From Calothrix anomala FACHB-343 (GTDB lineage: Bacteria > Cyanobacteriota > Cyanobacteriia > Cyanobacteriales > Nostocaceae): a stretch of DNA of 64,000 bases. Location: NCBI RefSeq assembly GCF_014696435.1, contig NZ_JACJQG010000032.1, positions 1 through 64,000 on the forward strand, read 5' to 3'. A model generated the notes under the pieces. That model did no database searches and was not told the origin of the DNA. It saw only the letters and a list, made by a program, of their open reading frames with translations. The translations under genes were made by a program, and so were the position numbers. Below are positions 1 through 64,000 of this stretch, piece after piece (position 1 is the first letter of the stretch; every line of letters starts with the position of its first letter).

Positions 1-323
1 TTGTACAACCACTCATCTAAGGAAGCTGCTTCCCAAATGGGGTAGAAGTGTAAACCGATAGCGTTGGAGGAAGGAACAACTGCACCAGAGATGATGTTGT
101 TTCCGTAAATCAAAGAACCTGCAACTGGTTCGCGGATACCATCGATGTCTACTGGAGGTGCAGCGATGAAGGCGATTACGAAGCAAGCGGTTGCGGCTAA
201 TAGGGTGGGGATCATTAACACACCGAACCAACCGATGTATAGGCGGTTGTTGGTGCTGGTAATCCATTCGCAGAAGCGATCCCATACGTTGGCGCTTGAG
301 CGCTGTTGTAGAGTTGCTGTCAT
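1..323 (-). CDS. psbA: Photosystem II reaction-centre protein D1, N-terminal part
   Basis: The minus strand from 323 to the left edge encodes the first 107 residues of D1, beginning [21 protein letters not shown]1 is the PSII core subunit that binds P680, pheophytin, QB and part of the Mn4CaO5 cluster in the thylakoid membrane. The visible part covers the stromal N-terminus, transmembrane helix A (around [19 protein letters not shown]) and the start of the lumenal segment (around [12 protein letters not shown]). The gene runs off the window, so residue 130 (Gln or Glu), which separates low-light from high-light D1 forms, cannot be read. The ATG at 323 matches the universally conserved D1 start. 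An HLR1-like element lies about 60-80 bp upstream. Confidence 0.97.
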
Positions 324-384
324 TTTTGTATGAATGCGTTTGGTATGTATAAATCAGACGTTTCGTTTGCGTCTGTAATGTTAC

Positions 385-402
385 TTTACACTGCTTTACA
401 AA
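385..402 (+). promoter_or_regulatory. HLR1-like direct repeat upstream of psbA (candidate RpaB site)
   Basis: Two TTTACA hexamers (385-390 and 395-400) are separated by four bases, and the second is followed by AA. This fits the high-light regulatory 1 consensus (G/T)TTACA(T/A)2-N2-(G/T)TTACA(T/A)2 except for one mismatch (C at 391). RpaB binding to HLR1 elements upstream of psbA and PSI genes is established in other cyanobacteria. The assignment here is from pattern and position only. Confidence 0.5.
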
Positions 403-695
403 AATTAATCAAGGGCTGATATATTTGTAAAATTAATACACTTAATTAGTTTTGCTTATCTAATAGTCTGAATTGTGACTGAGGAAAGGCAGAGGCTAGA
501 AGGTTGTCTCGATGAAAATTGTTTCATCGCCATGTATGAAGGAGTAGGGAAGGGAAGGGGGACAAGGAAGACAAGGGAGACAAGGAAGAAATAAATCTTT
601 CAAGTTAGCCATTCACGCCAGGTTTTGGCACAACCAAGCATGAAAATCTGTCTTTCCCATGCCCAATGCCCATTTTCAAGTTAGTCTTCATAAGT

Positions 696-725
696 TTGAG
701 AGACGTTACTTGTAACGTCTCTCAA
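696..725. terminator. Perfect 14-bp stem-loop downstream of the pentapeptide gene
   Basis: TTGAGAGACGTTAC pairs perfectly with GTAACGTCTCTCAA across a 2-nt gap. It sits 30 bp past the stop of the minus-strand pentapeptide gene. No clear T-tract follows on that strand, so it may be a terminator, an mRNA-stabilising hairpin or a repeat. Confidence 0.45.
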
Positions 726-755
726 AAATGTTTATAAATTGGCAGACAGCAGAGT

Positions 756-1376
756 TTATCCCACTTCCAGAAAGTCTTGTATTGGTAGGCTTTCTCTACT
801 CACGAAGCAGTAACTTAAATCTAAACCTGTCAGATCCACTTCTGTAAAATCAACGTAACGAAGATCGGTTTTAAAGAAGATGGCTTTGGTGAGAATGGCG
901 TGACTTAAATCTGTTCTGCTTAAGTTAGCGCCAGTCAGGTTTGCACCTCTAAGATTTGCTCCGGCGAGAAAAGCACCACTGAGGTTTGCATAACGTAAGT
1001 CAGCACCAGCCAAATTTACGCCGCTCAGATCGGCATTACGCAGATTTGCTAGCCTTAAATCTGCTTGGAATAAGGAAGCTTTGTGCAAGTCAACTTGAGT
1101 CAGGTTAGCCCGAATCAGGTTAGCAGCCTTGAGGTTAGCCCAGATTAAATTTGCTTGACTTAAGTTGGTTCTCCACAGGGAAGCTGCTGTTAAATTGGCT
1201 TCAATCAGGTTTGCTCCCTGCAAGTTTGCTTGAGATAAAGTCGCTTGAGTCAGATTAGCGCTAGCTAAATTGATTCCTGCTAAACATACCTCACTCAAGT
1301 TGGCTGAGTGCAGGCTTACTTGAGTGAAATTTCTCTCTCCTGCACTGTAGCTTTTGAGAAGTTCATCAACATCCAT
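756..1376 (-). CDS. Pentapeptide-repeat protein
   Basis: The 206-residue product is almost entirely tandem A(N/D)LXX pentapeptides (SANLS, ASANLTQATLSQANLQGANL and similar), which fold as a right-handed quadrilateral beta-helix. Such proteins are very abundant in cyanobacteria and mostly of unknown function; some act as scaffolds or DNA mimics. I chose the ATG at 1376 (MDVDELLKSYSAGERNF), a typical start for this family preceded by GGGAGG about 10 nt upstream, over a TTG 36 nt further upstream. It has no signal peptide or membrane segment and is probably cytosolic. No operon partner is adjacent. Confidence 0.85.
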   Translation of the reverse strand: MDVDELLKSYSAGERNFTQVSLHSANLSEVCLAGINLASANLTQATLSQANLQGANLIEANLTAASLWRTNLSQANLIWANLKAANLIRANLTQVDLHKASLFQADLRLANLRNADLSGVNLAGADLRYANLSGAFLAGANLRGANLTGANLSRTDLSHAILTKAIFFKTDLRYVDFTEVDLTGLDLSYCFVSRESLPIQDFLEVG

Positions 1377-2170
1377 CAAGCCTGCCCTCCCAAATCTCGA
1401 ATAATTGTTCAAAAATTAGACTATGTGAGTGAAAATTGCTGTAAATAGCTTGTTGGTGTGGCTGGGTAAGACACTGCAGTAATCTTCAAGCTATTTAACA
1501 ATTTGCTTGGCAGTAGTGGTTTTGAGCAGCAACGATAGGCGTTTTGCTCAAGGTGACGAGTTAGCGATCGCTTTTTTCGTTCACTTTGATGCCAGATATA
1601 GATACTTTACATGTCTTTATGTAAAGAAATATAACAATTCCGTTACAAATAAGCAACAATTTCTCAGTTATCGAAAATTTGGGTCTAAAACCCCGTCCTT
1701 ATAGGACGGCTTTTGGTAGAATAGGGTATGTGGAAGGGTAATTAACCACTTAAAAAACCCTATTGCTACCTAACAAGTAGACGCTGTACCTTGACAATTG
1801 AAGATATGGGGTTCTATTCCATAGTTCTAGTTCCTGCCCAGGAATAGGTAAAATCTTCATGGGGCTAGACGACCAGCATTTAACTCAAACAAATTTTGCA
1901 CGGCAGTTTGCACAATACTGGAAACCAGCAACGCACTGCCTTAGTAATGCAACTACGGTAGGGCATACCGGAAGTTAAAGCTTGGGGAGAGAACCACCTC
2001 TTTTTTAGATACCGCAAGGGGTCTAATTTAAGTGGACTCGTTGAACCAAGAATCTCCGCCGTAGAACGGCGGAGAGTGTCAAATCGGCGAAAATATCCCC
2101 TACCCAGGGAACTAACTGAACCAAATTTACGTATATTTAAGGAAATAGTTTCTTTCTTAAAGCTGCTTAG
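1377..2170. other. Intergenic region holding an IS200/IS605-like remnant
   Basis: This 794-bp gap has no convincing gene. Its 3' half is the remnant described at 1690-2082. A short open frame at 1507-1704 has no family features and no ribosome-binding site and is not supported as a gene. Confidence 0.6.
1690..2082 (+). mobile_element. tnpB-less IS200/IS605-like remnant with candidate omega-RNA
   Basis: The segment opens with a hairpin (CCGTCCTTATAGGACGG, 1693-1709). It closes with TTGAACCAAGAATCTCCGCC at 2041-2060, a second hairpin, and GTGTCAA at 2076-2082. That closing arrangement is typical of the right end and omega-RNA 3' end of cyanobacterial IS605-family tnpB elements. Only about 390 bp lie between the two hairpins and no tnpA or tnpB frame is present, so it looks like an internally deleted, non-autonomous copy. 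If the omega-RNA is still made, its guide would be the flank starting at 2083. The family assignment is from memory of such ends, not from a search. Confidence 0.5.
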
Positions 2171-4381
2171 ATGTGTCCAGTTGGGGTTCGTACTAGTCAC
2201 TCAACTCATGCCCTAGAAACGGGTGTGGCAAAGCTTTGGCTTTTATTGGTGGGTGTAAACCAATATGAAGATGAAGAAATACCCAGTTTGCAATATTCAG
2301 CCTTAGATTGTCAGGGGTTAGGTGAAGCTTTACATGCTGCAACACAAGCTTTTCCTCAAAAAGAGGTAATAATATATAACGATTTCGCTTCTAAACAGCC
2401 AAAGTTAGCAAATGTTCTTACCAGTCTCAGAGAAATTGCGGCAGTGACTAAACCGATTGACACTGTGCTATTTTATTTCTCTGGGCATGGGATGCTAGAG
2501 CCATCGACGCAGCAAGTAATACTTTGTTTACAAGATACACAAAAATCAAACTTAATAGATACTGGTTTACAGTTGCAGGAAGTTTTGCAACTGTTAGAAA
2601 ATTGTTCTGCCCAGCAACAATTATTAATATTAGATGCTTGTCATAGTGGAGGGATGACGCTGTTAGGTGCAAGAGGCGAAGTAGATCCGCAGCTTAACCC
2701 GACACCAGAGTTGGTGGAAATTCTCCGACAACGCGCCGCCAAACGGAAAGGATTTTATGCTTTATTATCTTGCGATCGCTCTCAGCAATCTTGGGAATTT
2801 CCCCAATTAGGACATGGAGTATTTACATATTACTTAATTCGCGGGTTAAAAGGAGAAGCTGCTGATTCTCAAGGCATTATCGAAGCTGATGGACTTTATC
2901 GCTATGTTTATCACCAAACACTGACATATATAGATAAAGCTAATCAACAACTACGAGTAATTAATCAACTAAAAAAAGGAAGGGGAGATAATTCTATCCA
3001 TCCTGAATATCCTTCACAAACTCCTAAGCGCATTGTAGAAGGAGTTGGCGAAGTCATTTTAGGAATTAAACCGAAAAATATTCCCGCCTCACGACATCCA
3101 CGACAAGCATTAATTGTAGAAGGATTGGATCAAAGTCAAGCCTCCCTATCTTTAAGTAAAATACTCAGCACTGCTGGTAGTTTTGCAGTCAATTATTGGA
3201 CTATAAGGGGTAACAATTCCCAGTCAAATGTGCGCAAAGCGATTCAAAAATGCTTACTTGCGGAATCTTTTGCTGAATTAACTACTAATTCTCCTAACAT
3301 AGACACAATAGCAACAGTTTTATTATATTTGCGAGGGCAAATTCAAGAGACAGAACAAGGCGAAGCTATATTATTATTGTCTGATGAAGTCACAATCAAT
3401 CGCGCATGGTTGAAAAAACAACTACGCCGATGTCAGTCGCAACAAATTATTATTTTAGATTGTCCCATAGAAAATGGTGGCGGGAAAGTATCGCTACGGG
3501 ATTGGCTAGAAGAACTGCAATTAGGATTAGATGCAGGACAATGTTTAATTGCGGCGGCTGTATCACCTGAAAATAGGGAAAAATTTGCAAATACGCTGTT
3601 AGCAACTTTAAATCAAGGAATACAAGCAAGTGGACTCACCGCAGCTGCTTGGATTACTCAATTACAAGTAGAATTTGCCCAAACTGATATCCAATTATAT
3701 TTTTGGTTGTCTGGTTCTCAGGGAATCATTGAAGTTTTACCTGGTAAAACTATATTTTCATCAGAAAATATGCAAGAAAAAGCGGAAAATATTCATAATT
3801 ATCCCCCTGATGATTTAAGTTCTGAAGTGGGGATTGATTACGCTTATTTACGCGATTTACTGCAAGCTCAAAGATGGCAAGAAGCAGATCGAGAAACTAC
3901 AAATCTCATCCTCAAGGTAGTTGAAAAACAGCCATATTTGGACATTGATACAATCAACAAAATTCCTTGTAAAGACCTTTATACTATTGACAAACTTTGG
4001 GTAAGTTATAGTCATGGACGCTTCGGTTTCAGCGTTCAGAGTCGTATCTGGGAGGGTATTAAAGATTGTGCTGCTACCGATCCTATGTTGGCTTTAATGA
4101 TTGGTAGTGCCAAAGTTGCTGCGTCTGAAACTTGCATTGACTTTGCAAATCGTGTTGGTTGGCGCTTGCGAGATTACTGGCTTGATTATAACAGTCTCAC
4201 CTGGGAGGGGGATGCACCTATGGGACATCTACCTTATGTAGGTTTTTTTGAACCGATTTGGCGTGTCAAAGTGTTAGGAGTGTGGGAATGGCATAGTGCG
4301 ATCGCAACTGCTAATTGGTGGGAATTATGCGTTGCTCTGTTTAGACGCATTGAAACTTGTAAAAACGGCAGTTCTATCTAA
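2171..4381 (+). CDS. Caspase-like (metacaspase) protein fused to a GUN4 domain
   Basis: This is a 736-residue fusion. Residues ~20-240 form a peptidase C14 caspase-like domain with the catalytic His in YFSGHGM (H106) and Cys in LDACHSGG (C157). The middle (~300-530) is a second alpha/beta region without a clear family. Residues ~545-730 match GUN4, the tetrapyrrole-binding fold that stimulates Mg-chelatase (DYAYLRDLLQAQRWQEADRE, LWVSYSHGRFGFSVQ). Caspase-GUN4 architectures occur in cyanobacteria, and cleavage after Arg/Lys is expected for orthocaspases. Linking proteolysis to tetrapyrrole sensing is inference. The start is uncertain: ATG 2171 has a poor ribosome-binding site and GTG 2225 begins just before the conserved domain. 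It lies 88 bp after an IS remnant. Confidence 0.85.
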   Translation: MCPVGVRTSHSTHALETGVAKLWLLLVGVNQYEDEEIPSLQYSALDCQGLGEALHAATQAFPQKEVIIYNDFASKQPKLANVLTSLREIAAVTKPIDTVLFYFSGHGMLEPSTQQVILCLQDTQKSNLIDTGLQLQEVLQLLENCSAQQQLLILDACHSGGMTLLGARGEVDPQLNPTPELVEILRQRAAKRKGFYALLSCDRSQQSWEFPQLGHGVFTYYLIRGLKGEAADSQGIIEADGLYRYVYHQTLTYIDKANQQLRVINQLKKGRGDNSIHPEYPSQTPKRIVEGVGEVILGIKPKNIPASRHPRQALIVEGLDQSQASLSLSKILSTAGSFAVNYWTIRGNNSQSNVRKAIQKCLLAESFAELTTNSPNIDTIATVLLYLRGQIQETEQGEAILLLSDEVTINRAWLKKQLRRCQSQQIIILDCPIENGGGKVSLRDWLEELQLGLDAGQCLIAAAVSPENREKFANTLLATLNQGIQASGLTAAAWITQLQVEFAQTDIQLYFWLSGSQGIIEVLPGKTIFSSENMQEKAENIHNYPPDDLSSEVGIDYAYLRDLLQAQRWQEADRETTNLILKVVEKQPYLDIDTINKIPCKDLYTIDKLWVSYSHGRFGFSVQSRIWEGIKDCAATDPMLALMIGSAKVAASETCIDFANRVGWRLRDYWLDYNSLTWEGDAPMGHLPYVGFFEPIWRVKVLGVWEWHSAIATANWWELCVALFRRIETCKNGSSI

Positions 4382-4600
4382 ACGCAGATATATAAAGTAG
4401 TTCGCTAATTATCAAAACAATTCATCAGGGTGAAGTATGAGGCTAAGAAACAACCTACTAACGTTAATTAATTTCCTGGAATTTACTCAAAAACAACTGT
4501 ATCCCAAAATATACTGAACTTTCTTGATTTTACAGCAAGTGATTTGTATAAACATAGCAAAAATATCAGTAATCATACTCTTGTGACTTGAGGGCTAACA

Positions 4601-5278
4601 ATGCAGTACACCCAATTACAACGCATTTCTCCAGATTTTTCTTTGACGTTATGGGAATCAGAATTAACTCCTCATCCCTCAGTACAGTCTAAATTTAAGC
4701 GCCTGTTAGATATTTTGGGGAGTTTGGTGGGACTATGTATTTTAGCAATTTTATTTGTGCCAATTGCGATCGCTATTAAAATCGATAGTCCAGGGCCAAT
4801 TTTCTTTGCTCAAGAACGTTACGGGTTACAAGGAAGGCCATTTCGGCTCTATAAATTCCGTTCAATGGTGAGTGAAGCTGAACAATTAAAATCTTTAGTT
4901 GATAACGAAGCTAATGGTTTAATATTTAAAAACAAAAACGATTTTAGAATCACTAAAGTTGGACGCTTCTTAAGAAGTAGCAGTTTGGATGAACTACCAC
5001 AATTCTGGAATGTGTTGCTCAATGATATGAGCTTAGTTGGTACTCGTCCACCTACAGGTGATGAAGTTATTCACTATACACAAAAGCATTGGCAGCGTTT
5101 AAATGTTAAACCAGGTTTGACAGGAGAATGGCAAGTTAATGGACGTTCTCAAGTAACCAATTTTGAGCAAATAGTTGACTTAGATTTAAAGTATCAAGAT
5201 AATTGGCATCCATTATATGATTTATACTTAATTATCAAAACAATCTATGTCATTTTTGCTAGAGTTGGGGCATTTTAA
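4601..5278 (+). CDS. Exopolysaccharide sugar transferase (WcaJ/RfbP-type polyprenyl-phosphate phosphosugar transferase)
   Basis: The 225-residue product fits the bacterial sugar transferase family (PF02397), which moves a phosphosugar from a nucleotide sugar to undecaprenyl phosphate as the first step of exopolysaccharide or capsule repeat-unit synthesis. Visible signatures are the N-terminal membrane-embedded helix (LDILGSLVGLCILAILFVPI), the KIDSPGPIFFAQERYG block, the LYKFRSM motif, SLDELPQFWNVL and the C-terminal MSLVGTRPP and VKPGLTGEWQVNGRS motifs. It is the short catalytic-core form, lacking the long N-terminal multi-helix domain of WcaJ. GAGGG lies 6 nt before the ATG. Heterocyst envelope polysaccharide genes include such transferases, but nothing here proves that role. 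Confidence 0.9.
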   Translation: MQYTQLQRISPDFSLTLWESELTPHPSVQSKFKRLLDILGSLVGLCILAILFVPIAIAIKIDSPGPIFFAQERYGLQGRPFRLYKFRSMVSEAEQLKSLVDNEANGLIFKNKNDFRITKVGRFLRSSSLDELPQFWNVLLNDMSLVGTRPPTGDEVIHYTQKHWQRLNVKPGLTGEWQVNGRSQVTNFEQIVDLDLKYQDNWHPLYDLYLIIKTIYVIFARVGAF

Positions 5279-5313
5279 AACAATAATCTAGTCAATGAAA
5301 AATATCAATTATG

Positions 5314-5330
5314 GGCGCGATCGTCGCGCC
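5314..5330 (+). terminator. GC-rich hairpin after the sugar transferase gene
   Basis: GGCGCGA and TCGCGCC form a 7-bp stem with a 3-nt loop, followed by TTTAAATT. It is 35 bp past the stop codon and is a plausible weak intrinsic terminator. It overlaps a HIP1-like core. Confidence 0.45.
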
Positions 5331-5569
5331 TTTAAATTAGATAAATAGGGACTAGGGAATAGAGAAGAGAGAGATTTTCATATTTGCTTGTGAGATATTT
5401 TCAATGAGAGACTAGCTTGCAAGTATGGAATATAGTCAACTTCCTTAATTAAGGTTTTGCAGATACCTAAATAGGATTTACTGAGGGCTAACAACCCAGG
5501 TGACAAATAGAAAATTATTAGTTAAAATTTATCCGCTTTCGCAAAATAGAAAATTTATATCATTTAAAG

Positions 5570-6631
5570 ATGAAATTTCAACCGATTTCTCATAGTTGGG
5601 TGGCTCTACATCCAAAACCTCAAGGCGTAATTCAATTTATTGGCGGTGCTTTCTTTGGCACATTTTGGCCGATGCTGTTCTATCGTTCTCTACTGCAACG
5701 ATTATTTAATGATGGTTATACAATTGTTATTTTGCCATTTAATTTTACTTTCGATCATTATGCCGAGTCTGGCTTTTTAATCAGAGAACAGTATGAAATT
5801 ATGCCAGAACTTGTCAGAAGAGCAATATTTGCTGGTTATGATTATAAACCCTATCTCAGCGACCAAAATTTTTCTTGGATAGGTCATAGTATTGGCTGTA
5901 AATATATTGCTCTTTTAGAAGCTTTTAGTGCTTTACCTACGATTAGCAAACCTAGTGAACCTCAATATTATCAGGATCTTCAAGAACTTAAGAAATTTAT
6001 TGCATTTGTAGTGCAAACAACAGCCAAGCCAACCGATTCTCAAGTAAAAATTGAGAATAAGACTGAAAGTATTGTTAAAGACTTGTTAATTCTGATTGAC
6101 GATTTACAAGTAAAGCGGGAAAAAGCTATCAAATTAATCAAATATTATATCAAGCGAGAACCTAACTACCAAGAGTTAAAAAAAGAAGTTGAAATTACCA
6201 GCATCTTTATTAAGAATCAACCCTCTTTATTATTAGCTCCTGTAAATACAGGTTTGGAAAGTGCTATTCCCAATCCTTTAGCAGGTGTAGTGATTAATTT
6301 AGGTTTAAATGTCAAACCTACCCCAGCAGAAACTTTTAGTTTAATTACTTATGCTAATTTATTTAATCTTCTGGGGTTAAATTCATTTCAAACAGATAAA
6401 CTAGCTTTATCAACTTGTCAGTGGTTTGAAAATGATTGTAAAAAACCACCTGCAGGTTTTAAGGTAGTTTTAAAAGGTGGACATTTAAGACCATTAGGGA
6501 TTCAACTGGGTAATGTTGCTATAAATTTTCCCGATTTTAGCGATAATATCCCCTTGATTGAGTCTATACAAAAAAGATATGCAGAGTTTGAATCTCCTGT
6601 AATTCAATTATTCCAAAGTTTAAGAAATTAA
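5570..6631 (+). CDS. DUF1350 family alpha/beta-hydrolase-like protein
   Basis: The 353-residue protein matches the DUF1350 family of cyanobacteria and plastids. The N-terminal block WVALHPKPQGVIQFIGGAFF and the nucleophile-elbow-like WIGHSIGCKYI (about residues 104-114) suggest an alpha/beta-hydrolase fold with Ser in GHSIG. Residues ~145-215 are a charged, probably helical insertion (KIENKTESIVKDLLILIDDL). The C-terminal region has HLRPLGIQLG. The substrate is unknown and no signal peptide is seen. It is convergent with psaB, with a shared terminator between them. Confidence 0.8.
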   Translation: MKFQPISHSWVALHPKPQGVIQFIGGAFFGTFWPMLFYRSLLQRLFNDGYTIVILPFNFTFDHYAESGFLIREQYEIMPELVRRAIFAGYDYKPYLSDQNFSWIGHSIGCKYIALLEAFSALPTISKPSEPQYYQDLQELKKFIAFVVQTTAKPTDSQVKIENKTESIVKDLLILIDDLQVKREKAIKLIKYYIKREPNYQELKKEVEITSIFIKNQPSLLLAPVNTGLESAIPNPLAGVVINLGLNVKPTPAETFSLITYANLFNLLGLNSFQTDKLALSTCQWFENDCKKPPAGFKVVLKGGHLRPLGIQLGNVAINFPDFSDNIPLIESIQKRYAEFESPVIQLFQSLRN

Positions 6632-6737
6632 TCTAGTCTGATGTAGGTTGATTATTACTTACTACTAATCTGTTGTTCGCCCGTTCTTTATCCTTCCCAT
6701 TAATAAAAATAAAATTTAATATTTTTACTATCCCAAC

Positions 6738-6774
6738 AAAAAATCCCCCACCTTGCGGCGAGGGATTTTTTTTA
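6738..6774. terminator. Bidirectional intrinsic terminator between DUF1350 and psaB
   Basis: AAAAAATCCC and its complement GGGATTTTTT flank a GC-rich core (CCACC TTGC GGCG), giving a hairpin with an A-tract on one side and a T-tract on the other. It can terminate both the plus-strand DUF1350 transcript and the minus-strand psaA-psaB transcript, whose last stop is at 6800. Confidence 0.85.
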
Positions 6775-6799
6775 ATCACCTACAAAACTACTAGCCAGA

Positions 6800-9025
6800 T
6801 CAACCGAACTTACCAGCAGTAGAAGCGATTAGGAAGGCTGCGTAGGTTACGAAGTAGCCAACGGTGAAGTGAGCTAAACCAACCAAACGAGCTTGAACGA
6901 TTGAGAGTGCAACGGGCTTATCTTTCCAGCGAACTAGGTTAGCTAGAGGAGTGCGCTCGTGTGCCCAAACTAGAGTTTCAATCAACTCTTGCCAGTAACC
7001 TCTCCAGGAGATGAGGAACATGAAGCCTGTTGCCCAAACTAAGTGTCCGAATAGGAACATCCAAGCCCAAACAGACAAGTTATTCACGCCGTAGGGGTTG
7101 TAACCGTTGATCAACTGAGCGGAGTTAGCCCAGAGGTAGTCACGGAACCAGCCCATGAGGTAGGTGGAGTTTTCGTTGAACTGAGCAACGTTACCTTGCC
7201 AAACACCCAGGTGTTTCCAGTGCCAGTAGAAGGTTAACCAACCTACTGTGTTCAATGCCCAGAACAAAGCTAGATAGAAAGCGTCCCAAGCAGAGATATC
7301 GCAAGTACCGCCACGACCAGGGCCGTCGCAAGGGAATGCATAACCGAAGTCCTTTTTATCGGGCATCAGCTTGGAGCCACGGGCATCCAAAGCACCCTTA
7401 ACGAGAATCAAGGTGGTGGTGTGCAGACCAAGAGCGATCGCATGGTGTACCAAGAAATCGCCAGGGCCAATTGTTAAGAAGAGGGAGTTGGTACCAGCAT
7501 TAATAGCATCTAACCAACCAGGTAACCAGACGTTAGCGTAGTTCGGATAAGCTGTGTAAGCAATACTATCAGGGTTGGACAACAGTACATCCAATCCGTA
7601 AAGTACCTTACCATTAGCTGCTTGGACGAACTGAGCAAATACTGGCTCAATTAGGATTTGCTTTTCAGGAGTACCGAAAGCAACTACTACGTCGTTGTGA
7701 ACGTATAAGCCTAGAGTGTGGAAGCCTAAGAAGAGAGACACCCAGCTGAGGTGGGAGATAATCGCTTCTTTGTGCTTGAGAACACGGTCTAGTACGTTAC
7801 CTTTGTTTTGTTCGGGGTCGTAGTCACGAACCCAGAAGATAGCGCCGTGGGCGAAAGCACCAACCATCAAGAAGATGGCGATGTATTGGTGGTGGGTGTA
7901 CAACGCTGCCTGTGTAGTGTAGTCCTTAGCAATAAATGCGTAGGAAGGCAGGGAGTACATGTGTTGTGCTACCAAAGAGGTGATTACACCCAAGCAAGCT
8001 AGGTGCCAACCTAATTGGAAGTGCAGGGAGTTGTTGTAGGTGTCATATATACCTTGGTGAGGCATATTGAACGGCCCTTCAACAGGTTTGCCAAAGAAAG
8101 TTTTGGCATTCATCATTTCTTTGATGCTGTGACCAATACCAAAGTTGGTACGGTACATGTGACCAGCAACAATGAAGAGTACAGCGATCGCTAAGTGGTG
8201 GTGAGCAATGTCAGTCAACCACAGAGCTTCTGTTTGGGGATGGAAACCACCTAAGAAAGTCAGGATTGCAGTACCTGCACCTTGAGATGTGCCGAAAATA
8301 TGACCTGCTGTGTCAGGATTTTGGGCATAAACACTCCAGTTACCAGTGAAGAAGGGTTGTAACCCTGCTGGGTGGGGAGCGGTGCTGAGGAAGTTGTCCC
8401 AACCTACATGCTGTCCGCGAGCTTCGGGGATAGCAACGTGGATTAAGTGACCAGCCCAAGCCAGAGAGCTAACGCCGAACAAACCAGCTAAGTGGTGGTT
8501 CAAGCGAGATTCAGCATTCTTGAACCAAGCTAGGCTAGGACGGTACTTGGGTTGCAAGTGCAACCAACCTGCAAACAGTAGTACGGCTGCAAACAGTAGT
8601 AGGAAAACTGAACCTGCGTACAGTTCGCTGTTTGTGCGCATACCGATGGTGTACCACCAGTGGTAAACACCAGAGTAAGCAATGTTTACAGGATTACTAG
8701 CACCAGCTTGGGTGAAGGCTTCGATCGCTGGTTTACCGAAGTGGGGGTCCCAAATTGCGTGAGCGATGGGACGGATGTGAAGGGGATCTTTGATCCACTC
8801 TTCAAAGTTACCTTGCCAGGCTACGTGGAACAGGAGGCTGGAAGCCCACAGGAAAATGATTGCCAAGTGACCGAAGTGAGTGGCGAAAATCTTTTGGTAA
8901 AGATTTTCTTCAGTCATGCCATCATGGCTTTCAAAGTCATTGCCTGTTGCGATCGCATACCATATCCGACGAGTAGTCGGGTCCTGTGCGAGATCCTGGC
9001 TAAATTTTGGAAATTTTGTTGCCAT
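6800..9025 (-). CDS. psaB: Photosystem I P700 apoprotein A2
   Basis: The full-length 741-residue protein starts [20 protein letters not shown]. PsaB and PsaA form the PSI heterodimer that binds P700, A0, A1 and the FX 4Fe-4S cluster. The FX loop [20 protein letters not shown] is present with cysteines near residues 566 and 575. Eleven transmembrane helices with many His chlorophyll ligands are apparent (for example [20 protein letters not shown]). It lies 179 bp downstream of psaA in the usual psaAB order, followed by the terminator at 6738-6774. A GAGGA motif precedes the ATG. Confidence 0.99.
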
Positions 9026-9204
9026 AGGTGTGATAATTCCTCTGACCTTTAGCCATCAGGTTTCAGCTTCATTTTGGATTTTAGATGTTTGGTATAGATT
9101 TTTGATTTTGGGCTAAATCTCAAATCTTTCCTGGTTTGGCAGTTGCTCTTTGCGGATTATTCCCAGAGCAAGCTGCCTCACCAAAACCCTCAATTCGCTG
9201 ATTG

Positions 9205-11463
9205 CTATCCTACTGAAAGAATATGTGCGTGGAAGAATGCCCAGGTAGTAGCAATTCCTCCTAAGAGGTAGTGAGCTACACCTACTGCCCGACCTTGAGT
9301 GATGCTCAAAGCGCGAGGTTGAATAGATGGTGCTACCTTCAGTTTATTATGCGCCCAAACGATGGACTCAATTAATTCTTGCCAGTAGCCGCGACCACTG
9401 AACAGGAACATCAAGCTGAATGCCCATACAAAGTGAGCGCCTAAGAACATGAGTCCGTAAGCAGACAGTTCACTTCCGTAGGAGTTGATTACTTGTGAAG
9501 CTTGCGCCCACAAGAAGTCACGCAACCAACCGTTGATTGTGATGGCACTTTGGGCAAAGTTACCACCAGTAATGTGAGTTACATCACCTGCTGCGTCTAC
9601 TGTTCCCCATACATCAGATTGCATCTTCCAGCTGAAGTGGAAAATTACAATTGACAGGGAGTTATACATCCAGAATAGTCCGAGGAATACGTGATCCCAA
9701 CCAGAAACTTGGCAGGTACCACCACGACCAGGACCGTCGCAAGGGAAGCGGAAGCCCAAGTTAGCCTTGTCTGGGATCAGACGAGAACTACGAGCGAACA
9801 GCACACCCTTGAGCAGGATGAGGACAGTTACGTGAATGGTAAAAGCATGAATGTGGTGAATTAAGAAGTCTGCTGTACCCAATGCAATGGGAGCAGCTGC
9901 TACTTTACCACCTACAGCCAAAATACCACCGCCGAATACGTAGCTAACCGGTTCTAGGGCATTAGGTGCAGTGGAACCAGGCGCTAAGGCATGGATATTT
10001 TGTACCCATTGCGCAAATACTGGCTGCAACTGAATTGCTGTATCGGAGAACATGTCTTCGGGACGACCCAATGCACGCATTGTGTCGTTGTGAATGTAAA
10101 GTCCAAAGCTGTGGAAGCCGAGGAAAATACAAACCCAGTTTAAGTGAGAGATAATCGCATCCCGGTGACGAATCACCCGATCCAGTACGTTGTTTTGGTT
10201 CACAACTGGATCGTAATCCCGAACCATGAAGATAGCCGCGTGAGCAGCGCCTCCAACGATTAGGAAACCACCAATCCAAATATGGTGAGTAAAGATACAC
10301 AACTGTGTAGCGTAATCAGTTGCCAAATATGGATAGGGTGGCATCGCGTACATGTGGTGCGCGATGATGATGGTCAAGGAACCCAAGAAGGCAAGGTTAG
10401 TGCCTAACTGAGCGTGCCAAGAAGTTGTCAGGTTTTCGTAAAGACCTTTGTGGCCTTCACCAGTGAAAGGACCTTTATGGTTTTCGAGAATTTCTCTAAT
10501 GCTGTGACCGATACCCCAGTTGGTGCGGTATTGGTGACCTGCAATGATGAACAGTACAGCGATCGCCAAGTGGTGGTGAGAGATATCTGTCAGCCACAAG
10601 CCGCCTGTTACTGGGTTAAGACCACCCTTGAAGGTCAAGAAGTCAGCATACTGACCCCAGTTCAAGGTGAAGAAAGGTGCCAAACCACTAGCAAAGCTGG
10701 GATAAAGCTCTGTCAACAAGCCTTTGTTCAGGATGAACTCGTGGGGCAAGGGGATATCTTTGATAGCTACCCCTGCATCCAACAGCTTGTTGGTCGGTGC
10801 GGACACGTGGATTAAGTGTCCAGCCCATCCCAAGGAACCGCAACCTAACAATACTTGTAGGTGGTGGTTCAACATAGACTCCACATTCTGGAACCATTCC
10901 AGTTTGGGAGCGCGCTTGTGGTAATGGAACCAACCGGCAAACAGGAATAAGCCTGCTAATACCAAGCCGCCGATGGCAGTACAGTACAACTGGAAGGAGT
11001 TGGTAATACCCCAGCCACGCCATACTTGGAACAAGCCAGAGGTGATTTGAATACCGTGGAAGCCACCGCCAACATCACCGTTTAAAATGTCTTGTCCAAC
11101 AATTGGCCAAACTACTTGCGCACTGGGCTTAACGTTTAGAGGGTCGCTTAACCAAGCTTCGTAGTTGGAAAACTTAGCGCCGTGGAATATCATCCCGCTC
11201 AACCAAATGGTCACTACGGCTAGGTGACCGAAGTGGGCAGCAAATATCTTGCGGGAGATTTCTTCTAGATCGCTTGTATGTGTATCAAAATCGTGGGCGA
11301 GGGCATGTAGGTTCCAAATCCATGTGGTGGTTTTGGGACCTCTAGCTAAAGTTCTGTCGAAGTGACCTGGTTGTGCCCATTTCTCAAATGAGGTAGGTAC
11401 TGGATCGTTATCGACTATTACTTTTGCTTTTTTCTCCTCTCGCTCCGGAGGACTAATCGTCAT
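9205..11463 (-). CDS. psaA: Photosystem I P700 apoprotein A1
   Basis: The full-length 752-residue protein starts [20 protein letters not shown]. It is the partner of PsaB in the PSI core and contributes the other half of the P700 special pair and FX. The FX loop [19 protein letters not shown] has cysteines near residues 575 and 584, and the [20 protein letters not shown] helix is present. A strong GAGGAGG Shine-Dalgarno lies 5-6 nt before the ATG. It is the first gene of the psaAB unit, and its promoter should lie within the 684-bp region to the divergent lipoprotein gene. Confidence 0.99.
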
Positions 11464-12147
11464 TCGACCTCCTCTCTAGATAAGGAATGAGGAATCAGGA
11501 AACCACAAAGTAAACCATTACCGCATCCTCCAGAAAATTCTGGGGGGCGATGAAGACCCGATGTGGAAGTTTGTTTCTGTTGAATTATAAAGTCTTAACT
11601 TGTACATTGTTGGAGATAATTTAACAATAATTCAAAATCACCAGAATATCTGTCCAATCTGCCTTTGAACTTCAAAACAATGGACAAAAAGTCAATAGAT
11701 TATTCATTTAATTTACAAACAAACACAATTCGTAAAAATTATAGGTTGCTGTCGTACAGTAAGGCTTTTGACTGTTGCGCTTGCTACTGTTAGCCTTAAA
11801 TTACGATTAGCAAAAAACTCTCAAATAATTGGCATGTTCATGGTATGTCGCCCGAAATGGCGAATGCTAAATTTGTTTTTCCTGGCGAGTCAGGGAAGCA
11901 GAGGTAACATCGGTAGTAACGGCGGAACTTGATGTAAATTTATCCGTCTACAGTTCGGACTTTCTTAGTCCACTGCTACCTTGGCCTTTTCTCAACATGG
12001 ATACAGCAGTAAAAATTTTGGGCTATAGTTCCCTATGGACAGTTTGAGCCAAAATAATTTGGCAGTTCTTGAAGACATCGCTGGGTAGAAGGCATGAACT
12101 CTTGGCAGAAAAAAGTTTTAGAGAATCTCCTCCCCCGGAGGTTCCCT
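11464..12147. other. Divergent intergenic region, psaA promoter side
   Basis: This 684-bp AT-rich non-coding region lies between psaA (minus) and the lipoprotein gene (plus). Long leaders are usual for psaA. I see no confident -10/-35 pair, riboswitch or known small RNA. A GC-richer block at about 11880-11990 could be transcribed but is unassigned. Confidence 0.5.
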
Positions 12148-13719
12148 ATGGTGAAATTGCTGATGACATTGTTAATCATCTTGAGTTTGGCAGGGTGTGG
12201 TGAAAAAGCTGTCAGCCAAGATGTATCTTTGGGTGATACGGGTAAGTCGCAACAGATTGCCAAAGAGTTTGCGGAAGTTTCCCCACCCGATACAATTCAA
12301 GAATTACGCCCAGCTTTGGAAGTCTACCAGCCACAGGTGACTATAATTACACCAAAAGCCGAGGAAGTCCTGCAAGAAAATCAAGTTACAGTCCGCTTGC
12401 AGGTGAAGGATTTACCCATATTTAAGAACCCAGAACTGAAATTAGGGAATCATCTGCATGTAATTCTTGATAATCAGCCTTATATACCTGTTTATGATTT
12501 AAATCAGCCCCTGGTGTTATCAGACTTAGCCCCAGGTACTCATACTTTGCGTGTCTTTGCCTCGCGCCCTTGGGATGAAAGTTTTAAAAATGAAGGTGCT
12601 TATGCTCAGATACAATTTCATATTGTTACCAAAACTGAAGATAACAACCCCGATCCGTCTCTACCGTTGTTAACTTACAGCATTCCTCAAGGTGATTATG
12701 GGGCAGAACCTATCTTACTGGACTTTTACCTGACTAATGCCCCTCTACACCTTTTAGCGCAAGACAACCCCAAGGATAATCTCAGTGATTGGCGGATTCG
12801 TTGCACGATTAATGGTGAAAGCTTCATTTTGGATCGTTGGCAAGCTGTTTACCTCAAAGGTTTTAAACCAGGTAAAAATTGGGTAAAACTGGAATTTCTG
12901 GATAATCAGGGTAATCCTGTGAAAAATGTCTTCAATACCACAGTGGGAATAATTAATTACCAGCCTAATGGTAAAGATACGCTTTCGAGAATTGTGAGAG
13001 GAGAATTGACAGCAGATGAGGTACGTGGCATTGTAGACCCAAACTATACTGCTAAAGTACCAACACCAGAACCCACACCAGAACCACAGCCAACTCCAGA
13101 AGTTAAGGTTCCAGAAACACCGATAACACAGCCAGCTGAATTGCAGCAGCCAGAACCGATAATAGAACAACAACCAGAAATAACACCAACTCCTGAAGCT
13201 ACTCAGTTACGAGAAAAACCAAAATCTGGCGGATATTTCCAGCGTCGTCCTACTCCTGTAGTTACACCGTCTCCTAGCGCGTCGCCAACGCAACCAGAGG
13301 TAACGCCGACACCGACTGTTACAGCATCACCGCAACCAGAGGTAACACCAACACCGACTCTTACAGTATCGCCGCAACCAGAGGTAACGCCAACACCCAC
13401 TATTACAGAGTCGCCGCAACCAGAGGTAACACCAACACCGACTGTTACAGTATCGCCGCAACCAGAGGTAACACCAACACCGACTGTTACAGTATCGCCG
13501 CAACCAGAGGTAACACCAACACCCACTATTACAGAGTCGCCGCAACCAGAGGTAACACCAACACCCACTGTTACAGAGTCGCCGCAACCAGAGGTAGAAC
13601 AGCCTTTAACAACGCGATTAAGCAAATATTTTCAGCGTCGCCCACGCCCTACACCTCAAACATCACCGAGTGTAGCGCCTACAACACCAGAAATTGTTGA
13701 GCCGTCTACACCTAATTAA
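12148..13719 (+). CDS. Putative lipoprotein with proline-rich 14-residue repeats
   Basis: The 523-residue protein starts at the ATG at 12148, supported by CGGAGG 6-7 nt upstream; an ATG 54 nt earlier is less likely. MVKLLMTLLIILSLAGCGEK is a lipoprotein signal peptide with lipobox LAGC, so a lipid-anchored envelope protein is expected. Residues ~50-310 form a globular region of unknown family with two apparently beta-rich halves. From about residue 320 it becomes Pro/Thr/Glu-rich, with seven tandem SPQPEVTPTPTVTV-like repeats and an eighth partial one. A near-duplicate SGGYFQRRPTP / LSKYFQRRPRP motif brackets the repeats. The proline-rich stalk may span the periplasm or peptidoglycan. The function is unknown. 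Confidence 0.75.
   Translation: MVKLLMTLLIILSLAGCGEKAVSQDVSLGDTGKSQQIAKEFAEVSPPDTIQELRPALEVYQPQVTIITPKAEEVLQENQVTVRLQVKDLPIFKNPELKLGNHLHVILDNQPYIPVYDLNQPLVLSDLAPGTHTLRVFASRPWDESFKNEGAYAQIQFHIVTKTEDNNPDPSLPLLTYSIPQGDYGAEPILLDFYLTNAPLHLLAQDNPKDNLSDWRIRCTINGESFILDRWQAVYLKGFKPGKNWVKLEFLDNQGNPVKNVFNTTVGIINYQPNGKDTLSRIVRGELTADEVRGIVDPNYTAKVPTPEPTPEPQPTPEVKVPETPITQPAELQQPEPIIEQQPEITPTPEATQLREKPKSGGYFQRRPTPVVTPSPSASPTQPEVTPTPTVTASPQPEVTPTPTLTVSPQPEVTPTPTITESPQPEVTPTPTVTVSPQPEVTPTPTVTVSPQPEVTPTPTITESPQPEVTPTPTVTESPQPEVEQPLTTRLSKYFQRRPRPTPQTSPSVAPTTPEIVEPSTPN
13291..13596 (+). repeat. 42-bp in-frame tandem repeat (7 full copies and one partial)
   Basis: The unit begins CAACCAGAGGTAAC and recurs exactly every 42 bp at 13291, 13333, 13375, 13417, 13459, 13501, 13543 and (partial) 13585, encoding PQPEVTPTPTVTVS variants. 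Copies differ mainly at the last three codons (TAS, TVS, TES) and at V/L/I. Confidence 0.95.
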
Positions 13720-13737
13720 GGGCGATATCTCTCGCTG

Positions 13738-13878
13738 CGCCCGAAATTCCGCCGTCACCCTAGAAGGGTGCGGCTAATTGAACAAAGCCTGCCAAAGCAG
13801 GCTTCATACATTATTGTTTAGGGAACTCCAAAAAATAAATTATGCCAAATTGTAGGGGCGGGGTAACCCCGCCCCTAC
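13738..13878. repeat. Palindromic intergenic repeats after the lipoprotein gene
   Basis: Two units are present. The first (about 13738-13812) has hairpins ACCCTAGAAGGGT and AAGCCTGCCAAAGCAGGCTT and resembles the block at 39138-39262. The second (13852-13878) is a perfect 13-bp inverted repeat, GTAGGGGCGGGGT / ACCCCGCCCCTAC, with a 1-nt centre. They lie between convergent genes and could serve as terminators. Confidence 0.7.
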
Positions 13879-13987
13879 GAGTTGCGGGTTTGGTAGATTA
13901 ATGATTGGAATATTTTTTATTTGGAAGTCCCTTAGGCTAATTTTGCGAATGGTATGTCAGGTAAGCAAAAAACTAATTCTCTCAGTT

Positions 13988-14902
13988 TTAGCCAAAAATA
14001 CTCAACTCTAGCTGCTGTGCTAAGGTTTCGACAAATGCTAATCCTGCTACGGGATTTCCTACGGTATCTAAGGCTGGGCTGTAACAAGCGATCGCTCCTG
14101 CGCCTGGTATTATTGCTAACAGTCCACCACCTATGCCAGATTTCATTGGTAAACCAATTTTGACAGCAAACTCAGCAGATGCTTCATATAATCCGCAGGT
14201 TAACATTACAGCATTAACTATTCGGCGGTTTTTTGGTGATATCATCCCATCTCTCACTGCTAAGAGTTTGCCGATTAAAGCTAAGTCTTCTACCTTTCCC
14301 GATAAGCAGCATATTTGTTCGTAAGTGTCAAGGACTATTTCTGGATTATCGAGATATTGGGTTTCTGCTAAATAATTAGCGATCGCTTGATTTGCTGGCG
14401 AACGTGTTAAGCGAACTGAAGCTAGCATTAATTCATCTAACTTTAGCTGGCAACCAGCTAATTGGTTTAGCCATTGACAAAAACGCTGAGTGCGATCGCT
14501 AGCATTATCGCCTGGTAATTTAGCAGCCAAAGTAATAGCGCCACTGTTAATCATCGGATTGCGGGGGTAACCGCGATCGGCAATTAATTGATCTAGGGAA
14601 TTAAACGGTGCTTGTGATGGTTCAACGCCTACCCATTGCAAAACCTTCTCTGCACCGAAAGTTTCTAACAGATAGAGTAGTGAAAACGCTTTAACTACAC
14701 TCATGAGTGGGAATACACAATCTGTATCGCCAACGTTGTAATTTTGTCCCGTGACACAACAGATGTGAACCGCAAACCAATAAGGATTAGCCATATTTAA
14801 TCGCGGAGTGCGATCGGCTACTCGTCCGCGATGAACATGGGATTTAGCTTGCTCAACCCAAGTTGATAATTCTGTAGTGGTTATTGCTGAAAGTCTTGTC
14901 AA
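13988..14902 (-). CDS. glsA: Glutaminase A
   Basis: The 304-residue protein belongs to the serine-dependent beta-lactamase-like glutaminase family, which hydrolyses L-glutamine to glutamate and ammonia in the cytosol. The catalytic SxxK is seen as SVVK (about S68-K71). Other family motifs are YPRNPMINSGAI, the SVRLTRSPANQAIANYL block and KSGIGGGLLAIIPG. The start is TTG at 14902 (TRLSAITTTELSTW), because no in-frame ATG or GTG is close and the length is normal for the family. That start is less certain than the rest. It is 35 bp downstream of dusB on the same strand and may be co-transcribed. Confidence 0.93.
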   Translation of the reverse strand: MTRLSAITTTELSTWVEQAKSHVHRGRVADRTPRLNMANPYWFAVHICCVTGQNYNVGDTDCVFPLMSVVKAFSLLYLLETFGAEKVLQWVGVEPSQAPFNSLDQLIADRGYPRNPMINSGAITLAAKLPGDNASDRTQRFCQWLNQLAGCQLKLDELMLASVRLTRSPANQAIANYLAETQYLDNPEIVLDTYEQICCLSGKVEDLALIGKLLAVRDGMISPKNRRIVNAVMLTCGLYEASAEFAVKIGLPMKSGIGGGLLAIIPGAGAIACYSPALDTVGNPVAGLAFVETLAQQLELSIFG

Positions 14903-14937
14903 AATTAGTACAGATTCAAAATAATTGGCTATGAACT

Positions 14938-15993
14938 TTAGACTATTGCGAAGTTAGATTCTGTATCTACTTCCGGTTCATAACCCTTAGTCAATTGTTC
15001 AATGGCGCGATCGATTAAATCTAAACCTTGATTAACATTTTCCACTAAACTTAACTGTCCCCGCAAGTCAGCAGCACCGACAAAACCTTTAGCATACCAA
15101 GTCATGTGTTTACGGGCTTGACGAACACCGCGATCGCCTTTATATTCCCACAAAGCTTGTAAATGATCTCTAGCGCATTCTAAACGCTGAATCGGAGTCG
15201 GTGGCGTTAATAGTTCTCCAGTTTTCAAGAAATGATCGACTTCTCCCACCAAAAACGGATAACCTAAAGTTCCGCGAGAACACATTACCCCATCAGCACC
15301 AGTTTGTTCTAAACATTTCACCGCCGCTTCTACAGAGAATATATCCCCGTTGCCAATCACTGGAATAGAAAGTACTTCCTTTACACGGGCAATCCATTCC
15401 CAACGTGCATTACCATTGTATCCTTGGGCACGAGTGCGTCCGTGGACAGTGATCATTTGTGCGCCAGCGTCTTCCATGCGTTTGGCAAAATCAAGAATTG
15501 TAATTTCTTTATCATTCCAGCCAATACGAGTTTTAACTGTTACTGGGACATCAACAGCCTTCACCACTTCCCGCACAATAGCTTCTGCAACTTCTGGCTG
15601 ACGTAACAGCGAAGAACCACCACCGTTTTTGGTAATTTTATTAACCGGACAACCCATATTAATATCAACAGTATCCGCACCTTCAGCAACAGCTTTGACT
15701 GCAGCTTCTGCTAAAAAATCTGGACGACAGTCAAATAACTGTATGCTAATTGGTCGTTCGTTGGGGTCTACCTCCATAATTTTCGGTAACTGTTTCACAT
15801 AGTGCAACCCCGTAGCATTTACCATTTCCGTGTACATCATCGAATCTGGCGCATAACGACGTACCAAACGGCGAAATACCAAATCTGTGACTCCAGATAA
15901 AGGCGATTGCAAAACTCGGCTTTTGACTTCAAAGGAGCCAATTTTCAGAGGTTGAGAAAGTCTAGCTTGCAGACTAGGAGAGAGAGTAAGCAT
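14938..15993 (-). CDS. dusB: tRNA-dihydrouridine synthase (DusB family)
   Basis: The 351-residue FMN enzyme reduces specific uridines in the tRNA D-loop with NAD(P)H. Motifs include LQSPLSGVTDLVFRRLVRRY, the catalytic-Cys region VDINMGCPVNKITKNGGGSS, VKTRIGW, TVHGRTRAQGY, PVIGNGDI and GADGVMCSRGTLGYPFL. I favour the start MLTLSPSLQARLSQPLKIG at 15993, the family's usual N-terminus, over an ATG 21 nt upstream. glsA follows by 35 bp. Confidence 0.94.
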   Translation of the reverse strand: MLTLSPSLQARLSQPLKIGSFEVKSRVLQSPLSGVTDLVFRRLVRRYAPDSMMYTEMVNATGLHYVKQLPKIMEVDPNERPISIQLFDCRPDFLAEAAVKAVAEGADTVDINMGCPVNKITKNGGGSSLLRQPEVAEAIVREVVKAVDVPVTVKTRIGWNDKEITILDFAKRMEDAGAQMITVHGRTRAQGYNGNARWEWIARVKEVLSIPVIGNGDIFSVEAAVKCLEQTGADGVMCSRGTLGYPFLVGEVDHFLKTGELLTPPTPIQRLECARDHLQALWEYKGDRGVRQARKHMTWYAKGFVGAADLRGQLSLVENVNQGLDLIDRAIEQLTKGYEPEVDTESNFAIV

Positions 15994-16154
15994 ATAAATA
16001 ATCCAAAACGTCAAATTATTGATATTTCTTAATTAAAATACGAATTTAGCGATCGCCAAATTTTCGATAATTTTAGTCACATCACACTTATTGCTGTGAG
16101 GGTAATAATTTTCCTTGTTGTATAAGTCTAGTCAGAGATTTTAACGACGATCAA

Positions 16155-16637
16155 TTATCTATCATTCTGAGTTTTTGCTTGTTGTGCAGCATTTCTCACT
16201 TGTTCAATATCCAAATTCAAAGCTTGGGTAATTTGTTCAATTGTCAAACCTAACATTAGCATTCCAGAGATAGCATTTAAATTCGCTTCTGCAATACCTC
16301 TCTGTCTACCTTCCTCAATACCTTCCTGCTTTGCTTCTTGATAAACTATTGTCTGCTTCAACTCACTTAAACCAAACATACTCTCTATCTCCTCTCGACT
16401 CATAGTAGGAAACTTATAAACTAAGATTGTCTCTATCAATTCTAGTAACTGTCGCTGTTTTGATCCGGTGTTAATTTCCTGTTGGGTTCTGTTGATTAAT
16501 TCCCTAGCACTTACAATTGCTGTATCTTTATCTTCCAGAACTAATTTAATAGTAGCAATACCAACTGGTAATGATGTTATTTCACCTAATTCATCCAGAT
16601 AGATCCGACTGATACGCTGACTGGTGAATAATTCACC
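16155..16637 (-). pseudogene. DUF2887 protein, C-terminal fragment (interrupted by the iscB element)
   Basis: The 160 codons encode the C-terminal half of a DUF2887 (Rpn/PD-(D/E)XK-like) protein, from GELFTSQRISRIYLDELGEI through the VYKFPTMSREEIESMFGLSE block to QNDR. The missing N-terminal half lies at 18237-18575 on the other side of the iscB insertion. Joining the two removes a segment of about 1599 bp and restores one 273-codon frame, close to the family's usual length. A downstream in-frame ATG inside the element could still start a 170-residue product (16667), but it would lack the nuclease core. Confidence 0.85.
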
Positions 16638-16719
16638 AAAGTCCTCGCGCCGTGGAAGCCCCTGCATTCATGCATGGGGGTAAGGCTCGTTTGCGTATTT
16701 ATTCGCCGTCAAGATTGCT

Positions 16720-18003
16720 TCAAAAAGCATAACTATATCCATCCTTTTTATGAATCGCTGAACAATATTTATGGCTAATTCCTGAAATTCTTCCGGTCTT
16801 GGAAGCGATATCAAAACTACCTGTGGCACGACACAAAACACGTCCAACATATTCGCCAACTTTTTTGCCACTGGTAACAACCGCTTTAATAATGTCTCCA
16901 GTTTGAAAACCAAAATGGATTTGTTTATTTGTGCGGTGACGACTCGGAAAACCGAATTTATCAGTACCGCACATTTGGCGATTACCGTGACCATTAGCTG
17001 TGATCAACAATGGTTTGATACCTTTGATATTTAATGTTGGTGTTGATTTGCCAACACAAGCAGCATCAATCCAATGAGTCTTGATTAATTGCTGCCTAGT
17101 TCTGTTGAACTTTGTTAAACCACCAGAGCCACATTCAACGGGTAAACCCGTAGCTTTCAAAACCTCTAAAAGCTTGTATCTAGTAGCATTAACTGCTGCT
17201 GCATCAGCCAATGCTTTCTTAGCTTGTGCCAAGATTTTCTGTAACGTAGTAGGGTCTTTTTTGAGGAAATCCTTAATATCTTTAGTCCCTTTTTTGATGT
17301 TGCATTTTTCGCAACTTAATGTAAGGTTTGTGATTGAATTAGACCCACCTTTAGAACATGGGTGAATGTGTTCAATCTGTAAAGGTACGTCTTTGACAGC
17401 ACAATAGGCGCATTGCCGATTCCACTTTTCAAGTAGATATTCTCTGGTTTCATATCCAGCTAATGTACCTTGCTGATATTCCTTGCCTTCGATTTCAGGA
17501 TTACGCATTAATTGCATATCAAACTTGACTAATTCGGTACTAATCGCTGTGATTGGTGCAAATTTACGCAATCTGTTTACCCATGTTTCAACATTGTGAA
17601 CCCGACTCATCAGGCTAGGTGCTAACCATCCTGGTGGTCTAGTTCTATTCAGAAATCTTGGCTTTCTGTAACGGGTTTTTCGATTTCTTCTGCCACGTCT
17701 TAATTGCCTTCTGGAAATCAAAGCGTCTCTAATCGCAAAACCTCTATGCTTTAATTCAGCAGCAAAAACAACTTCGCCAGTTGCATCGTTAACTAATGCT
17801 ATACCTGTGGTTTTAGCGCCAGGGTCAAGCTTTAATCGCAGTGGTGCTACGGGTACATCTGGACAAGATTCTTTAAGAATAAGTGTGAATGGAAAGCGGC
17901 GATAAATGGCTGCTTTTTTGCTTCTTAATAATTGTCTTGCTTGTGCTGAATGTATTGGATTTAGTGGTCTTTTGTTCGTATCAATTACAAAAACTTTGCA
18001 CAT
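16720..18003 (-). CDS. iscB: IscB-type RNA-guided HNH-RuvC nuclease
   Basis: The 427-residue protein has the full IscB order: an N-terminal PLMP-like segment (KRPLNPIHSAQARQLL, residues 11-26), RuvC-I (LKLDPGAKTTGIAL, D60), an Arg-rich bridge helix (SRRQLRRGRRNRKTRYRK, ~98-115), RuvC-II (AISTELVKF, E157), an HNH module (CAYC, then IEHIHP with H212/H214, N226 and CEKC zinc ligands, ~198-240) and RuvC-III (KTHWIDAACVG, H310/D313). All expected catalytic residues are present, so it looks active. IscB proteins use an omega-RNA encoded just upstream to cut DNA and are relatives of the ancestor of Cas9. The start at 18003 is set by AAGGAGG 7 nt upstream; a further ATG 36 nt upstream lacks this. It is the only protein gene of the insertion. 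Confidence 0.93.
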   Translation of the reverse strand: MCKVFVIDTNKRPLNPIHSAQARQLLRSKKAAIYRRFPFTLILKESCPDVPVAPLRLKLDPGAKTTGIALVNDATGEVVFAAELKHRGFAIRDALISRRQLRRGRRNRKTRYRKPRFLNRTRPPGWLAPSLMSRVHNVETWVNRLRKFAPITAISTELVKFDMQLMRNPEIEGKEYQQGTLAGYETREYLLEKWNRQCAYCAVKDVPLQIEHIHPCSKGGSNSITNLTLSCEKCNIKKGTKDIKDFLKKDPTTLQKILAQAKKALADAAAVNATRYKLLEVLKATGLPVECGSGGLTKFNRTRQQLIKTHWIDAACVGKSTPTLNIKGIKPLLITANGHGNRQMCGTDKFGFPSRHRTNKQIHFGFQTGDIIKAVVTSGKKVGEYVGRVLCRATGSFDIASKTGRISGISHKYCSAIHKKDGYSYAF

Positions 18004-18236
18004 AAAGTGCCTCCTTTCGGGTAATTTTAGCTTCGCCAATGTTAGTGGTCTGTACTATCCAAATTGCACTTCCTTAACCCTTATACAGATGTTTAACAAT
18101 TTGGTTCTAGCGCAGGGGACTAGCTACGCATCCCCTGGTAGGTCTTAAACTCTTGCCACTAAAGTAGTCAGTTAAGACTTAGGCTGGTCAGATGGGCTTT
18201 TTCAAGCCCCGCCCTAAAGGGCTGGGGTGTCTGACT
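18004..18236 (-). ncRNA. Candidate IscB omega-RNA
   Basis: This non-coding segment lies directly upstream of iscB, where IscB omega-RNAs are encoded. Reading the minus strand, it shows nested pairing: GTCAGA with TCTGAC around an inner CCCAGCCCTTTAGGGCGGGG hairpin, then GTCTTAA with TTAAGAC, then GGGGATGCGTAGCTAGTCCCC. In known systems the guide is the flank just 5' of the element, which here would be DUF2887 sequence ending ATATCAATAATTAC (18250-18237). The ends and processing are inferred. Confidence 0.75.
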
Positions 18237-18575
18237 GTAATTATTGATATCTGATATATCTAGACTTCGCGTTGGATAAATGACTACTCCCCGCCAAGAA
18301 TTTTTCGGTTGGTTTTGACGTAAGTATAGAAAAATCTCCGAAACTAGGCGCGAATAAATTTCTGCGTCAGGTTGAAATTGAACTTCCACAAAGTAAATCG
18401 GATTCTGTTCTCCTTGAATTGGAAGAAAAACACCATCAATCCGAAATGCAGTCTGCTTAATTTCCACAGAGGAAAATTGATAAGCCTTTGCATTTTCGGG
18501 AGGGTTTCCAATTAATTCAAAAAAAATTTCTGGTAGTTCTTGAAAAAGGCGATAAAAGATGCTGTCAGTTTTCAC
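18237..18575 (-). pseudogene. DUF2887 protein, N-terminal fragment (interrupted by the iscB element)
   Basis: The 113 codons from MKTDSIFYRLFQELPEIFFE to DISDINNY form the N-terminal half of a DUF2887 protein, including the PD-(D/E)XK-like core (AFRIDGVFLP and YFVEVQFQ with E-x-Q). The frame then reads into the inserted element and stops after about 22 foreign codons. The gene was ordinary before insertion. DUF2887/Rpn-like proteins are common in Nostocales, often multicopy and possibly recombination-related, so loss would likely be tolerated. The C-terminal half is at 16155-16637. Confidence 0.88.
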
Positions 18576-18646
18576 TCTGGCTGGGCTGAAATTTGCGCTT
18601 TTGCGATTTTACCGCTTTTACGCTGTTAAATTGACAACAAAAAAAT

Positions 18647-19639
18647 TCAATCCCACAGTTTACTTATTGCTGTGAGTTGATCGCGGTATTCAATACGAGT
18701 TACCCAATCTTCCGGCCAAGCAGCCATACCTAAATAAGCGCCAGCAAACGCCCCAGTTAAACAAGCAATAGAATCAGAATCACCTGCTGTAACTGCTGCG
18801 CGACGTATTGCAGCTAATGGTGCTTCCGGAAACAGTAAAAAGCATAATAAACCTGTAGCAAATGCTTCTTCTGCTACCCAACCATCACCTGTGGCTAAAC
18901 AAGGATCGGCTTCGCGGTTGGGATTAGCTAATGCATTGTTAAGGCGATCGAGTACAGCTAGACATTCATCCCAGCCACGACTAATAAATTCCTCTGGTGT
19001 ATTGATGTAGGAACGTTGCCAAAGCGAACCTAGCCAATCATGATGATAAACTGAGCGCTGACTCTGGGCATATTTGTAAAGTCGGGAAGGTAAACTTTGT
19101 GGATCGCCGCCTTGAATCAGATCTGCGATCGCAGTTGCAGTTAAATCAGAAGCAGCCAAAGCTGTAGGATGACCATGTGTTAATGCAGCTTGAAATTGAG
19201 AAATAGCTGCACGAGTTGTCCCATCTAATCCCAACAAACCCACAGGCGCAACCCGCATATTTGCACCACAACCTTTAGAATTTACCCTAGTTGCTTCCTG
19301 CCAAGGTATCCCAGTTGCTAAAGCTTTACAAGCCCCCAAGCAAGTCATACCAGGCGCACGATTATTATCTGGACTATTCAACCACTCAATAAAGTTACGT
19401 CTGAGCGCTACTTCTAAACTACCTACATTCCAGTTTGCTGAGTCAGCCTCAATTAACGCCTGCGCCACAGCTAAAGTCATTTGCGTATCGTCTGTCACCG
19501 GTGCTGGATTCCCTTCTGGTACTTGGGGCCCCTTAGGTGGAAAGCGACGACAGATTTCTGCAACGCTGAGAAATTCCGTCACAGCACCCAAAGCATCACC
19601 AAAAGCCAGCCCAAATAAACATCCAGAAGCACGACGCAT
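18647..19639 (-). CDS. ADP-ribosylglycohydrolase family protein
   Basis: The 330-residue protein matches the ADP-ribosyl-glycohydrolase (DraG/ARH-like) family, which removes ADP-ribose from proteins or small molecules using two Mg2+ or Mn2+ ions. Metal-binding motifs are visible: FGDALGAVTEF near residue 13, VTDDTQMTLA near residue 48, and the C-terminal TAGDSDSIACLTGAFAGA. Nitrogenase-associated DraG is one branch of the family, but nothing ties this gene specifically to dinitrogenase reductase. There is no partner ADP-ribosyltransferase nearby. It starts at ATG 19639 (MRRASGCLFGLAFGDALG), the family's normal N-terminus. Confidence 0.88.
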   Translation of the reverse strand: MRRASGCLFGLAFGDALGAVTEFLSVAEICRRFPPKGPQVPEGNPAPVTDDTQMTLAVAQALIEADSANWNVGSLEVALRRNFIEWLNSPDNNRAPGMTCLGACKALATGIPWQEATRVNSKGCGANMRVAPVGLLGLDGTTRAAISQFQAALTHGHPTALAASDLTATAIADLIQGGDPQSLPSRLYKYAQSQRSVYHHDWLGSLWQRSYINTPEEFISRGWDECLAVLDRLNNALANPNREADPCLATGDGWVAEEAFATGLLCFLLFPEAPLAAIRRAAVTAGDSDSIACLTGAFAGAYLGMAAWPEDWVTRIEYRDQLTAISKLWD

Positions 19640-20110
19640 ACAATTTTTTCCCCACCCACAGTCAGTGAATAAACCGACAAAAAAGACTAATCACAAATGA
19701 CCATTGACTATTGACCATTGACCATTGACTTCTCAACAACTGACAACTGACCACTAACTACTGACAAACATTATAAAGACGGCAAACCCCACTTTGATTT
19801 TACGGTTCGCCCCAATTCCTGAAAGTATTAATTCTCATACATTAGTACAGTGTGCAAGCGAATTAATCCATGAGCCAACTCAATGCATCGTCAAGTTGAA
19901 CCGTCCCTCAACAGGTTCGGGAAACCCCCTTTAATGAACTGACTACATAAGCTCAGTATATATATCAGCATAGTATTGGGTCTCATGCCCCAAAAAACCC
20001 CACCAAAGGTATTCATGCTGAACTGGCTGCATTAATCAACACAGTTGGTTCAAAAATTTAGACCTTAATAAATCTCATTCATTTGTAGTTATACGGAGCC
20101 AGCAGTTAAA
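19640..20110. other. dnaK upstream region with heptamer repeats
   Basis: The 471-bp region contains a run of TGACCAT/TGACTAT-type 7-bp repeats at about 19695-19766, then the presumed dnaK promoter and leader. I see no CIRCE element (TTAGCACTC-N9-GAGTGCTAA), so HrcA control is not indicated. No small gene is supported. Confidence 0.6.
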
Positions 20111-22015
20111 ATGGCAAAGGTAGTTGGAATAGACTTAGGTACAACAAACTCCTGCGTAGCAGTCATGGAAGGTGGTAAACCCACGGTTATTGCTAACGCA
20201 GAAGGTTTTCGGACAACACCATCTGTTGTAGCATTTGCGAAAAACGGCGATACTTTGGTAGGGCAAATCGCTAAACGCCAAGCGGTGATGAACCCAGAAA
20301 ACACTTTCTACTCTGTAAAGCGCTTTATTGGTCGCCGCTTTGATGAAGTTACAAACGAAGCTACAGAAGTTTCTTATAAAGTACTCAGCAGTAGCGGTAA
20401 CGTTAAGGTAGACTCTCCTGGGGCTGGTAAACAATTTGCTCCTGAAGAAATTTCTGCTAAGGTTCTGCGCAAACTAGTTGAAGATGCTAGTAAATATCTG
20501 GGCGAAACTGTTACACAAGCTGTAATTACTGTTCCGGCTTATTTTAACGACTCTCAGCGCCAAGCTACAAAAGACGCTGGTAAAATTGCTGGTATTGAAG
20601 TTCTGCGGATTATCAACGAGCCTACAGCCGCTTCTCTCGCTTACGGATTTGACAAGAAGAGTAACGAAACCATCCTCGTATTTGACCTTGGTGGTGGTAC
20701 CTTCGACGTATCTGTCTTAGAAGTTGGTGATGGCGTATTTGAAGTACTAGCAACATCTGGCGATACTCACCTTGGTGGTGACGACTTCGATAAGAAAATT
20801 GTTGACTTCTTAGCTGAACAGTTCCGTAAGGAAGAAGGTATCGATTTACGCAAAGATAGACAAGCCTTACAGCGTTTAACTGAAGCTGCTGAAAAAGCGA
20901 AGATTGAGCTTTCCAGCGTTACCCAAGCGGAAATTAACTTACCATTTATCACCGCTACTCAAGACGGGCCTAAGCACCTGGATACAACTTTAACCCGCGC
21001 TCAGTTTGAAGAACTCTGCTCGGACTTAATCGACCGTTCCCGCATCCCTGTAGAAAACGCTCTCAGAGATGCCAAGCTAACCAAAGACAATATCGATGAA
21101 GTGGTACTCGTGGGCGGTTCTACCCGGATTCCCGCAGTACAACAGTTAGTGAAGCGGTTGTTGGGTAAAGATCCTAACCAAACTGTTAACCCCGATGAAG
21201 TGGTAGCTGTTGGTGCTGCTATTCAAGCTGGGGTATTAGCTGGTGATGTTACTGGTATCTTGTTGTTAGACGTAACACCATTATCTTTGGGTGTTGAAAC
21301 CTTGGGTGGTGTAATGACTAAGATTATTCCTCGTAACACCACAATTCCTACCAAGAAATCTGAAGTCTTCTCCACAGCAGTTGACGGTCAAAGCAATGTA
21401 GAAATTCACGTTCTTCAAGGTGAACGGGAATTTGCAAACGATAACAAGAGTCTGGGAACCTTCCGCTTAGATGGTATTCCTTCAGCGCCACGGGGTGTCC
21501 CTCAAATTGAAGTTATCTTTGACATCGACGCTAACGGTATCCTTAACGTAACTGCAAAAGACAAAGGTACAGGTAAGGAACAATCCATCAGCATCACTGG
21601 TGCTTCAACACTAGATAAAAACGATGTTGACCGCATGGTGAGAGAAGCTGAACAAAACGCTTCTTCTGATAAGGAACGTCGTGAGAAGATTGAACGCAAG
21701 AACCAAGCTGATTCCTTGGCTTACCAAGCAGAGAAGCAACTGCAAGAATTAGGTGATAAAGTTCCTGCTGCTGACAAAACCAAAGTTGAAGGTTTGGTGA
21801 AAGATCTACGCGAGGCTGTAGCTAAGGAAGATGATGAGCAAATTAAGAAGCTGACACCAGAATTGCAACAAGCATTATTCGCAGTTGGTAGCAACATCTA
21901 TCAACAAGCTGGTGGTGCTGCGCCTGGTGCGCCTGGTGCTGGTGATGGCGGCCCCACTCCTCCCTCTGGCGGCGGTGATGATGTGATTGATGCTGACTTC
22001 ACAGAAAGCAAATAA
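20111..22015 (+). CDS. dnaK: Molecular chaperone DnaK (Hsp70)
   Basis: The full-length 634-residue Hsp70 starts [20 protein letters not shown]. It has the ATPase signatures [25 protein letters not shown] and [18 protein letters not shown], the linker [11 protein letters not shown], the substrate-binding domain and helical lid, and a C-terminal EEVD-like [10 protein letters not shown] tail after a Gly/Pro-rich stretch. It is a cytosolic ATP-dependent protein-folding chaperone that works with DnaJ and GrpE. The sequence looks most like the essential, stress-responsive DnaK2 type of cyanobacteria. That sub-assignment is from general resemblance. No dnaJ or grpE is adjacent. Confidence 0.98.
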
Positions 22016-22034
22016 TTTTCATAGCGATTGGTGG

Positions 22035-22050
22035 GGATGCGATCGCATCC
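22035..22050 (+). terminator. Palindrome containing HIP1 after dnaK
   Basis: GGATGCGATCGCATCC is a perfect 16-bp palindrome centred on a HIP1 octamer, 20 bp past the dnaK stop. It may help end the transcript. The lack of a T-tract makes this uncertain. Confidence 0.35.
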
Positions 22051-22136
22051 TTACCCCCTATTACCCATCCAAGTTAATGCTTGGGTGGGAATTTTTTTAT
22101 TTACAGCAGTTTTCACCTATTTGAACCACATCTGTC

Positions 22137-22237
22137 GTAGGGGCACGGCACCAGTAAAATTATTTTATGTACCAAAAGATTGTCGATGCCGTGCCCCTAC
22201 AGCGTGGCCTATTTACCTGAAAATAGCTGTAATGTAA
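22137..22237 (+). repeat. MITE-like repeat, copy A
   Basis: A 64-bp unit (22137-22200) is bounded by perfect 14-bp inverted ends, GTAGGGGCACGGCA and TGCCGTGCCCCTAC. About 30 bp of further shared sequence (CTATTTACCTGAAAATAGCT) follows. A near-identical copy in opposite orientation lies at 40797-40888. No coding capacity. Confidence 0.85.
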
Positions 22238-22250
22238 TTGAGAAGCCTGA

Positions 22251-22673
22251 TTACAGCGTCCAATCTACGATCGCTAATCTGGGTACTAAAGCAAAATCTC
22301 GTTGGTTACGGGTAGCAACTGTGGCATTAAGAGATAATGCGATTGCAGCTATTCGCATATCTTTTTGCAATCGATTTTTCCGCAGAGGAGGATTCTCTTT
22401 CAGGAGTTGTTTGAGACATTCATCAGCTTCTAGTGTGAAATCTAGGATCTCAACTGTTTGCAGATATTTGACGGTTGTCCACAGCTTTGAGTAGAGTGCG
22501 GGAAGATTATGCACTGAAGACGGCTCATTAATTTTACCAATCCAGCCGTTAAAAAGTTCTTGAACTGTAATTACCGTGACAGCAATTTGATGTAAGGAAG
22601 CGTTAGCAATAACTTGGGGATGATTGCCAAGAATTAGGGAAACATGGTCGGTATCAAGAATATATCGAGACAA
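22251..22673 (-). CDS. PIN-domain toxin (VapC-like ribonuclease)
   Basis: The 140-residue single-domain PIN protein has the four acidic residues of the metal-dependent RNase site: D7 (ILDTDHVS), E39 (VQELFNG), D105 (KDMRIAAIAL) and D126 (ATRNQRDF). VapC toxins cleave tRNA or rRNA and are held inactive by the partner antitoxin. The antitoxin gene lies 11 bp upstream on the same strand, the standard toxin-antitoxin order. There are no signs of inactivation. Confidence 0.88.
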   Translation of the reverse strand: MSRYILDTDHVSLILGNHPQVIANASLHQIAVTVITVQELFNGWIGKINEPSSVHNLPALYSKLWTTVKYLQTVEILDFTLEADECLKQLLKENPPLRKNRLQKDMRIAAIALSLNATVATRNQRDFALVPRLAIVDWTL

Positions 22674-22684
22674 GTCACCAACCT

Positions 22685-23044
22685 CTACAAGTAGTATGAG
22701 GGATCGACTTCAGTTTCATCATCTGAGGTTCGCTCTGCGCGAATTTTATCCATGATTTCCTGAAAATCTGGATCGTTTTGAAATATACCAGCAAATTGCA
22801 TCCAGGTAGATGGTGGCACAGAAAGCGGTGCATCCCAAGAAATAGCTTCGATGTGGCTGACTCGCTCTAAAAAAGTAGCTTGGAGTTGAGCGATCGCTTC
22901 TTCTTTAGTTGTTGCTTCGACTCTAAAGTTAGGAAATTCAAATATAGATGCAGCAAACCCACCATTTTTGAGGGTTTCTACTAGGAGTGTCACTTTGGGG
23001 TTGATGGCTGGCTGAGATTGCGTTACATTCACATTGAGCGCCAT
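22685..23044 (-). CDS. Antitoxin with HicB-like fold, partner of the PIN toxin
   Basis: This 119-residue protein is encoded immediately upstream of the PIN toxin. Its N-terminal half (VTLLVETLKNGGFAASIFEF, then ATTKEEAIAQLQATFLERV) resembles the HicB-type partial RNase-H fold rather than a classic VapB AbrB or RHH domain. The C-terminal half (MQFAGIFQNDPDFQEIMDKI, then an acidic tail) looks like the toxin-neutralising arm. I see no DNA-binding domain, so autoregulation is unclear. Calling it the antitoxin rests mainly on gene order and this resemblance. Confidence 0.7.
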   Translation of the reverse strand: MALNVNVTQSQPAINPKVTLLVETLKNGGFAASIFEFPNFRVEATTKEEAIAQLQATFLERVSHIEAISWDAPLSVPPSTWMQFAGIFQNDPDFQEIMDKIRAERTSDDETEVDPSYYL

Positions 23045-23226
23045 ATTTCAAACACTTCGAGCGTTTTTCTTTTAATTTTACCGTACTGAATTTTCAATTA
23101 TGGCGATCGCAATTTTTCATTGCTGATCGCACTTAAAGTGATTTTTAGCTAGTCGAGTTATTGTATAAATAATTTTGTCTCACGCAAAGGCGCAGAGGCG
23201 CAGAGAGGAATAAAACGATCACTGTT

Positions 23227-26200
23227 TTACTTTTTGTTGTAGATGTCGTCACAGAGATGGCGATCGCTCTCTGCCTTGGGGTTATTCTGGAGATAGTCGC
23301 GGGCTGCGTTGCAGCCTAGTTGGAGTAGGTGATTAAGCTCAAAACTCCAAATAGCAATTTCGTTACTATAATTCTTATTAATCAGAGTGGCAATACTCTT
23401 ACCATCTGGACTGAAACTAATATCTGTAATCCTTAGGCGATCGGGAAATGATGCTAGCAAGGAACCATCAATACTGGATAGTTTCACACTCTTGTCGCTA
23501 GCAGAAGAAATCATTTCACCATTAGGACTGAAACTAACTTTATTAACAGGTTCTTCTGTATTGAAAGGTTTTATTTGATTACCATCTAGACTCCAAACTC
23601 TAACAGTACGATCTTTACTACCAGAAGCAATCATTTTGCCATTGGGGCTAAAACTAACGCTGTTGACATTGTTCTCATGTTTATCAAATGATTCTATGAT
23701 TTTGCCATTAGGTTGCCATATTTTTACTGTCTTATCATCACTAGCTGAAGCAATCAACTTACCATCTGGAGTAAAGCTAATGCTGTTTACATTATCTTTA
23801 TGTTCTGTGAATGTCTTGAGCAACTTGCCATCATACTGCCAAAGTTTTACTGTGTTATCTTTACTTGCTGAAGCTATTATTTGATTTTTGGGACTAATGC
23901 TTAAACTGGTAATTTGATTTTTATGTCCCTGAATAGCAGTTAATAAATTTACATCTTCATCTATATTATTAGGGATTTTCCATAGCTTTACCATATCAAT
24001 GGTACTAACAATTGCTATTGTATTTTCATTAATAAATTGTACCGATCCTACTAAATTACCTTGATTTTCAATAGTCTTTTTCAAAAACCATTTTTTTCTA
24101 TAATTACCATCATTTTCCCATAACTGCACTTGATTTTCTTGGGTACGTAAAGCTAAATTTTTATTGTCAAAAGTTATAGGTAAATATAAGTTTTGGAATT
24201 CATCATATTTATCCTTCATTAAACGTTTAACGTTCCGATCGTTTAAAGCTGTAATACTTTGAATGAAATCTCCATTATTATCCCAAATTTCTACTGCGCC
24301 AGTATCAGTTTCAATGACTAAATTTTGCTCGTTATTACTGAAACTTATATTACGAATATTTGATTTATTATTTTTAATTTTAATACTTTTAATTAATGTG
24401 CTATCAGGTTTCCAAAGGTTGATAATATTCTTTTCTTCTTGGGTGACCAGAATCTGCAAGTCACTGCTATAAGCTATTACATTTTTATGTAATTTTGCTA
24501 GAAGATTTCCATTGCGATTCCAAAATGTTGTCTGTTTGTAACTCTGAGAAATAATTGTTTGTCCATCGTTTATGAAACTGATATTATTTTGAGCAACATC
24601 CGTATTTACTTTCATCAGTGTAGCGATGAAAGTGCCATCATTTCTCCATAATTCCCACTGCTTTTTCTGTTGATTTTGATTTTGATTTCTGCGAATAACC
24701 ATTAGCTCTTGATCTGTGCTGACACTAGCATATGAAGAAGAATTTAAAAGTTCAATAGTTTTGATTACTTTACCATTTAATGTTAGGAATTTCAGACGCT
24801 TGGACTCTTCTATAACTAAAATCTTTTTCTGAGGGCTGAAACTCCATAATGTAACATCGCCATTGCTATTTATGGTAGTAATCAGAGTACCATCTATTTG
24901 CCAGATTTTGATAATGTTATTGTTAATAACCGTGGCAATGGTTTTACTATCTGGACTGAAAACTATCTGAGGACTACTGTCATCAAAAGAGCTATCGCTA
25001 TTTAGGGTGGTGATTAAAGTACCATTTATTTTCCAAAGTTTGATAGTTTTCTTACTAACAGTGGCAATAGTTTTACTATCTGGACTGAAAATTATTTCAT
25101 TCACTGTATCCTTATGACCTTTGAGTGTAGCAATATGCTTGCCATCACTTGCCGCCAGTTCCACACTATTATCATCTTTGACTAATCCAATAATTTTCTT
25201 ATCATGGCTAATCGATAAATTATTTCCTTGGATAGTTTTGAGAAAAGTACCATCGCGTTGCCAAAGATATACTACGCTCTCTTCACTTGCCGTAGCTAAC
25301 ATTTGGCTATCAGTACTAAAACTAATTTTGGAATTATGTCCAGGCAGGGTTGTTTTAAGAGTGCCGTTTTGTTGCCATAATTGCACTTTATTTCCGTTGC
25401 TTACAGAAGCAATTAGCTGACCATTAGGGCTGAAACTTACATCAGTTATTGTGTCAGTAGATTGCCAATCTTTATTGAAATTACTTTTCTTTTCAAGGTT
25501 CCAGAGTTTCACTGTTCTATCTTCACTTCCAGAAGCTAGCATTTGAAGATCGGGACTGATACTGATGTTAGTTACATTATTTCCATGTCCTTTTAATTGA
25601 AAGTTTTCTACTACTTTTCCAGTGTTGATTTGATAAATTTGTATGTATATGGCGTTGTCAGTAAAATCAGCAAAAGCAATAGTTTTACCATCAAGGCTGA
25701 AAGTGGCAGCATCTCCATAGACACCATCAATATTATTAAGCAAAGAACCGTCTCGTCTCCAGAGTTTAGTTTGACTAAAATCACTGACTGAAACTATAGT
25801 CTGACTATTAGGACTAAAAGCGACTTTTTTAACTGAATCATCAGTATCCAAAGTTTTAATCAACTTGCCATCAATATTCCAAAATTTTACAGTTGTGTCT
25901 TCACTACCAGAGGCAATTAGCTGTCCATCTGGACTGAAAACTACACTATTAATACTGTCTTTATGCCCTTTTAAGGTTTTAGTTATCTTACCGTCCAGAC
26001 TGGAAATTTTTATAGTTTTGTCTTTACTGCCAGAAATTAATTTTTGAGCATCTGGACTAAAGCTGATGCTGGTAATTTCCTCTTCATGTCCTGGGAAATT
26101 AGAAATTTCCTTACCATTGCGATCGCTAACCACCACCTTACCATCTACAGTGCCAGCAACTATCATTTGACCATCAGGACTGAAGCTAACAGTAGTAACT

Positions 26201-29200
26201 TTTTTATTATGTACTTGAAAGCTGGAAATTACTTTGCCATTACGCTGCCAAATTTTTACCATACCATCGTCACTTCCAGCAACCCCTATTTGACTATCTG
26301 CGCTAAAACTTACGCAGGTAACAGCAGTTTTATATCCTTCTATGCTGTTCCGTTCTCTGATTCCATAAGCTACATCCTGTAAGACTGTCTTCACCTGCAT
26401 TTCGATCTCAGGTTTTACCCCAATTGACCACCATTTTTGTAATTGCTTCCCTGCTTTTACGCCTTCTAAGAGTGCTTCTAAATCTTTATTTGAGCTAAGT
26501 AAATTTGTTGATTTCTTAGTCATAGAATCTAACTGGGCATTGTTTTGAGCAATTAACACCACTGGTAAAAATATTGCCAATGCCCCAGTGATTACTCCTA
26601 CTGATACTTTCCAAACTAATCCTCTACGTGCTTCTATAAGTTGCTTTTGGAGAACTTCATTCAGTTTGGCTTCAGTTAGTTTTCTTTGTTCTCTCTCTTT
26701 TTCTAATTCTTTAATTAATCTCTCTGATTGCTGCTGGCGAACAAATGGGACTAAATAATCATGTACCAGTTGATAACGCTCAGATGGAACTGCTGGGACT
26801 TTAAACACTAATCCAGACTTGACTAATATTTCTAAAACTAAATCTAATTTTTCTGATTTTACCTCTAACTCTAATCCTAAATCAGCACGAGTTTTGAGAG
26901 GGCGGGTATTATTTTCATCTGTGAGTAAGTACAAAACTAGTTTTGCTATCTGCTCATTCTCCGAACCACAGTCTTTAACGATTTCTTCTAAAAATCTTCC
27001 TACAAATTTTTCTTTGGGGCCGTATTCTTGATACTGTTCTAACTTGGTAATTCTTTCGGTTTGTAGTTGCGCTCCTACCACTTGTAACTCAATTGGTCGC
27101 ACTTCACCTAAATCTCTAGCTAAGTCATGCACTAATTCATCAATTAGTGGAGTTTCAAAGACTAATTGTGTTTTTTCTGTTAAAGTCTGAATAATTGATT
27201 TAGCATCTTCTGGAGAAAAGTTATCTAAGTAGTAGAGAATATCTTTATCTAAAATATTGTTGTTAATGACTTCAAAATCAGCGAGGCGATTGTTACATTC
27301 CAAGAGATAATGCAAGTAATCTTCACGTAAAGATAAAATGACCTTTACATAAGGTGTATCTAGGCAATCACGTAAAAATTCATAGAATGGTCGTCTATGG
27401 CTTGGGTCTTTATAGACAAAGAAAAATTCTTCAAACTGGTCAAATATTAAAACTGTTAATAGGTCGTAATCATCATGTTTTTGTAGTTGGTTGATGATTG
27501 CTGTTGTGGAATCTAGCGTTGTTGGTTCGCCATTGGTGTTGATAGGTAGGGGATATAGTGTATCTGCAAGTGCCTCTGCTAAACGTTGGCTTAGTTCTCG
27601 GAGCCAGTCTGGATAAACTTGCTGTAACACAGGTAACACATCACGAGTCCCAATTGGTTTTTGTCTTAATGCGGGGATTAAACCTGCTTGGAGAATTGAA
27701 CTTTTACCTACACCCGATTGACCGTGAATTACCGTAAGTTTATGATCAGGGCGACCCATACGGACAATCAGGCGATTAATATCTTGCTGTCTTCCAGAAG
27801 CAGCAATTTCTGACGCTACTGTTGCTTGATGTTCAACAAATGGTAAAGCTGGGTTATTAACTGCTTGTTGTGCTTGCAATCTCCCTGCACCAATAAAAGC
27901 ACGAAAACCATACTGCTGTTCTAAAGAGCGTTGCTCTTGTTTAATATGAAATGCGGTGAGATATTCACCTTTATTAAAGTAGCTGTCGCGTAGCTCTGCC
28001 AAAATGCGAATATATAAATCGGGATCGTACTGTGCGTTAGTTTCTACTCTGGCAGTTTCTAAAGTTTGCAGTACTGCTTCTGGTTGATTGAGTGCAGATT
28101 GCGATCGCGCTAAGGCTAGCAAATACCAACCCCGATGGTATGATCTCTCCCAATCTAAATCTGCTTGCATTTCTGCCGCATTGGGGTGAGATTCATCTAT
28201 TTGAACGCTATTTACTAGGGAAAGCGCTTGTTCAGCTGCTTGTTTAGCTTCATTCCAAGCAGATTTATGGATAGCGACTTCAGCAATAAAGCCATAAGCT
28301 CTAGCTAATTTAAATGTATCGGGATAAGTTTGATGTAATGCTAATGCTCTGTTTGCAACAGCTTCTAAATCTTCCCATTGCTGAAGTAATTGCAAGACTA
28401 ATCCCAAAGCGTTAATAAATTTAGCTACTAAATCTTGGCGGTTAGCTTGCTCAAATGCTTGAATACACTGCTGAAGATAATCTTTGGTAAAACCACGAGC
28501 GTAATCTTGTTCGGGATGATGTAGTAGCGCATAGGTACCCCACCATAAACTTAGAGAGTAGAGTAAGCAACCCTGTCTCTCCAGGGTTTGGGGAGATAGG
28601 GAACATTGATTAAACAGTTCTAAACTGCGATCGTAATGTTGGCGAGACTGCTCCATTGAACTGGAGGTAGCTCGACCAAGCATAAATTCTAAACTGGCTT
28701 CTAGTTCAAAATTAAGGCTTAAACGCCGATTTTGTAATTCATGCCATGCTGACTCTAATTCTATTCGACGTGGGGAACCAACTTGCAGATTTAAGGCGTT
28801 ACTGTCAAGATATCTCCCTGCACCAGCGTTCAATACTTTGGTAAAAACATCATCAGCTGTTTCTTCGATAAACTCTATTAAATTATGAGATGCGATCGCA
28901 AATTCAACTGTTGTCGCCCAACTTTGTAAATCTGGCGCTAACCGGATCAGCTTTTGCAGTACTTCATCTGTGATCCACAACACCAAGGGAAAATGAAAGT
29001 TCTTTCTAAACTCTTCTCGTACTTGGTTAGCGGTAGTCAAAACTTGCTCTAAGTTGTTAACCGCCTCTAAACCAGATACCATCAAAGCTTGGGGATGCTC
29101 CTCACCGAGGGAATCTTGGATAGCCTGGAAAAGTTTATTCACAGATTTATCCAATGTTATTTCCCGAATCGCCAATTCATTGGATGCTTGCAGGCGTTGT

Positions 29201-29322
29201 ACTAAGCTTTTCCGCAGGCTAGCAGCATTACAAAGGGCTAAAATTAGAGAGAATTCTCCTTGAGAAGTAGATATTGCCCAATTCAATTCCTGTAAGGAAC
29301 TTTCGTTATTCTCCAAACTCAT
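23227..29322 (-). CDS. TPR-STAND ATPase-WD40 repeat protein
   Basis: This 2031-residue protein has an N-terminal ~190 residues of degenerate P-loop-like alpha/beta character, then TPR-like helices (~190-480), then an nSTAND1-type NTPase with Walker A GQSGVGKSS (~535) and Walker B VLIFDQFEEFFF (~626). A charged coiled coil and a single transmembrane helix (VSVGVITGALAIFLPVVLIA, ~907) follow. From about residue 985 to 1990 there are some twenty WD40 repeats (VSFSPDGQ...ASGSxDxTVKLW), several nearly identical. STAND proteins are ligand-triggered switches used in signalling, programmed death and phage defence; the role here is unknown. The start ATG (29322-29320) overlaps the upstream ATPase stop in TGATG, so the two are translationally coupled. 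Confidence 0.88.
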   Translation of the reverse strand: MSLENNESSLQELNWAISTSQGEFSLILALCNAASLRKSLVQRLQASNELAIREITLDKSVNKLFQAIQDSLGEEHPQALMVSGLEAVNNLEQVLTTANQVREEFRKNFHFPLVLWITDEVLQKLIRLAPDLQSWATTVEFAIASHNLIEFIEETADDVFTKVLNAGAGRYLDSNALNLQVGSPRRIELESAWHELQNRRLSLNFELEASLEFMLGRATSSSMEQSRQHYDRSLELFNQCSLSPQTLERQGCLLYSLSLWWGTYALLHHPEQDYARGFTKDYLQQCIQAFEQANRQDLVAKFINALGLVLQLLQQWEDLEAVANRALALHQTYPDTFKLARAYGFIAEVAIHKSAWNEAKQAAEQALSLVNSVQIDESHPNAAEMQADLDWERSYHRGWYLLALARSQSALNQPEAVLQTLETARVETNAQYDPDLYIRILAELRDSYFNKGEYLTAFHIKQEQRSLEQQYGFRAFIGAGRLQAQQAVNNPALPFVEHQATVASEIAASGRQQDINRLIVRMGRPDHKLTVIHGQSGVGKSSILQAGLIPALRQKPIGTRDVLPVLQQVYPDWLRELSQRLAEALADTLYPLPINTNGEPTTLDSTTAIINQLQKHDDYDLLTVLIFDQFEEFFFVYKDPSHRRPFYEFLRDCLDTPYVKVILSLREDYLHYLLECNNRLADFEVINNNILDKDILYYLDNFSPEDAKSIIQTLTEKTQLVFETPLIDELVHDLARDLGEVRPIELQVVGAQLQTERITKLEQYQEYGPKEKFVGRFLEEIVKDCGSENEQIAKLVLYLLTDENNTRPLKTRADLGLELEVKSEKLDLVLEILVKSGLVFKVPAVPSERYQLVHDYLVPFVRQQQSERLIKELEKEREQRKLTEAKLNEVLQKQLIEARRGLVWKVSVGVITGALAIFLPVVLIAQNNAQLDSMTKKSTNLLSSNKDLEALLEGVKAGKQLQKWWSIGVKPEIEMQVKTVLQDVAYGIRERNSIEGYKTAVTCVSFSADSQIGVAGSDDGMVKIWQRNGKVISSFQVHNKKVTTVSFSPDGQMIVAGTVDGKVVVSDRNGKEISNFPGHEEEITSISFSPDAQKLISGSKDKTIKISSLDGKITKTLKGHKDSINSVVFSPDGQLIASGSEDTTVKFWNIDGKLIKTLDTDDSVKKVAFSPNSQTIVSVSDFSQTKLWRRDGSLLNNIDGVYGDAATFSLDGKTIAFADFTDNAIYIQIYQINTGKVVENFQLKGHGNNVTNISISPDLQMLASGSEDRTVKLWNLEKKSNFNKDWQSTDTITDVSFSPNGQLIASVSNGNKVQLWQQNGTLKTTLPGHNSKISFSTDSQMLATASEESVVYLWQRDGTFLKTIQGNNLSISHDKKIIGLVKDDNSVELAASDGKHIATLKGHKDTVNEIIFSPDSKTIATVSKKTIKLWKINGTLITTLNSDSSFDDSSPQIVFSPDSKTIATVINNNIIKIWQIDGTLITTINSNGDVTLWSFSPQKKILVIEESKRLKFLTLNGKVIKTIELLNSSSYASVSTDQELMVIRRNQNQNQQKKQWELWRNDGTFIATLMKVNTDVAQNNISFINDGQTIISQSYKQTTFWNRNGNLLAKLHKNVIAYSSDLQILVTQEEKNIINLWKPDSTLIKSIKIKNNKSNIRNISFSNNEQNLVIETDTGAVEIWDNNGDFIQSITALNDRNVKRLMKDKYDEFQNLYLPITFDNKNLALRTQENQVQLWENDGNYRKKWFLKKTIENQGNLVGSVQFINENTIAIVSTIDMVKLWKIPNNIDEDVNLLTAIQGHKNQITSLSISPKNQIIASASKDNTVKLWQYDGKLLKTFTEHKDNVNSISFTPDGKLIASASDDKTVKIWQPNGKIIESFDKHENNVNSVSFSPNGKMIASGSKDRTVRVWSLDGNQIKPFNTEEPVNKVSFSPNGEMISSASDKSVKLSSIDGSLLASFPDRLRITDISFSPDGKSIATLINKNYSNEIAIWSFELNHLLQLGCNAARDYLQNNPKAESDRHLCDDIYNKK

Positions 29323-30629
29323 CACTTTAACCCTGGTGCTTCTGCCAAAATTGGATTTAAATCAAACCAAAAACCATCGCGATCGCAATACTCATACACA
29401 AACCTACTGTGTACTAAACTGCGATAGCCTTCATCTCCATTTACCTGTTTATTTTTCGCTACTCGACGCAGCAATTCCCATTCATCATCTGAAATGGCCA
29501 AAATCATTTGATTGCAGCGATATCTAACTATACTTTCTAATATTTCTTGCTGTAATGGCAATCTTCTTTGCTTTTTAATCCAATCATAGAGAAATCGTAA
29601 TAATTCACGAACATGACCGCCACTAACAAGGCAAAGCCGCTCAAAAGTCTCTGGCTTGTCAAAAATCTCGAGAATTAAGTCTAGGCGTTGTTCTCGTGCT
29701 ACATCAGGGAAAGCTCTTGCTAACACCATTTGTTTAAGTAGGTACATTCCCTCTTCACAAATACTGCCATCACGTTGCTGTACTGGTACCATTGGTAGTA
29801 CTTTGGGGTCTACCATAAATCGTTGAGTTAACCTTTCAATATCATTAGAAAACCTCAACGATAACGGAATTGTGTACACCACATGGCACTTTAGCTGACG
29901 TAACTGTTCAGCTCTATCTACAAATAAATATTCTGGTTGTGGTCTTCCCCAAGGTTTGAGAGCAGTATCTAATCGATCGAGATTATCAACGATTACTACT
30001 AATCCCCGTTTGCCATTTTGCTTCAGCTTATTAGCAGCAGTTTCTAGCAGTTCTTCATTAATGACATCTAAAATACCTTTTGTGCGTGGTGCTAAATATT
30101 CTCTTAACTTGCTACGAAGCTCAGGACTATTTTTAGCTTTAGCTGTAATTTTACCAATCCCGACATTAAACTCCGCAGACCATTCAAGTTCAACTTGCAC
30201 CAGCTTGGCTGCACCTTCAAGTAACTTTCTTAGCCCTTTAGGTTCAGGAATTTTCAGTTGTTTTTCTAGACTATCGAGACTTTCACTGACTCGGCGGGCG
30301 ATCGCGAGTAAAATATCTCCAATATCAACATCGCCCATTTCTAAGTCTTGGCTGGACTCAAAATAAACTACATGAAAGCCAGCTTCTTCTAATTCAGCTT
30401 TGAGTCTGAGTAATTCCGTAGACTTACCGCAGCCAATATGACCTGTAAATAATTCACAGGTAGGCTCATCAGGTGAAAAAAACGTGATGTTTTCTTTTAA
30501 CTCCTCAATAATTCTGCCACCGCGCACCGAGGAGAAATCAATATAGTACTTGCGATCCTCAGCATTCTCCACAGCCAAGGTTTTGCTGGGGTTACACGCC
30601 TGATAAAACTTTTGCAAATCCAGTGCCAT
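29322..30629 (-). CDS. AAA/STAND-like P-loop ATPase, partner of the WD40 protein
   Basis: The 435-residue P-loop NTPase has Walker A GHIGCGKST (~63-71) and Walker B VVIVDNLDRLD (~213), then a sensor-like VVYTIPLSLRF and a C-terminal winged-helix-like region ending in NPILAEAPGLK. The start MALDLQKFYQACNPSKTL at 30629 has GAGG 8 nt upstream; a GTG 15 nt earlier is less likely. Its stop overlaps the start of the 2031-residue STAND-WD40 gene (TGATG), so the two are made together and probably interact. Proteins of this kind are annotated only as ATP-binding. The function is unknown. Confidence 0.82.
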   Translation of the reverse strand: MALDLQKFYQACNPSKTLAVENAEDRKYYIDFSSVRGGRIIEELKENITFFSPDEPTCELFTGHIGCGKSTELLRLKAELEEAGFHVVYFESSQDLEMGDVDIGDILLAIARRVSESLDSLEKQLKIPEPKGLRKLLEGAAKLVQVELEWSAEFNVGIGKITAKAKNSPELRSKLREYLAPRTKGILDVINEELLETAANKLKQNGKRGLVVIVDNLDRLDTALKPWGRPQPEYLFVDRAEQLRQLKCHVVYTIPLSLRFSNDIERLTQRFMVDPKVLPMVPVQQRDGSICEEGMYLLKQMVLARAFPDVAREQRLDLILEIFDKPETFERLCLVSGGHVRELLRFLYDWIKKQRRLPLQQEILESIVRYRCNQMILAISDDEWELLRRVAKNKQVNGDEGYRSLVHSRFVYEYCDRDGFWFDLNPILAEAPGLK

Positions 30630-30847
30630 CAAATACCTCGTCACAAGGCTTTTCCCTTAGTTTATACATAAGCCTTGTGACATATTCCGAAATGTATATT
30701 AAGTAATTCTAATGGCAGTTAATAGGATACATAAGTAACATCCAAATTCAGAATTGCGATGGGCAAATGGCTAAACTCACACAGCCTTAAAACTCTAGTT
30801 TTCTCCAAAGCAAGTTTTATGATTGCAGACTGATGCAATCAAATGCG

Positions 30848-32440
30848 TCAAGCCATATTCAGTACTTTCCGTAATAGGGCTTGGTCTTCTAGCTTAACTT
30901 TTAACCGCCCATTTTCAATGTCGCGAATCCAGCTTTGGCTTTTACCTGTCAACTTAGCTAATTCTCGCTGCGACAGATTGAGGTTTTTTCGCGCTTGTAA
31001 AATTTGTTCTCCGAGTAAATCGCCTGTGGTTTTGGGCTGTCTTCTGGCTTTATTTAGTGTCCGTCTTGGCTTTTTATCTGAGTCTGAGTTGTGTTGCTCC
31101 CATTCAATTGGTAAGTTAAAAGATAAAATTCGCGCATTCATCAACAAATTCCACTTACCACGGGGGCCTGTATCTGTTAATCGGGTATCGCCACCACCAT
31201 CATTTGTCCAAAATTCTAACGCGGCTTCTGGATCTTCGGGAATATCAGCTAATTTTGCCCATAGGGGTTGAATGTTTGGCGGATAGGTAACCGGATCGAA
31301 TATCGGTTTTATTCCATAATGATTAAGTATTTCTAAATCGCTTTCAAATGTCCGCAACAAACGTTTGCGTTCTTCTCTTTGTCTGGCGGCTAAAGTGACT
31401 TTTGCTTCCCCATAAGCAACACGTAATAAGGTGGGAACAGTAATGCGTTGTTCTCTACCCATTTTGGTTTTAAACAGCAACCACAGCATGAGTCTAGCTG
31501 TACCTTCGTGTTGCTGCCAAATACTCATTACAGTAGTTAATAGTGTTTTAGGCAGAATACCATATTGATAAAATGCGGTGCGTTCCTTACAGGCTTGTTT
31601 ATTTAAGAAATGCTGCGCCCATAGTCCAGCTTTAATTTTAAAAGTTAAGCCAATTAAGTATTTACAGCCAATATCATCTTCTTGAAAGTGGTGTTCGATG
31701 TCAACTAGACGCCACAAGCGAGTACCAGCAATTGAGAATCCATTTATTCTACCTTGTGGCGGCCAGTCAATAGAAACAATCAAGGAACAAGCTTGCAGAA
31801 CGATGTTTTTCATTAATGCGAGTTTGACGTTTTTAGTCAAATCTTTGCGTTTTTCTAATCCTAAGTATTTCTCTAGCTGACGTTCATCAATGGCGAATTC
31901 TTGCTCCCAAGGTTGCTCTAAAGCGGTAGCATGAGCCGCAAAAATTAAATGAACGCAAGCTGCTCTAATATCTAAAGCTTCAATAGCCTCAATATCTGTA
32001 GTGCGATTATTAGTATTACATGGGTCTTGGATATAAAATGCGATCGCGCCTTTACCTTGATTCACTTGGCGACTATAAGATAAATGGCCAGCTTCATCAA
32101 TTTCCCAATTTAAAGAAGTGCGTTGTGCTAGAACATTACAAGCTTCCCAAATCACAATCGCTGACGCAAAAGCATTGTTTTTACCATTAGAAAATAAATC
32201 TGGGCTGGTAGCATCTCGCGGTTCTACTTTACATCTACCCTTTTTCGCTTGCCAAGGAATTGGTGATTTTGTGGGACATGCAACTACACATTGCGGTTCA
32301 GAATAATAACCTTCACAATTATTACAAAGACAAGGATCGATCCAATATTCGTTGTTTTCGATTTTAATTGCACCCGTCGGACATTGGGGACGGCAATTAT
32401 CACATCCAACGCAACTGTTGTTAGGAATTGTATATGGCAT
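30848..32440 (-). CDS. cnfR: CnfR/PatB, ferredoxin-HTH activator of nitrogenase genes
   Basis: The 530-residue regulator has an N-terminal ferredoxin-like part carrying two Cys clusters (C10, C13, C16, C20; then C37, C39, C42, C51, C55) and a C-terminal helix-turn-helix (LNLSQRELAKLTGKSQSWIR, ~485-505). This is the architecture and length of CnfR (PatB in Anabaena), the master activator of nif genes under low oxygen or in heterocysts, where the Fe-S clusters are thought to sense oxygen. The middle region (~60-450) is conserved in the family without an assigned enzyme function. It is divergent from fdxB across a 1-kb intergenic region and next to the cox2-type operon, the same neighbourhood I recall for Anabaena PCC 7120. 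Confidence 0.93.
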   Translation of the reverse strand: MPYTIPNNSCVGCDNCRPQCPTGAIKIENNEYWIDPCLCNNCEGYYSEPQCVVACPTKSPIPWQAKKGRCKVEPRDATSPDLFSNGKNNAFASAIVIWEACNVLAQRTSLNWEIDEAGHLSYSRQVNQGKGAIAFYIQDPCNTNNRTTDIEAIEALDIRAACVHLIFAAHATALEQPWEQEFAIDERQLEKYLGLEKRKDLTKNVKLALMKNIVLQACSLIVSIDWPPQGRINGFSIAGTRLWRLVDIEHHFQEDDIGCKYLIGLTFKIKAGLWAQHFLNKQACKERTAFYQYGILPKTLLTTVMSIWQQHEGTARLMLWLLFKTKMGREQRITVPTLLRVAYGEAKVTLAARQREERKRLLRTFESDLEILNHYGIKPIFDPVTYPPNIQPLWAKLADIPEDPEAALEFWTNDGGGDTRLTDTGPRGKWNLLMNARILSFNLPIEWEQHNSDSDKKPRRTLNKARRQPKTTGDLLGEQILQARKNLNLSQRELAKLTGKSQSWIRDIENGRLKVKLEDQALLRKVLNMA

Positions 32441-33458
32441 AATGCACTTCTAACTATACTCGTTGAGATGTTTGGCTTAAGTCTCCCCTGGATGTTTACT
32501 TTGTATTTATTACATCCACGACTCACTACCAGTTGATTTTGCTAACAAGAAAGATTATTCTTGCTAGGTAATCTGTCCATATTCATTCTCAGATATTGCA
32601 TCCACTGGTAAACTACTTCAGGCTGATCGCCAGAGCCTTATCATTTACTTCTTTATTAACTATAGATTTCATAATCATATTGAGAAGTTTGTTCACAATG
32701 AGCCTGGGGAGCTTTCTTAAGGATTTTATTCGCAAAGATTCAAAGAGTATTTTGTTAAGACCTTAAAACCTTACCCTAAGTGTTTTTGGCGAACACTAAC
32801 GCTTATATTTAATAGTATTCAACTTGTTTATTAATACTTTTAATATTTTACATTAATTCATATTCTGCCATAAGTATTACAGTTTTGCAATTAAGCGAAG
32901 TTAGCGTTAAAATTTGCTGTATTGTGCAGAAATAACATTTGCTTTTTTGTTGTTTGTATCAACAATCAACTATAAATTATCCCGGCAATAATTTGCATCC
33001 TAACTATTAGCTTAACAAAAGCGATCGCTATTAAGAAAACTTCATCTGTATATCTCAATACCTTGCCAAAGGCTATATATAGCAAGCAAAAAAATCTGAT
33101 TTTGACAAGGGCATCAATTGTATCAAACTAGATTTTTATACTCATCGCTATTCATATAATTGATGTTTAATGATAGAAGTTGCTGTTGATATTTTTAAAA
33201 TTAACAATGCCCTATCATCGCAGAAAAAGCGGCAAGAGATGTTAAGCAAGCATGACTTAGATCGATATTATTTTTGATTATTGCTAAAAGCTTTCAATTA
33301 ACATAGTCAATACAGAAATCAATTACCATTTTGCAAAAGTCAGAAAATTTTGATGATAGCGAAATCCGGCTTTGATGACACAACCAAACTATTAAGATTA
33401 GGTTAGGATAATGATTAAGGCACCAACATATTTTTAGGCAAATTGCCGAGGATTTATC
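32441..33458. other. 1-kb divergent regulatory region between cnfR and fdxB
   Basis: It is AT-rich and non-coding, with stop codons in all frames at short intervals. It must hold the promoters of cnfR (minus) and fdxB (plus). One palindromic GTA-N8-TAC site is at 33048-33061. A HIP1 octamer lies at about 33021-33028. No small RNA could be assigned. Confidence 0.6.
33048..33061. promoter_or_regulatory. Candidate NtcA-binding site (GTA-N8-TAC)
   Basis: GTAtatctcaaTAC matches the core consensus of NtcA, the nitrogen-control CRP-family activator. It is about 600 bp from the cnfR start and 400 bp from the fdxB start. The canonical TAN3T -10 box at 22 nt is not seen on either side, so it may belong to a longer leader, act at a distance, or be a chance match. 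Confidence 0.35.
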
Positions 33459-33752
33459 ATGGCACAACTAACAGGATTAACCTTTGGAGGTAAAACTTGG
33501 ACTCCAAAATTTGCTCAAGCAATTGATAAAGATAAATGTATCGGCTGTGGCAGATGCATGAAAGTATGCGGGTACAATGTCTTAGATCTAAAAGCTCTCA
33601 ACGAAGAAGGCGAATTTGTTGAGGATGAAGATGATGAAGAAATTGAACGCAAAGTAATGGTTGTAGCTACACCAGAAAACTGCATTGGTTGTGAAGCTTG
33701 TTCGAGAATTTGTCCGAAGAATTGCTACTCACACGCTCCATTAAACAACTAA
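33459..33752 (+). CDS. fdxB: 2[4Fe-4S] ferredoxin, nif-specific type (FdxB)
   Basis: The 97-residue ferredoxin has two CX2CX2CX3C motifs, C27-C30-C33-C37 ([11 protein letters not shown]) and C75-C78-C81-C85 ([11 protein letters not shown]), separated by an acidic insertion ([10 protein letters not shown]). The N-terminal [15 protein letters not shown] is typical of the 'ferredoxin III, nif-specific' family. It is thought to deliver electrons for nitrogenase or its cofactor assembly. GAGG lies 8 nt before the ATG. It is flanked by cnfR and the cox operon, consistent with heterocyst expression. Confidence 0.94.
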
Positions 33753-34543
33753 AATGGTTTGCAATTAGTCATTATTTTCACTAGTTCAAGGAGGTACTAT
33801 TACCAATTCAAAATTCAAAATTCAAAATTCAAAATTAAGAAATTCAGACTGTATGTGAGTTTCTAGCTTTGAATGTGTTTCTGAGTTTTAGAGAATTGGT
33901 ATAAAAGGCAAGGTAATTTGAGGGGATTATAAAAAGGCAGATGGCAGTGGTTCGGCTACGCTCACCAAACAGGCAGAAGGAAAGAAAGTGTGGAAAGTAA
34001 GCTTTGTAACCTTGTGCAACTGTGTAGTTATTTATGCTGGCTATGTTGCTTTAGTGTTTACTCGATGTTGGTAAAAAGTTCGTAGTAAACAAATGCGTAA
34101 ATCTTAAAGTGTTATCTATTAACAAATCCATACTTGCTCGTCAAATAGCTAAATTCATATTAAAGCTAAAAGTACTCTCCTGAACTAGGTTTTCGTCAAA
34201 GTGGCAGGATACTTTGTCATCAAAATAAAGATATTAAATAAAATATTTTGGGGGGAAAGATATGAAAAGATCTGGAAAATTCCTCCCAATTTTTATAAGT
34301 GTAAGTTAGAAAAAGAGAAAGAAAACAAAACGCTGCCCTGTAGATGAAGGGAAGAGGGATGAGGAAGGTAGGGGGGCAGGGGGACAAGGGGGACAAGGAG
34401 GACAAGGAGGACAAGGAGGACAATTGTAGAGACGCGATTCATCGCGTCTTTGCCCGAAGCCCGAAGCCCGATGCCCAATGCCCAATGCCCAATGCCCAAT
34501 ACCCAATTCCCTTTGACGGCGTTTTACAGAGCAGGTGGTATGT
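33753..34543. other. Repeat-rich region between fdxB and coxB
   Basis: The 790-bp non-coding stretch includes AATTCAAA-type 8-bp repeats (about 33806-33838), GGACAAGGA 9-bp repeats (34382-34423), a short GAGACGCGATTCATCGCGTC palindrome (34430-34449) and TGCCCAA 7-bp repeats (about 34468-34503). The operon promoter must be within it. I found no NtcA consensus or other clear site. Confidence 0.7.
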
Positions 34544-35521
34544 ATGGAACAAATTCCCGTTTCACTATGGACTTTGGTTGCTGGGATATTAGTTTCCGCA
34601 ATCAGCATTTGGATTGGTCAGCATCACAGTCTGTTACCTGTACAGGCGTCGTTACAAGCGCCGATGGTAGACGGGTTTTTTAATGTGATGTTTACGATCG
34701 CGATCGCTCTTTTCTTGGTAGTGGAAGGAACGATTGTGATTTTCTTGTTTAAGTACCGTCGCCGTCGGGGAGATAATACCGATGGTGTTCCCGTTGAAGG
34801 TAATGTTCCTCTAGAAATTTTCTGGACTGCTATCCCCACATTGATTGTCGTATGTTTGGGCATCTACAGCGTAGATGTTTTCAACCGCATGGGCGGCTTA
34901 GAACCAGCCGGTCATCCTCATGGCGGAACTCATGCGGCGCACATGAGCGGTAGTGCTATAGCGGCTACTTTGGATGAACCAGGAACAGTTCAAGCTGCGC
35001 CAAAAATTGGCATCGGCGCAACATCTAAAACCCAAGACAAAGCACCGGATTTAGTTGTTGATGTCCAAGGGATGCAGTACGCTTGGATTTTTAACTATCC
35101 CGATAGTGGCATTACTGCTGGGGAATTACACGTTCCTGTTGGTGCTGATGTGCAACTCAATTTGTCAGCACAGGATGTAATTCACTCGTTCTGGGTACCA
35201 AATTTCCGCATCAAGCAAGACGCTATTCCTGGTATCGCTACTCAATTGCGGTTTGTCGCCACAAAGCCTGGTACATATCCTGTAGTTTGCGCTGAACTGT
35301 GCGGTGGTTATCACGGTTCGATGCGATCTGAGGTAATTGTGCATACTCCAGAAGAGTATCAAAGCTGGTTAGCAGAAAACCAAATTGCCCAAAAGCAAGA
35401 TTTGCATCAAGCGATCGCAATTAACCCAGCTGACTTATCAACATCCGAGTTTCTTGCACCCCATGTAAAAGATTTGGGCGTGAATGCAGCAACTCTAGAG
35501 TCAATGGTCAAGAGTCATTAG
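34544..35521 (+). CDS. coxB: Cytochrome c oxidase subunit II (heterocyst cox2-type operon)
   Basis: The 325-residue subunit carries the CuA centre that accepts electrons from cytochrome c6 or plastocyanin. Two N-terminal transmembrane helices (ISIWIGQHH region and FTIAIALFLVVEGTIVIFLF) precede the periplasmic/lumenal cupredoxin domain. The CuA motif CAELCGGYHGSM has C249, E251, C253, H257 and M260. A His/Gly/Ala-rich insertion after helix 2 (GHPHGGTHAAHMSGSA) is unusual. The ATG at 34544 is preceded by AGGTGG; a GTG 9 nt upstream is possible. It is the first gene of coxB-coxA-coxC, beside cnfR and fdxB as in the heterocyst-specific cox2 locus. Confidence 0.95.
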   Translation: MEQIPVSLWTLVAGILVSAISIWIGQHHSLLPVQASLQAPMVDGFFNVMFTIAIALFLVVEGTIVIFLFKYRRRRGDNTDGVPVEGNVPLEIFWTAIPTLIVVCLGIYSVDVFNRMGGLEPAGHPHGGTHAAHMSGSAIAATLDEPGTVQAAPKIGIGATSKTQDKAPDLVVDVQGMQYAWIFNYPDSGITAGELHVPVGADVQLNLSAQDVIHSFWVPNFRIKQDAIPGIATQLRFVATKPGTYPVVCAELCGGYHGSMRSEVIVHTPEEYQSWLAENQIAQKQDLHQAIAINPADLSTSEFLAPHVKDLGVNAATLESMVKSH

Positions 35522-35732
35522 TCATTAGTCATTGGTCATTAGTCATTGGTCATTAGTCATTGGTCATTAGTCATTGGTTATTGGAATCAAGGACATAGGA
35601 CAAATGACAAAGGACAAACCACAAATGACAAAGGACAATGACAAACCACAAATGACAAACCACAAATGACAAATGACAAAGCGCAAAGTCTGAGCGCCGG
35701 CGTCCGGCGATCAGAACTTTGTAAGAAGGACA
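35521..35732. repeat. Heptamer tandem repeats between coxB and coxA
   Basis: Almost the whole coxB-coxA spacer is repeats: GTCATTA/GTCATTG units (about 35516-35578), then interleaved TGACAAA, GGACAAA and CCACAAA units (about 35590-35680, resuming at 35724). They match the short tandemly repeated repetitive (STRR) sequences known from heterocystous cyanobacteria. The last AAGGACAAA also supplies the Shine-Dalgarno-like sequence for coxA. Confidence 0.9.
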
Positions 35733-35744
35733 AAGGACAAATAC

Positions 35745-37424
35745 ATGACAAAAGTAGAATTTCCGCGAAATACGCCACCAGATAAAAATAAAGGACAAAA
35801 TCCGGTGGTTGGTCACGCTGCACATCCCACAGCTTGGAGATGGCAGGATTATTTTACCTTTAATGTGGATCACAAGGTCATTGGGATTCAATACCTGGTG
35901 ACAGCGTTTGTGTTCTATATTATTGGCGGTTTGATGGCAATGGCGATTCGGGTTGAATTGTCAACACCGGAAGCTGATTTCATCGACCCCAATCTTTACA
36001 ACGCTTTCATGACAAACCACGGGACAATTATGATTTTCCTGTGGATTGTTCCCAGTGCCATTGGGGGATTTGGGAACTTCTTAGTACCGCTCATGGTTGG
36101 TGCTAGGGATATGGCTTTCCCCAAATTGAATGCGATCGCCTTTTGGTTAAACCCACCAGCAGGTTTGTTATTACTTGCTAGTTTTATCTTTGGCGGTTCT
36201 CAATCTGGTTGGACAGCTTACCCACCTTTAAGTTTAGTCACAGCACCCATCGCTCAAAGTATGTGGGTTTTGGCGATCGTGTTGGTAGGGACTTCCTCAA
36301 TTTTGGGTTCCCTGAACTTTGTCATCACCATTTTGATGATGAAAGTTCCCAGCATGAAATGGGATCAATTACCTTTGTTTTGCTGGGCAATTTTAGCAAC
36401 TTCCGTACTAGCACTTGTCTCTACACCCGTGTTAGCAGCCGGTTTGGTGCTGTTATTGTTTGACCTTAACTTTGGTACTTCCTTCTTTAAACCAGATGCA
36501 GGCGGTAATGTTGTCCTTTATCAACATTTGTTCTGGTTCTATTCTCACCCGGCAGTATATTTAATGATTCTGCCCATCTTCGGCATTATGTCCGAAGTAA
36601 TTCCCGTTCACGCACGTAAACCAATTTTTGGCTATAAAGCGATCGCTTATTCCAGCTTGGCTATTTGCGTTGTCGGGTTATTTGTTTGGGTTCACCACAT
36701 GTTTACCAGTGGTACACCCGGCTGGATGCGGATGTTCTTCACCATCTCCACCTTACTTGTTGCCGTGCCCACAGGCGTGAAGATTTTCGGCTGGGTAGCT
36801 ACATTATGGGGTGGTAAGATTCGCTTTACCAGTGCCATGCTATTTGCGATCGGCTTGTTATCCATGTTTGTCATGGGCGGCTTAAGCGGCGTGACAATGG
36901 GTACTGCTCCCTTTGACGTACATGTCCACGATACATATTATGTAGTGGCACATTTCCACTATGTACTATTTGGCGGTTCTGTATTTGGGATTTACGCCGG
37001 TATTTACCACTGGTTCCCCAAAATGACTGGTCGGATGTTAAATGAAACTTGGGGAAGAATTCACTTTGCCCTGACTTTCATCGGTACAAACCTTACCTTC
37101 TTACCCATGCACGAACTAGGTTTGCAAGGTATGCCACGTCGCGTGGCAATGTACGATCCCCAGTTTATTAATCTTAACCAGATTTGTACCTTTGGTTCAA
37201 TCATCCTGGGGCTTTCAGTTATTCCCTTTGCTTACAACGTGATTCAAAGCTGGCTCAAAGGGCCTTTAGCAGGTGATAATCCTTGGCAAGGCTTGACCTT
37301 AGAATGGACAACCGCTTCCCCACCAGCAATTGAAAACTGGGAAGAATTGCCCGTTGTTACTCACGGCCCTTACGACTACGGTCATGATCATGTGCCGGTA
37401 GGTACGCCAGAAGTTAGCGCGTAG
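35745..37424 (+). CDS. coxA: Cytochrome c oxidase subunit I (heterocyst cox2-type operon)
   Basis: The 559-residue, 12-helix catalytic subunit binds heme a and the heme a3/CuB centre that reduces O2 to water. Ligand motifs include TNHGTIMIF, FWFYSHPAVYLMILP (CuB His at ~268), FVWVHHMFTSG (~317-318) and DTYYVVAHFHYVLFGG. The YSHPAVY sequence has Ala where A1-type oxidases have Glu, so this is an A2-type heme-copper oxidase by that motif. In heterocysts Cox2 and Cox3 consume O2 to protect nitrogenase. AAGGACAAATAC before the ATG acts as the ribosome-binding site. Confidence 0.97.
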   Translation: MTKVEFPRNTPPDKNKGQNPVVGHAAHPTAWRWQDYFTFNVDHKVIGIQYLVTAFVFYIIGGLMAMAIRVELSTPEADFIDPNLYNAFMTNHGTIMIFLWIVPSAIGGFGNFLVPLMVGARDMAFPKLNAIAFWLNPPAGLLLLASFIFGGSQSGWTAYPPLSLVTAPIAQSMWVLAIVLVGTSSILGSLNFVITILMMKVPSMKWDQLPLFCWAILATSVLALVSTPVLAAGLVLLLFDLNFGTSFFKPDAGGNVVLYQHLFWFYSHPAVYLMILPIFGIMSEVIPVHARKPIFGYKAIAYSSLAICVVGLFVWVHHMFTSGTPGWMRMFFTISTLLVAVPTGVKIFGWVATLWGGKIRFTSAMLFAIGLLSMFVMGGLSGVTMGTAPFDVHVHDTYYVVAHFHYVLFGGSVFGIYAGIYHWFPKMTGRMLNETWGRIHFALTFIGTNLTFLPMHELGLQGMPRRVAMYDPQFINLNQICTFGSIILGLSVIPFAYNVIQSWLKGPLAGDNPWQGLTLEWTTASPPAIENWEELPVVTHGPYDYGHDHVPVGTPEVSA

Positions 37425-37747
37425 AAATTAGGGGCTAGGGGTTAGAAAAAAGAGATTTCTATGAATGGCTAGCTTGAAAGAGTGGACTCCTACTGAGTAA
37501 AAATACTATTTCCTAGACTTTACCCTGAATCAATTTCAAATCTCTGGCTGCGTTGCTATCCCGCCTGGGAATCAATTCCCAGGCTAATAGCTAAAGTCTA
37601 CTGAAGTAGACTAAGCAACATATTTCAGTCCACTTGAGTGGACTTAGACTATTAGCCCGGAACTTCAGTTCTGGGCGGGATGACACCACAGCACGATACT
37701 TCCTCCTAGCCCCTTCATCAGCAATTCATGACCACTAATTAAACAAT
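37425..37747. repeat. Nested palindromic repeats between coxA and coxC
   Basis: This 323-bp spacer contains several hairpins in a row (about 37559-37682): CCTGGGAATCAATTCCCAGG, AGTCTACTGAAGTAGACT and AAGTCCACTCAAGTGGAC-type, with an outer pair CCCGCC.../...GGCGGGAT. The same type of array occurs at about 48170-48350. It may be a mobile palindromic repeat family. Effects on coxC expression are possible. Confidence 0.8.
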
Positions 37748-38338
37748 ATGACCATAGCGACAACAACCAGCGAACAGCACCAAGAACATCACCCAGATTT
37801 ACGAGTCTGGGGATTGTTAACCTTTCTCGTTTCCGAATCCCTGATGTTTGGGGGATTTTTTGCCACTTACTTGTACTTGAGAGGTGGTACAGAAGTTTGG
37901 CCTCCCGAAGGAACAGAGGTAGAGTTATTTCTGCCGACAATTAACACCATTATTCTGGTGTCTAGTAGTTTCGTGATTCACTTTGGCGATAAGGCAATTA
38001 AAAAGAATAACGTCAAAGCCATGCGGTTTTGGTACATCCTCACCGCAATTATGGGTGCGGTATTCTTGGGCGGTCAGGTGTATGAATATGCCACACTAGG
38101 CTATGGCTTGACTACCAACGTTTTCGCCAACTGCTTTTACTTGATGACAGGATTCCACGGTTTGCACGTGTTTGTGGGACTGTTATTAATTTTAGGTGTG
38201 TTTTGGCGATCGCTCCGCCCAGGCCATTATTCTGCTACCAAACACACAGGCATTGAAATGGCAGAAATTTACTGGCACTTTGTAGACATCATCTGGATTA
38301 TTCTCTTTACCCTAGTGTACATTCTCACTTTGTTTTAA
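37748..38338 (+). CDS. coxC: Cytochrome c oxidase subunit III (heterocyst cox2-type operon)
   Basis: The 196-residue, five-helix subunit III lacks the first two helices of the mitochondrial protein, as is usual in bacteria with this short form. Motifs include RVWGLLTFLVSESLMFGGFF, YLYLRGG, FYLMTGFHGLHVFVG and the C-terminal AEIYWHFVDIIWIILF. It stabilises the oxidase core. It is the last cox gene of the operon, separated from coxA by a palindromic repeat array. Confidence 0.96.
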   Translation: MTIATTTSEQHQEHHPDLRVWGLLTFLVSESLMFGGFFATYLYLRGGTEVWPPEGTEVELFLPTINTIILVSSSFVIHFGDKAIKKNNVKAMRFWYILTAIMGAVFLGGQVYEYATLGYGLTTNVFANCFYLMTGFHGLHVFVGLLLILGVFWRSLRPGHYSATKHTGIEMAEIYWHFVDIIWIILFTLVYILTLF

Positions 38339-38368
38339 ATTAGGGGCATGGGGCATGGGATGAGGAGG

Positions 38369-38454
38369 GGACAAGGGAAATAGGACAAGGGAGACAAGGA
38401 GGACAAGGAGGACAAGGAGGACAAGGAGGACAAGGAGGACAAGGAAGACAAGGA
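38369..38454 (+). repeat. 9-bp tandem repeats (GGACAAGGA) after coxC
   Basis: Six to eight consecutive copies of GACAAGGAG run from about 38394 to 38452, preceded by degenerate copies. Related runs occur at 560-589 and 34382-34423, and in reverse complement at 59527-59566. TGCCCAA-type repeats follow at about 38517-38550, the same order as upstream of coxB. Confidence 0.9.
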
Positions 38455-38565
38455 ATTTTAGATTTTAAAATTCAAAACTTGTACCGAGCTTGTCAACGTA
38501 TCCAAAATTGTTTTCAATGCCAATGCCCAATGCCCAATGCCCCATGCCCAATCTTGGAGATTCCT

Positions 38566-39051
38566 ATGCAACTAGATGCGAATAAATTCTCATGGTTTCA
38601 AGTTCCCGAAGATATCAAAAAGCTGTTAATTTTAGCTGCCGAGACTTGGGAAAATACCGCAGAATCTGAGAAATATATGCAACAGGCTATTGCTAAAACA
38701 GGCAATTATACAGATGTTTTAGTAGCAGCATATAGGTACTTTTATTACAAAAATAATTATTCATTAGCATTGCAAACAACAAACCAATTATTAGATAAAA
38801 TTAAGGAAGCAGAAAAATTTCCTGAAGAGTGGGAACAACTGCAACCGATTTTAGTGAGTCGGAAAGAAGACCCTCAAATCAGGCTATATTTGAATGCTTA
38901 CGCTGCTTCGGGATTAGTATTAGCAAAGCTAGGCAATATCGAAGAAGCTAAAATAATTAGTAGTCGAGTCAAAGCCATAGATCCAAATAACGATTTTGGA
39001 GCCGGAATCCTGCTGGATATTCTTACCCGTCCGCCTGAAGAAGAGGATTAA
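38566..39051 (+). CDS. Small TPR-like protein downstream of coxC
   Basis: The 161-residue all-helical protein starts MQLDANKFSWFQVPEDIKKL. GGAG 8 nt before the ATG at 38566 sets the start; an upstream extension would read through repeat DNA. Two helix pairs resemble tetratricopeptide repeats (AVAAYRYFYYKNNYSLALQT type at ~45-70, LVLAKLGNIEEAKIISSRVK at ~120-140). It has an acidic C-terminus (EEED), no membrane segment and no enzyme motif. It lies between the cox operon and the cupin/ArsC-like genes, so a role in heterocyst metabolism or nitrogenase maturation is possible but is only contextual. Confidence 0.7.
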   Translation: MQLDANKFSWFQVPEDIKKLLILAAETWENTAESEKYMQQAIAKTGNYTDVLVAAYRYFYYKNNYSLALQTTNQLLDKIKEAEKFPEEWEQLQPILVSRKEDPQIRLYLNAYAASGLVLAKLGNIEEAKIISSRVKAIDPNNDFGAGILLDILTRPPEEED

Positions 39052-39137
39052 TAATTCGTAATTCGTAATTCTTAAGCTCATCTCACCCCTAAAATGATTC
39101 TGCTGGCGAATCAGGGGTAAAAACTATCGTTTGTCTC

Positions 39138-39262
39138 GAAATCCCGCCCTCACCCTCAAGGGTGGGGCTAACCGGACAAAGCCTGCCTTTGCAGGCTCAA
39201 TTTCTTTAGCCTGCGGAGGCAGGCTTTGTAGCATTAGCCCCAGGCTTATAGCCTGTGGGCGA
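39138..39262. repeat. Palindromic repeat block (copy related to 13738-13812)
   Basis: It starts CGAAATCCCGCCCTCACCCT, matching CGAAATTCCGCCGTCACCCT at 13741. Both continue through hairpins ACCCT...AGGGT and AAAGCCTGCC...GCAGGCT. Here a second AGCCTGCGGAGGCAGGCTTT and TAGCCCCAGG...CCTGTGGGC are added. It has no coding content. Confidence 0.8.
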
Positions 39263-39343
39263 TCTGGCGGGCAAGTGAGAAAAGTTGTTGATCAACATTA
39301 AGGAGTCTAACCCACCATTCGTCAGATGTATCTTAAAAGAGTC

Positions 39344-39502
39344 ATGAATCATTCATTGTTCAATCACTTTCTTACCTTATCTCCCATACATTCTGCTACA
39401 TTAATTCCTCCTCCTGTTGTTCGGATTGAACTTCCACCAATTAATTCGCCGTCGCTTCCGCCCGGCCCTGTTCTCCCACAAAATACTTTTCGATTAGTTT
39501 AG
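39344..39502 (+). CDS. Candidate small proline-rich protein (52 residues)
   Basis: An open frame runs from ATG 39344 to TAG 39500-39502, 10 bp before the cupin gene on the same strand. It encodes MNHSLFNHFLTLSPIHSATL followed by a Pro-rich part (IPPPVV, LPPINSPSLPPGPVLP). It follows a repeat block and has only a weak AAGAG upstream. It resembles no family I know. Its position and the orderly proline pattern make it worth listing, but it may be non-coding. Confidence 0.35.
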   Translation: MNHSLFNHFLTLSPIHSATLIPPPVVRIELPPINSPSLPPGPVLPQNTFRLV

Positions 39503-39512
39503 TTTAAAATTT

Positions 39513-40124
39513 ATGCAAGGTAGGGATTTTCTTGTAGCTGGCGATGGCAAGTTACAAGCTTGTAAATCTGCGAGAGCATGGGATTTACTGCGAGAGAATT
39601 ATCGTCTTTATCGGTTTTTAACTGAAGTGGAAGACGTTCTCAATGATGTTGAGGATGAATCTAGCCGCTTACCAGAATTAAGAATGCTGGTAAGGCGTTT
39701 AATTGTCAATTCTTATTGGGTACGCAGTCAACATTTAGAACCTTGTCCCAAAACTGGCACTTCTGTGTTACTCATGTATGATGAATTAGGTTTCCCGTTA
39801 ACAGTGCAAACAGTCACTTTTGCACCAGGAACATCATCGACAATTCATAATCATGGAACCTGGGGAATTGTTGCAGTTTTAAAAGGTCAAGAAAAGAACA
39901 CAATTTGGCGGCGTAATCCTAGCCCCGATGCCGAAAATAGAGTAGAAGCGACGGGAGAAATTCATCTATTACCAGGAGATATTATTAGTTTTACTCCTGA
40001 CGCAATTCATTCTGTAGAAGCAGTAGGTGATGAACCGACTGTGACTTTTAACGTCTATGGAGAAACCGATCCTAAAGAAAGATTTGAGTTTAATCCAGTA
40101 ACTCACATCGCCAAAAAATTTTAG
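39513..40124 (+). CDS. Cupin-fold protein (cysteine dioxygenase-like)
   Basis: The 203-residue protein has a helical N-terminal part (WDLLRENYRLYRFLTEVEDV) and a double-stranded beta-helix cupin core. The metal-binding motif is IHNHGTWGIVAVLKGQE (H-x-H with a downstream E) near residue 110, and the second motif is LPGDIISFTPDAIHSVEAVG with the third His. The layout resembles cysteine-dioxygenase-like cupins, but the substrate cannot be told from sequence. It sits between cox2-type genes and the ArsC-like nitrogenase-associated gene. There is no strong ribosome-binding site before ATG 39513, so coupling to the small upstream frame is possible. Confidence 0.8.
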   Translation: MQGRDFLVAGDGKLQACKSARAWDLLRENYRLYRFLTEVEDVLNDVEDESSRLPELRMLVRRLIVNSYWVRSQHLEPCPKTGTSVLLMYDELGFPLTVQTVTFAPGTSSTIHNHGTWGIVAVLKGQEKNTIWRRNPSPDAENRVEATGEIHLLPGDIISFTPDAIHSVEAVGDEPTVTFNVYGETDPKERFEFNPVTHIAKKF

Positions 40125-40173
40125 GCTCAATCAGCTATTGTGCTTTTAAATTGCACAATCTATCGTCAGGGCT

Positions 40174-40208
40174 GTCAACAGTCAACCGTCAACCGTCAAC
40201 CGTCAACA
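40174..40208 (+). repeat. Heptamer repeat GTCAACC before the ArsC-like gene
   Basis: Four to five copies of GTCAACM (GTCAACA, GTCAACC x3, GTCAACA) form a short STRR-type tract in the cupin-ArsC spacer. Confidence 0.85.
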
Positions 40209-40270
40209 TCTGCGTAACTCTGCGTTGAAAATCACTAACCAGATAACAGATATAACCCGGAGATGAATCA

Positions 40271-40765
40271 ATGGCTAGAGTAATTTTTTATGAAAAACCA
40301 GGCTGTAAAGGCGGTACTCGGCAAAAAGTATTATTAACCGCCGCAGGACATGAAGTTGTAGCTTATAGCTTACTCACAGAACCTTGGACTGCGGAAAGAT
40401 TGCGGTCATTTTTTGGCGATCGCCCCGTGTCCGAATGGTTTAACCGCAGTTCGCCCAGAATCAAATCTGGTGAGATAGTCCCGGAAAAACTCGATGCAGA
40501 TACAGCTTTATTGCTGATGCTGCAAGATCCGCTATTAATTCGCCGTCCATTACTCCAAGTAGGCGATCGCCGCGAAGTTGGTTTTGAAGTTGAAACCATC
40601 GACGCTTGGATTGGCTTACAACCAGTCGATGAATCCTTCCGGGAAATGGCGGAAAACCTGATGAGCAAAGATTTACAAGGCTGTGCAGGTGGAAATCACG
40701 AACACCACCATCACGAAGGCGGTTGTAAGGGACACGAGAAAAAGCAAACTAGCTGTAGCCATTAA
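40271..40765 (+). CDS. ArsC-family nitrogenase-associated protein with His-rich tail
   Basis: The 164-residue thioredoxin-fold protein of the ArsC/Spx group starts MARVIFYEKPGCKGGTRQKV. The single Cys in a C-x4-R arrangement matches the 'nitrogenase-associated protein' (NifO-like) branch rather than arsenate reductase. The C-terminal ~28 residues are rich in His and Cys (NHEHHHHEGGCKGHEKK, then CSH), suggesting metal binding (Ni, Zn, Fe or Cu). GGAG precedes the ATG. It ends the plus-strand block from fdxB and supports a nitrogen-fixation role for the locus. The biochemical role of this family is not firmly established. Confidence 0.87.
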   Translation: MARVIFYEKPGCKGGTRQKVLLTAAGHEVVAYSLLTEPWTAERLRSFFGDRPVSEWFNRSSPRIKSGEIVPEKLDADTALLLMLQDPLLIRRPLLQVGDRREVGFEVETIDAWIGLQPVDESFREMAENLMSKDLQGCAGGNHEHHHHEGGCKGHEKKQTSCSH

Positions 40766-40796
40766 ATCAGTTAATACCAATTCTCTGTGAAGCTGC

Positions 40797-40888
40797 ACAT
40801 TACAGCTATTTTCAGGTAAATAGCTGTAGGGGCACGGCATCGACAATCTTTTGGTACATACAATAATTTTACTAGTGCCGTGCCCCTA
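40797..40888 (-). repeat. MITE-like repeat, copy B (inverted relative to copy A)
   Basis: The reverse complement of 40797-40888 matches 22137-22237 with few differences, including the GTAGGGGCACGGCA ends and the flanking CTATTTACCTGAAAATAGCT. It occupies the gap between two convergent genes (ArsC-like and the sensor kinase). Confidence 0.85.
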
Positions 40889-40892
40889 GCCC

Positions 40893-43800
40893 CTAATTTG
40901 CTAAAAATTGCTCGATTAAGGCGGTTAATTGCTTGAGTTTAACGGGTTTAGCTAAATATTCACTGGCTCCAACGGCGAGACATTTTTCGCGATCGCCAAG
41001 CATAACCATTGCTGTGAGGGCAATAATTGGTATTGTGGCTAGTTGCTGATTTTGGCGAATTTGCTCAATTGCTTGTAAGCCATCAACTATTGGCATTTGG
41101 ATATCCATGATAATTAAGTCGGGATTCTGGCTGTAGACTAAGTCGATAGCTTCTTGGCCATTTCTCGCCATGATTATGCGATAACCTTTGGCTTCTAGGT
41201 AACTAGAGATGGTGTTGATGTTGGCTTCGTTATCTTCGGCTAACAGGATTAGGGGTGATTGGGTGTTGGGTGCAGTAATGACTTGTGGTGGAGCGATCGC
41301 TTCTAAGTTGGGTGCTATATTTGCAGATGGGGTAAAGTTTAAAGTTGACAGTTGCTGAATCGGACAAGCAGAGTAAGGCAAATATATGCTAAAGCAGCTA
41401 CCTTGACCGAGTTCGCTTTGTAAGCTGATATACCCGCCATGCATTTCTGTGATGCGTTTGACTAAAACTAACCCTAGTCCGCTACCTTCGTATTTACGGT
41501 TTAGGCTGCTGTCAATCTGGACAAAGGGTTGGAATAGTTTAGCGCGATCGCTGGGAGCAATACCAATACCAGTGTCGGAGACGGAAAAGATAATCCAGTG
41601 ATTTTCCTCTGTTGTCTCACCCACATTTTGTACAGTTACTTCTAAGCAAACTCGACCGCCACTAGGGGTAAATTTAATTGCATTGGATAATAGATTGATT
41701 AGTACTTGCTGGATGCGTCGCTCATCTACAGCGATTTCTTTTTCGAGTTTTGCCAAGCTCAGATGTAGATGAATTTGTTTTTTAAATGCTTGTTGTTTAA
41801 CTATATCTAAACTAGTTTTGCACAGCTGGGCTACGGAAACTTTGGCGATTTGTAATTCCAGCTTATCGGCTTCAATTTTTGACAGTTCGAGAATGTCGTT
41901 AATTAAAGCTAAAAGATGCTGTCCGCTACGTTCAATGGTGGCGATCGCTTGTTGCTGTTGGTGGTTTAAGTAACCCAATATCATATCTAGTAAACTTTCT
42001 GACATCCCCAAAATTGCGTTTAGGGGGGTGCGTAGTTCGTGACTCATATTGGCGAGGAACTCGTCTTTGAGGCGGGTAGCGCGACGTAGTTCGGCATTTG
42101 TCCGTTCTAAACCCTGTTCGTATTCTTTTTGTATGCGGATATCACGCATGATAGTGGAGAAAAATTCTACTTCTCCTTGAGGGCATTTATGGGCAATTAT
42201 TAATTGAGAAACGGGAATTTCTTGTCCTTGGGCATCTAATAAAATGTTTTCTCCCAACCAGCTACCATTGGTAATTGCTGCGGGTATAGCTTGCTGTTTC
42301 AGCAATTCTACACCTTGTTGGGGATGGTAATCGCTGGGTTTGTACTGTGTAATTTCTCCATCATCCAGTCCCCGCAGGCGTTTTAATGCGCTATTGTTCC
42401 AGATGGCGTTACCAGCTACATCAGCTATCAGGATGTAATCAGTTGAGGCTTCTAGTAAGGCAATCAGGCGATTTTGCGATGCTTCTAAGCGTTTGCGTTC
42501 TGTAATATCTGCAGCATAGCCGACAATTTCAATGGGATTTCCTTGGGAATCGCGCACTAGGCGGATTTCATTCCACATCCAGATATAATGTCCTGCTTGA
42601 TGCAAAAAGCGGTATTCATTAATTAGCTGCCCTTGTGCAAACAATTCTGGCATTTTCGCCAGTAATTGAGGTAAATCTTCTGGGTGGACATGGTTGATCC
42701 AAAAGCTAGACTCAGTCAAAAATTCTGCTGCAGTGTAGCCTGTGACATTATAGATATTGTCACTGACAAAGGTAGTCCCATAATCGCGATCGGGTTTACA
42801 GCTAAAAATCACAGCCGGACTAGCAGAGAGTACAAATTGCAATCGTTCTTTGAGGAGGAGATTTTCTTGTTCGGCTAGTTTGCGAGCTGTAATATCTTGG
42901 GCTGTACCAATGATTTGCTGCACTTGTCCTTCTGGATCGCGGCTAAAAATTGTATCCCAACTGTATAGCCAACGCCATTGGCCGTTAGCATCCCGCATCC
43001 GATATTCAAATTCGATAATTTCCCCATTTGCAGCCATGGCGATGCTTTCCCGTTGGGTAACTAATCGCTCTTGATCTTCAGGGTGTAACAAGTCTTGCAG
43101 GAAGTTAGCCCCCATTGCTTGCACAGCTTCCGGAGTATAGCCAAGAACTGAGGTAATCTCGCGGTTTACGTAAACATTGCATTGGCTTTGCAAGTCGTAA
43201 AGATAAAGCATATTCGGTGACGCATCGGCAATTTGTTGAATAAATCGCTGACTGTCTTCTAATGCTAATTCTGCTTGTTTGCGATCGCTAATATCTGCGG
43301 CATAACCGACAATTTCTACAGGGTTACCGTAGCGATCGCAAACTAAACGTAGTTCATTGCGCAGCCAAATATAATATCCGGCTTTGTGTGAAAAGCGGTA
43401 TTCATGAATGTGATATCCCTGCTCAAATAATTGAGACATGCCTTCTAATAACCGTGATACATCCCCTGGGTGAACGCGATCAATCCAGAAACTAGAATCA
43501 GATAAGAACTCTGCTGAGGTATAACCAGTTACATTAACGCTATTCTCGCTGATAAAAGTAGTACCGTAATTTTCCTCGGTTGTACAGGTAAAAATAACAG
43601 CAGGATTAACAGCCAGTAAAAACTGTAACCTTTCCTTGAGTTGTTGATTTTCCTGTTCGGCTAGTTTGCGATCTGTAATATCTTGGGCTGTACCAATGAT
43701 TTGTAAGACTTGCCCTTCAGCATCGCGGCTAAATACAGCATCGCGGCTATAAAGCCAGCGCCAATTACCATCCGCATGTCTCATGCGATATTCTAATTCA

Positions 43801-46800
43801 ATGATTTCCCCATCTGCAGCCATATGTAATCTTGCTAATCTGCTGGGTAGTTGGTTGAAATCATCGGGGTGTAACAAGATGGGAAACATATTCTCTCCTA
43901 TTGCTTGCACAGCTTCAGGGCTGTAGCCGAGAATTGAGGTAATCTCACGATTCACGTAAATATTACGTTGTGTTTGCAAATCGCAAAGATAAAGCATATT
44001 TGGCGATGCATCGGCAATTTGTTGAATAAATCGCTGGCTTTCTGCTAATGCTAATTCTGCTTGTTTGCGATCGCTAATATCGGCAAAATATCCTACAAAT
44101 TCAATCGGCCTTCCTTCCTGATTCCGTACTAAACGCAGTTCATCCCCGATCCAGATATAGTATCCTTGTTGATGTAAAAAGCGATACTCGTGAGTATGAT
44201 GTCCGGCTACAAATATTTCGGGAAGTTTGGCTAAAACCCAAGGGCGATCCTCAGGGTGAATATGGTCAATCCAGAAGCTAGATTCTGCTAAAAATTCTTG
44301 TTGGCTATAGCCAGTTATATTGTAAATATTTTCACTAATAAAGGTAGCACTATAATTGCCCTCAGCTTTACAGGTATAAATTACTGCTGGGCTAGAAGTA
44401 ATTAAAAATTGTAATCGTTCTTTTAATTGTTGATTTTCTTGCTCGGCAATTTTGCGTTGCGCAGCTTGCCGATAGGCATCGCTAATATCAGCAAAGTAAC
44501 CAATAAATTCAATGGGCGTTCCTTGCTGATTACGTACTACATGCAGTTCTGAGCGTAACCAGATATAATGACCCTGCTGATGGCGGAAGCGATATTCATC
44601 AATATGCGATCCTGATGTTAATAATGGAGAATGAGCTAGTAAACCAGGGAGATCGTCTGGGTGAACGCGATCGATCCAGAAGCTGGATTCAGCTAAAAAT
44701 TCTGCTGGGGTGTAACCTGTGACGTTGTAGAGATTGTCGCTGATAAAAGTAGCACCATAATCGCCTTCAGGCTTACAGGTAAAGATTACGGCTGGACTAG
44801 CAGAAAGTAAAAATTCTAAGCGTTCTTTTAATTGTTGATTTTCTTGCTCTGCCAGTTTACGAGCGGTGATATCAGTTAAGGTGCCAATGTAGCCAATGAC
44901 TTGACCATTGGCATCAACTTCTGGGGCAACTTGGACGTAGAACCAATTAATACTGCCATCTGGACGTAAATGTCTACCCTCACCTTGACCGATTGTATAA
45001 TTGCCAGGAGTCATTTCAATATAACTTTCCATCCATTCAGCGAGGCGTTGCTCTCGATCCTCTGGATGCAAAGCTTCAATCCATCCCTTACCTAAAGCCG
45101 ATTCTTTGGATCTGCCAGTCATTTGACTCCAGCGATCGTTAACATAGACGCAGTTTAAAGGCGCATCAAATCGAAAAATTGCCACAGGAGCGGCTGCGGC
45201 TAAGGTAAGATAACGACGTTTGCTTTCTTTTAGCGCTGCTTCAGCTAATTTGCGTTGGGTGATGTCGGTTTCCGAACCAGTCATGCGAATGACTTGTCCA
45301 GATTCATCCCGCAATACTTGACCGCGATCTAGCACCCACATATAACTGCCATCTTGACATTGAGTGCGATATTCAGTTTCAAAAAACTCAGTTCTCCCAG
45401 CAAAGTGGTCTTCAACAGCAGCCATAACGCGATCGCAATCATCTGGATGTATCCGGCTTAAACACTCATCTGGGGAATCACTGATTTCATCGTCGCTAAA
45501 GCCACGCATCTGCTTCCAGCGCTGAGAATAAAATATTTTGTTATTCTTGAGATCCCAATCCCAAATACCATCATTAGTTCCCCTGAGAGCTAATTGCCAA
45601 CGTTCTTCACTAGCTTGCAAGGCTGCAGTGCGCTCGGCAACTCGGTTTTCTAATTCTTGGTTTAATTGCTGTAAACTTTGGGTAGCTAAATGGCGTTCAA
45701 TGGCAATACTAGCAATATTTGCTGCTTGAGTAACAGTTTCGCATTCGCACAGATTAGGCGTGCGGTTTTCTCGATAATAAACGCCAAATACACCTAATAT
45801 TTCCCCATTACTGCCAATAATTGGTACTGACCAACAGGCTTTTAAGCCTTGGGCTAAAGCCAAATCTCGATAGTTTTGCCACAGTGGATCGCTAGCAATA
45901 TCAGAGGTAATGACAGTTTCTTGACGAAAAGCAGCTGTTCCACAGCAACCCATTCCTTCATCAATGGGTAGTCCATTGATTTGTTGCATGTAGCTGTCTG
46001 ATAATTGGGTACTAATGCCAAAATTCAATTTGCTGTTACCGTCGTGCAGCATAATAGAACATACGCCATTGTCTAGCTGCATTTCGATGGCTTGCAGCAG
46101 ATCGTGCAAAATGTCTGTGAGTGCTTCGGCTTTGGCAATGCGCTCTAAAATTGCGTTTTGTACTTGTAGTTGTTGGTAAGCGGTGGCTTGCTGAATCGCG
46201 ATCGCTAATTGTACAGAAATCTCATGCAGTAAGGTTAATTCTCCTGGTTGCCAATGGCGATAGTCTGCACATTGATGACCGACTAACAAACCCCATAATT
46301 TATCTGCTACTAAAATTGGGACTACTAAATTAGCTTTGACCTGAAATTGTTCTAATAAGCCTAAATAACAATCAGCGTAACCATAGTTATAAATGTTATC
46401 AATGGCTAGGGTTTTACCATTACGATATAACTCTGCTGCTTCCTGGCGAAAACAAGGATCGTGAATAGTAGCTGCTTTTAAGGCTTGCCAATTCCCAGTT
46501 ACAGACTCAGCGACAATTGTGCCACTCCAATCGGGTTGGAACTGATAAACTAACAAGCGATCGCACTGCAAAAAGTCCCTTAAAGCAGTCACCGCCGTAT
46601 CTAATACTTCTTCTAAGTTGAGAGAAGCGCGAATTTTGTTAGCGATTTGTGTTAATAATTGTTCCCTGGCTACTTGTTCTTGAATTTTGGCGGTACGTTC
46701 CTGAACTAATCGCTCTACCAAAGCAGAAATCGTCATTGGGTTAAAAACACTCAATATTAAGCTTTGGGTGACAATACCTAATAATTCACCATCATCGCGG

Positions 46801-47603
46801 GTAACAATCACTTGATTGATTTGCTGCTGTTGCATTAATTGCCATACTTCTCCCAGGTAACTCTCTACACCTACAGTATCCACAAATCTACCCATATGAT
46901 TTTGGGCTGTAAATGCAGTTAAATCCTGGTCTACACCCAATATCTGCACAATGTCCCGTTCGGTCACAATCCCTAAGGGAATAACTTTTGCATCAGAATT
47001 ATCAACAATGACTACCGAATTAACGCCGCGATCGCTCATTAACTCTGACAATTCCGCTAGAGTTGCTGTAGGCGCTGCTTGGACGACAGATCGATCCATG
47101 ACATCAGCTGTCGTCAGTAAATTCAAAAGGTCAAAGGGGCGCAACAGTTGACGTAAACTATCGTGGGTGAGTAGCCCTACCACCTGACCTTGGTGATCTA
47201 TTAAAGGTAAATGACGAATGGGATAGTGCTGAAATAAACTCAGGGGTACAAAAATGTCAGTAAAATTTGTGACTTGCAAAGTGCGCACTGGGTAAGACAT
47301 CACTTCCGCGATCGCTATTTCTGCTAAATTTTGTCCAGAACTGCTGAGGCGTACTAAATCGAATTGCGTAAAAATGCCTAATAATTTTGTATCTTCTATT
47401 ACTAGAACACAACTATGTTGAGCTTGTAATAGTAGCGAATTAGATGTAGTATTATTTTCAGTTGTTAAATTATTAGTAGTAGTACCTGCATTCATCAACG
47501 CGATCGCATCAACCACAGTAGCATCAGGCGCGATCGTCAAAGGATCGCGAATAATCGCCGTTGCCAATTCAGCTGGAAGCCATAAATTCGCAGGGGTAAA
47601 CAT
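40893..47603 (-). CDS. Giant hybrid sensor histidine kinase (CBS-GAF-PAS9-HK-REC)
   Basis: This 2236-residue cytosolic kinase has two CBS-pair regions (~20-290), a phytochrome-like GAF domain (~330-490) and a second GAF domain (~505-650). Nine PAS/PAC modules (~690-1790) follow, then HisKA with MSHELRTPLN (His ~1855), HATPase with LINLLSNAIKFTPSGGR and GSGLGLVLVKRI, and a receiver domain with LIIMDIQMP (Asp ~2165). Several PAS units alternate between two near-identical types, pointing to internal duplication. GAF1 lacks an obvious bilin-binding Cys. It has no membrane helices. The ATG at 47603 (MFTPANLWLPAEL) is preferred over a TTG 42 nt upstream. It lies between the nitrogen-fixation block and hgl cluster; its signal and target are unknown. 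Confidence 0.93.
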   Translation of the reverse strand: MFTPANLWLPAELATAIIRDPLTIAPDATVVDAIALMNAGTTTNNLTTENNTTSNSLLLQAQHSCVLVIEDTKLLGIFTQFDLVRLSSSGQNLAEIAIAEVMSYPVRTLQVTNFTDIFVPLSLFQHYPIRHLPLIDHQGQVVGLLTHDSLRQLLRPFDLLNLLTTADVMDRSVVQAAPTATLAELSELMSDRGVNSVVIVDNSDAKVIPLGIVTERDIVQILGVDQDLTAFTAQNHMGRFVDTVGVESYLGEVWQLMQQQQINQVIVTRDDGELLGIVTQSLILSVFNPMTISALVERLVQERTAKIQEQVAREQLLTQIANKIRASLNLEEVLDTAVTALRDFLQCDRLLVYQFQPDWSGTIVAESVTGNWQALKAATIHDPCFRQEAAELYRNGKTLAIDNIYNYGYADCYLGLLEQFQVKANLVVPILVADKLWGLLVGHQCADYRHWQPGELTLLHEISVQLAIAIQQATAYQQLQVQNAILERIAKAEALTDILHDLLQAIEMQLDNGVCSIMLHDGNSKLNFGISTQLSDSYMQQINGLPIDEGMGCCGTAAFRQETVITSDIASDPLWQNYRDLALAQGLKACWSVPIIGSNGEILGVFGVYYRENRTPNLCECETVTQAANIASIAIERHLATQSLQQLNQELENRVAERTAALQASEERWQLALRGTNDGIWDWDLKNNKIFYSQRWKQMRGFSDDEISDSPDECLSRIHPDDCDRVMAAVEDHFAGRTEFFETEYRTQCQDGSYMWVLDRGQVLRDESGQVIRMTGSETDITQRKLAEAALKESKRRYLTLAAAAPVAIFRFDAPLNCVYVNDRWSQMTGRSKESALGKGWIEALHPEDREQRLAEWMESYIEMTPGNYTIGQGEGRHLRPDGSINWFYVQVAPEVDANGQVIGYIGTLTDITARKLAEQENQQLKERLEFLLSASPAVIFTCKPEGDYGATFISDNLYNVTGYTPAEFLAESSFWIDRVHPDDLPGLLAHSPLLTSGSHIDEYRFRHQQGHYIWLRSELHVVRNQQGTPIEFIGYFADISDAYRQAAQRKIAEQENQQLKERLQFLITSSPAVIYTCKAEGNYSATFISENIYNITGYSQQEFLAESSFWIDHIHPEDRPWVLAKLPEIFVAGHHTHEYRFLHQQGYYIWIGDELRLVRNQEGRPIEFVGYFADISDRKQAELALAESQRFIQQIADASPNMLYLCDLQTQRNIYVNREITSILGYSPEAVQAIGENMFPILLHPDDFNQLPSRLARLHMAADGEIIELEYRMRHADGNWRWLYSRDAVFSRDAEGQVLQIIGTAQDITDRKLAEQENQQLKERLQFLLAVNPAVIFTCTTEENYGTTFISENSVNVTGYTSAEFLSDSSFWIDRVHPGDVSRLLEGMSQLFEQGYHIHEYRFSHKAGYYIWLRNELRLVCDRYGNPVEIVGYAADISDRKQAELALEDSQRFIQQIADASPNMLYLYDLQSQCNVYVNREITSVLGYTPEAVQAMGANFLQDLLHPEDQERLVTQRESIAMAANGEIIEFEYRMRDANGQWRWLYSWDTIFSRDPEGQVQQIIGTAQDITARKLAEQENLLLKERLQFVLSASPAVIFSCKPDRDYGTTFVSDNIYNVTGYTAAEFLTESSFWINHVHPEDLPQLLAKMPELFAQGQLINEYRFLHQAGHYIWMWNEIRLVRDSQGNPIEIVGYAADITERKRLEASQNRLIALLEASTDYILIADVAGNAIWNNSALKRLRGLDDGEITQYKPSDYHPQQGVELLKQQAIPAAITNGSWLGENILLDAQGQEIPVSQLIIAHKCPQGEVEFFSTIMRDIRIQKEYEQGLERTNAELRRATRLKDEFLANMSHELRTPLNAILGMSESLLDMILGYLNHQQQQAIATIERSGQHLLALINDILELSKIEADKLELQIAKVSVAQLCKTSLDIVKQQAFKKQIHLHLSLAKLEKEIAVDERRIQQVLINLLSNAIKFTPSGGRVCLEVTVQNVGETTEENHWIIFSVSDTGIGIAPSDRAKLFQPFVQIDSSLNRKYEGSGLGLVLVKRITEMHGGYISLQSELGQGSCFSIYLPYSACPIQQLSTLNFTPSANIAPNLEAIAPPQVITAPNTQSPLILLAEDNEANINTISSYLEAKGYRIIMARNGQEAIDLVYSQNPDLIIMDIQMPIVDGLQAIEQIRQNQQLATIPIIALTAMVMLGDREKCLAVGASEYLAKPVKLKQLTALIEQFLAN

Positions 47604-48505
47604 AGGCGAAAACAAAAGGTGAAACGCGCCTGAGACTGTAATCAAAAGTAAAGCAGATAAACAGTTAACGCGATGTCAACTATTGTATCTTGTGGTTCTT
47701 TGCCTGTTGAGCTTGAATAGTCAAATATCAACAACGTTTAGTGGAAAAAATTTCTATTTACCAATTGCTTCATGATGGTGATTTCTCCGTAAAACTCGCA
47801 AATGCTAAGAATTGCTGACTCTCTTGAGAACAAAGCAAAACAGCATAATCAAGATGCTAATGGAGTTTAATATTACTTTTGATTAATGAACTTTCATTAA
47901 AATTTTTTACTTTTCAGAGTTTGGCACAAAAATAGTGTATTTTATCGCATAAAAATTTTAATTTATGATGAAATCTTCAAGGAAAGATCAGCTAATTTTC
48001 TAACTAGTCAAATCAATAGCGCTGAATCTACTAAACTCTGTTGAATAAGACACGAGGTAAGAGGTATAAAGCAAAAAGTTGAATTAAAAATTTGAAAAAA
48101 AATCTCATAAATAGTAGGGGCATGGCAGTGCCCATAGGTGTCAAATTAACGCAAAACCCATTTACCGCAAGGAACTGAAGTTCCTTGCTAATAGCCAAAG
48201 TCATCTCAAGATGACTAAATATCCTCAAAATCTTGAGTCTACTTCAGTAGGGGCGGGTTCACAGATATGCTCCAATAATTTACGACTATCTCGCTTAACC
48301 CGCCCCTACTTGGGCTTTGGCCCTGAGAATTCATTCTCAGGCGCGCGACAAAGCTAAGACAGAGGCTATTTTTAGCTTAAGTTGACACGAATGGCAGGCC
48401 CTCTACAATATTATTGATGTACTTATAGACATCTTCATCGCCACAAAAAAACCCGCTCATGCGGGCTGTTTATCAATTACAAAACTCTACAAATGACCTA
48501 CTAAA
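47604..48505. other. Intergenic region between the sensor kinase and hglB, with palindromic repeats
   Basis: The 902-bp gap contains the kinase promoter side (AT-rich, about 47640-48000). A palindromic repeat array follows (about 48112-48360) including GGAACTGAAGTTCC, GTCATCTCAAGATGAC, CCTGAGAATTCATTCTCAGG and a wide GTAGGGGCGGGTT...AACCCGCCCCTAC pair. The hglB terminator is at its end. A short minus-strand frame at 48031-48228 runs through the repeats and is not supported as a gene. Confidence 0.7.
48444..48469 (-). terminator. Intrinsic terminator of the hgl operon (after hglB)
   Basis: On the minus strand CCCGC-ATGA-GCGGG is followed by TTTTTTT, about 37 bp past the hglB stop. It is a clean rho-independent terminator and marks hglB as the last gene of the cluster. 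Confidence 0.88.
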
Positions 48506-50008
48506 TTAGGCAACATTCAAAAAACCAGTCTGAATCAAATACGCAGTATAAGTCATAAACATTTCCCCAGTAATTGGCGGACAAGAAATAGAACTACCCT
48601 CAAGCGCTTTTAAAGTCTCCTCACAGCTAATGAAGGGTCGCTTTGATTGCAAATACAAATCGGGAATTGTTAGTTGCTCATCAGACCAACGTTCTAACAA
48701 AAACGGACGCAGTGTATATAAAGGATTATCCACAGAAGAGACATTATTAATTAACTCTTCTTGCCATTGTTCATAAGGAATCGCCTTTACAGGATAACCA
48801 AATGATTGTACCCATTTAATTAAAGTACTCAATGGCGCTGGTTGAGGATGTTGTAAATGAAAAGCTTTACCAATAGATGAAGGCTGCATTGATAAATAAA
48901 CAATCGCCTTGCTGACATAATCTACAGGAGACATATCCATCATATATTCTACATCTGGGAAATATCCCATTTGCAGACAACCTTTGACCATCAAATTGAT
49001 AAAGTCATGGGTATTACAAATACCTGTTTGGCTATCGCCAGAAATTAACGGCGGTCTGTGAATAGTAACAGGTAAACCTCTGTCGCGGGCGATTTTTACT
49101 AACTTCTCAGCTACCCATTTTGTTTGTGAATAACCTAAGAAAATTCCTTCCCAATGATTAAAATCATCTTGCTCTTTCACTACCTTACCAGCATAAGCAG
49201 GTGATTCAAACACCGCTACGCTAGAAACATAATGTACAGGCTTGAGTTTAACTTGGCTAGCTAATCTCAAAACTTCTTGAGTACCTAACACATTGGCTGC
49301 TTTTAATGGCGCGTATGGATAAACATAATTCAACAAAGCACCACTATGATAAATAGTATCGATGTTAGCGGCTAAAATTTGAAACTGTTCTGCGCCCATA
49401 CCCAACAAAGGTAGAGCTAAATCGCCAACAACCGGGACAATTCTCGATTTATATTTTTCATCCCAAATTGCATAAGCTTGGAGATTTTTTTCTAACTTGC
49501 TCTTACCTTCTTGAGGATTAGCAGCCCGTACTAAGCAGTAAATATCTGCATTAGTTTGTTCTAACAATTCCTTGATAATAAATGCGCCTAAATAGCCAGT
49601 ACCACCAGTTAAAAAGACATGTTTTGGTTCAGTAATAGAAACTGGCGGTAAAGCATCAGGACGAATTGTCGGGTCGAGAACCGCCTCAGCATTTAAATCT
49701 AAAGCTGGGGGAGTATTTACAGCCGCAGTAGTATCTTGAATAACGGCATCTTGGGGTAAATCTTCAGCTAATCTTTGAGAAAGCGCCGCAATATTGGGAT
49801 AATGCCATAATAGTAAAGGCGAAGGTTGGAAACCCAGCATTTTCTCTAACTTACTAACGAGAATCATTGCTTGGGCTGAATCCAAACCGTAATTTTCTAA
49901 ATGTTCGTTAACATCTATCTCGTCAGTTTCTACCCCTAGTAACTCAGCCAAATTAGAAACCAGCCATGCTTGAATATCTGCTGCACTATAAGCGTTTTTA
50001 AGATTCAT
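48506..50008 (-). CDS. hglB: HglB (HetM), ACP-thioester reductase for heterocyst glycolipid
   Basis: The 500-residue protein has an N-terminal acyl carrier protein (~10-85; phosphopantetheine Ser in [10 protein letters not shown]) and a C-terminal thioester reductase of the extended SDR type (~128-490). The reductase has a [14 protein letters not shown] Rossmann motif, [10 protein letters not shown] and catalytic [10 protein letters not shown]. It would release the finished acyl chain by reduction to an alcohol or aldehyde. Size and domains match HglB/HetM of Anabaena PCC 7120, needed for the heterocyst glycolipid layer. The hglA stop is only 2 bp before its ATG and the ribosome-binding site GTGGAG lies inside hglA, so translation is coupled. 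Confidence 0.92.
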
Positions 50009-50010
50009 TT

Positions 50011-51681
50011 TTACATCTCCACTGTAGAACTAGCTGGGCGATACTGACTGTAGTAATCGGGAATTTGTAAGCCTTGTAATTTCAAACTTTGTATGCGATA
50101 TAAAAATGCTGCTCCGATCATAATATGGTTAGCAACATCAACAACTTTGCGGTTTTGAGGTTCAGCTAAATATGTACCGCGCACCCAGTCGTTGAAGCTA
50201 CCCATCGCCGGGCCGCACCAAATTTGATAATCAACTTCCCGTCCTTTTTCACCAGAATTAGACCAACGAGAAGATAATCCTAAATACCAGCGAAAAATTA
50301 ACGCCATTTTCAATTTAGGATTATTTACCGCCTTACCAAGTTTCTCTGGATTTCTTTGGGATAAATAAGCTGCTGTTCCTTCCCAAACTTCGGCAATGGT
50401 TTTGCGGAAAACTTGCTTTTCTAATTTCTCTTTTTCCGCTTGAGGGATTTCTTCAATTGAGTCATAAGCACGATATAACTCATACAATTTTTGTGCCCGC
50501 ATGGGGAACATTGTGCCGCGTTTGAGAACTTGTAATTTAACTCCCATTTCAAACATATCAGCAGCCGGAGCCATCATGACATCAGCCATTTCTGCTTGCG
50601 CGAGTAATTTTTTGGTATGTTCGCAAGCACCAGATTCCACACAAGATTGATTAATGGAACCTGTAACTACATAAGCAGCACCCATCATAAAAGCTGCTAA
50701 GGCTGATTGTGGTGTAGCAATTCCCCCGGCTACCCCGATACGAATTGGTTGGGGGTAATGATATTGTTCTTGAATTTCATCTCTCAACGCCATGATGGAA
50801 GGTAAGAGACATACCAGAGGACGATTATCTGTATGTCCGCCAGAATCAGCTTCGACGGTAATATCATCAGCCATTGGAACTTGTGCCGCTAGGGTGGCTT
50901 GTAATTCAGTAATTAAGCCTTGTTCCACAAGTTCTTTGAGGATTCTTGGTGGTGGTGGTTGGAGGAATTTGCTGGCTACTTCTCGGCGAGAAATTTTGGC
51001 GATGACTTTATTTTTGATTTCAATTTGATTAGCATCATTTAAACTTAATCCCGCAACTCGGTAATAAACAATGTTGGGTGTTAAGTCTAAAAATGCTGAG
51101 GCTTCAACTACTGTGACGCCATATTTAAGAAATAAATCCACAGCCCGACGTTCAATCATGGGTTCGTTGGGGCTGTGAATTAAATTAAAGGCATAGGGGC
51201 CTTGAGGTAGGGCTTGTTGGATTTTGTTGATGGCGGCTTCTAATCTATCTGGACTTAAGCCACCAGCACCAAAGGAACTTAAAATTTTATCTTTTCCGAG
51301 GGCGATTACCATTTCCTCGGAAGCAATACCGCCAGCCATTGCACCAGTTGCATAGGCATATTTCACTCCATAAAAGGAGAGAAAAGAGGGGTCGCCTAAT
51401 TGGTGAATTTTAATGGGGGGAATTGATGCTAAGAGTTCTACTGGTGCGGTGACGGTGCTATCAACTGGGCATAAGTAGCCAACATTGGTAACGCCAATTC
51501 TGCCGGCGGCGTTGACTATATAACAGGGTTGTTCTAAGGTGAGGAATTTTTCTACTATGCCTTGTTGATCGAATGATATGCAATCTAGGGAACCTTTCCA
51601 GATGAGATTTTGTCCATAGGAATAGCAGGTAAATCCTAGTCCGTTTTCGTGTTGGCTTAGTGGGGTATCGACAGTGGTCAC
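50011..51681 (-). CDS. hglA: HglA, PfaD-type FMN enoyl reductase
   Basis: The 556-residue protein belongs to the PfaD family (nitronate-monooxygenase-like TIM barrel binding FMN), which acts as trans enoyl reductase in PUFA-type synthases. Motifs include YCPVDST-like start, [73 protein letters not shown] and the C-terminal [18 protein letters not shown]. It would saturate the double bond at each elongation cycle, giving the saturated glycolipid chain. The start is GTG at 51681 with GAGGG 9 nt upstream. The symbol follows my recollection of the Anabaena naming and is less certain than the function. Confidence 0.88.
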
Positions 51682-51897
51682 GCTAGTTATCCCTCGATTA
51701 TCAGTAATGCTTTATAAAGGGTGAAGGGGTGCGTTCGTTAAGTGTTGGCTTTGGTGTGAGGATTATGTTTTAATGAACCGCCAAGACGCCAAGAACGCCA
51801 AGAGAAGAGAGAAGATAGGGTGAAAACTTGGTATTTGTTTTTAGAGGACAGAGATTTTAAGGTTTCTATTACGTCTGCCCTCTGCTTTTATACTTTT

Positions 51898-54800
51898 TTA
51901 CGCTTCTTCATTGAGTAAGTTTTGGGCGCAAGCTAGTTGTAATTGGATAATTTCACTCATTTGCTTGCTAAAATCTTGTCGGGATTTTAAGAAGGCTGTA
52001 TGTGCTTTGGTGACGTTGGCGTTGTTAGCATTGAGCTTTTGATATTGAGTCTTATTTAAATCGGACATACGGATACTTTGACCAAATTTGCGAGTTATAT
52101 GTTGTGGGGAAAAGCTGGGCTGAGTTGTTTTTGTCGCAGTGGTAGTTATCTCAGAGGATTTTAATTCTTCTGTGGAGATTAAACCGTGTTCCTTGATATT
52201 TTTCTCTGCGCTTGTGTCTGGCTGAAGGGTTGGCGGTAAAATATCATGGCTGGGTTGATTTGTGGTAGCAATTACCACGGGCTTGTTAAGTGAATTGATG
52301 ATTGGATTTGTTTTGAGATAATCAACTGTGACAGTGTTGGTATCTTTTTCGTTTGCTGGGTTTTGGAAAAGTTGGCGATTTTCTGGACTCAATATTGAGT
52401 CAGTAATTGATTTACCACCTACGGTAATATTTCTGTGAGTTAATTTGCTTTTGTTTGCTGTTTCTGGGGGAAGTTCGTAAAGAGTAGAAATATCTACTTC
52501 AACTTGATGGCTGAGTAATTTGGCTAATGCTTTAACTATAGAAGTATGATCATCCATACCTCTGCGGTTGAGGGAGACGGTGATGTGTTCTTTTCCTTGC
52601 AGAGTTTTACTTATCCAGCGCGAACAGATACCGCCAGCACCAGCTTCGACAAAGATTTTGACACCATCTGCATACACGCGGTTAACTAGGCGGGGAAAAT
52701 CTAGTTCTTGGCTGAGTCCGGTGGCGATACTGTGGGCGACTACTTCACTATTGAGTGAAATTGGTTTATACCCAGCTGCAGAATAGAAGGTAATACCGGG
52801 TAGTTCCTGAGTTGGCAAAGTGTTTAATTTGACTAACTCTGCATACTCGGAACGCATGGTTTCACAGTGGATTACATGGTCGAAGGGTGCAGGAAAAGCG
52901 TTGCAACCAAGGACTTTGATTACTCTTTGACAAGCTGCTGGTTCGCCGGCAATTAATACTTCTTCTGGTGTATTAATTTGCGTTAAATATACCCGATTCT
53001 CATTTTTCAGACATTCTCTGACTTTTTCTGGGGTAGTCATGAGTACATAGTTAGCCCAGAAGTTATTGTGTGAGGTGTCGGAGGCTGGTGGTAATCCCCA
53101 ATATTCGCGTACAGCGTTTTTTGGCCCAGATAATCTATCGCCAAATAAGGCTGATGAGTTAAAGCTGTTACTACCAGCAAAGAAATCACTCCAAACTCCT
53201 TGGGCTACCATCATGCTGGTTTCGCCTAAACTATAGCCAAACACATATTTGGGTTTGACTTGAAAGCGATCGCGAATCACGGTAGTAATTAGTCTAGTAA
53301 AGAACATCTCTGCTTCAAACATTGCTAGGGAATCATCTAGCAATTTCTTCTCTAGGGTTTCTAGTTCTCTGGTAGACAATTTATGCAAGCTTCTGGGAAA
53401 TACGAGTTTCTCTACATCCGAGACTCGTTTATAGAGACTCTTAACGAAAGGTTCCGCTTGCAGGTCGGGGAATAGGCGGAAGAGAGTCCGACCAATACCT
53501 ACATAGGAATTTACCGCCGCCGGATAGACATAAGCTACCTCACCCTCTTTACCCAAAGGTTTAGAGGTGAAATAACTACCTATAGGTGTTTGCCAATCAC
53601 TACCTTTTTCAAAGGCTGTATTTACGCCTTTTTGCGCTGAGGCGATTTCTTTGAGTAATTCTTTCTTGTTGCGTCCGGTAATAGATAAGGTGTATTTCGC
53701 TGTCGGATTCTGTTGGAATTTGACGAAATTCTGACTTGCAGCGTTAGTTAAAGACTCAGCCTTATCAATGTCTTGTTGGAGATTATTTAACAAATTTAGC
53801 AAAGCCGAACAATCATCAGCCGCTACAGGGAATAGGTAAAAAGGCTGTTGTTGGAGATATTTATTGCTGAGATTGATTTGGTCTGGTTCATCAGACAAGA
53901 TGACATGGGCGCAAGTCCCATCACAACCGATACCATTAATCGCCGCGATTCTATGGGTACTATCTTTATGGAGGAACCAAGGTCTAGATTCTGTGGCGAC
54001 AAAAAAAGGACTACCTTGCCAAACGTGGGGCGTTTTCACACCAGACCAGTTAGGAGTTGCGGGAATGTAGTTGTGATAGAGACATAAAGCGGTCTTAATT
54101 AAACTGGCGATTCCCGATGCTACATAAGTGTGTCCGATATTGGCTTTCACACTACCAATGGCACAATGTAACCCATCACCTACAGGGGGATAGGCTTGCA
54201 GCATCCCAGCGATTTCTGCTGCATCCTCTTGGGGAAAACCACTAGCAACTACTTCCACATAGTTAACTGCTGTGGGTTGAATATCCGCCATTTGAAAAGC
54301 GTTTTGACAGACTTGGTTGATTGTATCGGCATCTATAGATGTGGAAGAGGCCTGACCGATACTGATAGCATCAACTACGGCATAAATGCGATCGCCATTT
54401 TGTTTCGCTGTATCATAACGTTTGAGAACAACTGCACCTGCACCCTCGCCTACTGTCCAACCATTAGCGTTTTGGTCGTAGCTTAAGGTATTCGCGCCAG
54501 TATTTACCGTTCCCCATTGGCTACGCAGCAAGACATTTTCTATCCCGCCAGCCAAATCCACAGCACCAACCACAACAGCGTCTACTTCCTCGGTGAGGAG
54601 TAGCATTTGCGCTACTTCTAAAGCTTTGAAAGCAGAGGTTTCTACCGCCGTCATCGTGAAGGATGGGCCGGTAAAATTCCACAGCGAAGAAATCCGACTC
54701 GCCATGATGTTAGCGATGTAACTAAGGTATTCGCCAATCTCTACTTGATGGTGAACGCTATCTTTAACTATTGTTTCTAATTGAGTAATTTTATCGGTTG

Positions 54801-55269
54801 GTAAAGCAATTTCTGCCGCATTCAAACCATCTTTAATTTGCCAGGATAAATTCCAGCGTTGTTGCAATTGATGCACAGATAATTCTGCCTCAGCCGCAAT
54901 AACAACTGCAACATTTGCCCCTTCTTGAATTCCTGCATCTTTTAACGCCCCATCTGCCACTGTTAACAGTAACAGTTGTTGAGGATTGAGTTGTTCTACT
55001 TCATTTGGGGGAATTTTGTAAGCTAAAGTATCGAGGGTAAATTCTTTGATGTATGCGCCTATTGGTGCTTTACCATCGGGTAAGCCGTATTCTTGGAGTA
55101 AGTCGGCTTTCTCGTCTATGCCATACCATCGCTGGGATGGGAGGGGGATAAAATGCTGTTTGCCGTCATAAATAGTACGTTCAAAAGCATCTAAATTTTG
55201 ACATTCACCAAAAAAGGCGTCCATGCCCACAATGGCAATTTTGCTTGACTGTATTTCTTGTTCAAACAT
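51898..55269 (-). CDS. hglC: HglC, chain-length-factor-like KS plus acyltransferase
   Basis: The 1123-residue protein has an N-terminal ketosynthase fold (~10-460) in which the active-site Cys is replaced by Glu (TMTAVETSAF, ~208), as in chain-length-factor-like or decarboxylative KS subunits. An acyltransferase follows (~590-930) with Ser in FGYSLGETSM (~680). The last ~190 residues are a low-complexity linker ending in a helix (QMSEIIQLQLACAQNLL). The architecture resembles PfaB and the CLF half of PfaC. It would pair with the KS of HglD and load extender units. It is separated from hglA by 216 bp containing GCCAAGACG-type repeats. Confidence 0.88.
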   Translation of the reverse strand: MFEQEIQSSKIAIVGMDAFFGECQNLDAFERTIYDGKQHFIPLPSQRWYGIDEKADLLQEYGLPDGKAPIGAYIKEFTLDTLAYKIPPNEVEQLNPQQLLLLTVADGALKDAGIQEGANVAVVIAAEAELSVHQLQQRWNLSWQIKDGLNAAEIALPTDKITQLETIVKDSVHHQVEIGEYLSYIANIMASRISSLWNFTGPSFTMTAVETSAFKALEVAQMLLLTEEVDAVVVGAVDLAGGIENVLLRSQWGTVNTGANTLSYDQNANGWTVGEGAGAVVLKRYDTAKQNGDRIYAVVDAISIGQASSTSIDADTINQVCQNAFQMADIQPTAVNYVEVVASGFPQEDAAEIAGMLQAYPPVGDGLHCAIGSVKANIGHTYVASGIASLIKTALCLYHNYIPATPNWSGVKTPHVWQGSPFFVATESRPWFLHKDSTHRIAAINGIGCDGTCAHVILSDEPDQINLSNKYLQQQPFYLFPVAADDCSALLNLLNNLQQDIDKAESLTNAASQNFVKFQQNPTAKYTLSITGRNKKELLKEIASAQKGVNTAFEKGSDWQTPIGSYFTSKPLGKEGEVAYVYPAAVNSYVGIGRTLFRLFPDLQAEPFVKSLYKRVSDVEKLVFPRSLHKLSTRELETLEKKLLDDSLAMFEAEMFFTRLITTVIRDRFQVKPKYVFGYSLGETSMMVAQGVWSDFFAGSNSFNSSALFGDRLSGPKNAVREYWGLPPASDTSHNNFWANYVLMTTPEKVRECLKNENRVYLTQINTPEEVLIAGEPAACQRVIKVLGCNAFPAPFDHVIHCETMRSEYAELVKLNTLPTQELPGITFYSAAGYKPISLNSEVVAHSIATGLSQELDFPRLVNRVYADGVKIFVEAGAGGICSRWISKTLQGKEHITVSLNRRGMDDHTSIVKALAKLLSHQVEVDISTLYELPPETANKSKLTHRNITVGGKSITDSILSPENRQLFQNPANEKDTNTVTVDYLKTNPIINSLNKPVVIATTNQPSHDILPPTLQPDTSAEKNIKEHGLISTEELKSSEITTTATKTTQPSFSPQHITRKFGQSIRMSDLNKTQYQKLNANNANVTKAHTAFLKSRQDFSKQMSEIIQLQLACAQNLLNEEA

Positions 55270-55638
55270 TGTTTATTGAGGGTAAGTAAGGTTTGTTATG
55301 TAGATAGGGCAGAGGGCAGAAGGCAGAAGGGAGGATTAGTAATTTTGGTGTGACTAAGTAGGTGGGTAATAAGGTTCAGTTAAATGGTAGGCTTTGTGAT
55401 TAAGTTTCATGATTTGATGAACCACAGAGACGCAGAGGGCGCGGAGAGAAGAGAGAAATTTTTAATTCTCTTGTGTTAAATTAATTGGAGAATTTTTTAC
55501 ACGGTAAGTTTTGTATTTTCTGTGTAAACTTTGAATCTTTATTACTTAACTTATAGAGAACAATAAACTTCATATTTCAGAAAAAAATTCCCTATTCCTC
55601 CCTTCTGCCCTCTGCCTCCTGCCTTCTGCCTTCTTGTC
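55270..55638. repeat. Spacer between hglD and hglC with inverted GGCAGAAG repeats
   Basis: The 369-bp spacer starts with GGGCAGAGGGCAGAAGGCAG (about 55308-55327). It ends with the complementary CTTCTGCCCTCTGCCTCCTG (about 55602-55621) just before the hglD stop, so the two could pair as a long-range hairpin. GACGCAGAGGGCGCGGAG-type repeats lie between. There is no gene. Confidence 0.75.
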
Positions 55639-56988
55639 CTACTTTTCCAGAATCAAATGTGAGTTAGTTCCACCAAAACCAAAGGCGCTTAAAGCTGCAC
55701 GTTTAACAGGTGAATTATTTGGCCATGCAGTCAACTTTCTCACAATATTTTGGTCAGAAATTACGCTATTTTCACTACCAATTGGTTCACTGATATTAAT
55801 TGTTGGCGGAATCACGCCAGCATTCATACTGTAAATCGTCTTTGCTAAACCAACCATTCCCGCAGCTACTAATAAGTGACCGACATTCGCCTTAGCAGAA
55901 CCTACTAATGGCGATGCTTGATGTGTACCAAAGAAGGTTTCTATGGAGTTTAATTCTGTGGTGTCTCCTAATAATGTGCCGGTAGCATGACATTCCATAT
56001 AATCAATGTCTTTCGGGCTGATTTGTGCCTCTTTATATGCCCGTTCAAAGGCGAGAGTTTGTCCTTTAGAATTGGGACTTAATAAATGCTTACCTTTACC
56101 ATCATTAGAAAGTCCGTTACCAGCAATGGTGGCGAGAATTTTATCGCCATCTCTGACAGCATCGCTATATCGCTTGAGCATTACCATCCCAATTCCGTCG
56201 GAGGTAATTAAGCCGCGAGAAGCCTTATCTAGAGGACGGCTGATACCATTTTCGGGATAACCTTGAATACCCGAAAACAACATGCGTAAGAATAGCGGAT
56301 CGACACAACTAATGGCACCTGCTAACATGACATCAGCTTTACGCGATCGCAAATAGTAAGATGCCAACTTAATCGCATAAAATGCAGAAGAACAAGCCGC
56401 GTCTATACAGAAATGATTGCCAGATAAAGAAAATGCTTGAGATACCAAGGCGGCTTGAAAGCCGGTTATCATGGCATTATAGGGCGAAGGCTTCGCTGTA
56501 GTCGGTAACGCAGCCAACCGGAAATTTTTATCTTGTAACAATTCTGCGATCGCAGGTGAAATCGTTTGCTGATATATTGGAGCAAACAATTGATTAGACA
56601 TCTTCGTGGGTAAGGATAAAGTTCCGAGAATTACCCCACATTTAGAGAGAACTTGTTGATTACCCCAATAACCGCTATTTTGAATCGCCTGTTTTGCTGC
56701 ATATAACGACCATTTAAAAGCATCATCCAAACTTTCGACTAATTCTCCAGGTAAATTGTACTCGCTGGGATTAAATTGAAAATTCCGAACAAATCCACCT
56801 TGAAGAAAATATATTTTTTCCGGTTTTCCCTTAATTGGATCGTAAAATATTGTGGGATCTACACCCAAATCCTCAACAGTAATAGTAGAAGTCCTATCTT
56901 TCTCTTCTGTCAGGTTATTCCAAAACTGCTCAGGATTATTGGCATCTGGAAACAGACATGATAATCCGATAATTGCTATTTTTTCCAC
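55639..56988 (-). CDS. hglD: HglD, active ketosynthase of heterocyst glycolipid synthesis
   Basis: The 449-residue stand-alone beta-ketoacyl synthase has a complete Cys-His-His triad: C199 in IDAACSSAFYA, His in YMECHATGTLLGDTTE and His in GSAKANVGHLLVAAG. FGFGGTNSHLILEK closes the domain. It would perform decarboxylative Claisen condensation, forming a heterodimer with the Cys-less KS of HglC, like the KS-CLF pair of PUFA synthases. It is well conserved end to end, with no extra domain. The minus-strand gene order KS, CLF-AT, ER, ACP-TR matches the Anabaena hgl cluster. Confidence 0.9.
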   Translation of the reverse strand: MEKIAIIGLSCLFPDANNPEQFWNNLTEEKDRTSTITVEDLGVDPTIFYDPIKGKPEKIYFLQGGFVRNFQFNPSEYNLPGELVESLDDAFKWSLYAAKQAIQNSGYWGNQQVLSKCGVILGTLSLPTKMSNQLFAPIYQQTISPAIAELLQDKNFRLAALPTTAKPSPYNAMITGFQAALVSQAFSLSGNHFCIDAACSSAFYAIKLASYYLRSRKADVMLAGAISCVDPLFLRMLFSGIQGYPENGISRPLDKASRGLITSDGIGMVMLKRYSDAVRDGDKILATIAGNGLSNDGKGKHLLSPNSKGQTLAFERAYKEAQISPKDIDYMECHATGTLLGDTTELNSIETFFGTHQASPLVGSAKANVGHLLVAAGMVGLAKTIYSMNAGVIPPTINISEPIGSENSVISDQNIVRKLTAWPNNSPVKRAALSAFGFGGTNSHLILEK

Positions 56989-57531
56989 TGCTGATATCCT
57001 CGCAAATTAATTTTAGATTTTAGATTTTGGATTTTAGATTAACTGTATCTATGAATCATCTTGCTGCAATGAAAAATCTCGTGATGTCATAAGCCGAACA
57101 TATATATTTATTAAGACTTACGCACTAAATCTCCCAAACTCTCATTTCCACCGAAATTCTTATCGCCGGAAGCTATTACTCAGACTGCTCTCTGTGTCCT
57201 CTGTGTTCTCTGCGGTTCAATTTTCTAAAATTTCTCTTCTTGGCGTCTTGGCGTCTTGGCGGTTTATAAAAATAAATCTTATGGTTCTGAGTAAGTTAAT
57301 ATATCTGGCTTTTGGTGCGTTACGCTACGCGATAACACACCCTACTAGACTTTCACTAATCACATAGGAAAGCTAGATAATTAACCACATCAATTAGATT
57401 CCCAAACTTGACTGAACTTACGCCCTTACCCAAACTAAACTAAATGCAATCTATAGCATTTCCAAATTGAGTATAATACATCTAACTTTGTATTTCATCA
57501 ATAAAGAAATGCTATAAATATCACGAATTCA
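56989..57531. other. Spacer between hglG and hglD with repeats
   Basis: This 543-bp non-coding stretch has ATTTTAGATTTTGGATT-type repeats near 57010-57035, CTCTGTGTCCTCTGTGTTCTC and GGCGTCTTGGCGTCTTGGCG tracts (about 57188-57262) and a palindromic GCGTTACGCTACGCGATAAC block (about 57321-57340). No terminator or promoter could be assigned. Its length suggests hglD may also have its own promoter. Confidence 0.6.
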
Positions 57532-59265
57532 TTACTTAGCCTGTAGCAAACTCATAGGCGCGACAACAGCCTTAGCTCCTAAAATTCTAGAGTACAATTG
57601 CCCAGCGCGATCGTGGAGAATAAAATTAGCAGTTAAACCAGTTGCTTTTTTCTCCTTCACCTCACAAGAAACATAAAATGTTTCATCAACTGGTATTGCC
57701 CTATACTGTTCAGAAGTCGTTAACTGTCCCGGTAAACAAACTTCATTATGATAATGACTCAACCATACCCATAAAGGCTGTGTACTCAAGTCAGTTGCAT
57801 AGGGATTGTGCCAATGAATCGGGAATTGTCCTTGCTGTTGTGGAGTAATTTGTCGCCAAAAACATTCCGTGGTAATTTTTTCCGAGTTAATATTTAAAAC
57901 CCGTTGAATTTCTTGAAAACAAGGGCCATGAAATAATGTAGCCGGGCCATTTTGATAGAAGCCTTTACCTGTAGTTGTAATGATGCCATCTTCTGTGAGA
58001 TTCACTGCATCATATATCGGTGCAACAGGCAATTCTCGCACCAGCTTAATAGTAGAAGTGAAATGATAATGGGTTTTACCTTCAGGGGTTTTACTGAAGA
58101 TAGTTGTTTGAAATTCAATAAACTCGCCGTCAACTTTGGCAATTTCTTTGAGTTGCAAAATATGTTCTTTGGCTACCGATTCATTAAAGGTAATTCCCTT
58201 AAGAACTTTGAAATCTTTGCAACTGAAATATCGATAACCTGGGTAAGCTTCTTCACAACCATTAATCATCCAAGACATCGCACAGGTAGCAGGAACTACT
58301 GCATAACCAGCAATTACATGATCCTGTAAAAATGGATTGGCTTCGACGGTGATGCGACGACGGACGTAATGAGTTTTTAGTTCGGGATCTAAAGGTGCGG
58401 GTGGGGGAATTAACGGACTACCAATTACTAATTGGGTAGTGTCGTGATGTTTGGGATGTAGTTCTTTAACTAACATTTTGGTTCCCACTTCCACGGGGAT
58501 AATATCTATTCCCCGTTCTGCAAAGGCTTTTTTCAGTTCTGGGGTTACCATTCCGCTATCCCAACCGCCCCAGTTAATGGCGACTACGTGACAGTTGGGA
58601 TAGTACTGTTTCATCAAGTGGGCGGATTTGTTGAGGATTTCGTTAGCGATCGCATAATCGGATTGACCGATATTGCCGTAAAATCCTGTAACGGAGGAGA
58701 ATAATACTAAATGCTGGAGTTGTTCTGGGGGAACGCAATCTAAGAGGTTTTCTAGTCCTTGAACTTTGGCGGTGTAAACTTTTTCAAAATCCTGTTCTGT
58801 TTTCTTTTCGATTAATTTATCGGCTAAGTTCCCTGCACCATGTATGATGCCGGTAATTGGCCCCATACGGTTGACTACAGCCGCCAAGTTTTCTTTTAAT
58901 GCTTGGGTATCGGTGACATCGACGCTTAAATATTCGGCTGTTGCGCCTGTTTGTTGAATGGCGGCGAGGGTTTTTTTGATTTCGCGGCTGGAGTGGATTT
59001 TGTTATAGATTTTTTGCACGTTCATGGGTGTGGGTTTCTCACCTTGGGCGAGAAGATTTTCCATGATACGTTTTTTTAATGCAGGTTCTTCAAAGCAGTT
59101 TTGGGCGTATTCTGGTTCGGTTTCTAATAGTTGGGAACGTCCCAGGAGGATGAATTTACAGGGTTGTTTTTTGGCGAGTTCAATTGTGCATTCGGCGGTG
59201 ATTCCTTTTGCGCCACCGCTTACTAGAAATACTGATGAGGGACGAATAGGTGTTTGGGTTGTCAT
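57532..59265 (-). CDS. hglG: Ketoreductase-dehydratase protein of the hgl cluster (HglG-like)
   Basis: The 577-residue protein starts with the catalytic half of a polyketide ketoreductase: NADPH motif SGGAKGITAECTIELAK (~16-32) and Ser-Tyr-Asn in LFSSVTGFYGNIGQSDYAIANE (~190-210, split here for reading). A double-hotdog dehydratase follows (~310-570) with HVIAGYAVVP (HxxxGxxxxP) and the second catalytic Asp in YATDLSTQ. Together they would reduce and dehydrate the beta-keto intermediate. The structural half of the KR is at the C-terminus of the preceding HglE, so the KR appears split between two proteins. The symbol hglG is by recollection of cluster order and is tentative. Confidence 0.82.
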   Translation of the reverse strand: MTTQTPIRPSSVFLVSGGAKGITAECTIELAKKQPCKFILLGRSQLLETEPEYAQNCFEEPALKKRIMENLLAQGEKPTPMNVQKIYNKIHSSREIKKTLAAIQQTGATAEYLSVDVTDTQALKENLAAVVNRMGPITGIIHGAGNLADKLIEKKTEQDFEKVYTAKVQGLENLLDCVPPEQLQHLVLFSSVTGFYGNIGQSDYAIANEILNKSAHLMKQYYPNCHVVAINWGGWDSGMVTPELKKAFAERGIDIIPVEVGTKMLVKELHPKHHDTTQLVIGSPLIPPPAPLDPELKTHYVRRRITVEANPFLQDHVIAGYAVVPATCAMSWMINGCEEAYPGYRYFSCKDFKVLKGITFNESVAKEHILQLKEIAKVDGEFIEFQTTIFSKTPEGKTHYHFTSTIKLVRELPVAPIYDAVNLTEDGIITTTGKGFYQNGPATLFHGPCFQEIQRVLNINSEKITTECFWRQITPQQQGQFPIHWHNPYATDLSTQPLWVWLSHYHNEVCLPGQLTTSEQYRAIPVDETFYVSCEVKEKKATGLTANFILHDRAGQLYSRILGAKAVVAPMSLLQAK

Positions 59266-59567
59266 TTGATTTTTAAATGCCGATAATTAGATTTGTTTTC
59301 TCTGCGTCTCTGCGTCTCTGCGTGAGAGAAAGGATTTTTAAACGAACCGCCAAGACGCCAAGGACGCGGAGGAAGAGTTTTAGAGAGCCTTTCGCGCAGA
59401 AGTCTCTTTGCGCCTTTGCGTGAGATAAAAAATTTTTATTGAACCGCAGAGGACGCAGAGAACACAGAGGAAGAGGAGTTTTAGAGAGTTTTTTGCACAA
59501 GGGAGATGAAGAAGTTAGTAATTTTTTCCTCCTTGTCTCCCTTGTCTTCCTTGTCTTCCTTGTCTTT
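59266..59567. repeat. Repeat-filled spacer between hglE and hglG
   Basis: The 302 bp are almost wholly repeats: TCTCTGCGTCTCTGCGTCTC (about 59298-59317), CGCCAAGACGCCAAGGACGC (59346-59365), GCAGAGGACGCAGAGAACAC (about 59447-59466), and reverse-complement copies of the GACAAGGRA 9-mer (59527-59566). It separates the two halves of the ketoreductase. Confidence 0.85.
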
Positions 59568-62500
59568 TTACTTGTCAGATGCGGTGACTAGGGTAACTCT
59601 TCCTTGAGTACTGTAGCCAACTTCACTGAGATAAAGGTTTGAGTCGTGCAGTTCGGCAATGATGTTTTGTGCCGCTTGTTGAGCATCAAGGGCAGGACTA
59701 ATATCAACTGCTCTGGTGTATACTTTAGGCCATTCCCATCTGAGTGTTTTGGTTAGTCCAGCTAAACCTGCTCCGATGACGCCAAAGTTGGTGTTATGCT
59801 CAAAGCCGAAGGCTCCGTCTAAGCGAGCTACTGTGATAAAACTACTGCGTCCGTAACGTGCGGCTTCATTGAGGGATTTTTTCAGGTGTTTGGCGATGAA
59901 GAAGATGTGTTTGACGATCGCCTTTTCTTGTTCAATGTAAGGAAGTGTCTTTGTGTGACTGACTTGGAATACGGGGTGTATATGGATGAAGGCTCCAATG
60001 CTGCCGATATTGGTGGCTATAGCAGATAATTTATCTTGCAGTAGTTGTTCGCTTAAGTCGGCTAGGGGGATGCGGGTAACGCTGGGGGGTAAGAGTGCTT
60101 GTTGGGGAATTACCGATTGGGGGAAGCTAAGAACTACAACTTTCCAGCCTTTATCTACTAGGGATTGTGCTACCACCGAGGTGGTGAGGGAACCATCGTC
60201 GGTAATTAACGCGATGTGTCCCTCTGGTAAGTTGAAGTCTAAGTAATCGGGTTGGGGAAGGTATTTGAGTTTGATGGGTAGACGTTGAACGTTATGTTCT
60301 ACATCTATTATCGGCTCGTCGTCAAACTCAAATTCATGCTTTTTTTTTTCACCTCCAGCCAGCTTCTGGAGATAATCGACTATTTGTCCGATGGTGCGTA
60401 AGTCGCCGAGTTCTTCGATGTTTGGTTTGGGTAAGTCGGGGTACATTTCTTGCATCGCCCCCAGGATTTCTACTCGTTTGATGGAGTCGATTCCTAAGTC
60501 GGCTTCCATGTCCATTTCCAGTTCTAGCATTTCTACTGGGTAACCAGTTTTTTCACTAGTAATGTTGAGTAAGGTTTGACCGATATCTGCGTAGTCGGCG
60601 CTAGATGTTTCTACTTCGGGTTCGGGGGTGAAGGCGACTACTGGCTCAGGTGCAGCTACTACGGTTTCTATAGGTGCAACTGGGGCGACTGGTGCGGGTG
60701 CTGTAACTACGGTGGCTACTGGGGCGACTACTTGAGGAATTTCCGCAACTTCTTGTACGGGGGTTGTTACGGGAGCTACGGCGCTATTACCAGCAGCGTG
60801 GGTTTGCAGATACTCGACTACTTGACCAATTGTGCGTTTTTCAGCTAATTCTTCTAGGTTGGGCTTGGGTAGGTCGGGGTATAATTCTTGCAATCCGCCG
60901 AGGATTTCTACTCGTTTAATGGAGTCGATTCCTAAGTCGGCTTCCATATCCATGTCCATCTCTAACATTTCAATGGGGTAGCCTGTTTTTTCACTGGTGA
61001 TGGCTAACAGGTTAGTACCCAGTTGAGATAAATCGACGGTGCTGGATGCAGCTACAGGTGCGGGTGCGGGTTCGGGGATGAAGGCGACTGTTTCGACTAC
61101 AGGCGCAGGTGCGGCTACAGGTGCAGGAATCTCAACGACAGGTTGAGGGGGAATTTCCACAACTGGGGGTGCGGGAATTTCGGCTACGGGTTGAGGTGCG
61201 ACAATTTTGGGAGCGGAGCCATTTTTGCTTACAGGCTCAATTTTTGGCTCAATTTTCGGCTCAACTACTGGTGTGGTGAGAGTTTCGACAATTTTCGCGG
61301 TAAGGGGAACCGGTGCTTCGGTAACGGGTTCGCTGACAAAGGGTAATGTTACCTGGGGTAGGGTAATTTCTTCACCAGAAACTACATGAGAGTATTCTTG
61401 CTGAATTAGTTGGAAAAAGTTTTTGGTATATTCGATTTGCTCTTGCAAATACTGCTCATGAATGCGGAGGGTTTCACCTTGTTGGGAATGAAACTGCATC
61501 ATGCTGCGCTCTAAGCTTTCGGTGACAACTTGCTTAATTTTGGCGGTTTCCGCAGAGGTTTTAGCTTGAGCGAGTAAGGCGTTTTGTTGTTGCATCAGTT
61601 GGAAAAATGTTTTGGCATATTCCATCTGATGATTGAGATATTGTTCGTGAACTTGTAAATTTTCGCTTTGATTGTTCTGAAATTGAGCCAGGAGATATTC
61701 TAAACTTTCTAGAACTCTTTGATGATTTACAGGTTTTTCTGGTGTTTGCATCTTTGATTCCTGGGCGGGTATTTGTAAAAGAGTCGCAGGATTCATTTGA
61801 GGCTTGGGTTCTGGAGCATAAGTGACGCCGTTCATGACTGGGGTTGGTGCGGTGACGGTTTTCTTATGTCCGTTAGATTTAATGGGTGTGGGATTTACAG
61901 GTTCTATGTTCACAGGTGCAGGTGAAGGTGCAGAGAATTCAGGAGTACTGGTAACTGTAGGTGCGGGTACAGAAAATTCGGGGGTGCTGGTAATTGTGGG
62001 TTCTGGGGTGCTAGCTAACTTGACTTGATGTCCGTTTTGCAAAGCTTGGGGGAAGGCGTTTTTGGTTTTTTCGGAAACGTAATTAATCCCGTTTAATTTG
62101 ACAGTTAGCGCCTTTTTCTTTTCGTTTTCGGCTGCGGGGATAACAGGTGGTAGTTGATAAGGGTCGAGATTTTGCAAATTCATCCCGACTACACGCAACT
62201 GTACAACCGCTTCTCGCAAAGAGCGATCGCTATTCTTTTGGGTGCTGGGGTTCAAGGAAATGGTAAGATGTGGGCGATCGCCTAAAGTATCTTTGACTAA
62301 GTTGCTCAGTATTCTGCGGGGGCCAAATTCGACAAAGCAGTAACCACCAGCCGCATAGATATTTTCAATCTCCTGCTTAAACAACACCGAGTTAGATAGG
62401 TGAGTTTCCAGGGTTTTTTGAATTATTGGCGATTCTTGGGGATATTTTTGCCCAGTAACATTACTGAAAACTGGAACTTGGGGTGCATTAAATTTGACAG

Positions 62501-64000
62501 ATTTAGTGGCGATCGCAAAAGATTTCTGTGCAAATGCAATCAAGGGGGTGTGGAAAGCTGCGGATACGGGGAGTAATACCGCCGCACAGCCTTTATCGTG
62601 CAATACTTGGCGAACTTTGGTGATTTCGGCGGTGGGGCCAGCTAAGACCACTTGAGTGGGAGAATTAATATTAGCGATCGCAACTTGAGGATAATGTCTG
62701 ACAATCGCTTCTACTTTGGCAATTTCTTCTTTCACTGCCAACATACTACCGCGATCGTGGTCTGGATCTTGGGGAGCAGCCATTGCTTGTCCTCTAGCTT
62801 TCACTAAGAACAAGTAATCTTCTTCGCTCAATACACCCCCAGCCCATAATGCTGTCAGTTCGCCAAAGCTATGTCCGGCGACGAAATCGGATTTAAACCC
62901 GGCTTGTTGCATAATCTTATACAACCCAGCACTCAACACCCCGATTGCGGGTTGAGCATATTCTGTGCGTTGTAAAGCGGCTACTTGGGCGTTCTTCTCC
63001 GATTCTTCAAATGCTGGGTTGGGGAAGACAATTTCCGATAATGGGCGCAAATTATCTTTCAACAGCAAACTATCCATTTTGCTGTAAAGACGGCGCAATT
63101 GGGGGAAATTCATCACTAATTCCCGACCCATCTCTAAATATTGAGAACCTTGTCCAGAGAATAAAGCGACAACTTTACCAGCTAAATTCATTCCCGCAGA
63201 ACGGAAGTAAATTCCCTGGGGATGTTCCCAAGAGATAGCCGCGCCTTTATGCTTGAGCCAGTCCAAACTAATTTGCATTAACTTGCAAGCTTCCTGCAAA
63301 TTCTCTGCCACAAAACCAACTCTCGCCGCAGCTTGGGGAATTTCTTGGGCTGTACATTCCTGCACCAATTGGGCATAATGTCTTTCGCCGTCTTTGGATT
63401 GCAACTTCGCCAAGGTTTCTTCGCACTTGGTTACTAGTTGTCCAGAAGTCCCCGCAAACAAGATAATTTCTGCTGGCGCATTATGTAAGCGGTAAGGCTT
63501 ATCTTGTTCCGCTTCGTATTCTTCCAAAACTACGTGGTAATTAGTTCCACCAAAACCAAAGGAACTCACACCCGCGCGTCTGGGTGCGTCACCTTCCGCC
63601 CGAATCCAAGGTCTAGTTTCGGTATTCAAATAGAAGGAAGAATTTTTAATGTTAAGTTTGGGGTTCGGCTCGGTAATGTTAATCGTTGGCGGTAAAATCT
63701 TGTGATGTAGCGCCAAAGCCGTTTTAATTAAACTTGCAGCCCCCGCAGCCGCCTTTGTATGTCCAATTTGGGACTTGACACTTCCCAGAGCAATGTGCTG
63801 TTTCTTTGAGTCATGTTCAGCAAAGAAATCGCGCAAGGAACCGAACTCTGTCGGGTCGCCAGCCATTGTCCCTGTACCGTGTGCTTCCATCAAGCCTACA
63901 GTAGCGGGAGAAAAACCTGCATCTTCATAAGCCCGTTCTAAGGCTTTGATTTGACCTTCTTTGCGGGGAGCATAAATACTCTTGTAGCGTCCATCGCTAG
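59568..64000 (-). CDS. hglE: HglE, PfaA-like KS-AT-ACP-ACP-KR(structural) synthase, 5' end off window
   Basis: About 1475 codons are visible. From the right edge they encode the C-terminal part of a ketosynthase (MEAHGTGTMAGDPTE, GSVKSQIGHTKAAAGAASL), an acyltransferase (ALFSGQGSQYLEMG; Ser in AGHSFGELTA near 62871) and an Ala/Pro/Val-rich linker. Within the linker is a duplicated helical motif (VHEQYLNHQMEYAKTFFQL / IHEQYLQEQIEYTKNFFQL). Two acyl carrier domains follow with identical LGIDSIKRVEIL motifs (Ser codons at 60921-60923 and 60483-60485). The last ~230 residues look like a ketoreductase structural subdomain. The frame continues past 64000, with no start codon in the window. It is the chain-building subunit of the glycolipid aglycone, like PfaA of PUFA synthases. 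Confidence 0.93.
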   Translation of the reverse strand, partial: SDGRYKSIYAPRKEGQIKALERAYEDAGFSPATVGLMEAHGTGTMAGDPTEFGSLRDFFAEHDSKKQHIALGSVKSQIGHTKAAAGAASLIKTALALHHKILPPTINITEPNPKLNIKNSSFYLNTETRPWIRAEGDAPRRAGVSSFGFGGTNYHVVLEEYEAEQDKPYRLHNAPAEIILFAGTSGQLVTKCEETLAKLQSKDGERHYAQLVQECTAQEIPQAAARVGFVAENLQEACKLMQISLDWLKHKGAAISWEHPQGIYFRSAGMNLAGKVVALFSGQGSQYLEMGRELVMNFPQLRRLYSKMDSLLLKDNLRPLSEIVFPNPAFEESEKNAQVAALQRTEYAQPAIGVLSAGLYKIMQQAGFKSDFVAGHSFGELTALWAGGVLSEEDYLFLVKARGQAMAAPQDPDHDRGSMLAVKEEIAKVEAIVRHYPQVAIANINSPTQVVLAGPTAEITKVRQVLHDKGCAAVLLPVSAAFHTPLIAFAQKSFAIATKSVKFNAPQVPVFSNVTGQKYPQESPIIQKTLETHLSNSVLFKQEIENIYAAGGYCFVEFGPRRILSNLVKDTLGDRPHLTISLNPSTQKNSDRSLREAVVQLRVVGMNLQNLDPYQLPPVIPAAENEKKKALTVKLNGINYVSEKTKNAFPQALQNGHQVKLASTPEPTITSTPEFSVPAPTVTSTPEFSAPSPAPVNIEPVNPTPIKSNGHKKTVTAPTPVMNGVTYAPEPKPQMNPATLLQIPAQESKMQTPEKPVNHQRVLESLEYLLAQFQNNQSENLQVHEQYLNHQMEYAKTFFQLMQQQNALLAQAKTSAETAKIKQVVTESLERSMMQFHSQQGETLRIHEQYLQEQIEYTKNFFQLIQQEYSHVVSGEEITLPQVTLPFVSEPVTEAPVPLTAKIVETLTTPVVEPKIEPKIEPVSKNGSAPKIVAPQPVAEIPAPPVVEIPPQPVVEIPAPVAAPAPVVETVAFIPEPAPAPVAASSTVDLSQLGTNLLAITSEKTGYPIEMLEMDMDMEADLGIDSIKRVEILGGLQELYPDLPKPNLEELAEKRTIGQVVEYLQTHAAGNSAVAPVTTPVQEVAEIPQVVAPVATVVTAPAPVAPVAPIETVVAAPEPVVAFTPEPEVETSSADYADIGQTLLNITSEKTGYPVEMLELEMDMEADLGIDSIKRVEILGAMQEMYPDLPKPNIEELGDLRTIGQIVDYLQKLAGGEKKKHEFEFDDEPIIDVEHNVQRLPIKLKYLPQPDYLDFNLPEGHIALITDDGSLTTSVVAQSLVDKGWKVVVLSFPQSVIPQQALLPPSVTRIPLADLSEQLLQDKLSAIATNIGSIGAFIHIHPVFQVSHTKTLPYIEQEKAIVKHIFFIAKHLKKSLNEAARYGRSSFITVARLDGAFGFEHNTNFGVIGAGLAGLTKTLRWEWPKVYTRAVDISPALDAQQAAQNIIAELHDSNLYLSEVGYSTQGRVTLVTASDK

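What the first reader, a model, noticed from the sequence alone, without database searches (positions are those of the whole stretch)
16155..18575. IscB element caught inside a DUF2887 gene, with a readable empty site
Two halves of one DUF2887 protein flank an insertion carrying a catalytically complete iscB. The left flank ends in TTAC, the IS608-type target, exactly at a codon boundary. Removing about 1599 bp (18236-16638) restores one 273-codon frame (NNY then GELFTSQRI). This gives a rare, natural pairing of an IscB with its donor site and implies recent insertion, since neither half has decayed. No tnpA is present, so the copy depends on trans-acting transposase or on IscB-driven retention.
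Basis: partly seen in the sequence, partly recalled or inferred. Interest (0 to 1): 0.78.

Follow-up and report, generated by a model that had tools for sequence, protein, structure and literature searches.

The report
IscB transposon splitting a cyanobacterial gene
A small mobile element that carries an RNA-guided DNA cutter has landed inside a bacterial gene, and closely related bacteria still have the unbroken gene, which shows exactly where the element sits and what its guide would be expected to recognise; it is a clear example of a known kind of element.

Summary
Confirmed, with corrections. A 1599-bp element (16637-18235, minus strand) splits a DUF2887/Rpn-family gene. It carries a HEARO/omega-RNA and an intact 427-aa IscB. 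The empty allele exists in Calothrix brevissima NIES-22 and Tolypothrix sp. FACHB-123; four further relatives have an unbroken gene. Removing 1599 bp restores 273 codons.

TTAC as target is not supported: among 71 HEARO elements it is flush with the left end in none and one base away in 3. The recurring flank is at the other end: RTGA follows the right end in 4 of 4 empty/filled pairs and, within 1 bp, in 19 of 21 well-defined right ends. That suits an IscB target motif: the empty site is guide+GTGA (predicted target), the filled site guide+GTCA (predicted non-target).

No tnpA was found in the element or in 71 HEARO loci. This is the one IscB over the curated cut-off in a genome with seven HEARO RNAs over cut-off; two iscB-less ones are also absent from the sister. 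Best reading: an IscB element moved by transposase in trans, with IscB promoting retention. A known kind.

The parts
16637..18235 (-). The inserted IscB/HEARO element, 1599 bp, no target-site duplication; boundaries may slide by up to 2 bp because of a GT microhomology
   Evidence: Comparison with the empty allele in G001 and Tolypothrix sp. FACHB-123
18021..18235 (-). HEARO RNA (omega-RNA scaffold)
   Evidence: RF02033, 146.9 bits, positions 1-211 of 211
18187..18235 (-). Left-end hairpin (GTCAGA...TCTGAC), starting with the GTCA found at the left end of 68 of 71 elements
   Evidence: Folds; GTCA count
16720..18003 (-). iscB, 427 aa from ATG, stop included; RuvC residues D60, E157, H310, D313 and HNH residue H212
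   Evidence: PF14239 and HNH; NF040563 guided_IscB 451 bits; catalytic columns invariant in 17 of 17
16659..16680 (-). Right-end hairpin, 22 nt from the element end
   Evidence: Read from the sequence; partial stem in the folds
18236..18251 (-). Predicted 16-nt guide, taken from the DUF2887 gene immediately left of the omega-RNA
   Evidence: Inferred from IscB biochemistry (PMC9640706 passages); identical in both sisters' empty alleles
16633..16636 (-). GTGA directly right of the element: predicted target-adjacent motif (TCAC on the opposite strand as predicted transposase target)
   Evidence: RTGA in 4 of 4 empty/filled pairs and 19 of 21 well-defined right ends
18236..18575 (-). 5' part of the split DUF2887 (Rpn-family) gene; its reading frame runs on into the element to a stop at 18168
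   Evidence: PF11103 positions 1-115; ORF
16155..16636 (-). 3' part of the split DUF2887 gene
   Evidence: PF11103 positions 110-200; same frame after removal of 1599 bp

Best explanation
This is an IscB (OMEGA) element of IS200/IS605 type that inserted, without target duplication, immediately 5' of a GTGA inside a DUF2887/Rpn-family gene. No transposase was found in it, so a Y1 transposase elsewhere in the cell most likely moved it (inferred). That transposase most likely works on the strand opposite to iscB and reads TCAY, the complement of RTGA, as its target (inferred). Once inserted, the omega-RNA takes about 16 nt of the left flank as its guide (inferred from other IscBs). The empty allele reads guide + GTGA and should be cut by the IscB RNP; the filled allele reads guide + GTCA and should be spared. 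Cutting the excised donor site, or an empty sister chromosome or incoming allele, would be repaired from the filled copy, so IscB would promote retention and allelic spread. Shown here: the element, its ends, the empty alleles, the identical guide stretch, the RTGA flank, the intact nuclease and RNA, and no tnpA hit. Inferred: cleavage, RTGA as TAM, trans-mobilisation and repair.
For: Empty alleles in two sisters and single-frame homologues in G005, G007, G032 and G017. RTGA at the right end in 4 of 4 empty/filled pairs, two of them without any boundary ambiguity, and within 1 bp in 19 of 21 well-defined right ends against about 0.7% per position downstream. The left end is GTCA in 68 of 71 elements and NTGA in 0 of 71. 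DtIsrB, a relative of IscB, prefers an NTGA TAM, later TTGA at 60 C (PMC9581776 passages). IscB catalytic residues are intact and iscB shows constraint (dN 0.104, dS 0.797 against the sister's element). No Y1 hit in 71 HEARO loci or 17 iscB loci, in line with PMC9755519 (passages), which found few HEARO nucleases with TnpA. Y1 domains occur at 9 places in this genome, two of them 25-residue fragments.
Against: No activity was measured. No transposase with matching ends was found: the element's ends gave only one 11-base, chance-level match in 7 Y1 loci. Guide length and orientation are taken from other IscBs. TAMs vary among IscBs (GAAG in the OgeuIscB structure; NTAAA for OrufIscB), so RTGA is only a candidate. 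Nine right ends that seeded the profile were placed by me next to RTGA where present, so 19 of 21 is partly circular; over all 44 placed ends only 21 have RTGA within 1 bp. One pair (satellite C53) has a mismatch to the sister inside the 16-nt guide stretch.
Confidence: 0.8

Rival explanations
1. One reading: an IS608-type insertion with TTAC at the iscB-proximal left flank as the transposase target.
For: TTAC lies one base from the left end here and at the same offset in 3 of 71 elements, against 0.26 expected per offset (nominal p 0.002, not corrected for the offsets looked at).
Against: 68 of 71 elements lack TTAC at that offset and none has it flush. RTGA recurs at the other end.
Confidence: 0.05
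2. The element is inert: a stranded copy whose iscB has no present role; the empty sisters simply never received it.
For: One full-length copy in the genome, no tnpA and no cognate transposase identified.
Against: iscB is intact and shows constraint relative to the sister's element. Two iscB-less relatives (C54, C53) are also absent from the sister's sites, so such elements have moved since the split, or were lost in the sister.
Confidence: 0.2
3. The sister alleles are empty because the element excised precisely there, rather than because it inserted in this lineage.
For: TnpA-dependent excision of ISDra2 restores the interrupted gene (PMC2806898 passages), so an excised site can look never-occupied.
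Against: The gene is unbroken in all six relatives read; this would need several excisions.
Confidence: 0.05
4. The two halves are two real neighbouring genes and the split is old.
For: The right half has an in-frame ATG inside the element's right end (16667) and both halves are open.
Against: The halves cover complementary parts of one domain, and the gene is a single frame in the six relatives read.
Confidence: 0.01

Closest known systems
IscB/OMEGA elements of the IS200/IS605 superfamily
   Same: RRXRR/RuvC/HNH nuclease of about 430 aa with an omega-RNA encoded immediately 5' of it
   Different: No tnpA found in the element (also usual for HEARO nucleases, PMC9755519 passages); ends and RTGA flank resolved here by natural empty sites
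HEARO RNA (RF02033)
   Same: Full-length match over the gathering score; ATGA/GTGA next to insertions was, as I recall, already noted in the first description (not held, not read)
   Different: Nothing essential
IsrB nickases (DtIsrB; DsIsrB from Dolichospermum)
   Same: NTGA or NTG target-adjacent motif reported (PMC9581776 passages), compatible with RTGA here
   Different: IsrB lacks the HNH nuclease domain (recalled); this protein has it
ISDra2 and IS608 (TnpA/TnpB elements)
   Same: Insertion without target duplication, subterminal hairpins, a short fixed sequence next to one end
   Different: There the fixed flank is 5' of the left end (TTGAT for ISDra2, PMC2806898 passages; TTAC for IS608, recalled); here it lies to the right of iscB, a mirrored arrangement

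Membership tests
IscB (NF040563, RNA-guided endonuclease) | Match to the curated IscB model | tested here: met
   451 bits, cut-off 175
IscB (NF040563, RNA-guided endonuclease) | RuvC D/E/H/D and HNH H residues present | tested here: met
   D60, E157, H310, D313 and H212, invariant in 17 of 17; roles by alignment to IscB chains and PMC9640706 passages
IscB (NF040563, RNA-guided endonuclease) | Omega-RNA directly 5' of the gene | tested here: met
   HEARO RNA at 18235-18021, iscB ATG at 18003
IscB (NF040563, RNA-guided endonuclease) | RNA-guided cleavage next to a TAM | not testable with these tools
   RTGA is only a candidate TAM
HEARO RNA (RF02033) | Match over the curated gathering score | tested here: met
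   146.9 bits against 83
IS200/IS605 superfamily element | Insertion without target-site duplication | tested here: met
   4 of 4 empty/filled pairs
IS200/IS605 superfamily element | Short fixed sequence next to one end | tested here: met
   RTGA in 4 of 4 pairs and 19 of 21 well-defined right ends; 21 of all 44 placed ends
IS200/IS605 superfamily element | Y1 transposase tnpA in the element | tested here: not met
   No tblastn hit of 7 Y1 proteins in the element or in 71 HEARO loci; so I call it a non-autonomous element of IS200/IS605 type, not a full IS
IS608-type target TTAC at the left end | TTAC flush with the left end across copies | tested here: not met
   0 of 71 flush, 3 of 71 one base away

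The most novel reading that the evidence does not exclude
One resident IscB serves a dispersed set of iscB-less HEARO elements in trans. Each satellite supplies its own guide from its own left flank, and all share a built-in distinction between occupied sites (guide + GTCA) and empty sites (guide + RTGA). The window's iscB would then be the retention nuclease for at least four satellites in this genome (C54, C53, C90, C110).
Probability: 0.35. Interest if true: 0.6.

Novelty: new member of a known kind. Interest (0 to 1): 0.38.

Why it matters
Whether IscB keeps its transposon in the genome could be tested here on natural sites. Closely related strains supply matched filled and empty alleles with the predicted motif in place. 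The predicted 16-nt guide stretch is identical in three of the four pairs; the fourth (C53) has one mismatch. Two pairs involve iscB-less satellites, so retention in cis and in trans can both be asked.

Tried and rejected
TTAC as target: not supported. Homing into DUF2887 paralogues: the guide site is poorly matched and RTGA absent in the four own-genome paralogues that align across it (L001-L004); L008 lacks that part and L005 gave no alignment there. A second DUF2887 gene without its 5' half (C59:91949) looked like another insertion near the same codon; no HEARO or IscB hit lies beside it and it appears simply truncated relative to the sister. Decay of the halves: no stops or frameshifts; dN 0.019, dS 0.097 against the sister; polarised changes 8 synonymous/5 nonsynonymous on this lineage and 3/6 on the sister, so no sign of relaxation but little power. 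Cognate transposase by matching ends: nothing convincing. Right ends by fuzzy pattern: time-out, replaced by a profile search that placed ends in 44 of 71 elements. 21 of these have E < 5e-3; in them RTGA starts within 1 bp of the end in 19; over all 44 it does in 21. In the weaker rest RTGA often starts 2 to 7 bases before the extrapolated end (8 at -7, 6 at -2), which I take for misplaced ends without proof. Rows dropped before the 71: three fetched HEARO loci at contig ends (L110, L116, L141).

Papers: PMC9755519, PMC9640706, PMC9581776, PMC12477157, PMC13180657 and PMC2806898 were seen as passages only; all others as search listings. Altae-Tran 2021, Weinberg 2009, Meers 2023 and Kapitonov 2016 are not held; what I say of such work is recalled.

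Full report
What is there. On the minus strand, DUF2887 model positions 1-115 lie at 18569-18228 and positions 109-200 at 16649-16374; NCBIfam places both halves in the Rpn family TIGR01784. Between them are a full-length HEARO RNA (18235-18021, 146.9 bits) and an iscB of 427 aa (18003-16720; guided_IscB 451 bits). D60, E157, H310, D313 (RuvC) and H212 (HNH) are invariant in 17 of 17 aligned IscBs: the window's and 16 from HEARO loci of relatives whose frame exceeds 380 residues. Roles follow the alignment to IscB chains and PMC9640706 passages.

The empty site. A search of 59 genomes (this one and 58 relatives) found the flanks contiguous in G001. A pattern scan of named genomes matched two records: NZ_AP018207.1, Calothrix brevissima NIES-22, whose length equals that of G001 contig 1, and a contig of Tolypothrix sp. 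FACHB-123; that tool may leave out the window's own genome. Both are empty at the same nucleotide. The empty site reads ...CAATAATTACAGTGAATTATTC...; the window reads ...CAATAATTACA|GTCAGACACC ... GAGGACTTTG|GTGAATTATTC.... The element is 1599 bp with a 2-bp ambiguity. Removing it gives a 273-codon frame; the sister has 277 codons. G005, G007, G032 and G017 also carry one uninterrupted frame, and in each a hit to the window's neighbouring dus gene lies on the same contig within about 2 kb.

Which side is fixed. I oriented 71 HEARO elements by their RNA: 9 from this genome (7 over cut-off, 2 below) and 62 from relatives. Not all matches were taken; choice followed its table, and three loci at contig ends were dropped. 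A few are orthologous insertions rather than independent ones (for example C13 here and G001:C1:5754318). The left end begins GTCA in 68 of 71 and NTGA in 0 of 71. The 20 bases left of it differ in all 71. TTAC ends one base away in 3 of 71 and flush in 0 of 71. A right-end profile placed ends in 44 of 71. In the 21 with E < 5e-3, RTGA starts within 1 bp of the end in 19; over all 44, in 21. Nine ends seeded the profile and were placed by me, and the three G043 copies share a right end, so I do not lean on the binomial value. The independent test is the natural empty sites: the window element, satellite C54 (450 bp), satellite C53 (504 bp) and the sister's own full element (1627 bp, empty in this genome). 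All four have RTGA directly right of the element and no target duplication. For C54 and the sister's element the boundary cannot slide; for the window and C53 it can, by GT.

How it most likely works. DtIsrB prefers NTGA, and TTGA at 60 C (PMC9581776 passages), so RTGA is a natural TAM candidate. In OgeuIscB the guide is 5' of the scaffold, about 16 nt suffice, and mismatches at positions 1-14 from the TAM matter (PMC9640706 passages). The guide would then be the left flank. The empty allele is guide+GTGA and the filled allele guide+GTCA, differing at the third motif base. In G001's empty allele the 31 bases left of the joint are identical to the window's. Left flanks of the C54 and sister-element pairs are identical over the 40 bases compared; the C53 pair has one mismatch at about position 13 from the motif. 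The own-genome DUF2887 paralogues that align across the site do not match it, so any homing would be to the orthologous site. Transposase action on the opposite strand at TCAY is inferred from RTGA and hairpin placement; the comparison with IS608 is recalled.

Master and satellites. In this genome HEARO matches 7 places over cut-off and 2 below (0 of 14 control genomes), while an IscB over the curated cut-off is listed once, in the window (0 of 14 controls over cut-off). There are weaker relatives: a 3' remnant with a stop at C83, a short match at C80, and a 369-residue open frame at C57 with 101 bits, below cut-off, beside a HEARO-like match below cut-off. So this is not the only OMEGA-like gene. 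Four satellites share 74-82% of the window's RNA sequence. Of the 71 loci, 27 have iscB homology within 2 kb and 44 do not; of the 44 with placed ends, the 31 without iscB are 310-610 bp and the 13 with it 1031-1633 bp. Across 59 genomes, 23 of the 26 with HEARO over cut-off also have an IscB match over cut-off, against 4 of the 33 others (tested). I assigned HEARO status from best E-values; the total agrees with the tool's tally. Some of these IscB matches are fragments (G032, G044). The three exceptions (G009, G021, G037) have HEARO without an IscB over cut-off. This fits service in trans, and also shared descent of decaying copies.

Transposase. None of seven Y1 proteins of this genome matched in the 71 HEARO loci or in 17 iscB loci by tblastn. 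A divergent Y1, or one beyond the fetched span, would be missed. The Y1 search gave 9 places, all over cut-off, two of them 25-residue fragments.

Age. Flanks are 95-96% identical to the sister. No stops or frameshifts lie in either half and no relaxation is detectable, with low power. The insertion is specific to this lineage among the six relatives read.

Verdict. A well-resolved example of a known kind of element. Literature searches covered open-licence papers only, and I saw no report of this element in their listings; that is no evidence that none exists. On checking I lowered the main confidence from 0.82 to 0.80 because of the C53 mismatch and the 21-of-44 count.

Noticed in passing
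G000:C54:69407, C53:136534, C90:33627, C110:35864 (L058, L060, L059, L061): iscB-less HEARO satellites with full-length RNA scaffolds; C54 and C53 are absent from the matching sites of the sister.
   Followed up: partly
G001:C1:4102773-4104405 (L056): The sister has its own full IscB element (1627 bp) directly before an ATGA; the site is empty in the window's genome at C106:7017/7018.
   Followed up: yes
G000:C57:214501-215287 (L075, L088): A 369-residue frame weakly matching the IscB model (101 bits, below cut-off) beside a HEARO-like match below cut-off; possibly an IsrB-like pair.
   Followed up: no
G000:C59:91949-92227 (L008, L192): A second DUF2887 gene lacking its 5' half, cut near the same codon as the window's junction, but without an IscB element beside it.
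   Followed up: partly
G000:C83:76873-77390 (L010, L064): 3' remnant of a second iscB with a stop codon, near a contig end.
   Followed up: no
left flanks of the 71 HEARO elements: Weak preference for T at -1 (34 of 71) and C at -2 (27 of 71) next to the left end; unexplained.
   Followed up: no
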